25,871 nucleotides of DNA. Source: an uncultured Lachnospiraceae bacterium (GTDB taxonomy: Bacteria > Bacillota > Clostridia > Lachnospirales > Lachnospiraceae). The stretch is taken from NCBI GenBank assembly GCA_934370915.1, contig CAKRNI010000010.1, positions 1-25,871 on the forward strand, given 5' to 3'. Every line of letters begins with the position of its first letter. Position 1 is the stretch's first letter. The notes beneath the pieces were generated by a model. That model worked only from the letters and a program-made list of their open reading frames with translations, did not search any database and was not told the origin of the DNA. Made by a program: the position numbers and the translations under genes. This document shows, piece by piece, positions 1 to 25,871 of the stretch.

Positions 1-977
1 TTCCGCCCACCAAGTTAAAAAACATTCCGCTGCTGCGGCCGTTTGAGATGTTCGTAAAGATGTACGGACTTCCGTCCTACGACGAGTTTGACCCGACGCT
101 TCTGATCGCCATCACCTATTCCATCTTCTTCGGCTTCATGTTCGGAGATGCCGGACAGGGACTTGCCCTTCTGATCGGCGGTTTCCTGCTCTATAAGTTC
201 AAAAAGATCGATCTGGCAGCCATCATCTCCTGCTGCGGATTCTTCTCAACGATCTTCGGATGCCTCTTCGGAAGCGTTTTCGGATTTGAAGATGTGATCC
301 CGGCACTGTGGTTAAAGCCGACCGAAGCCATGACGGATCTTCCGTTTGTGGGCCGTCTGAACACCGTGTTCGTCGTTGCCATTGCTCTTGGAATGGGAGT
401 CATCCTCTTTACGATGATCTTAAACATGATCACGAGCTTTAAGAACCATGACACCGAAAAGACCTGGTTCGACACGAACGGTCTCGCAGGCTTTGTCTTT
501 TATTTCAGTCTGGCAGCCACCATCGTGATGTTCATGAGCGGACATACACTTCCGGCGGCAGCGATACTGATCATCATGTTCGTCCTGCCGCTTCTCGTAA
601 TGTTCTTTAAGGAACCGCTCACAGCAGTTCTGGAAAAGAAATCTGAGAAGATTTCCGGCGGTTTCGGCATGTTCGTCACACAGGGATTTTTCGAGCTGTT
701 TGAAGTACTCTTAAGCTACTTCTCCAACACTCTTTCCTTCGTCCGTGTGGGCGCCTTCGCCGTCAGCCACGCAGCCATGATGCAGGTCGTTTTAATGCTC
801 GCAGGCGCAGAAACCGGAGCTCCGTCCATACCGGTCATTGTTCTCGGAAACCTGTTCGTGTGCGGTATGGAGGGCCTGATCGTCGGGATCCAGGTACTCC
901 GTCTTGAGTACTATGAGCTGTTCAGCCGGTTCTATAAAGGAAGCGGCCGGGAGTTTAAGCCGTTCTACGAGAAATAA
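1..977 (+). CDS. ntpI: A/V-type ATP synthase subunit I (a-subunit), 5'-truncated by the window edge
   Basis: The reading frame is open from base 3 to the stop at 975-977, so the gene begins upstream; the Met at 48 is internal. What is visible is the membrane half of subunit I: a lead-in ending LLRPFEMF, then about seven hydrophobic segments. The segment with TLSFVRVGAFAVSHAAM carries the arginine that in this family faces the ion-binding glutamate of the rotor ring. The family forms the stator channel through which H+ or Na+ passes to the K-subunit ring. The end, near FSRFYKGSGREFKPF, matches the usual family C terminus, so the 3' side is complete. The subunit K gene follows 39 bases later, as in most bacterial A/V operons. 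The missing N-terminal half (cytoplasmic stalk-binding arm) should lie just outside the window. Confidence 0.95.
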   Translation, partial: PPTKLKNIPLLRPFEMFVKMYGLPSYDEFDPTLLIAITYSIFFGFMFGDAGQGLALLIGGFLLYKFKKIDLAAIISCCGFFSTIFGCLFGSVFGFEDVIPALWLKPTEAMTDLPFVGRLNTVFVVAIALGMGVILFTMILNMITSFKNHDTEKTWFDTNGLAGFVFYFSLAATIVMFMSGHTLPAAAILIIMFVLPLLVMFFKEPLTAVLEKKSEKISGGFGMFVTQGFFELFEVLLSYFSNTLSFVRVGAFAVSHAAMMQVVLMLAGAETGAPSIPVIVLGNLFVCGMEGLIVGIQVLRLEYYELFSRFYKGSGREFKPFYEK

Positions 978-1016
978 AAATAAATGGTAAAATACAGATT
1001 TTAGGAGGTCATCGTC

Positions 1017-1448
1017 ATGACAATCGCAGTAAAACTTCTTTTAACCGTTGCACTTATCTTCAGCATTGCAGTCCCCTTCGGAGCTTTCGCCGCAGGTGAA
1101 AAGACAAAAGGACGCTATAAAACAGCCCTCGCGGCCAACACCGTAATGTTCTTCGGAACCATGCTCTTCGCCGTTTGTGTACTCTTTGGCGGAACCGCAT
1201 TCGCAGCCGAGTCCACAGCTGCAGCCGGCGGTATCTCCACCGGTATGGGCTACATCGCAGCAGCTCTTTCCACCGGCCTTTCCTGCATCGGCGGCGGCGT
1301 TGCCGTTTCTGCGGCAGCATCCGCAGCACTTGGCGCTATCAGTGAGGATTCCTCCATTCTTGGTAAATCTCTTATCTTCGTAGGTCTTGCCGAAGGTGTC
1401 TGCCTGTACGGACTTATCATCTCCTTCATGATCATCGGTAAGCTTTAA
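1017..1448 (+). CDS. ntpK: A/V-type ATP synthase subunit K (rotor c-subunit) with an unusual N-terminal hairpin
   Basis: This 143-residue protein forms the ion-carrying rotor ring. It starts at ATG 1017, 12 bases after an AGGAGG-like site. Four hydrophobic stretches are visible at about residues 5-25, 41-63, 76-108 and 117-141. The C-terminal pair resembles an archaeal-type c-subunit: a Gly/Ala-rich helix, the polar loop AISEDSSILGK, then GLAEGVCLYGLIISF with the ion-binding Glu126. The first pair lacks an acidic residue in its second helix and has a short basic loop (GEKTKGRYK), so only one hairpin should carry an ion, as in four-helix V-type rotor subunits. I see no Gln in the third helix of the kind used for Na+ binding in Enterococcus NtpK, so ion choice is open. 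The first two segments could be read as a signal peptide plus anchor, but the operon position supports a rotor subunit. Confidence 0.93.
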   Translation: MTIAVKLLLTVALIFSIAVPFGAFAAGEKTKGRYKTALAANTVMFFGTMLFAVCVLFGGTAFAAESTAAAGGISTGMGYIAAALSTGLSCIGGGVAVSAAASAALGAISEDSSILGKSLIFVGLAEGVCLYGLIISFMIIGKL

Positions 1449-1493
1449 TGCCTGACAGCATGGCTGAACTATTACCAGGAATGGAGACCGGCT

Positions 1494-1802
1494 ATGAGAA
1501 TGTATTTGATCAGCGATAATACCGACACGCTGACCGGCATGCGGTTAGCGGGCGTGGACGGTGTGATCGCAAACGAAAAAGAAACGCTGGAAAAGGCGTT
1601 GAACGAAGTGTTAAAAGACAAAAATATCGGGATCATCCTGCTCACAGAGGCTCTCGGTAAAAAATATCCGGAGCTGGTTAAGACGGTACGTACAGAACAT
1701 AAAAAGCCGCTTCTCATCGAAATCCCGGACCGCCACGGAACAGGACGGCGACCCGATTTCATCACGGCATATGTAAATGACGCGATCGGACTAAAGTTAT
1801 AG
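1494..1802 (+). CDS. ntpF: A/V-type ATP synthase subunit F (central stalk)
   Basis: A 102-residue soluble protein. It opens with MRMYLISDNTDTLTGMRLAG, the beta-strand and loop typical of subunit F, continues with a predicted helix rich in Lys and Glu (ANEKETLEKALNEVL), and has the strand IGIILLTEALGKKYPEL followed by a KKPLLIEIPDRHG segment. Subunit F sits with subunit D in the rotating central stalk and modulates ATP hydrolysis. The start at 1494 has only a weak GGAG ribosome site at 1483-1486; the next Met (1500) is also possible. The gene lies 45 bases after ntpK. Gene names for this subunit vary (F, or NtpG in Enterococcus). Confidence 0.92.
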   Translation: MRMYLISDNTDTLTGMRLAGVDGVIANEKETLEKALNEVLKDKNIGIILLTEALGKKYPELVKTVRTEHKKPLLIEIPDRHGTGRRPDFITAYVNDAIGLKL

Positions 1803-1810
1803 TATGCACA

Positions 1811-1851
1811 CAGCGGTTCCGTCCGCATGCAACAGCGATCCGGAACCGCTG
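1811..1851 (+). other. Intra-operon hairpin between ntpF and ntpE
   Basis: An 11-bp perfect inverted repeat pairs 1811-1821 (CAGCGGTTCCG) with 1841-1851, enclosing a 19-nt loop, in the 82-base gap before the ntpE start. There is no T-run after it, so it is unlikely to stop transcription. It may set RNA processing or stability boundaries between operon segments; that role is inference. Confidence 0.6.
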
Positions 1852-1884
1852 CAGATTGATATTGGAATCAAGGAGGTGGCTGCT

Positions 1885-2457
1885 TTGACAACCGAAGAAA
1901 AATTACAGCATTTTGAAAACATCTGCACAGGCGACGCATTAAAGAAATACGAGCAGGCAGTCTCTGATTATACCGCTTATGAGGAAAAAATCCTGAACGA
2001 GCATAAAGAAAATGCCAGAAAGCAGGCAGCAATGCAGATCGCTGCCGAAAAAGAGCGGATCGCACGGGAAACCAACAAGAACCTGTCCTTAGGCCAGATC
2101 GAGATCCGCCGTTCCTACAGCAGAAAAGATGAGGAACTCCGCGGAAAAGTCTTCTCCGAGCTTCGCGACAGGCTGGCGCGGTTCATGGAGACCCCGAAAT
2201 ATGACGCGCTCTTAGAGGCGCAGATCAAAAAAGAAAAAGCATTTGCAGGATCCAGTGAGATCCACATCTACATCGACCCGTCCGACAAGGAAAAACAGAA
2301 TCTTTTATCCTTAAGGACCGACTGCGACATCCGTGTCAGCCAGTACCCGTTTCTCGGCGGCACGCGGGCCGTCATCGCCTCGAAAAATATCCTGATCGAT
2401 AACTCCTTTGAGACGAAGCTCAAAGAAGCTGAACAGGACTTCCAGTTTTCACTGTAA
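1885..2457 (+). CDS. ntpE: A/V-type ATP synthase subunit E (peripheral stalk), TTG start
   Basis: Subunit E forms the peripheral stalk that holds the catalytic head still. I place the start at TTG 1885, because a near-perfect ribosome site AAGGAGGT (1870-1877) sits 7 bases before it. An ATG at 1804 in the same frame has no ribosome site and would add 27 residues made largely of the 1811-1851 hairpin. The resulting protein is 190 residues, the usual family length. Residues about 5-110 are a long charged helix, expected to be coiled-coil (EEKILNEHKENARKQAAMQI, then EKERIARETNKNLSLGQIEI). The C-terminal part is alternating strand and helix, including LGGTRAVIASKNILIDNSFE, which is typical of E-subunit globular domains. 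Subunit C often lies next to E in this operon type, but no such gene is present here. Confidence 0.9.
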   Translation: MTTEEKLQHFENICTGDALKKYEQAVSDYTAYEEKILNEHKENARKQAAMQIAAEKERIARETNKNLSLGQIEIRRSYSRKDEELRGKVFSELRDRLARFMETPKYDALLEAQIKKEKAFAGSSEIHIYIDPSDKEKQNLLSLRTDCDIRVSQYPFLGGTRAVIASKNILIDNSFETKLKEAEQDFQFSL

Positions 2458-2475
2458 CTGTGCGATACGTTCCCG

Positions 2476-2515
2476 CGGTCAGCGCGGAACATGCGCAGAC
2501 CTGCCGGACAGTTAC
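2476..2515 (+). repeat. 40-nt hairpin repeat, copy A (before ntpA)
   Basis: This 40-nt stretch aligns without gaps to 25327-25366, with 33 of 40 bases identical. Both fold as GGT..GCGC-loop-GCGC..ACC and end in GAACAGTTAC or GGACAGTTAC about 28-30 bases before a start codon. In this copy the distal ACAGTTA (2508-2514) can also pair with TAACTGT (2455-2461), which includes the ntpE stop codon. A short T-run follows. Confidence 0.6.
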
Positions 2516-2544
2516 TTTTTATAACATTTTTGGAGGAAATCAAC

Positions 2545-4311
2545 ATGGCTGCAAAAGGCACAATTTACGGAATCAACGGCCCGATCGTCTATATTGCCGG
2601 TGATTCCGGTTTTCAGATGAATGAGATGGTCTACGTCGGAGAGGCAAACCTCGTCGGCGAGGTCATCGGACTGACCTCCGAACGCACAACGATCGAGGTC
2701 TATGAGGAGACCACAGGTCTGAAACCCGGAGAGCCGGTCACAGGAACAGGAGCTCCTGTCTCCGTCACACTTGCCCCCGGCATTATCACAAATATTTTTG
2801 ATGGAATTGAACGTCCGTTAGCCGCTATCAAAAAATCCAGCGGCTATTATATTGACCGCGGTGTTCATGTAACATCCCTTGATGCAGAAAAGAAATGGCA
2901 GACCCACATGACTGTTAAGCGCGGTGATCATGTCTACGGCGGCACCATCATCGCGGAGGTCCCGGAGACGAGAGCCATCACCCATAAAGTCATGATCCCG
3001 CCGGATCTGGAGGGCGATGTCCTCTCCGTTGTCTCCGACGGCGAATATACGATCAATGATACATTGATCACTCTTATGACGAAGGACGGAACAGAAAAAG
3101 CCATCACCATGACACAGAAGTGGCCGATCCGTATCCCGCGTCCGACCGTAAAGCGCTATCCGGCATCCAAACCACTGATCACAGGACAGCGAATCCTTGA
3201 CACCCTGTTCCCGCTCGCAAAGGGCGGCACGGCGGCGATCCCGGGCGGATTCGGTACCGGAAAAACCATGACCCAGCACCAGATCGCCAAGTGGTCCGAT
3301 GCCGACATCATCATCTACATCGGCTGCGGCGAGCGTGGAAATGAAATGACACAGGTTCTGGAGGAATTCAGCGAGCTGATCGACCCGAAGAGCGGAAATC
3401 CACTGATGGAACGGACCACATTGATCGCCAATACCTCCAACATGCCGGTTGCCGCCCGTGAGGCGAGTCTTTATTCCGGTCTGACACTTGCGGAATACTA
3501 CCGCGACATGGGATACAACGTAGCGATCATGGCAGACTCCACCTCCCGTTGGGCTGAGGCACTCCGTGAGCTCTCCGGCCGTCTGGAGGAAATGCCGGCC
3601 GAGGAAGGTTTCCCGGCTTATCTGGCATCCCGCCTGTCCCAGTTCTATGAGCGTGCCGGAATGGTCCAGAACTTAAACGGAACGGAAGGTTCCGTATCCA
3701 TCATCGGAGCCGTATCCCCGCAGGGCGGCGATTTCTCCGAGCCGGTCACACAGAACACCAAGCGTTTCGTCCGCTGCTTCTGGGGACTTGATAAGAATCT
3801 CGCCTACGCGAGACACTTCCCGGCGATCCAGTGGCTGACCAGTTACTCGGAATACCTCACAGATCTTTCTTCCTGGTACTCTGAGCATGTGGATAAAAAC
3901 TTTGTCAATTACCGTAACCAGCTCGTCACGATCCTGAATCAGGAAAGCAGCCTGATGGAGATCGTAAAGCTGATCGGATCCGATGTTCTCCCTGATGACC
4001 AGAAGCTCGTCCTCGAGATTGCCAAGGTCATCCGTCTCGGTTTCCTTCAGCAGAACGCTTTCCATAAAGAAGATACCTGCGTTCCGCTGAAAAAGCAGTT
4101 TAAGATGATGGAGATCATCCTTTATCTCTATAAAAAATCCCGTGCCCTCGTTGCCATGGGCATGCCGGTATCCGTCCTCAAAGAAGAAAAGATCTTTGAG
4201 AAGATCATTGCCATCAAATATGACGTCCCGAACGACCGTCTCGACATGTTTGACGACTATAAGAAGCAGATCGATGACTTCTACAATTCCGTCATCGAGC
4301 GCAACGCATAA
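2545..4311 (+). CDS. ntpA: A/V-type ATP synthase catalytic subunit A
   Basis: This is the ATP-hydrolysing or ATP-forming subunit of the A3B3 head. The start at ATG 2545 follows a TGGAGGAAA site at 2531-2539; the protein is 588 residues, normal for the family. It begins [19 protein letters not shown], the beta-barrel domain. It then carries the 'non-homologous region' insertion typical of A subunits (about residues 115-185) and the P-loop GGFGTGKT near residue 234. The conserved segments [12 protein letters not shown] (catalytic Glu region), [14 protein letters not shown] and the C-terminal helical domain all follow. It lies 14 bases ahead of ntpB, with its own ribosome site between. Confidence 0.98.
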
Positions 4312-4325
4312 GGAGGCAGATCACA

Positions 4326-5723
4326 ATGGCAGTCGAATATCTTGGCCTTAGTTCCTTAAACGGCCCTCTTGCCGTCCTCGAAGGCGTTTCCGGGGCATCT
4401 TACGATGAGATCGTGGAAATGACCGTCGACGGAAAAGAAAAGAAGCTCGGACGCATTATCGAGGCGTACGAGGATAAAGCCGTGATCCAGGTGTTTGAGA
4501 GCACCGGAAACATGGCATTGAAAAACACACATACCCGTCTCACCGGACATCCGATGGAGATCGGCGTCTCCGCTGATATGTTAGGCCGTACCTTTGACGG
4601 TCTGGGAAACCCCATCGACGGCCTGGGACCGATCCTGGCTGATAAAAAACTGGATGTAAATGGAAAGCCGTTAAACCCGGTGGCCCGTGAATATCCGCGA
4701 AACTATATCCGTACCGGTATCTCCGCCATCGATGGCCTGATGACCCTGATCCGCGGACAGAAGCTCCCAATCTTCTCCGGAAACGGACTTCCCCACGACC
4801 AGCTGGCAGCGCAGATCGTCATGCAGTCCTCTCTGGGAGACAATTCCGATGAAAAATTCGCCGTCGTATTCGCAGCTATGGGCGTCAAGTACGATGTTGC
4901 CGAATACTTTGAACGTACCTTCCGCGAGAGCGGCGTTCTGGACCATGTTGCCATGTTTATCAATCTTGCAAACGATCCGGTCGTCGAGCGTCTGATCACA
5001 CCGAAGGTTGCCCTCACAGTCGCCGAATACCTCGCATTTGAAAAGGGTATGCATATCCTGGTCATCCTGACGGATATGACCTCCTACGCCGAGGCGCTGC
5101 GTGAGGTTTCCTCCTCAAAGGGCGAGATCCCGTCCCGTAAGGGATATCCGGGATATTTATACAGCGATCTGGCTTCCCTCTATGAGCGCGCCGGAATCGT
5201 CGCCGGAGTCAACGGATCCGTCACACAGATCCCGATCCTTACCATGCCGAACGATGATATCACCCACCCGATCCCGGACCTTACCGGATACATTACGGAA
5301 GGCCAGATCGTTCTGGACCGCAGCTTAAACGGCCAGTCCATCTACCCGCCGATCAGCGTGCTTCCGTCCCTGTCCCGTCTTATGAAGGACGGCATCGGTG
5401 AGGGATTTACCCGCGAGGATCATCAGGATGTGGCAAACCAGCTGTTTTCCTGCTACGCAAAGGTGGGCGACGCGAGAGCCCTCGCATCTGTTATTGGTGA
5501 AGATGAGCTCTCCCCGATCGATAAAAAATATCTGGAATTCGGCCGGGAATTTGAAAAGCGGTTCATCGGACAGGATATCCATGACAACCGTACCATCATA
5601 GACACCTTAAACATCGGCTGGGAGCTTTTAGGACTTCTTCCGAGAGAAGAGCTCGACCGTATTGACACAAAGATCTTAGACAAGTATTATAAACCTGCAG
5701 ACGCCGCTTCAGACGCTTCATAA
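4326..5723 (+). CDS. ntpB: A/V-type ATP synthase regulatory subunit B
   Basis: This 465-residue non-catalytic subunit alternates with A in the head. The start at ATG 4326 follows AAGGAGG at 4310-4316. It lacks a working P-loop: the corresponding place reads [16 protein letters not shown], the expected degenerate form in B subunits. Family segments in order include [46 protein letters not shown] and [18 protein letters not shown]. The C-terminal residues (about 455-465) are a short variable tail ending ADAASDAS. The subunit D gene starts 12 bases downstream. Confidence 0.98.
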
Positions 5724-5735
5724 GGAGGGGATCTC

Positions 5736-6356
5736 ATGAATCCGAACACATTCCCCACCAAGGGAAATCTGATCCTTGCGAAAAACTCCCTCGCCCTTGC
5801 GACTCAGGGGTACGGACTGATGGATAAAAAGAGGAACATCCTGCTGCGGGAGCTTATGGGCCTGATCGATCAGGCAAAAGCGATCCAGTCCGAGATCGAT
5901 TCCACTTTTACCGCCGCATACCGGGCACTCCAGAAGGCCAATATCGAGATGGGAATCCACTATGTGGAGGAGATCGCAGGTTCACTTCCCGTCACGGATG
6001 ATATCCGGATCAAGGCGCGCAGCATCATGGGAACGGAGATCCCGCTTGTCGAGTATACACCGTCAAAAGATGAAAAACCGCCTTATTCGTTTTACAGCAC
6101 CAGCGATTCGCTGGACGAGGCGCGGATCGCCTTCGAGCGCGTGAAGGAACTGACCGCAGACCTCGCAACCGTGGAGACATCCGCCTACCGTCTTGCCGAG
6201 AGCATTAAGAAGACCCAGAAGCGGGCTAATGCACTAAAGAACATCACGATCCCGTCATACCAGGCACTTGTGAAGGACATCACCAACGCTCTGGAGGAAA
6301 AGGACCGCGAGGAGTTCACAAGACTAAAAGTAATCAAACGGAGTACCACGAAATGA
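5736..6356 (+). CDS. ntpD: A/V-type ATP synthase subunit D (central rotor shaft)
   Basis: A 206-residue protein that forms the long coiled-coil shaft turned by the rotor ring inside the A3B3 head. It starts at ATG 5736 behind AAGGAGG (5723-5729). The N terminus, NPNTFPTKGNLILAKNSLAL, is the classic subunit D opening. Both ends are long helices (about 10-75 and 125-195), with a middle beta-region. The C-terminal helix contains QKRANALKNITIPSYQALVK, the segment that packs in the head. Its stop codon overlaps the next start as ATGA at 6353-6356, which implies translational coupling to the DUF1461 gene. Confidence 0.97.
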   Translation: MNPNTFPTKGNLILAKNSLALATQGYGLMDKKRNILLRELMGLIDQAKAIQSEIDSTFTAAYRALQKANIEMGIHYVEEIAGSLPVTDDIRIKARSIMGTEIPLVEYTPSKDEKPPYSFYSTSDSLDEARIAFERVKELTADLATVETSAYRLAESIKKTQKRANALKNITIPSYQALVKDITNALEEKDREEFTRLKVIKRSTTK

Positions 6357-7072
6357 CAAAAAAAGCAACGGCTATTACTTATGCCGCCGGAATCTTTACC
6401 GCGTTCTGGCTGATCATCGTATTCCTTATCACGTCCGTGGAGGCGGTCACCTACTGGACACCCGGATATTATGAGAAGGAATACACAAAATATCAGGTTC
6501 TGAATGATCTTCCTGAGATGACCATGGACGATCTTCTTGACGTCACTGACCAGATGATGGCGTTTCTTCGCGGAAAGCGCGAGGATCTTCACGTATACAC
6601 CACCATGGGCGGGGAATACCGGGAATTCTTCAATGACCGGGAGATCGCCCATATGGAGGACGTGCAGGGGCTCTTCATCGGCGGCTTATGGCTTCGCCGG
6701 ATTGGAATTCTGATCACTCTATGCTTCGCGGCCCTGGCTTATTTCCGGGGACGTAAGAGCGCAGAACGGACAGAGGCGTTAAAGCGCCTGATCCCAAAGT
6801 CCCTCTGTATCGGCACCGGCGCAGTCTTTGCCGTGGCTTTAGCTTTGATCGGCATTATATCCACAGACTTCACGAAATATTTTATTGTTTTCCACAAAAT
6901 CTTTTTCAACAATGATCTGTGGGTCCTCGATCCACGCACCGACATGCTCATCAACATCGTTCCGGAAGGTTTCTTTTTCGATACCGCTGCCCGGATCGCG
7001 ATGGTGTTTGCAGGGATCGTTATGGTATTTTTTGTTGGAAATCTGGTATTATATAAACGAGCCGGCAGGTAG
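6353..7072 (+). CDS. TIGR01906/DUF1461-family integral membrane protein
   Basis: A 239-residue protein of unknown function. Four hydrophobic segments are visible: about residues 8-30, 107-128, 148-170 and 210-232. Between the first two is an outside loop with the family signature pieces NDLPEMTMDDLLDVTDQMMA and FNDREIAHMEDVQGLF. Between the last two is FHKIFFNNDLWVLDPRTDML followed by INIVPEGFFFD. I recognise these as DUF1461. The start overlaps the ntpD stop by four bases and the operon terminator lies directly at its end, so it is expressed as the last gene of the ATPase operon here. Whether it helps the ATPase is unknown; family members also occur away from ATPase genes. Confidence 0.85.
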   Translation: MTKKATAITYAAGIFTAFWLIIVFLITSVEAVTYWTPGYYEKEYTKYQVLNDLPEMTMDDLLDVTDQMMAFLRGKREDLHVYTTMGGEYREFFNDREIAHMEDVQGLFIGGLWLRRIGILITLCFAALAYFRGRKSAERTEALKRLIPKSLCIGTGAVFAVALALIGIISTDFTKYFIVFHKIFFNNDLWVLDPRTDMLINIVPEGFFFDTAARIAMVFAGIVMVFFVGNLVLYKRAGR

Positions 7073-7088
7073 ATCTGCCGGTTTTTTT
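7062..7088 (+). terminator. Rho-independent terminator of the ATPase operon
   Basis: Perfect 7-bp stem CCGGCAG (7062-7068) with CTGCCGG (7075-7081), a 6-nt loop and seven T's (7082-7088). It overlaps the stop codon of the DUF1461 gene. Confidence 0.93.
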
Positions 7089-7102
7089 ATATCATTTATC
7101 GG

Positions 7103-7131
7103 TTGCAGCCCTGTCTTCAAACTGCTATAAT
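7103..7131 (+). promoter_or_regulatory. Sigma-A promoter for the D,D-carboxypeptidase gene
   Basis: TTGCAG (7103-7108), a 17-base spacer and a perfect TATAAT (7126-7131). Predicted transcription start is near 7138, giving a leader of about 137 nt before ATG 7275. Confidence 0.8.
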
Positions 7132-7179
7132 CCATAGTACGAGTACTGTGATCGTTCAGTCCTTCACAATTGCAGGCAA

Positions 7180-7214
7180 AAATCCATTCCTGATCGGCTG
7201 TGCCGATGGGATTT
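7180..7214 (+). repeat. ATCCATTCC hairpin repeat, copy 1 (dacA leader)
   Basis: A nested inverted repeat: AAATCC (7180-7185) pairs with GGATTT (7209-7214), and ATCGGC (7193-7198) pairs with GCCGAT (7202-7207) around a 3-nt loop. The sequence recurs at 25266-25303 and, in decayed form, at 21555-21593. This copy lies in the transcribed leader of the carboxypeptidase gene. Confidence 0.7.
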
Positions 7215-7228
7215 AAGACATCAAAACG

Positions 7229-7263
7229 GCCGCCACGTCGGGTAAACATGGCGGCAATTTTTT
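7229..7263 (+). terminator. Terminator-like hairpin in the dacA leader (possible attenuator)
   Basis: GCCGCC (7229-7234) pairs with GGCGGC (7250-7255), with a 15-nt loop, then AA and six T's (7258-7263). It sits between the promoter and the ribosome site AAGGAG (7265-7270), in the position of a transcription attenuator. The ATPase operon already has its own terminator at 7062-7088, so this second one is probably regulatory. Confidence 0.6.
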
Positions 7264-7274
7264 CAAGGAGTTCC

Positions 7275-8819
7275 ATGAAACGAATTTTAAGTATTTTTCT
7301 CTGTCTGACGCTGATCCTCGGCTTTTGTCCGGGACAGACAGCATATGCGGCGGCTGAATGGCCGTCGGAGATCTCGATCTCAGCGGACGGCGGGATCCTG
7401 ATGGACATCAATTCGGGAGCGGTTTTGTTTGAGAAGAACAGCCATGAACCGTATTATCCGGCAAGTATCACAAAGATCCTGACGGCACTGATCGTGATCG
7501 AAAACTGTGGGCTTGATGAGACTGTGACATTCTCCAACACAGCGGTGAACTCTCTTGAGCCGAACTCCTCCATTCTGGGGGCCCGCGCCGGAGATACGTT
7601 AAGTGTCCGGGACTGTCTTTATGCCCTGCTTTTACAGTCCGCGAATGAGGTTGCAAACGCTCTGGCCGAGCACTGCGCAGGCAGCATTGATGCTTTTGCG
7701 GAGAAGATGAACGAGAAGGCAGCGGAGCTTGGATGTACGGACTCCCATTTTGCAAACCCGAGCGGTCTGAATGATCCGAACCACTATGTGTCCGCTTATG
7801 ACATGGCACTGATCGCAAAGGCGGCGTTTAATAATCCGACATTTGTAGAGGTTGATTCCACGACGTACTATGACGTTCCTGCCGGGAAATTAAAGCAGTA
7901 CCCGGATGGCTGGCGCTACTACGCCCACCACAGAATGCTGCGGCGGAATGATTCTCTTTATTACGACGGTGCCATCGGCGGAAAGACCGGTTACACCCTG
8001 CTTGCGGGAAATACATTGGTGACATGCGCGGAGCGTGATGGAATGAAGCTCATAGCCGTCGTTCTCAATGGTCACCAGACACATTATTCCGACACAAAAG
8101 CACTGTTTGACTATGGATTCAAAAATTTCAAGTCCGTTCCGGTAGCGGATCAGGACAGCACTTACAGCAAGGTGGCTGATGACCTGACGATCTCCGGGAT
8201 CTTTTCCGGGAGTGCCACAAGACTCACGGTAAATAAAAACAGCGCGGTGACTTTACCTGCGGATGGGAACTTCTCCGATGTGACTTCCACACTGGACTAC
8301 GACCTCACTGACGATGCACCGGATGGGGCGATCGCACGGATCGATTACCGATATGGGGATAAGCTTGTGGGGCAGGCTTATCTGGAGGCGACTGTGACAC
8401 AGGGATATGTGCCCGGAGCAGTGAAACAGAGCACGGATACCGCAGAGACTGAGACTGTGGCTGAAACCGTTCCTTCTAAGGCGTCTGACAAGGCGACTGA
8501 ACCTTCCCCTAAAAAAACGGACAGCAATAAGACATCCTGGATCTCCTCTCCTGCTTTCGGCATTGCTAAGAAAATCCTGATCGCTGCCGCTGTCATCGGA
8601 GCCATTGGCGGCGCCGTCTTCGGAATTATGATCTATCAGGAAAACAAGGCCCAGAACGAGCGTTTTCTCCGTCATCAGCGGCGCGAAAAACGCTTAAAGG
8701 AATGGGGATATTCTTCCACAGAATTTGATATGATCATGGAAGAGCACTTAAGATCCAAGTCCGGGATTAAGCGGCCGGGATTCCGGGAGCGGCTCAGAGA
8801 TTGTTTTCGGAGACGATAA
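7275..8819 (+). CDS. Serine-type D-Ala-D-Ala carboxypeptidase (DacA/PBP5-like) with C-terminal membrane anchor
   Basis: Trims the terminal D-Ala from peptidoglycan stem peptides outside the cell. The start at ATG 7275 follows AAGGAG (7265-7270); the protein is 514 residues. A signal peptide spans about 1-26 (cleavage near AYAAA). The three penicillin-binding motifs are in order: SITK at 64-67 with the catalytic Ser64, SAN at 122-124 and KTG at 237-239. After the catalytic domain there is a beta-rich region (about 285-385), a Thr/Ser/Lys-rich linker, a transmembrane segment at about 432-452 and a basic cytoplasmic tail of about 60 residues. The usual PBP5 amphipathic anchor is thus replaced by a true transmembrane helix with a long tail. 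It is monocistronic, with its own promoter and leader. Confidence 0.9.
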   Translation: MKRILSIFLCLTLILGFCPGQTAYAAAEWPSEISISADGGILMDINSGAVLFEKNSHEPYYPASITKILTALIVIENCGLDETVTFSNTAVNSLEPNSSILGARAGDTLSVRDCLYALLLQSANEVANALAEHCAGSIDAFAEKMNEKAAELGCTDSHFANPSGLNDPNHYVSAYDMALIAKAAFNNPTFVEVDSTTYYDVPAGKLKQYPDGWRYYAHHRMLRRNDSLYYDGAIGGKTGYTLLAGNTLVTCAERDGMKLIAVVLNGHQTHYSDTKALFDYGFKNFKSVPVADQDSTYSKVADDLTISGIFSGSATRLTVNKNSAVTLPADGNFSDVTSTLDYDLTDDAPDGAIARIDYRYGDKLVGQAYLEATVTQGYVPGAVKQSTDTAETETVAETVPSKASDKATEPSPKKTDSNKTSWISSPAFGIAKKILIAAAVIGAIGGAVFGIMIYQENKAQNERFLRHQRREKRLKEWGYSSTEFDMIMEEHLRSKSGIKRPGFRERLRDCFRRR

Positions 8820-8838
8820 ATTTTATTTTATGTAAACC

Positions 8839-8885
8839 AAAAGAGCAGATGTATGCTTTTCGAAGCAATACCTCTGCTCTTTTTC
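8839..8885. terminator. Bidirectional terminator between the carboxypeptidase and exonuclease genes
   Basis: An 11-bp stem AAAAGAGCAGA (8839-8849) with TCTGCTCTTTT (8873-8883) is extended by an inner GTATGCTT/AAGCAATAC stem with a TTCG loop. A-rich and T-rich flanks serve both converging genes. Confidence 0.88.
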
Positions 8886-8954
8886 TATCTTTTCACATCC
8901 GGTTTTTCAGGGGCAAAGCGTTCAATTACTGCCGTATCTCCCGGCATGCCGCCT

Positions 8955-9929
8955 TTACTCCACTCCATGGAGCTTCTTCTGCCTGCTCTTTTCCGCACGG
9001 CGGATCCGGGCCTCCTCTTTTTTCAGGAAAACAGCTTCTGCACCTTCCTCATCCACCGGTTTTACCGTCTTTACGGCAAAGACTCTGCCGTCCTCCGACT
9101 TTTTCATCCGGATCTTTCCCTTCATCATGCCGTGTTCCGGACATGCTGCAAGACACAGATAATAGCGCTGTCCTGAGGAAAACCAGCGGATCTTCTTCCG
9201 CAGCATCCGGCGGCATTTCGTACAGACGATATCCGTCACCCGCTTTTCCTCCATCGCCTCCTCCTTCGTGTCAAACATCTGTGACACGAACTTCGTGTAC
9301 TCCGGGAACCGCAGCGTGAACTCCTCATCCTCGCTCTCCGGCGGCAGATAATAATCCACGGACACATAATCTTTCACGGAATCAAAATCCATCGCCCGCA
9401 GCACACGCCCCGTATATTCCGCGTCCCCCAGTGCCCGATGGAACGGCGCGTCCACATCAAGTGCAAAGGACTCCACCGCTTCATCAAGCGAAATTCTCGC
9501 CTTTCCGTCCTGATAGCACAGGCTGTACAGTTTCTGGACATCATAAAAAAGGAACGGTTTCGGGAACGGGATCGTCATCCCATGATAGACCATGTTCCTC
9601 TGCAGCTCCGTAAGGTCCATACTTCCCCAGGTGCAGAATATGCAGTCCTCTCCGCACCATTTAAGGAAATCCTCCATCACCGCAGCAAACGGCTCTCCAT
9701 CCCGCTCTAACTCTTCGATGGAAACATGGGTCACCTCAGAGATGATCCGGTGCATCTGGCGGTACACGCAGGGACGGATGATCCGGTGAAACTCCGATAC
9801 CTTCTCACGCTCTTCATTCAGTTTTACTGCTCCGATCTCAAAGATCTCAAAAGGAAGCCGCTCCACAGACGCTTCCTTACCGCCCGGGTTCTGGTTCCAT
9901 TCCAAATCAAATACAATAAAATTTTTCAT
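8955..9929 (-). CDS. DEDDh 3'-5' exonuclease with C-terminal cysteine-rich domain
   Basis: A 324-residue protein of the DnaQ-like exonuclease fold, close in style to the KapD/ERI-1 group. The catalytic set is visible: Asp and Glu in IVFDLEWNQN near the N terminus, a second Asp in TWGSMDLTEL, and the His and final Asp in FHRALGDAEYTGRVLRAMD. About 90 residues after the nuclease domain come four cysteines as CxxC (VCTKCRR) and CxxxC (CLAACPEHG), a likely zinc ribbon that could bind nucleic acid; a Lys/Arg-rich tail ends the protein. The start at 9929 is fixed by the DLE motif lying only about ten residues in. No ribosome site precedes it and a TATACT box lies 8 bases before the ATG. Substrate (RNA or DNA) is unknown. 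Confidence 0.85.
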   Translation of the reverse strand: MKNFIVFDLEWNQNPGGKEASVERLPFEIFEIGAVKLNEEREKVSEFHRIIRPCVYRQMHRIISEVTHVSIEELERDGEPFAAVMEDFLKWCGEDCIFCTWGSMDLTELQRNMVYHGMTIPFPKPFLFYDVQKLYSLCYQDGKARISLDEAVESFALDVDAPFHRALGDAEYTGRVLRAMDFDSVKDYVSVDYYLPPESEDEEFTLRFPEYTKFVSQMFDTKEEAMEEKRVTDIVCTKCRRMLRKKIRWFSSGQRYYLCLAACPEHGMMKGKIRMKKSEDGRVFAVKTVKPVDEEGAEAVFLKKEEARIRRAEKSRQKKLHGVE

Positions 9930-9937
9930 AATACAAG

Positions 9938-9943
9938 AGTATA
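9938..9943 (-). promoter_or_regulatory. Possible -10 box of the exonuclease gene, implying a near-leaderless mRNA
   Basis: TATACT on the minus strand (9938-9943) lies 8 bases before ATG 9929; a -10 there would start the RNA about 2 nt before the ATG. The -35 region is poor (TGACGG with a 17-base spacer). No Shine-Dalgarno sequence is present upstream of the ATG. Confidence 0.45.
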
Positions 9944-10016
9944 GCACAGTTTTTTCTGCCCGTCACTGAGAAAATTGTTGCTGTACACGGACGGGAATCA
10001 GGCGGTTACTTTTTTC

Positions 10017-10045
10017 TTGCACTCTGTTTCAAATAATTCTATAAT
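10017..10045 (+). promoter_or_regulatory. Sigma-A promoter for the VOC gene
   Basis: TTGCAC (10017-10022), a 17-base spacer and a perfect TATAAT (10040-10045). Predicted start is near 10052, giving a leader of about 131 nt. The rest of the 253-base gap back to the exonuclease start holds only that gene's upstream region. Confidence 0.85.
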
Positions 10046-10079
10046 AAGCATAGCTTGAGATAGAAAAACTACAGCAACA

Positions 10080-10171
10080 GCGTTTCCGCCTCTGCAGGAT
10101 CACTCAGATAAGACCATCTGCTTCTGATCTGGTGCTTTTATCTGGAGATTTGCTGCGCTGAAACGCGGAAA
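10080..10171 (+). ncRNA. Structured 5' leader of the VOC gene (candidate cis-regulatory RNA)
   Basis: Nested stems are visible: GCGTTTC (10080-10086) with GAAACGC (10160-10166), enclosing CAGATAA (10105-10111) with TTATCTG (10138-10144) and ACCA (10113-10116) with TGGT (10130-10133). A competing pairing joins TTTCCGC (10083-10089) to GCGGAAA (10165-10171), which would cover part of the ribosome site AAAGGA. Two exclusive folds, one touching the ribosome site, suggest a switch. I cannot match it to a known riboswitch class. Confidence 0.45.
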
Positions 10172-10182
10172 GGATTCTTATC

Positions 10183-10587
10183 ATGAAACACATCACAGGA
10201 CTTGCGCATATCGCGCTTTTCACAAAGGATCTTGAAGCATCCGTAAAATTCTACGAATGTCTTGGCGGAAAAGTAACCGGACAGGCTGATGTCCAGAAGC
10301 CGCTCGGAACAAACCACATTAAGATCGTCAGCATGCCGGGCTTCGACCTCGAGATCATCGAGCCACATGACGGTACTGATGTGACCGCCCAGGGCGGTCT
10401 CTTCCCGCACATCGCCATAGAAGTCAATGACATCGACGCTGCCATCACAGACTTAAAAGCAGCCGGGATCACAAGCTTCCGGGGCGGTGTCGACAAGGCA
10501 GCTGACCTCCCGATCTTCGGCGGCATCCGAAACGCGTTTTTTATCGGACCGAACGGCGAACAGCTGGAGCTTTTACAGCATATGTAA
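10183..10587 (+). CDS. VOC-superfamily (glyoxalase/dioxygenase-like) protein
   Basis: A 134-residue single-domain protein with two beta-alpha-beta-beta-beta modules. It starts at ATG 10183 after AAAGGA (10169-10174). Likely metal ligands follow the glyoxalase pattern: His in GLAHIALFTKDLEAS, Glu in FDLEIIEPHD, His in LFPHIAIEVND and Glu in GEQLELLQ. The final segment FFIGPNGEQLELLQ is the usual end of glyoxalase I-like proteins, but similar domains serve as isomerases, dioxygenases or binding proteins, so the substrate cannot be named. It is monocistronic, between its own promoter and a terminator. Confidence 0.85.
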   Translation: MKHITGLAHIALFTKDLEASVKFYECLGGKVTGQADVQKPLGTNHIKIVSMPGFDLEIIEPHDGTDVTAQGGLFPHIAIEVNDIDAAITDLKAAGITSFRGGVDKAADLPIFGGIRNAFFIGPNGEQLELLQHM

Positions 10588-10638
10588 AATTCGGCTGACC
10601 GCAGATAATGCGGACCACTGTAATTTAAGTACATAATT

Positions 10639-10710
10639 AAAGTCCCCTGATAAAGAACTGCTGCAGCTGGTCAACCGACCGCTGGCACATTCCCTATCCG
10701 GGGACTTTTT
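10639..10710. terminator. Terminator shared by the VOC and hcp genes
   Basis: AAAGTCCCC (10639-10647) pairs with GGGGACTTT (10700-10708), followed by T's to 10710. An inner stem CAGC-GGTC/GACC-GCTG with an AACC loop lies within. It is strong for the + strand gene and weaker for the - strand gene, which stops at 10714. Confidence 0.85.
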
Positions 10711-10713
10711 ATC

Positions 10714-12351
10714 TTATCCCAATAACGCCTTCAGATCCTCCTCCGGCGTCGTCACCGGTCCGATTCCATAGTTCTCCACAAGGAAATTCAGGATATTCGG
10801 GGAGAGGAACGCCGGTAAGGACGGGCCGAGGCGGATATTCCTGATCCCAAGATGCAGGAGTGTCAGGAGAATACACACCGCCTTCTGCTCATACCAGGAA
10901 AGCACAAAGGACAACGGAAGCTCGTTCACCCCGCACCCAAACGCCTCAGCCAATGCCACCGCCACCTTGATGGCACCGTAGGCATCATTGCACTGGCCCA
11001 TGTCCATGATCCGCGGGAGACCACCGATATTTCCAAGATCCAGATCGTTAAAGCGGAACTTGCCGCACGCCAGTGTCAGAACAATGCTGTCCGCCGGCGT
11101 CTGCTTTACAAACTCCGTGTAGTAATTTCTTCCCGGCTTCGCGCCATCGCAGCCTGCAACGAGGAAGAAATGGCGGATTGCGCCGGATTTCACCGCGTCG
11201 ATGACCTGATCAGCCACGGAAAGGATCGTCCCATGTCCGAATCCCGTCATGACCTGAGTTCCGCCGTTGATTCCCGTAAACTGGCGGTCTTCCTGATATC
11301 CGCCGAGCTCCAGCGCCTTCTCGATCACCGGGGTAAAGTCTTTCTCATCATCGATATGAACCATTCCCGGATATGCTACGACCTCCGTCGTGAACACGCG
11401 GTCCGCGTAGGATTTCTTCGGCGGCATCAGGCAGTTTGTGGTAAAGAGGATCGGAGCCGGGATATCCGCAAATTCCTTCTGCTGATTCTGCCATGCAGTT
11501 CCGAAATTGCCCTTTAACTGCGGATACTTTCTGAGTTCCGGGTAAGCGTGGGCCGGCAGCATCTCGCCGTGGGTATAGATGTTAACGCCTTTTCCCTCTG
11601 TCTGCTTTAAGAGAAGCTCCAGGTCCTTGAGGTCATGTCCCGTCACAACGATAAACGGTCCTCGTTCTACCATAAGCGGTACGCTGACCGGGATCGGAGT
11701 CCCGTAAGTTCCCGTGTTTGCTGCGTCCAGCATCGCCATGCAGGTGAGGTTCACCTCGCCGACCTTCAGGACCGTCGGGAGAAGGCTTTCGACGGTGCCG
11801 TCCTTTGCGATCTCGCGGAGTCCCGTTAAGAAGAACTGGTTTACCGTCTCATCAGATGCCCCCAGCATCAGCGCATGGTACGCGTACGCCGCCATGCCCT
11901 TTAATCCGAACAGGATCAGGGATTTCAGGGAGCGGATATCCGGGTCCATGTCCCACAGCAGACCGAGATTATAATCATCCGTATCTTGCACACTTGCTGC
12001 CGCACCTGACTCTCCCGCTGCCTTTTCGCGCGGTCCTGCACTTTTCTTCACCGGCGCTGCGAGCAGCCGCTCCTTCTCCCTGTGCGTCTTCTCAATCTGC
12101 GCCCGGATCGCGTCATCATCAAAGCTTACATTCGTAAGTGTCGTAAAAAGCCCCTCGATCACCGTGCGGTACACTCGATCTCCCGGACATTCCACGCCTT
12201 CTGCCGCTCTCGCAAGCCCGATCATCGCACCTACAAGCTGGTCCTGCAGCCTTGCTGTCTCCGCCGTCTTTCCGCAGACACCCGTGCTCCCGGTACATCC
12301 CGCGCAGCCTGCAGTCTGCTCACACTGATAACAGAACATTTTCTGATCCAT
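10714..12351 (-). CDS. hcp: Hybrid cluster protein (hydroxylamine / nitric oxide reductase)
   Basis: An iron-sulfur enzyme that reduces hydroxylamine or nitric oxide and protects against nitrosative stress. The start at 12351 follows GGAGG (12360-12364, minus strand); an in-frame ATG 20 codons earlier lacks a ribosome site. The protein is 545 residues. The N-terminal [4Fe-4S] cysteines are C7, C10, C19 and C26 (FCYQCEQTAGCAGC), with spacing 2-8-6, one longer than the 2-8-5 I expect, and an additional Cys16. Hybrid-cluster ligand regions follow: GHDLKDLELLLKQTEGKG, the Glu in YTHGEMLPAHAY, FTTNCLMPP, VAGCDGAKPGRNYY, LTLACGKFRFND, and Glu plus Lys in LSWYEQKAVC. Residues about 100-130 (KKSAGPREKAAGESGAAA) are a variable linker. 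It is a single gene. Confidence 0.96.
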   Translation of the reverse strand: MDQKMFCYQCEQTAGCAGCTGSTGVCGKTAETARLQDQLVGAMIGLARAAEGVECPGDRVYRTVIEGLFTTLTNVSFDDDAIRAQIEKTHREKERLLAAPVKKSAGPREKAAGESGAAASVQDTDDYNLGLLWDMDPDIRSLKSLILFGLKGMAAYAYHALMLGASDETVNQFFLTGLREIAKDGTVESLLPTVLKVGEVNLTCMAMLDAANTGTYGTPIPVSVPLMVERGPFIVVTGHDLKDLELLLKQTEGKGVNIYTHGEMLPAHAYPELRKYPQLKGNFGTAWQNQQKEFADIPAPILFTTNCLMPPKKSYADRVFTTEVVAYPGMVHIDDEKDFTPVIEKALELGGYQEDRQFTGINGGTQVMTGFGHGTILSVADQVIDAVKSGAIRHFFLVAGCDGAKPGRNYYTEFVKQTPADSIVLTLACGKFRFNDLDLGNIGGLPRIMDMGQCNDAYGAIKVAVALAEAFGCGVNELPLSFVLSWYEQKAVCILLTLLHLGIRNIRLGPSLPAFLSPNILNFLVENYGIGPVTTPEEDLKALLG

Positions 12352-12535
12352 TTCATATACCTCCATATATTTTCCCGACTCTTCCCGCGTGACTTCAGGC
12401 AGCCCATACAAGCATCCAACACTGTCTTCGCAGTTTTGCCGATCTCGAATTATCTGACACGCCTGCCGTCCCTGCGGCAGCTATAACCGATAAGTCATCA
12501 TGTTTCCCTGTCCGGCACCGCCGAACCATGTACGC

Positions 12536-12541
12536 ATTATA
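12536..12541 (-). promoter_or_regulatory. -10 box of the hcp promoter
   Basis: Perfect TATAAT on the minus strand with no recognisable -35 (ATACGA-like at the right distance). Predicted RNA start is near 12529, giving a leader of about 178 nt that contains one 6-bp hairpin (12463-12468 with 12475-12480). A promoter with a good -10 and no -35 usually depends on an activator. Confidence 0.7.
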
Positions 12542-12561
12542 TCCGCGAAATCAGCTTTCGT

Positions 12562-12579
12562 ATGTTGTAATTACAACAT
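12562..12579. promoter_or_regulatory. Perfect 18-bp palindrome, predicted activator site for hcp
   Basis: ATGTTGTAATTACAACAT is an exact 18-bp palindrome. Taking the -10 box as -12 to -7, its centre falls at -41.5 relative to the hcp start, the classic position for class II activation by CRP/FNR-family dimers. In anaerobes hcp is commonly controlled by HcpR-type members of that family. The regulator itself is not in the window. The remainder of the 425-base gap between hcp and ktrB holds a small hairpin (12668-12673 with 12681-12686) and the ktrB promoter. Confidence 0.7.
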
Positions 12580-12739
12580 TTTTAAACAGACCATCTGGAA
12601 ATGATTTCCACTCCTCCACCTCTCACACCTTTCGCAGACCGTAACAGCGCCTGCCGCTCTTTATGAGTTCCTGTGCGAAGCAGGAATTTTCAGAACTTTA
12701 AAATCATAAATTTCGCTTTTCTTTACATATATAAACGCT

Positions 12740-12745
12740 TATAAT
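12740..12745 (+). promoter_or_regulatory. -10 box for the ktrBA operon
   Basis: Perfect TATAAT with only a T-rich, non-consensus -35 (TTTTCT at 17 bases). It overlaps an in-frame ATG at 12744, so that ATG would not be transcribed in full; this supports the start at 12777. Confidence 0.6.
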
Positions 12746-12776
12746 GGAACAAATGCTTTGTGAAAGGATTCAGGTT

Positions 12777-14114
12777 ATGTTTCGTATTCTTTCCGCTTTC
12801 AGGCGGTTAAATTCATTTCAGATCATTGTTTTAGGCTTTGCCTTCGTGATCTTGCTCGGCACCGGACTCCTGATGCTGCCGGTATCATCCGCCCAGAATG
12901 TCTGGACACCTTTTATTAACGCTCTTTTTACCGCCGTTACCTCCGTCTGCGTGACCGGACTTGTTGTCTATGATACAGGAACCTACTGGTCTGCATTCGG
13001 ACATGCCGTGATCCTTCTTCTGATCCAGATCGGCGGTCTCGGCGTGGTGACGATCTCCGCATCCTTCACAATCATCTCAGGGAAAAAGATTGGACTCTCC
13101 CAGCGCAGTATCATGGCAGAATCCGTTTCCGCCCCACAGATCCGTGGGATTGTGCGTCTCACCGGTTTTATTGTGAAGGTTGCCCTTACGGTCGAACTGA
13201 TCGGCGCACTCCTCCTCATCCCGGTATTCAGCCGGGATTTCGGGCCTTTGCGCGGGATCTGGATGGCCGTGTTCCACTCGGTCTCCGCATTCTGCAATGC
13301 CGGGATCGACCTCATGGGATGCCGCGGCCTTTACTCCTCAATGACCGCCTACGCCTATGATCCGCTGCTCAATTTCACACTTATGCTGCTGATCATTATC
13401 GGCGGGATCGGCTTTCTGACCTGGGACGACATCCACTCCAACGGATATCATTTTTCCAGATACCGGATGCAGAGCAAGGTCATCCTCACATACTCCCTGG
13501 CGCTCATCCTCGTCCCTGCCATCCTCTTCTTCTTCCTGGAATTTCAGGATGTCCCGGCAGGAAAGAGAATCCTTGTCTCCCTGTTCCAGTCCGTGACCGC
13601 GAGGACCGCCGGCTTTAATACTGCGGATCTCTCCTCCATGAGAGAATCCGGACAGTTTCTCATGATCCTCCTGATGATGATCGGCGGAAGCCCGGGATCC
13701 ACCGCCGGAGGAATTAAGACAACGACCATCGCGGTTCTTCTCACCTGCGCGGCTGCCGTATTTACGCGCAAAGACAGCCCGGAAATGTTCAAACGCAGGA
13801 TCGCCGCTGATATCGTCGCCACAGCGATCGCGATCTTTTTTATGTACACGATCCTTGGAACTGTGAGTGCCCTGACGATCAGTATCATCGAAGGACTTCC
13901 GCTTATGGCCTGCCTGTTTGAGTCCTTTTCCGCAATAGCGACCGTCGGGCTGAGCTTCGGTATCACCCCTACTCTGTCACTTCCTTCCAAACTGATCCTG
14001 ATCTGCCTCATGTACATCGGCCGTGTCGGCGGACTCACGATCATTTATGCAACAATGTCCGGCTACAAGATCCAGTGCGGACGACTTCCGCAGGAAAAGA
14101 TTTCCGTTGGATGA
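12777..14114 (+). CDS. ktrB: Potassium uptake channel subunit KtrB/TrkH
   Basis: The membrane pore of a Ktr-type K+ uptake system. I choose ATG 12777 with ribosome site AAAGGA, because the in-frame ATG at 12744 overlaps the promoter; the protein is 445 residues. The four pore-loop repeats are visible in order, each with its filter glycine: ALFTAVTSVCVTGL, FHSVSAFCNAGIDL, FQSVTARTAGFNT and FESFSAIATVGLSFG. The third transmembrane gate region shows GGSPGSTAGGIKTTT, also characteristic. About eight membrane helices surround these loops. The ktrA partner follows 62 bases downstream, with a small hairpin ATGGGG-TTT-CCCCAT (14141-14155) between them. Confidence 0.96.
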   Translation: MFRILSAFRRLNSFQIIVLGFAFVILLGTGLLMLPVSSAQNVWTPFINALFTAVTSVCVTGLVVYDTGTYWSAFGHAVILLLIQIGGLGVVTISASFTIISGKKIGLSQRSIMAESVSAPQIRGIVRLTGFIVKVALTVELIGALLLIPVFSRDFGPLRGIWMAVFHSVSAFCNAGIDLMGCRGLYSSMTAYAYDPLLNFTLMLLIIIGGIGFLTWDDIHSNGYHFSRYRMQSKVILTYSLALILVPAILFFFLEFQDVPAGKRILVSLFQSVTARTAGFNTADLSSMRESGQFLMILLMMIGGSPGSTAGGIKTTTIAVLLTCAAAVFTRKDSPEMFKRRIAADIVATAIAIFFMYTILGTVSALTISIIEGLPLMACLFESFSAIATVGLSFGITPTLSLPSKLILICLMYIGRVGGLTIIYATMSGYKIQCGRLPQEKISVG

Positions 14115-14140
14115 TCATGAGCCCGTCTGGAATTAAATGA

Positions 14141-14155
14141 ATGGGGTTTCCCCAT
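14141..14155 (+). other. Short hairpin between ktrB and ktrA
   Basis: ATGGGG (14141-14146) and CCCCAT (14150-14155) flank a TTT loop, directly before the ktrA ribosome site AAGGAG (14165-14170). No T-run follows. It could tune translation or RNA stability of ktrA relative to ktrB. Confidence 0.5.
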
Positions 14156-14176
14156 GTTATCATGAAGGAGAATATT

Positions 14177-14824
14177 ATGAAATCAATTCTTTTGATCGGC
14201 CTCGGCCGTTTTGGAAAACATGTTGCCATGCATCTTCACAACCTCGGACATCAGGTCATGGCCGTTGACAGTACGGAGGAACGCGTCAACGCAGTCCTTC
14301 CCTATGTGACGGAAGCACAGATCGGTGACAGTACAAATGAGTCCTTTCTTTCCTCTCTGGGAATCCGCAATTTTGATGCCTGCATCGTAGCGATCGGCGA
14401 TAATTTCCAGAGTTCCCTTGAAACGACCTCTCTCTTAAAGGAGCTCGGCGCAAAGCTCGTTGTCTCCCGTGCTTCCAGTGATGTTCACCAGAAATTTCTT
14501 TTAAGAAACGGTGCCGATCAGGTCGTCTACCCGGAACAGCAGCTTGCGAAATGGACAGCGATCCGCTTCAGCTCCGACCACATTCTTGATTTCGTCAATC
14601 TGGAAGGCGACTACGATATCTATGAGGTTGATCTTCCGGAGCGCTGGGTTGGCATGAGCGTAGGTGAGATCGATATCCGGAAAAAATACGGCATCAACAT
14701 CATTGCCGTCCGGCGAAACGGCACTCTGGATTTCTCCGTCAAGCCGGAAACCGTCTTCGAAGACGGCAATACGATCCTGGTTCTCGGACAGTATCGCGAT
14801 CTGCAGAAATGCTTTAAAATTTAA
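14177..14824 (+). CDS. ktrA: Potassium uptake regulatory subunit KtrA (RCK domain)
   Basis: The cytosolic ring-forming subunit that gates KtrB in response to nucleotides. The start at ATG 14177 follows AAGGAG (14165-14170); the protein is 215 residues. Residues 1-130 form an RCK N-domain with the Rossmann signature LIGLGRFGKHVAMHL and an acidic residue at the end of the second strand (MAVD). Residues about 135-215 form the smaller RCK C-domain, with the family-like stretch VGEIDIRKKYGINIIAVRR. Its stop codon forms part of the first stem of the structured RNA region downstream. Confidence 0.95.
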   Translation: MKSILLIGLGRFGKHVAMHLHNLGHQVMAVDSTEERVNAVLPYVTEAQIGDSTNESFLSSLGIRNFDACIVAIGDNFQSSLETTSLLKELGAKLVVSRASSDVHQKFLLRNGADQVVYPEQQLAKWTAIRFSSDHILDFVNLEGDYDIYEVDLPERWVGMSVGEIDIRKKYGINIIAVRRNGTLDFSVKPETVFEDGNTILVLGQYRDLQKCFKI

Positions 14825-15037
14825 CCGAATCAAGTAAGTCCCCTGCTTCAATTGCGAAAAGCAATAAGCAGTGGGTGGGGGCTTGCTTGTATCAGGAGGA
14901 GTGCAAGCTCCTTCTGATAAACTGCGGAGCAGTTATTCGGTTATGAGCAAGTAGCGAAGCGGATTGCGAATATCCGCTTGACTATCCTGTTTGTCCCAAT
15001 GCGCACCTGCGAAACCTGCCGCCGGCAGCTTCTTTCG
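14822..15037 (+). ncRNA. Densely folded region after ktrA: four-way junction plus two hairpins
   Basis: P1: TAACCGAAT (14822-14830) pairs with 14935-14943, 9 bp perfect. P2: 14831-14843 with 14877-14889, 13 bp including two G-U pairs, continued by TGCTT/AAGCA (14844-14848, 14866-14870) and ATTGC/GCAAT around a GAAAA loop. P3: 14891-14901 with 14908-14918, 11 bp with one G-U. P4: AACTGC/GCAGTT (14920-14925, 14929-14934). Only two bases are unpaired at the junction. Two more hairpins follow: AAGCGGAT/ATCCGCTT (14957-14979) and a two-part stem at 15010-15037. No open frame of note and no promoter is visible here, so it is probably the 3' region of the ktr transcript, or a DNA-level palindromic element. 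I recognise no named RNA family. Confidence 0.6.
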
Positions 15038-15052
15038 TATGCATAGCAGCAC

Positions 15053-15111
15053 AAAAAGCCATTTTATGGATATCTCCTGAATTTCAGGACTTTCCCATAA
15101 AATGGCTTTTT
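15053..15111. terminator. Long bidirectional terminator between ktrA and the deacylase gene
   Basis: A perfect 17-bp stem joins 15053-15069 and 15095-15111 (AAAAAGCCATTTTATGG and its complement), with an inner TCCTGAA/TTCAGGA hairpin. A and T runs at the ends serve both converging transcripts. Confidence 0.9.
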
Positions 15112-15139
15112 ATTGACATTTTTATTCCACATCTATCAT

Positions 15140-16090
15140 TTATCTATCCACATATTCCCCATAGGCGATCAGCGGATCCCCGGCTTTCACGCCAAGACCC
15201 ACCGTCTGGTACAGAACAATTCCCGGATAGTCTGCCTGGTACTCCCGCAAAAGATTTCCCCAGATATCTCTCACCGTTCCAAGGATCTCGCCGCCCGCGA
15301 ACACATCTCCTGCGGAAAATACCGGATACCACAATCCATCTGTCTCCGCCTCCAGATACTCCGCTCTGGTCACATTTTTCTGCTGCACCGTATGAATCTC
15401 TTCACCGGAAAGAAGTCCCATGCGGATCATAATATTTTTCACATCTCGCTTATATGCCTGAACTTCGCTGTCCGTAAATCTTCCGCCGCCTCCGCGCTCC
15501 ATGAGGATCGCAGGAAGACCTCTCTGACATGCGCTGCTGTAGGCGCCGGTGGTCGCTGTGGAGCTGGCACGCACCTTCATATCTGCCGCCATCGCCATGT
15601 TTTCAGAGATTCTGGCGATCTTCTCTCCCGCCGCCACATTATAATAGACAAACGGCATAACCTCTTCACTGGTATCACCCGCATGAAGATCGATATAAAA
15701 ATCAGCTTTCGCCTGCAACTCTTCCGTGATCGTCCATGCGATCCGCTCCGACAATGTCCCATCCTTTTTCCCCGGGAATACCCGGTTCAGATTTTTTCCA
15801 TCCTCAGGCACGAAAAAGCGGACATAATCCCGGAACGCTGACGGATTCGCCACATGAAGGCAGATCACATTACCTGAGATCTCCTTCGGATCAAGTTCCC
15901 TGGAAAGCTCGGAGAGCACCTGCACGCCAATATATTCCGCGCCATGGATTCCCGCTGATATCATCAGCGTAGGACCTTCCTTCGCCCCGCAGATAAGTGT
16001 AAGCGGAAGTTTCTGTCCGCCGCCTTCTATTTCCAGCCACCCTGTCTTCTTTTCTCCTGCTTCTGCACAGATCGTTCCGATCTCCAGCAT
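15140..16090 (-). CDS. Zinc-dependent AstE/AspA-family deacylase (M14-like)
   Basis: Family members hydrolyse an N-acyl bond of a small amino-acid derivative in the cytosol. The start at 16090 follows AGGAGGTGG; the protein is 316 residues. Zinc ligands are visible as GIHGAEY (His49, Glu52) and DLHAGD (His136). The substrate-binding DGKNLNRVFPG (Asn100, Arg103) and the catalytic Glu198 in ILMERGG are present. A C-terminal beta domain follows (about 235-316). It is the last gene of the nik-like operon, 65 bases after nikE. The gap contains GAACAGTTAC, the end motif of the 40-nt repeat. The position suggests that it processes whatever the transporter brings in. Family relatives include aspartoacylase, succinylglutamate desuccinylase and DoeB-like deacetylases; the true substrate cannot be read from sequence. 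Confidence 0.85.
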   Translation of the reverse strand: MLEIGTICAEAGEKKTGWLEIEGGGQKLPLTLICGAKEGPTLMISAGIHGAEYIGVQVLSELSRELDPKEISGNVICLHVANPSAFRDYVRFFVPEDGKNLNRVFPGKKDGTLSERIAWTITEELQAKADFYIDLHAGDTSEEVMPFVYYNVAAGEKIARISENMAMAADMKVRASSTATTGAYSSACQRGLPAILMERGGGGRFTDSEVQAYKRDVKNIMIRMGLLSGEEIHTVQQKNVTRAEYLEAETDGLWYPVFSAGDVFAGGEILGTVRDIWGNLLREYQADYPGIVLYQTVGLGVKAGDPLIAYGEYVDR

Positions 16091-16155
16091 ATTGCTGCCA
16101 CCTCCTGAGCATATTTTCTGCTGCGCACTGTAACTGTTCAATGCCCTCACAGCTA

Positions 16156-16983
16156 CTATGCACTTTCTTTACTTCCCTTTACGTCCATTTCATCATCGTA
16201 CTCTTCATCAAACTCAATAATGGAATCCAGCAGTTTTCTCGCATACACATCCGTGGTCTGCGCGATCCGGGAAACCGGGATATGTTCCGTAATCCGTCCT
16301 TTATATAAGAACATGACTTCGTCGCAAAGGTATGTGACTGATGTGAGATCATGAGTGATAAACACATACGTCAGTCCCAGCTTCTCCTTCAGCTCCTTTA
16401 AGAGATCCATCACCTGTACCTGTGTGTGTGCGTCGAGGGATGAGATCGCCTCATCAAACAGGATAAACTCCGGCTCACACGCCACGGCACGGGCGATGCA
16501 GACACGCTGAAGCTGTCCACCCGAAAGCTCATGCGGAAAACGGTCGAGAAACGTCTCATCCAGGCCGACCAGTTTCAGAAGTCTGCGGTATTCCGCGTTC
16601 CGGTCCGTCCTTTTCCCACTCTTCCGTTCCTTCACCCGGATTCCTTCCGCCAGAATATCCCGGATCCTGAACCGCGGATTTGCAGATGTCGTATAATCCT
16701 GGAATACAACGCTGAGCATGTTCTGAAGCTTCTTCTTTCCATCTCGTGACGCATATACATTTTTCCCTTCCAGCAGGTATTCCCCGCTGTCCGGCTTTAA
16801 CAAACCGCAGATCACCCGTCCAAGTGTCGATTTTCCACTTCCGGATTCACCTAAGATTCCAAGGCAGCTTCCCCGTTTGATGGATAACGACACATCAAAC
16901 AGCACCTGTGTCCTGCTGACACCAAAGATCTTTTCCTGCCGCTCACTGCGGAAGCTGACGCAGATATCTCTCATCCGGATCAT
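16156..16983 (-). CDS. nikE: ABC importer ATPase, NikE/DppF-like
   Basis: The second ATPase of the importer, 275 residues. It has Walker A GESGSGKST, the Q-loop region VVFQDYTTSANPRFRIRD, the ABC signature LSGGQLQRVCIARA, Walker B FILFDEAISSLD and the switch His in VFITHDL. The form QLQRVC.ARA with NPR after the Q-loop is like E. coli NikE. The C-terminal end is acidic (EFDEEYDDEMDVKG) and lacks the cysteine cluster common in the Opp/Dpp ATPase partner. The start overlaps the nikD stop by four bases (ATGA). Confidence 0.88.
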   Translation of the reverse strand: MIRMRDICVSFRSERQEKIFGVSRTQVLFDVSLSIKRGSCLGILGESGSGKSTLGRVICGLLKPDSGEYLLEGKNVYASRDGKKKLQNMLSVVFQDYTTSANPRFRIRDILAEGIRVKERKSGKRTDRNAEYRRLLKLVGLDETFLDRFPHELSGGQLQRVCIARAVACEPEFILFDEAISSLDAHTQVQVMDLLKELKEKLGLTYVFITHDLTSVTYLCDEVMFLYKGRITEHIPVSRIAQTTDVYARKLLDSIIEFDEEYDDEMDVKGSKESA

Positions 16984-17813
16984 GCCGCACCTCCATTCTC
17001 ATGTCCAATGCTTTCCCTGTATTTTTTCATGACCGCCGACCGTTTTTCCACAAGAAGTCTCGTATACGGATCCGACGCGTGATGCAGAATGTGGGAAAAA
17101 CTTCCGCGGTCCGCGATCATTCCGCTGTTCATGACCACAAGGTCGTCCGCAACCTTAGAGATCGCACCGAGATCGTGGGTGATAAAAATCATCGCCGTAT
17201 CATGCTCTTTCTTGATCCGGACAAACTCCTCCAGGATCTCATACTGGGTGATCGAATCGATGGCAGTTGTCGGCTCATCCGCGATCAGAAGTGCCGGTTT
17301 TAATGCCATCGCGATCCCGATCATGATCCTCTGCAGCATACCGCCGGAGAGCTGATGCGGGTATTTCTGAAGCGCCTCCTCAGGATTCCGGATCCGCATG
17401 CGTTCCAGTGTCTCCAGTGACTTCTCACGAATCTCGTTTGCGCTCCAGTCCGTGTGTGTCGCAAATGTCTCCCCGATCTGGCTTCCGATCCGGTAGAGTG
17501 GGTCAAAACACGTCATCGGGTTCTGTAAGACCACAGCGATCTCACTCCCACGGATCTTTCTCATGGACTCCCCACTTTCCTTTAAGAGATCCTTTTCCCC
17601 AAACCAGGCATGACCGGAGACGGAGAAATTCTTATCGAGAAGTCCCAGCATCGCTTTGATGCTCATACTTTTTCCACTTCCCGATTCTCCCAGGATTCCA
17701 AGGCATTCCCCTCTCTGAACCTCAAAGTTTACATGACGGACAAGCTCTTTTTCCGGTCTGCGCGGAATTTTTAATGTTACGCACAAGTCTTCTGCCCGTA
17801 TCACTGTGCTCAT
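16980..17813 (-). CDS. nikD: ABC importer ATPase, NikD/DppD-like
   Basis: The first ATPase of the importer, 277 residues. It has Walker A GESGSGKSMS, a Q-loop in AVVLQNPMTCFDPLYRIGSQ, the signature LSGGMLQRIMIGIA, Walker B LLIADEPTTAID and switch His in IFITHDLG. These are the standard features of peptide/nickel importer ATPases. Start and stop both overlap neighbours by four bases (ATGA), so translation is coupled with nikC and nikE. Confidence 0.9.
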   Translation of the reverse strand: MSTVIRAEDLCVTLKIPRRPEKELVRHVNFEVQRGECLGILGESGSGKSMSIKAMLGLLDKNFSVSGHAWFGEKDLLKESGESMRKIRGSEIAVVLQNPMTCFDPLYRIGSQIGETFATHTDWSANEIREKSLETLERMRIRNPEEALQKYPHQLSGGMLQRIMIGIAMALKPALLIADEPTTAIDSITQYEILEEFVRIKKEHDTAMIFITHDLGAISKVADDLVVMNSGMIADRGSFSHILHHASDPYTRLLVEKRSAVMKKYRESIGHENGGAA

Positions 17814-18634
17814 ACATTTACCTCCTTCGGATCAAGAACATCTCTCAGTGCGTCTCCCATCAGGTTGAAGGCAGATACCAGGATCACGATCGCGACACCC
17901 GGCACGATCATCTGGGTCGGATTGCTGGTGAGGACATTTTTTGCCTCATTTAACATTGCTCCCCACTCCGGCGTCGGTGCCTGAACACCGAGTCCCAGGA
18001 ATGAAAGCGTGGAGATATTGATGATCGCCCAGCCCACATCGAGTGACGCGAGAACCGCGAGGTCCGCTGCGATGGACGGCACCAGATGACGGAACAGGAT
18101 AAATCTCTCCGGAGTTCCCACGCATCTGGAAAACTGAACGAAATTGCGGTCTCTGTGCTGCATGACTCCGGTCCGGATCATTCGTGCATACCAGGCCCAC
18201 TTGATGAACACATTTGCCAGGATCACATTCTGGACATTGATGCCGAGAAGCGCCACCACCGCAAACACCATGATCTGGCTCGGAAAGGAAAGCATGACGT
18301 CGACCGTCCGCATGATGATCTCCTCCGGGATTCCGCGGAAATATCCCGCCAAAAGTCCCATAAGAGCCCCAAGACCGATGGTTCCAAGCATCGTCAGGAC
18401 TGCCAGCCCCAGTGTCGGGCGGATCCCATAGATCATTCTCGAAAGAATGCAGCGGCCAAGGTTGTCCGTTCCAAGCGGATATTCAGCCGAAAATCCGGCA
18501 AATTTGTTTAGGATGTCCGTTTCATACGGATCGTTCGGCGCAATAAACGGGGCGAAGATCCCCACGAGCGCTGTGAGGAGAACGATCGCCACAGTGAACA
18601 TTGCAGTCCTGTTATGTAAAAAACGCTGAAGCAT
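17810..18634 (-). CDS. nikC: ABC importer permease, NikC/DppC-like
   Basis: A 274-residue permease with a typical short N-terminal tail, a first membrane helix (about 10-32), then a periplasmic loop with PNDPYETDILNKFAGFSAEY and PLGTDNLGRCILSRMIYG, the DPP/OPP C-subunit signature. Four or five further helices follow. The ATPase-coupling EAA-like loop lies near QFSRCVGTPERFILFRHLVP. It starts one base overlapping the nikB stop (TAATG) and overlaps nikD by four bases. Confidence 0.9.
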   Translation of the reverse strand: MLQRFLHNRTAMFTVAIVLLTALVGIFAPFIAPNDPYETDILNKFAGFSAEYPLGTDNLGRCILSRMIYGIRPTLGLAVLTMLGTIGLGALMGLLAGYFRGIPEEIIMRTVDVMLSFPSQIMVFAVVALLGINVQNVILANVFIKWAWYARMIRTGVMQHRDRNFVQFSRCVGTPERFILFRHLVPSIAADLAVLASLDVGWAIINISTLSFLGLGVQAPTPEWGAMLNEAKNVLTSNPTQMIVPGVAIVILVSAFNLMGDALRDVLDPKEVNV

Positions 18635-19575
18635 TAATGTTCCTCCCTTCTCATACGCGGGTCTGATACCGTCTGTAAAATATCGAATAACAGGTTGAAA
18701 ACGACAAACAGGACTCCGATCAGAAGCACGTATGTCTGGATCACCGGATAATCCCGGTTAAAAATAGAACTGATGCAGAGCGTCCCGAGTCCGGGCCACG
18801 CAAACACATTTTCCACCACGATCGTTCCTGAGATCAGCTGCGGAATGCTCATTCCGACTGCAACGATACAGGTGTGCATGGAGTTTTTCAGGATATGTTT
18901 TACAAGGATCAGCTTCTGGGGCAGTCCCCTGACATTCGCGTAAAGGACATAATCCTGCTTCATATTTTCCAGCATATTGTTCCGGATCAGGCGGATATAG
19001 GTAGAAATATAGCTGAGTGACACCGTGAATGCCGGGAGGATCAGATGTTTCCATGTTCCGTTTCCGCTCGTCGGAAGAAGATCCAGCCTGATGGATACGA
19101 GCCACATGAGAAGAAGTCCCACCCAGTATGCCGGCATCGCCGTTGTCATAAAGACGATAGCTCTCATGATCTTATCGAACCATCCGTCTTTATAGACGGC
19201 GCAGAGAAAACCGATCGGCAGACTTAAAAGGATCACCATCACGAAGGAAACGCCCGCCAGCTGGAGTGTCGCCGGCATGCATCTTGCCAGTTCCCCGGCA
19301 ACCGTTCTCTTCGGATTTACATAGCTGATCCCAAAATCTCCCCGCAGGCAATCCGCAAGCCAGGAAAAGTACCGCACAAGATATGGCTTATCGAGTCCCA
19401 GTTCTGCCCTGACTTCCGCGATGGCTTCCTCCGTGATGATCGGCACCTGACGGACACGCAGCGCTACCTCCGCCGGATCTGACGGGATCAGGTTAATAAA
19501 TACAAAGCATACAAATGAAATTACGATCAAAAGCGGGATCGCTGAAAGGACTCGCTTAATGACGTACTGTTTCAT
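18634..19575 (-). CDS. nikB: ABC importer permease, NikB/DppB-like
   Basis: A 313-residue permease. The start at 19575 follows AAAGGAGAA; a longer frame to 19806 runs back into the nikA gene and is not used. Typical elements are the first helix RVLSAIPLLIVISFVCFVFI, the loop DPAEVALRVRQVPIITEEAI, LGLDKPYLVRYFSWL and DFGISYVNPKRTV. The late segment VVENVFAWPGLGTLCISSIF followed by NRDYPVIQ is strikingly like E. coli NikB. About six membrane helices are visible. Confidence 0.9.
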   Translation of the reverse strand: MKQYVIKRVLSAIPLLIVISFVCFVFINLIPSDPAEVALRVRQVPIITEEAIAEVRAELGLDKPYLVRYFSWLADCLRGDFGISYVNPKRTVAGELARCMPATLQLAGVSFVMVILLSLPIGFLCAVYKDGWFDKIMRAIVFMTTAMPAYWVGLLLMWLVSIRLDLLPTSGNGTWKHLILPAFTVSLSYISTYIRLIRNNMLENMKQDYVLYANVRGLPQKLILVKHILKNSMHTCIVAVGMSIPQLISGTIVVENVFAWPGLGTLCISSIFNRDYPVIQTYVLLIGVLFVVFNLLFDILQTVSDPRMRREEH

Positions 19576-19631
19576 GAAATTCTCCTTTCCTTTTTCGAAC
19601 ATCAAAAAAACTCCAAGTATATGCACAACAA

Positions 19632-19649
19632 GCCGCCCGGATGGACGGC
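19632..19649 (-). other. Hairpin between nikA and nikB
   Basis: A 7-bp stem (one G-U on the minus strand RNA) with a 4-nt loop, 19632-19638 with 19643-19649, lies in the 103-base gap after the binding-protein gene. A T-run follows about 20 bases later rather than directly. Such hairpins often let binding-protein mRNA outlast the permease part; that role is inferred. Confidence 0.5.
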
Positions 19650-19678
19650 CTGTCAGATCGGGCTTTCGACTTGAATTT

Positions 19679-21313
19679 TTACTCAAAATAGAAATCCGCG
19701 AACGGAACTTCGTACTGGGTCTGTGTGAAATGGAAGCCCTGAAGATCCGAACGGTAGATCGCCTTGTTGCACTCATATGTGAGTGGAATGTATACCGCGT
19801 CCTCATGGAGTCTTGTCAGGACGAATGTGTAGAGTTCCTGGCGTTTTGTCTCATCGGTGGATACAAGAATATCCGTGATCGCCTGGTCGATATCCGCCTT
19901 ATCTTCAAGTCCGAGCTGCGCTGCATAGTCACCGTAAACCGGCGCGCGCATCGCTGCCAGGGAAGACTGCGGATCATACGGCGTACCCCAGCAGATATTG
20001 AATACCATATCGAAATTTCCTGCCTTCATGTTATCGCGATAGGACTGCTCCTCTTCGCCATGGATATTCAAGGAAATTCCGATCTTCTGGTATTCACTCT
20101 GCAGATACTCAGCGATTGCTTTCTCTGTTACGCTGTCACTGTTGTAAAGAAGATCAATGTTTAACTTCTGACCGTCTTTTTCACGGATCTTGTCCGCTCC
20201 AACGACCCATCCGGCTTCGTCTAACATACTCTGGGCAAGCTCCACATCGTATGCGTACGGCTCAAGGTCGATATCGCAGTATGGAACTGTTTTCGCAAAC
20301 AGAGTGTCTGCCGGCTGCTCAAGTCCATAGAAGATGCCGTCGGAAATTGCCTGCTTATTTGTCGCGTGCTGGAGTGCCTGGCGGACTTCCTTATCCGCAA
20401 GGACATCTCTCGTCGTGTTTAATACGATCTGACGGGTAGATGTCGGGTCAGAAAGGGATACTGTAAATTTATCGTTTCCTGTGTACTGGTTGATCGCGTC
20501 CGCGTCGATCATGTTTTTACCGAAAATCATGTCGATCTCGCCCTTCTCCAGCGCAAGAATTCTTGTCTGATTATCCGGGATCACCTTAACTGTGATCTTT
20601 TTGATCTTCGGCTGCTCACCCCAGTAATTTTCGTTTGCTTCAAAAACGGCATATTCGTCTGTCACAAAGTCGGTCAGCACATACGGACCTGTTCCGATAT
20701 AGGCGTTGACTCCGTCTTTTGTGCTTCCATCCTTCATCGCTTTCGGAGAGATCATAGCAAACGGTCTCGTAACACCAAGCTCTGTTAAAAGCGGGTAGTA
20801 CGGCTCGGAAAGTTCGATCACGAAGGTCTTGTCATCCGGTGCCGATACGCCCACGAGAAGATTCATCATCTCCAGCCAGGTATGGCGGTCCTTGTTTTCA
20901 ATGATCGCGTCAAAGTTTGCCTTAATCGCGTTTGCGTCGCAAACTTCCCCGTCGGAGAATTTCACGCCGTCACGGATGTGGAATGTATAGGTCTTTCCAT
21001 CATCACTGATGTCCCAGGACTCCGCCAGGCATCCCTCATATCCGTCCGCCGTGATATTTACAAGTGTCTCATAAAGCATCTCCTGGGCATACATTTCTCC
21101 TGCGTAGAGATGCGGATTTAAGTCGCGGATATCGCGATAGTTTACAAATACAAGTTCTTCTTTTCCTTCAGAAGCACCGGATTCCGATGCTGCGGCACTG
21201 TTCTCTGCTCCTGCTGCTGCCGTTGTCTCTGCTGCGTTTCCTGCTCCGCCGCATCCTGTCAAAGATGCCGCCATAAGACCTGCCAGGCACAGGCTAAGTA
21301 CTCTTTTTTTCAT
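19679..21313 (-). CDS. nikA: NikA-like (family 5) substrate-binding lipoprotein
   Basis: A 544-residue extracellular binding protein. The start at 21313 follows GAGGAGGA. A lipoprotein signal ends SLTGC with Cys21, then a low-complexity Ala/Ser/Glu linker runs to about 50. Many segments match what I recall of E. coli NikA: DLNPHLYAGEMYAQ, DRHTWLEMMN, YYPLLTELGVTRPFA, ENYWGEQPKIKKITVKVIPD, PADTLFAKTVPY and LTRLHEDAVYIPLTY. The arginines aligned with NikA Arg97 and Arg137 (R143, R183) and the pocket tryptophans (W146, W442) are kept. The residue aligned with the metal ligand His416 is Tyr460 (MRAPVYGDYAAQLGL). It may therefore bind a carboxylate-bearing chelate or small peptide in another way. 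First gene of the operon. Confidence 0.88.
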   Translation of the reverse strand: MKKRVLSLCLAGLMAASLTGCGGAGNAAETTAAAGAENSAAASESGASEGKEELVFVNYRDIRDLNPHLYAGEMYAQEMLYETLVNITADGYEGCLAESWDISDDGKTYTFHIRDGVKFSDGEVCDANAIKANFDAIIENKDRHTWLEMMNLLVGVSAPDDKTFVIELSEPYYPLLTELGVTRPFAMISPKAMKDGSTKDGVNAYIGTGPYVLTDFVTDEYAVFEANENYWGEQPKIKKITVKVIPDNQTRILALEKGEIDMIFGKNMIDADAINQYTGNDKFTVSLSDPTSTRQIVLNTTRDVLADKEVRQALQHATNKQAISDGIFYGLEQPADTLFAKTVPYCDIDLEPYAYDVELAQSMLDEAGWVVGADKIREKDGQKLNIDLLYNSDSVTEKAIAEYLQSEYQKIGISLNIHGEEEQSYRDNMKAGNFDMVFNICWGTPYDPQSSLAAMRAPVYGDYAAQLGLEDKADIDQAITDILVSTDETKRQELYTFVLTRLHEDAVYIPLTYECNKAIYRSDLQGFHFTQTQYEVPFADFYFE

Positions 21314-21391
21314 GTTGTCCTCCTCTTGAGTATGTGTGGGGGATCTTTACATTTTTGCAATCCCCGCTTGTGTCTGTTTTTCGCAGGAATT

Positions 21392-21421
21392 ACTATACCA
21401 TGGTTAGTTAAAACTTACCAA
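21392..21421 (-). promoter_or_regulatory. Promoter of the nik-like operon with embedded LysR-type site
   Basis: On the minus strand, TTGGTA (21416-21421), an 18-base spacer and TATAGT (21392-21397). GTTAG-N6-CTTAC (21403-21418 on the plus strand) lies inside the spacer and -35 box. The same half-sites at the same spacing occur in the lysR promoter. The leader that follows contains a GGGGAT/ATCCCC hairpin (21339-21344 with 21360-21365). Confidence 0.65.
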
Positions 21422-21449
21422 TGCCATTTCATGGGGGATTAGTTATAAC

Positions 21450-21518
21450 AAAAGCGTATAGCAATGGAATTTTTTCATATGATATCACTCATATAAATAC
21501 CATCTGCTATACGCTTTT
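21450..21518. terminator. Large inverted repeat between lysR and nikA, probable terminator
   Basis: AAAAGCGTATAGC (21450-21462) pairs perfectly with 21506-21518 over 13 bp. Inner pairings include ATGG/CCAT and CATATGA/TCATATa. Ends are AAAA and TTTT, so it could stop transcription from either side; it most likely ends the lysR transcript. Confidence 0.6.
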
Positions 21519-21554
21519 CATATAAATCTTTCCGTACCTTTACAATTCCCTGTG

Positions 21555-21593
21555 GATATCCATTCCTGATCGGTCCCTCCAACGGATTTTGGG
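21555..21593 (+). repeat. ATCCATTCC hairpin repeat, copy 2 (decayed)
   Basis: Shares 16 identical bases (ATCCATTCCTGATCGG, 21558-21573) with copy 1, plus GGATTTT (21584-21590). The second inner arm is changed, so the hairpin is weaker. It lies between the lysR stop and the 21450-21518 terminator. Confidence 0.55.
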
Positions 21594-21639
21594 CTTCAAA
21601 TATGCGGATCTGCTGAATCGTTACTGACTGACATCATCA

Positions 21640-22545
21640 CTATAAATATGTATTCAGTTTCTCCAGATACCTTTCTGCCTCTGCAGATAAGGAGGCATTC
21701 TCCGCCGCCACAAACCCGAATGCCAGAAATGGCTCACAGTCCTCGATTTTAAGTGCTTTGATTCCGTATTTCCGGTAACCTGCCGGGACGATATCGATCC
21801 CCAGGCAGCACACATCGGAATGCAAAAGCAGGTTATTGATCATGTAATCGCTGTTTGTATAAAACCTGTCATTCATATGCTGTTCCGAGATGAACGCACC
21901 GACGCTGATCCGCTCGATATGATGTTCCATCGCAAAGAAATCTTCCGTCTCCGTCACAAATTTCATCCCCTTCAGTTCAGAAAAGCGAATGGATTCCCGT
22001 TCATATAGCGGATGATTTTCCCCAACATAGACACAAATCCCCCTAAGCGCCAGCTTATAGAATTCCAGTTTTTTATGCCACATGATATGCTGAAAACACG
22101 GCATCTGCGCCTCCGCGAAATAGACGATCCCGATCTCCGAGAGCCTCGCCGCCACGTTATCCGTGATCTCTTCCACCGTACCTTCCCGGTATTCATATTT
22201 TAACTGCTCTCTACCGCCCTGATACAGCTGCACCATCAGTTTCGTGAGCAGACCGCTTCTGTAGCCGGACACCGAAAATCTTCTCCCGTTTGGCCGCTCC
22301 GACATCGAGCGGATAACATTGGAATGTTTTAAGATACTCATCGCGTGGCCATAGAGCTCTTCCCCCTGGGGTGTCATCTTGATTCCCTTGTTGCTTCTCT
22401 CCAGAAGTGTTACATGCAGTTCTTTTTCCAGGCTGTTTAACACGCGGCTCACATTCGGCTGTGTTGTATATAATTTCTCTGCCGCGCGGTTCAGGCTCCC
22501 ATACTCCACCGCCGCCGCAAAATATTCCAGCTGTTTGATCTCCAT
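21640..22545 (-). CDS. LysR-family transcriptional regulator
   Basis: A 301-residue regulator. The start at 22545 follows GGAAGGA; an upstream in-frame ATG (22584) has no clear ribosome site. Residues 1-60 are the winged helix-turn-helix (LEYFAAAVEYGSLNRAAEKL, then TTQPNVSRVLNSLEKEL). The rest is a two-lobed effector-binding domain. Upstream of and codirectional with the nik-like operon, from which it is separated by a terminator, it carries in its own promoter the same GTTAG-N6-CTWAC site as the nikA promoter. It is the best candidate to sense the imported ligand or the product of the deacylase. Confidence 0.9.
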   Translation of the reverse strand: MEIKQLEYFAAAVEYGSLNRAAEKLYTTQPNVSRVLNSLEKELHVTLLERSNKGIKMTPQGEELYGHAMSILKHSNVIRSMSERPNGRRFSVSGYRSGLLTKLMVQLYQGGREQLKYEYREGTVEEITDNVAARLSEIGIVYFAEAQMPCFQHIMWHKKLEFYKLALRGICVYVGENHPLYERESIRFSELKGMKFVTETEDFFAMEHHIERISVGAFISEQHMNDRFYTNSDYMINNLLLHSDVCCLGIDIVPAGYRKYGIKALKIEDCEPFLAFGFVAAENASLSAEAERYLEKLNTYL

Positions 22546-22597
22546 TTTTAATTCCTTCCCGTTCATAAACATACGCTGCCGCACAGTTGTCTGTGAT

Positions 22598-22626
22598 ATG
22601 TTAGCATAGGCTAACTTTTAAGGCAA
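22598..22626 (-). promoter_or_regulatory. lysR promoter with perfect palindromic operator
   Basis: On the minus strand, TTGCCT (22621-22626), a 17-base spacer and TAACAT (22598-22603). The palindrome GTTAGC-ATAG-GCTAAC (22600-22615) covers the -10 and the spacer, the usual layout for self-repression by a LysR protein. Confidence 0.7.
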
Positions 22627-22636
22627 GCGATTTTTC

Positions 22637-22664
22637 TTGCCAATGACGGTAATTCTGGTAAAAT
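22637..22664 (+). promoter_or_regulatory. Promoter of the alarmone-synthetase gene
   Basis: TTGCCA (22637-22642), a 16-base spacer and TAAAAT (22659-22664), divergent from lysR. The predicted leader is about 24 nt, ending in the GAGGAG ribosome site (22681-22686). Confidence 0.6.
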
Positions 22665-22694
22665 GTAATTATCTACGACAGAGGAGTGACATCC

Positions 22695-23684
22695 ATGGTT
22701 ACATTAAATGATTATCTTTATTCCGGCGATACCATGTTCAAAATTTTGAAAAACTACAGCCAGGACCTGAAGAAAGAGGCAAAGTGTACCGGCAATGAAA
22801 TCGACCTGATGCACGCGAACTTTCTGCTCCAGATCCGGGAGCTTCTTGAACACAATGATTTCCTTACTGCCCAGTCCCAGAAAATCCGGGAATTCTATAT
22901 CCATATGGCGAAGGAATATCCGCTTTTGGCCTTTAACTTCAAAGGACGCATCAAATCCCTGATCCGCGCGGAGGCAAAATTCAACGGCTACATTGTTGAA
23001 TATATCTATGATTACTATATGGAAAATAAAGCCTACCCGTCGATCTCCGAGCTCAAGCAGCGCCTCAGCTGTTTTCGGGATCTGATCGCGTACCGGATCG
23101 TGACTTCCCTGCCGAAATGCTATCTGAAACCTGACGAATCTCAGGAAGAAGCTGATCTCCGATACCTCTACCAGATCGCCAACGAACTTCCGGGCTTTCT
23201 CGAAGAGCGGGGATTTACCGCGGAACCGGCCTACGGCGTGAAGAAAAGCACCTCGCCGTTATTAAACGATGATGTGAAGCCTTACTACCGTGACTATATC
23301 TGTGGAAATACCTCCGAGGACTACCAGTCACTCCACATCACCTTCTACGACAACAGCTCCCGCAGCTATATGGAAGTCCAGCTCCGCACAAAGCACATGG
23401 ACGATATTGCGGAGATCGGTGTCGCCAACCACTTAAGCTACGAGAAGCGCCAGGAGGGCGAGCGCGCCCGCCGCGACGAGATCCCTGTGGGCGAATGCGT
23501 CTACTTTGACGAAGCCTATGAGCGCTGCCGCCGCCTCGTAACCTTAAACCTTGCCGACCTCGACGTAAACATGTTCTCCGCCATCAATAATGACCTCGTA
23601 AACGATGGCTGCGGCCTCTACCGCGGACGCCTGATCCTGCCCTATGAGCATTTGTCGAGACATCAGAATGAGCTGGTGGATTAG
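22695..23684 (+). CDS. Single-domain RelA/SpoT-type (p)ppGpp synthetase
   Basis: A 329-residue cytosolic protein with a RelA/SpoT synthetase domain and neither HD hydrolase nor TGS/ACT parts. The start at ATG 22695 follows GAGGAG (22681-22686). Visible motifs are FKGRIKSLIRAEAKFNG (81-98, basic substrate loop), FRDLIAYRIV (127-136, Asp129 and Arg134), EDYQSLHITF (208-217, in place of the usual GYQSLH) and EVQLRTKHMDDIAE (227-240, catalytic Glu227). The N-terminal 75 and C-terminal 80 residues are helical additions, making it longer than the 200-250 residues of RelP/RelQ enzymes. The family makes pppGpp or ppGpp; some relatives are toxins, so activity should not be assumed. It neighbours a toxin-antitoxin-like pair but has its own promoter. 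Confidence 0.82.
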   Translation: MVTLNDYLYSGDTMFKILKNYSQDLKKEAKCTGNEIDLMHANFLLQIRELLEHNDFLTAQSQKIREFYIHMAKEYPLLAFNFKGRIKSLIRAEAKFNGYIVEYIYDYYMENKAYPSISELKQRLSCFRDLIAYRIVTSLPKCYLKPDESQEEADLRYLYQIANELPGFLEERGFTAEPAYGVKKSTSPLLNDDVKPYYRDYICGNTSEDYQSLHITFYDNSSRSYMEVQLRTKHMDDIAEIGVANHLSYEKRQEGERARRDEIPVGECVYFDEAYERCRRLVTLNLADLDVNMFSAINNDLVNDGCGLYRGRLILPYEHLSRHQNELVD

Positions 23685-23701
23685 AGGTAGCGCAATTTAA
23701 G

Positions 23702-23731
23702 TTGCTTTCTATACTCCTGTGGGAGCATAAT
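23702..23731 (+). promoter_or_regulatory. Possible promoter of the DUF3990/XRE pair
   Basis: TTGCTT (23702-23707), an 18-base spacer and CATAAT (23726-23731), with a small CTCC/GGAG inverted repeat in the spacer that an XRE antitoxin might use. The ribosome site AGGAGG is at 23738-23743. Moderate support only. Confidence 0.4.
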
Positions 23732-23751
23732 CAGATCAGGAGGTTGATCTC

Positions 23752-24429
23752 ATGGAAAAAATGATCTATCACGGTTCTGATCATATTATCGAACACCCTG
23801 AATTCGGATATGGCAAAACATATAACGACTATGGAACAGGATTCTACTGCACTGAAAATCCAAATATGGCAAAAGAATGGGGTGCTGGCATTGATCACAA
23901 CGGTTATGCCAACCAATATAAAATTACATGTGATGGTCTTTCAATTTTTGATCTAAACGCATCTAAATACACCCTGCTGCACTGGCTTACGATTCTGCTG
24001 GAAAACCGGGAATTTGATACTTCCACACCACTTGCTGCTGAATCAAAAGAATATTTGCTTAACACCTTTCATACAGATTATAAAGCTGCAGATATCATTG
24101 TCGGTTACCGGGCTGATGACAGTTACTTCTCCTTTGCATCTGACTTTATTAATGGCGCAATCTCCTACCGCCAGCTTTGTAACGCTATGCGTTTAGGAAA
24201 ACTTGGACAACAGTTTGTACTCAAAAGCGAGGCAGCTTTTAATCGTCTTGAATTTATTGGCTATGAAATTGCAGACGCAAAAGAATGGTACAAGAGAAAG
24301 GCTTTTCGTGATCAATCCGCACGCCGTCAATATTTTGACATCGAACGAAACCGCAGACAACGGGGGGATTTATATATCACCACTATTTTGGATGAGGAGA
24401 TGAAACCTGATGATCCACGCTTACGATAA
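23752..24429 (+). CDS. DUF3990 protein, probable ADP-ribosyltransferase-like toxin
   Basis: A 225-residue protein. The N terminus MIYHGSDHIIEHPEFGYGKT and NDYGTGFYCTENPNMAKEWG is the DUF3990 signature. It resembles the His-Tyr type NAD-binding core of ADP-ribosyltransferases (His7, Tyr32). The later segment GQQFVLKSEAAFNRLEFIGY is the usual end of the domain. The start at ATG 23752 follows AGGAGG. The last 20 bases overlap the next gene, and base composition drops in G+C here against both sides, a sign of transfer. By analogy with two-gene modules of this kind I predict that it is a toxin held in check by the downstream XRE protein; its target is unknown. Confidence 0.7.
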   Translation: MEKMIYHGSDHIIEHPEFGYGKTYNDYGTGFYCTENPNMAKEWGAGIDHNGYANQYKITCDGLSIFDLNASKYTLLHWLTILLENREFDTSTPLAAESKEYLLNTFHTDYKAADIIVGYRADDSYFSFASDFINGAISYRQLCNAMRLGKLGQQFVLKSEAAFNRLEFIGYEIADAKEWYKRKAFRDQSARRQYFDIERNRRQRGDLYITTILDEEMKPDDPRLR

Positions 24430-25069
24430 AAGTTATCTCTCTTCTGCACAAAAAAATCTTGCCCGAATGCTGGATTATATGGTCAACGATCTTAAACACT
24501 CTCTGGAAACTGTATGGCAGTGGTTTTTAATGAGCAGGACCTCCCATCGCTTTGAACAGGGTGACTGCTCTGTTCTGTCCGGAATGTCCGGCGTGGAACT
24601 TGCACGCATGGTTTTGCAGGAATCAGGTCAGCCTATTCCTGATATTCGTCCATCCTACGCCTATGACCGCAGCCCGGAATACTGGACGGGCTGGGCTATC
24701 GCCTACTATCAATGGGACACGGGGCTGCATTTCGATGAAATCGAACGCGCGGTTCATATCACTGATATTCGTCTCCTGTATACACCTTATCATGAAATGG
24801 ATATCCGTCAGTTTGTAGATAAAATGAATGAACTTTATCATGATTCCAGCCCTGATACGAACTTAAAAGCATTACGTACTCTTTCGGGATTCACTCAGGC
24901 AGAACTGGCCGAACAGACAAATATTCCATTACGAACGATTCAACAATACGAGCAGCGCCAGAAAAATATTAATAAGGCTCAGGCTGAAACTCTTCTTCGG
25001 CTTTCTCGGGTATTAAACTGTAGTGTGGAAGATTTGATGGAAAAAGTTCCTGTCTCAGATCCTATTTAA
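24410..25069 (+). CDS. XRE-family protein, predicted antitoxin/repressor partner of DUF3990
   Basis: A 219-residue protein with two parts. Residues about 1-130 form a domain I recognise from Lachnospiraceae proteins but cannot name, with the landmarks GMSGVELARMVL and YDRSPEYWTGWAIAYYQWDT. Residues 151-208 are a standard XRE helix-turn-helix (LKALRTLSGFTQAELAEQTN, then IPLRTIQQYEQRQ). It starts inside the 3' end of the DUF3990 gene in another frame, behind GAGGAG, which argues for coupled translation and a shared job. The order toxin first, larger DNA-binding partner second, fits HigBA-like or RES-Xre-like arrangements. Like its partner it is AT-richer than the surrounding genes. Antitoxin function is inference from context. 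Confidence 0.7.
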   Translation: MIHAYDKSYLSSAQKNLARMLDYMVNDLKHSLETVWQWFLMSRTSHRFEQGDCSVLSGMSGVELARMVLQESGQPIPDIRPSYAYDRSPEYWTGWAIAYYQWDTGLHFDEIERAVHITDIRLLYTPYHEMDIRQFVDKMNELYHDSSPDTNLKALRTLSGFTQAELAEQTNIPLRTIQQYEQRQKNINKAQAETLLRLSRVLNCSVEDLMEKVPVSDPI

Positions 25070-25095
25070 CATCTTAAATTTATGCATTTTCTAAG

Positions 25096-25120
25096 CCTGC
25101 CCTTTTCGGACAGGTTTTTT
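25096..25120 (+). terminator. Terminator after the DUF3990/XRE pair
   Basis: CCTG-C-CC (25096-25102) pairs with GG-A-CAGG (25108-25114) with one mismatch and a 5-nt loop, then six T's (25115-25120). Confidence 0.8.
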
Positions 25121-25156
25121 ATTTCTATATCCGGTATTTCACTTTCTGAACTATCC

Positions 25157-25185
25157 TTGACATTCCTCCGGTTCTGCCATATATT
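25157..25185 (+). promoter_or_regulatory. Sigma-A promoter of the marR-type gene
   Basis: Perfect TTGACA (25157-25162), a 17-base spacer and TATATT (25180-25185). Start near 25192 gives a leader of about 203 nt that holds both hairpin repeats described below. Confidence 0.8.
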
Positions 25186-25265
25186 TAGGTTCCGAAGTAA
25201 TATTTGGATTTGCTTTTTTCGCAGAAGAACTGCTTCTGCTGCATGATCCAGTGGATCTTAAAGCT

Positions 25266-25303
25266 AAAATCCATTCCAAATCGGCTATGCCGATGGGATT
25301 TTT
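25266..25303 (+). repeat. ATCCATTCC hairpin repeat, copy 3 (marR leader)
   Basis: AAAATCC (25266-25272) pairs with GGATTTT (25296-25302), and ATCGGC (25280-25285) with GCCGAT (25289-25294). Apart from a two-base shift in the bulge and small changes it equals copy 1 at 7180-7214. Here the 3' arm runs into five T's, so the hairpin itself looks like a terminator inside the leader. Confidence 0.7.
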
Positions 25304-25326
25304 GCCTTCCGGCTTATGTTTTCTTA

Positions 25327-25366
25327 CGGTCAGCGCAGCAAGTGCGCAAACCTACCGAACAGTTAC
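25327..25366 (+). repeat. 40-nt hairpin repeat, copy B (before marR)
   Basis: Aligned without gaps to 2476-2515 with 33 of 40 identical bases. The GCGCA/TGCGC stem here is GCGCG/TGCGC in copy A, so an A-U pair becomes G-U and the fold is kept. It ends 28 bases before ATG 25395. Confidence 0.6.
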
Positions 25367-25394
25367 GATCCAACTACAGGAAAGGATTCTTTAC

Positions 25395-25826
25395 ATGGAT
25401 ATCGGAAAAATCATCAACCATCTCTCCAGCCGTCTCCGCTCCCGTTCCCAGGAAGTACATACAAAGCTCGGAATCGGAAGCGCACAGGGGAAGATCTTAA
25501 ACTTTATTCTGGTGGAATCGGCGCTCCATCCGGTCTATCAGAAAGATATTGAAAGGGAATTTTCTCTCCGTCCGCCGACCGTGACGGAAATGTTAAAGTC
25601 CCTGGAAGCCAGAGAACTCATCCTCCGGATCCCGGATGAGCAGGACGGACGCTTTAAGCAGATCGTTTTTACCGAGAAAGCTGCTGCCGTGAAGGACGCG
25701 CTGAACAAAGAGATCCACGAGACGGAAGAACTGCTTCTGCGTGGAATCTCAGAAGAAGAATTGAAGGAATTTATACGAATAACAGAAAAAATGCTGCAGA
25801 ACCTGGAATGCAGCGAACGAGGTTAA
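25395..25826 (+). CDS. MarR-family transcriptional regulator
   Basis: A 143-residue winged-helix repressor. I use ATG 25395, preceded by GGAAAGGA; the frame is open further upstream to 25251 but that part covers the leader repeats and has no ribosome site. The DNA-binding region is QKDIEREFSLRPPTVTEMLK, then SLEARELILRIPDEQDGRFK with the wing DEQDGR, and dimerisation helices lie at both ends. It is followed five bases later by another start codon, as in MarR-plus-transporter pairs where the repressor controls an efflux gene. Confidence 0.9.
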   Translation: MDIGKIINHLSSRLRSRSQEVHTKLGIGSAQGKILNFILVESALHPVYQKDIEREFSLRPPTVTEMLKSLEARELILRIPDEQDGRFKQIVFTEKAAAVKDALNKEIHETEELLLRGISEEELKEFIRITEKMLQNLECSERG

Positions 25827-25831
25827 ACATC

Positions 25832-25871
25832 ATGAACGACAACGAATTAATGAAATCCATGCCCATCCCCC
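25832..25871 (+). CDS. Start of the next gene, possibly a membrane exporter (truncated)
   Basis: ATG 25832, with GAGG nine bases upstream, opens a frame reading MNDNELMKSMPIP to the window edge. A short charged start followed by MPIP resembles the N terminus of MATE-type efflux proteins of Clostridia, and the MarR neighbour fits, but 13 residues cannot settle it. Confidence 0.4.
   Translation, partial: MNDNELMKSMPIP

Follow-up and report, generated by a model that had tools for sequence, protein, structure and literature searches.

A dispersed 158-bp repeat beginning at a ktrA stop codon is probably a non-autonomous IS200/IS605-type element with a closed four-way junction

The locus

The window, i.e. 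the whole stretch of DNA analysed here (25,871 nucleotides), comes from an uncultured Lachnospiraceae bacterium (assembly GCA_934370915.1, contig CAKRNI010000010.1). The region of interest lies between a ktrA-like gene and a convergent deacylase-like gene, and includes the following features.

12744-14114, TrkH/KtrB-like gene, upstream of the ktrA-like gene; its score is just below the NCBIfam cut-off
14141..14824, + strand, ktrA-like gene encoding a K+ uptake regulator of the TrkA-N type, part of the host context only
14820..14824, + strand, target pentanucleotide TTTAA, left of the element, seen in 40/44 copies and in empty sites
14825..14982, + strand, mobile element of 158 bp, C...TTGAC, delimited by copy boundaries and empty sites
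14978..14982, + strand, right terminus TTGAC, found by script in 30/44 copies
15140-16150, minus strand, deacylase-like gene, downstream and convergent

Among 44 KtrA relatives, 41 align up to the last residue (227), with a best identity of 69%, and the ktrA stop codon is therefore native. This codon is the TAA (14822-14824) of the target TTTAA. Indeed, the structure does start in the ktrA stop codon as the original prediction had it, and the TAA found there consists of target bases. The insertion leaves the KtrA protein unchanged, and any effect on the ktrA mRNA is secondary.

The approximately 290 bases once regarded as one structured run consist of three separate parts (14825-14982, 15004-15057 and 15053-15111). 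The first is a single repeat comprising the junction and the next hairpin. The second resembles an unrelated dispersed repeat of about 50 nt, with the pattern ACCTGC.GAACCTGCC.CCGGCAGCTTCTT.CG.ATGC and relatives in the gut contigs MT835487, MT835561 and MT835525. The third is an inverted repeat, nearly perfect (AAAAAGCCATTTTATGG...CCATAAAATGGCTTTTT), that separates two convergent genes and resembles a bidirectional terminator; it is distinct from the mobile element. Elsewhere in the window, an inverted repeat at 10639-10708 (AAAGTCCCC.../...GGGGACTTT, 32-nt gap) beside a hybrid-cluster (hydroxylamine reductase) gene is probably a terminator as well. A scan of the whole window with Rfam gave no family at its gathering score, in line with the initial view that no known element explains the structure; weak matches to RefA9, mir-3167 and AdoCbl-II, located at the terminator hairpin or close to it, were regarded as fortuitous.

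Copies, ends and empty sites

We aligned 44 copies, 40 from genomes and four from viral or phage contigs (G, C and L numbers below are our handles for genomes, contigs and loci). By BLAST alignment, TTTAA stands at the start of 40/44 copies, at unrelated sites. Right ends other than TTGAC are TTGAT (5), TTTAC/TTTAA types and single variants, and the script overlooked one TTGAC in L045. Flanks are unrelated between copies, with the exception of one homologous site pair in G205 (L147, L156). When the target was compared with the right flank in 33 copies, 21 shared 0 nt and 11 shared 1-3 nt; a single case of 5 shared nt is spurious, the target of L047 being TTGAA while the comparison was made with the literal TTTAA. 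Scattered copies with target duplications had been put forward as the signature of an ordinary repeat: scattered copies there are, duplications there are not.

Uninterrupted sites define the insertion further. The site of L133 (G297) is empty in the related genomes G445 and G438, with 92.75% identity over 400 nt: the filled site reads AAGATTTAA / C...TTGAC / ACAATATATT and the empty one AAGATTTAA / ATAATATATT, with one TTTAA joined to the right flank. Eight loci orthologous to L140 are empty, TTTAA being kept in two (G471, G449) and the target having diverged in six, and one empty orthologue of L130 also has a diverged target. For the IMG/VR copy L058, none of 80 other pattern-scan stretches matched its flanks as an empty site. 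From the exact ends and the empty sites it follows that insertion takes place 3′ of TTTAA and creates no duplication.

One copy, L136 (G152:C49), is inserted at TAGTTTAA, a site that by eye resembles a tRNA D arm, and its right flank carries a T-arm-like sequence.

Fold and covariation

The minimum free energy (MFE) fold of 14822-15111 has -127.9 kcal/mol, against -81.8 ± 5.0 kcal/mol in 200 shuffles (z -9.3, 0/200 shuffles as low), a value that includes the terminator. The four stems of the original prediction all recur in this fold at their places, and the two unpaired bases proposed for the branch point do not: the MFE fold leaves none, and hairpin B is one pair longer at both ends than foreseen. 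The structural features are as follows.

14822..14943, + strand, closed four-way junction (MFE fold), with changes on both sides in 32/51 pairs across 31 copies
14822-14830/14935-14943, + strand, P1 stem, its first three pairs made with the TAA of the target
14831..14889, + strand, hairpin A (14831-14843/14877-14889, with inner stems 14844-14848/14866-14870 and 14851-14855/14861-14865)
14890..14919, + strand, hairpin B (14890-14902/14907-14919), 95.8% of cells paired, also found by RNAalifold
14920..14934, + strand, hairpin C (14920-14925/14929-14934), 88.2% of cells paired
14940..14943, + strand, GTTA, a putative guide that is complementary to TAAC (14822-14825) and lies at the 5′ foot of the core hairpin
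14942..14972, + strand, core hairpin, with a 29-nt core (14943-14971), a GA/GA tandem and a 3x3 internal loop
14957..14979, + strand, alternative 3′ hairpin (14957-14964/14972-14979) of the MFE fold, which excludes the core hairpin and vice versa

Hairpins lie near both ends of the element: the core hairpin adjoins the right end and hairpin A stands 6 nt from the left end. The GA opposite GA in the core hairpin suggests sheared pairs.

Covariation was assessed in an alignment of 31 copies (A2), from which L145 and the duplicates L149, L158 and L160 were excluded, as were L078 and L086 for their odd lengths, and in which L045 was included. Standard pairs make up 86.7% at the 51 junction pairs. 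The original prediction had made its case depend on compensatory changes in homologues, and these are present: both sides change in 32/51 junction pairs, among them 9/13 pairs of hairpin B and 5/6 of hairpin C. None of 500 shuffles reached any of five covariation measures for the junction, and pairing falls to 38-48% when the 3′ partners are slid along it. Without a given structure, RNAalifold recovered hairpins B and C and the inner part of A, and placed the core hairpin (UAUGAGCAAGUAGC-GAA-GCGGAUUGCGAAUA) where P1 would be.

The core hairpin is paired in 96.8% of cells, against 13-42% in slid versions. Both-side changes are seen in 2/9 of its pairs (U-A to C-G and C-G to G-C), so few because the core is so conserved, and two of the five covariation measures do not rise above shuffles (169/500 and 423/500 reach them). 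The alternative 3′ hairpin has 215 Watson-Crick and 20 G-T pairs in 248 cells. The weakest helix in A2 is P1 (72.5% of cells), in part through misalignment of the second subfamily at this place. Most rows of A2 were chosen with P1 complementarity as a criterion, so that the P1 counts are not independent; no such selection for pairing was applied to hairpins A-C or to the core. Over P1, A, B and C, 120 cells are G-T and 49 are A-C, and this excess indicates that folding concerns the top strand, in the form of either RNA or single-stranded DNA.

Pairing of a putative guide with the target

The TAAC that GTTA can pair with is made up of the end of the target and the first base of the element. The left target of IS608 base-pairs with four guide nucleotides located at a hairpin foot (PMC6006769, PMC7290912), and a guide role for GTTA is inferred here by analogy with that scheme (PMC6006769). 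TTTAAC occurs together with GTTA in 38/43 type-1 copies (37 by script and L150 by reading). The combination is missing in the other five, three of which differ by one target letter. Two copies in G060 carry GTG, one at TTTCA, which it matches, and one at TTTAA, which it does not.

A second subfamily (type 2) lies at TTGAA, with the guide GTTCA and the right end TTTAC; its ends were set by three copy pairs in unlike flanks. All ten type-2 loci (eight by pattern, L047 and L052 by reading) have GTTCA, and the target with the first base is TTGAAC in nine and GTGAAC in one. For the right end, by eye in A2, a pairing of GTTA with TGAC could form if one G-T is accepted. No pairing rule for a right-end guide (TTGAC/TTTAC) that was consistent across the subfamilies emerged from inspection of the same alignment.

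Orientation relative to replication

In four chromosomes taken together, 102/112 listed copies point with the replication fork and 10/112 against it (with the fork: G443 28/28, G491 28/32, G445 25/28, G438 21/24); neighbouring and partial copies were counted singly in this tally, so that not all are independent. These 112 are among 142 matches in the four genomes, and two rows of contig C3 of G438 were excluded. dnaA was located by profile, the terminus was assumed to lie opposite dnaA, and the chromosome lengths of G491, G445 and G438 are estimates. Since the copies point with the fork, the top strand of the element is the lagging-strand template. Lagging-strand orientation is known for IS200/IS605 elements (PMC5371812).

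The bias could in part reflect gene orientation, because neighbouring ORFs are co-oriented in 33/40 cases (~82%) in G443. Matches over cut-off to the Rfam family Clostridiales-1 point with the fork in 18/26 cases (Fisher P 0.007 against the element), which makes an imperfect control as 20 of these 26 lie in two other genomes, G136 and G316.

Distribution of copies

The genomes searched were reached through KtrA relatives, one of them (L012) being Brotaphodocola catenula, a member of the Lachnospiraceae. In the family of L012, matches were found in 82/397 genomes, many by the core alone and several genomes having many full-length copies; G297, G443, G445, G438 and G491 each hold at least 31-40 complete or partial matches. 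The core hairpin is the most widespread part of the element, with core-only matches in many genomes. Under stricter filters, and with few candidates scored per genome (up to 14 for the family, up to 9 for the phylum), a covariance model found matches, some limited to the core, in 34/200 family genomes (E 1e-6) and in 1/299 genomes of a phylum-wide sample, this one being the centre genome G297. A search of a plasmid collection gave no match.

BLAST of 14820-14960 against phage records matched 16, of which 14 are 'Bacteriophage sp.' contigs from human faeces, the records of L045-L057 among the matched contigs carrying an 'unverified' mark. Two matches span the whole query at 89-90% and shorter ones reach 100%. 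Homology to these copies extends from 14820 to 14983, i.e. beyond the junction and through the following hairpin.

The linkage to ktrA is not general. BLAST of 34 KtrA-locus genomes gave 0 element copies, and folding of the 3′ flanks of KtrA orthologues (35 of 44, inspected by eye) revealed nothing similar, which speaks against the proposal of a 3′ UTR-derived RNA of the K+ operon. Copies elsewhere adjoin unrelated genes, so that the idea of an ion-responsive cis element finds no support either. In G443, where the longest ORF on each side was taken as the neighbour for 20 of the 28 listed copies, 5/20 copies lie between divergent genes and 15/20 have a co-directional ORF at their left. The third option of the original prediction, a mobile palindromic repeat, was the right one, as seen from the dispersed copies with exact ends and from the empty sites.

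The 29-nt core is also found in tandem (L165-L169), as two or three copies separated by tens of bases to ~150 nt; these tandem cores adjoin other genes in several genomes and show no evident TTTAA...TTGAC frame.

Search for a transposase

No transposase gene linked to the element was found. Among the Y1_Tnp genes of 16 genomes, none belongs to a parent or helper with matching ends, and the nearest shares the target and has another right end. That nearest relative is a TnpA/TnpB element of ~1.87 kb present in three copies (one broken off) in G060. Like our element, it is inserted 3′ of TTTAA, its first base is C, and it carries GTTA followed by a GCAAG...TTG hairpin, located there at the left end; by eye, its right-end hairpin (CCCCCACTTCAA...TTAAGTGGTGGG) resembles hairpin A. 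It differs in being protein-coding and in its right terminus, which is GTCAC and not TTGAC in the two copies that have a right end. A tnpA in G237 has a similar left end.

TnpA of the G060 type does not associate with the element: it occurs in 18/200 family genomes and the element in 34/200, with an overlap of 4 where ~3 are expected by chance, in surveys that appear to cover the same 200 genomes. G101 and G402, which have a copy or partial copies, gave no Y1_Tnp match at E 1e-5. Palindrome-associated transposable elements (PATEs) can lack a parent in their own genome.

Two candidates were set aside. A tnpA in G152:C6 beside a copy (L105/L145) had the appearance of an autonomous element, and is just a neighbour since a whole copy precedes it. 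At L109 (G237), the core lies ~165 nt after a tnpA with an internal stop, and this IS seems to be equipped with end hairpins of its own.

Interpretation

We propose that 14825-14982 is a non-autonomous IS200/IS605-type element ('peel and paste', Y1 HUH) moved in trans, with a probability of about 0.84. Insertion next to TTTAA without duplication, empty sites, orientation with the fork and guide pairing are hallmarks of IS200/IS605 elements. What we observe directly is the target, the exact ends, the covariation, the match of guide and target, the orientation and, from comparison, the mobility; folding as single-stranded DNA in vivo, Y1 chemistry and the use of one guide for the closed junction are what we infer from them. 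We file the element as PATE-like, with an unusual closed four-way junction.

The steps could be the following. While it is exposed as single-stranded lagging-strand template, the top strand would fold into the junction, and this fold would place the left target (TTTAA/C) against GTTA, the guide next to the right end at the base of the core hairpin. Cuts after TTTAA and after TTGAC may then be made by a Y1 transposase that has bound this hairpin, and the excised single-stranded circle would be re-inserted after another TTTAA recognised by the same guide. On this reading, the structure is conserved because the mobile DNA needs it.

A bolder proposal, to which we give rather less than even odds, is that of a self-closing single-stranded DNA transposon: a single guide and hairpin near the right end would hold the left target by a long-range stem, the four-way junction would present both cut sites to one transposase, and retargeting would occur by guide change (TTTAA/GTTA, TTGAA/GTTCA and once TTTCA/GTG). 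If this were true, we would be dealing with a miniaturised peel-and-paste element that can be retargeted, is found mainly in Lachnospiraceae and has a transposase that does not travel along.

IS605 itself targets TTTAA(C). Like IS608, ISDra2 and IS605 (PMC7290912, PMC6006769, PMC5371812), the element has a short fixed target 5′ of the insertion, a hairpin with a guide at its 5′ foot and a lagging-strand orientation; unlike them, it has no tnpA/tnpB, and its left-target guide stands ~115 nt away, beside the right end and not at a hairpin of the left end. It also resembles the PATEs of Haloquadratum and Halanaerobium, IS605-related elements which, as described in PMC3119063 and PMC7290912, have neither transposase gene nor terminal inverted repeats, carry near-terminal palindromes and are amplified in some types. 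In the same descriptions, the palindromes of PATEs are like those of identifiable IS605 elements, whereas we found no parent with the same two ends as ours. It further differs from PATEs, as they are portrayed there, in that its hairpins are closed into a four-way junction by the target itself, which pairs with a guide located close to the other end. Among the titles listed from the open-licence literature on the core sequence, MITEs, IS605/PATEs and REPs, we found no description of such an element.

Among the alternatives, a REP-type element is an improbable one. The core hairpin would be the REP, moved by a domesticated TnpA(REP)/RAYT-like enzyme in place of a mobile IS605 TnpA, and the junction form one BIME-like arrangement of several. 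Core-only and tandem copies exist, the candidate mobile TnpA does not co-occur with the element, and REPs and REPINs are likewise scattered hairpins that carry four guide nucleotides at their foot (for REPs, PMC6006769). However, REPs measure 21-65 nt (PMC6006769) and have a GT[AG]G foot, while here whole 158-bp units move, with exact ends 3′ of TTTAA, and the foot is GTTA, the GTAG of the core sitting in an internal loop.

Still harder to maintain is a conserved functional RNA, 3′ UTR-derived or acting in cis, which would be multi-copy by chance and would owe its covariation to RNA function; we consider it very unlikely. The strong covariation, the tolerance of G-U on the top strand, the co-directional ORF at the left of 15/20 copies in G443 and the fact that the core falls in an Rfam 'sRNA' family would suit it. 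Yet folded single-stranded DNA accounts equally well for the covariation and the G-T tolerance, and an RNA would hardly explain sharp ends at unrelated sites, empty sites, the lack of gene linkage, the 5/20 copies between divergent ORFs or the 28/28 listed copies of G443 oriented with replication.

An ordinary MITE mobilised by a DDE (double-strand) transposase, with P1 as terminal inverted repeats, would be small, non-coding and of high copy number like our element, and P1 is an inverted repeat, but we give this next to no credence: a further 39 bp lie beyond the right P1 arm, so that the two arms are not terminal on both sides, host target bases form three of the P1 pairs, targets are not duplicated (0 nt shared in 21/33 copies, 1-3 nt in 11/33), replication orientation is strong, and a true duplicating repeat, Clostridiales-1 in G402, looks different.

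As a non-autonomous IS200/IS605-type element, the repeat adds a widespread class of single-stranded DNA elements to the Lachnospiraceae and explains a striking structure as mobile DNA. It offers a natural series, with joint differences in target and guide, that could be useful to test target choice by TnpA. More generally, a dispersed structure that covaries strongly is not necessarily a functional RNA.

Relation to Clostridiales-1

The element in the window matches Clostridiales-1 (RF01699) through its core, at 24.5 bits (E 0.002), below the gathering score of 48. The motif common to both is UGAGCA.G.AGC...GCGGA.UGCGAAU. Of 18 loci whose copies are shorter, in tandem or reduced to the core, seven match RF01699 at E 0.05, and one of these seven, L168, exceeds the gathering score with 70.6 bits. 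Weinberg et al. (PMC2864571) regarded Clostridiales-1 as a probable RNA that is not cis-regulatory. In G402, RF01699 copies (L350-L364) are near-identical and dispersed, and perfect 6-bp direct repeats flank 13/15 of those read, so that Clostridiales-1 is in this genome a target-duplicating dispersed repeat. It is a mobile repeat there and no ordinary sRNA gene. Clostridiales-1 and our element are alike in the core motif and unlike in these duplications: the core is common to repeats that differ in how they move. RF01699 may consequently deserve re-annotation, given the common core and the dispersed, target-duplicating repeat in one genome.

By eye, the ends of the G402 copies resemble inverted repeats (GTGTCAAAAG / CTTTTGACAC). 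At L085, a TwoAYGGAY RNA match (1352-1485, minus strand, 46.4 bits, gathering score 43) overlaps a weak Clostridiales-1 match, and another TwoAYGGAY match, of 113.7 bits, lies ~700 nt from the element at L047.
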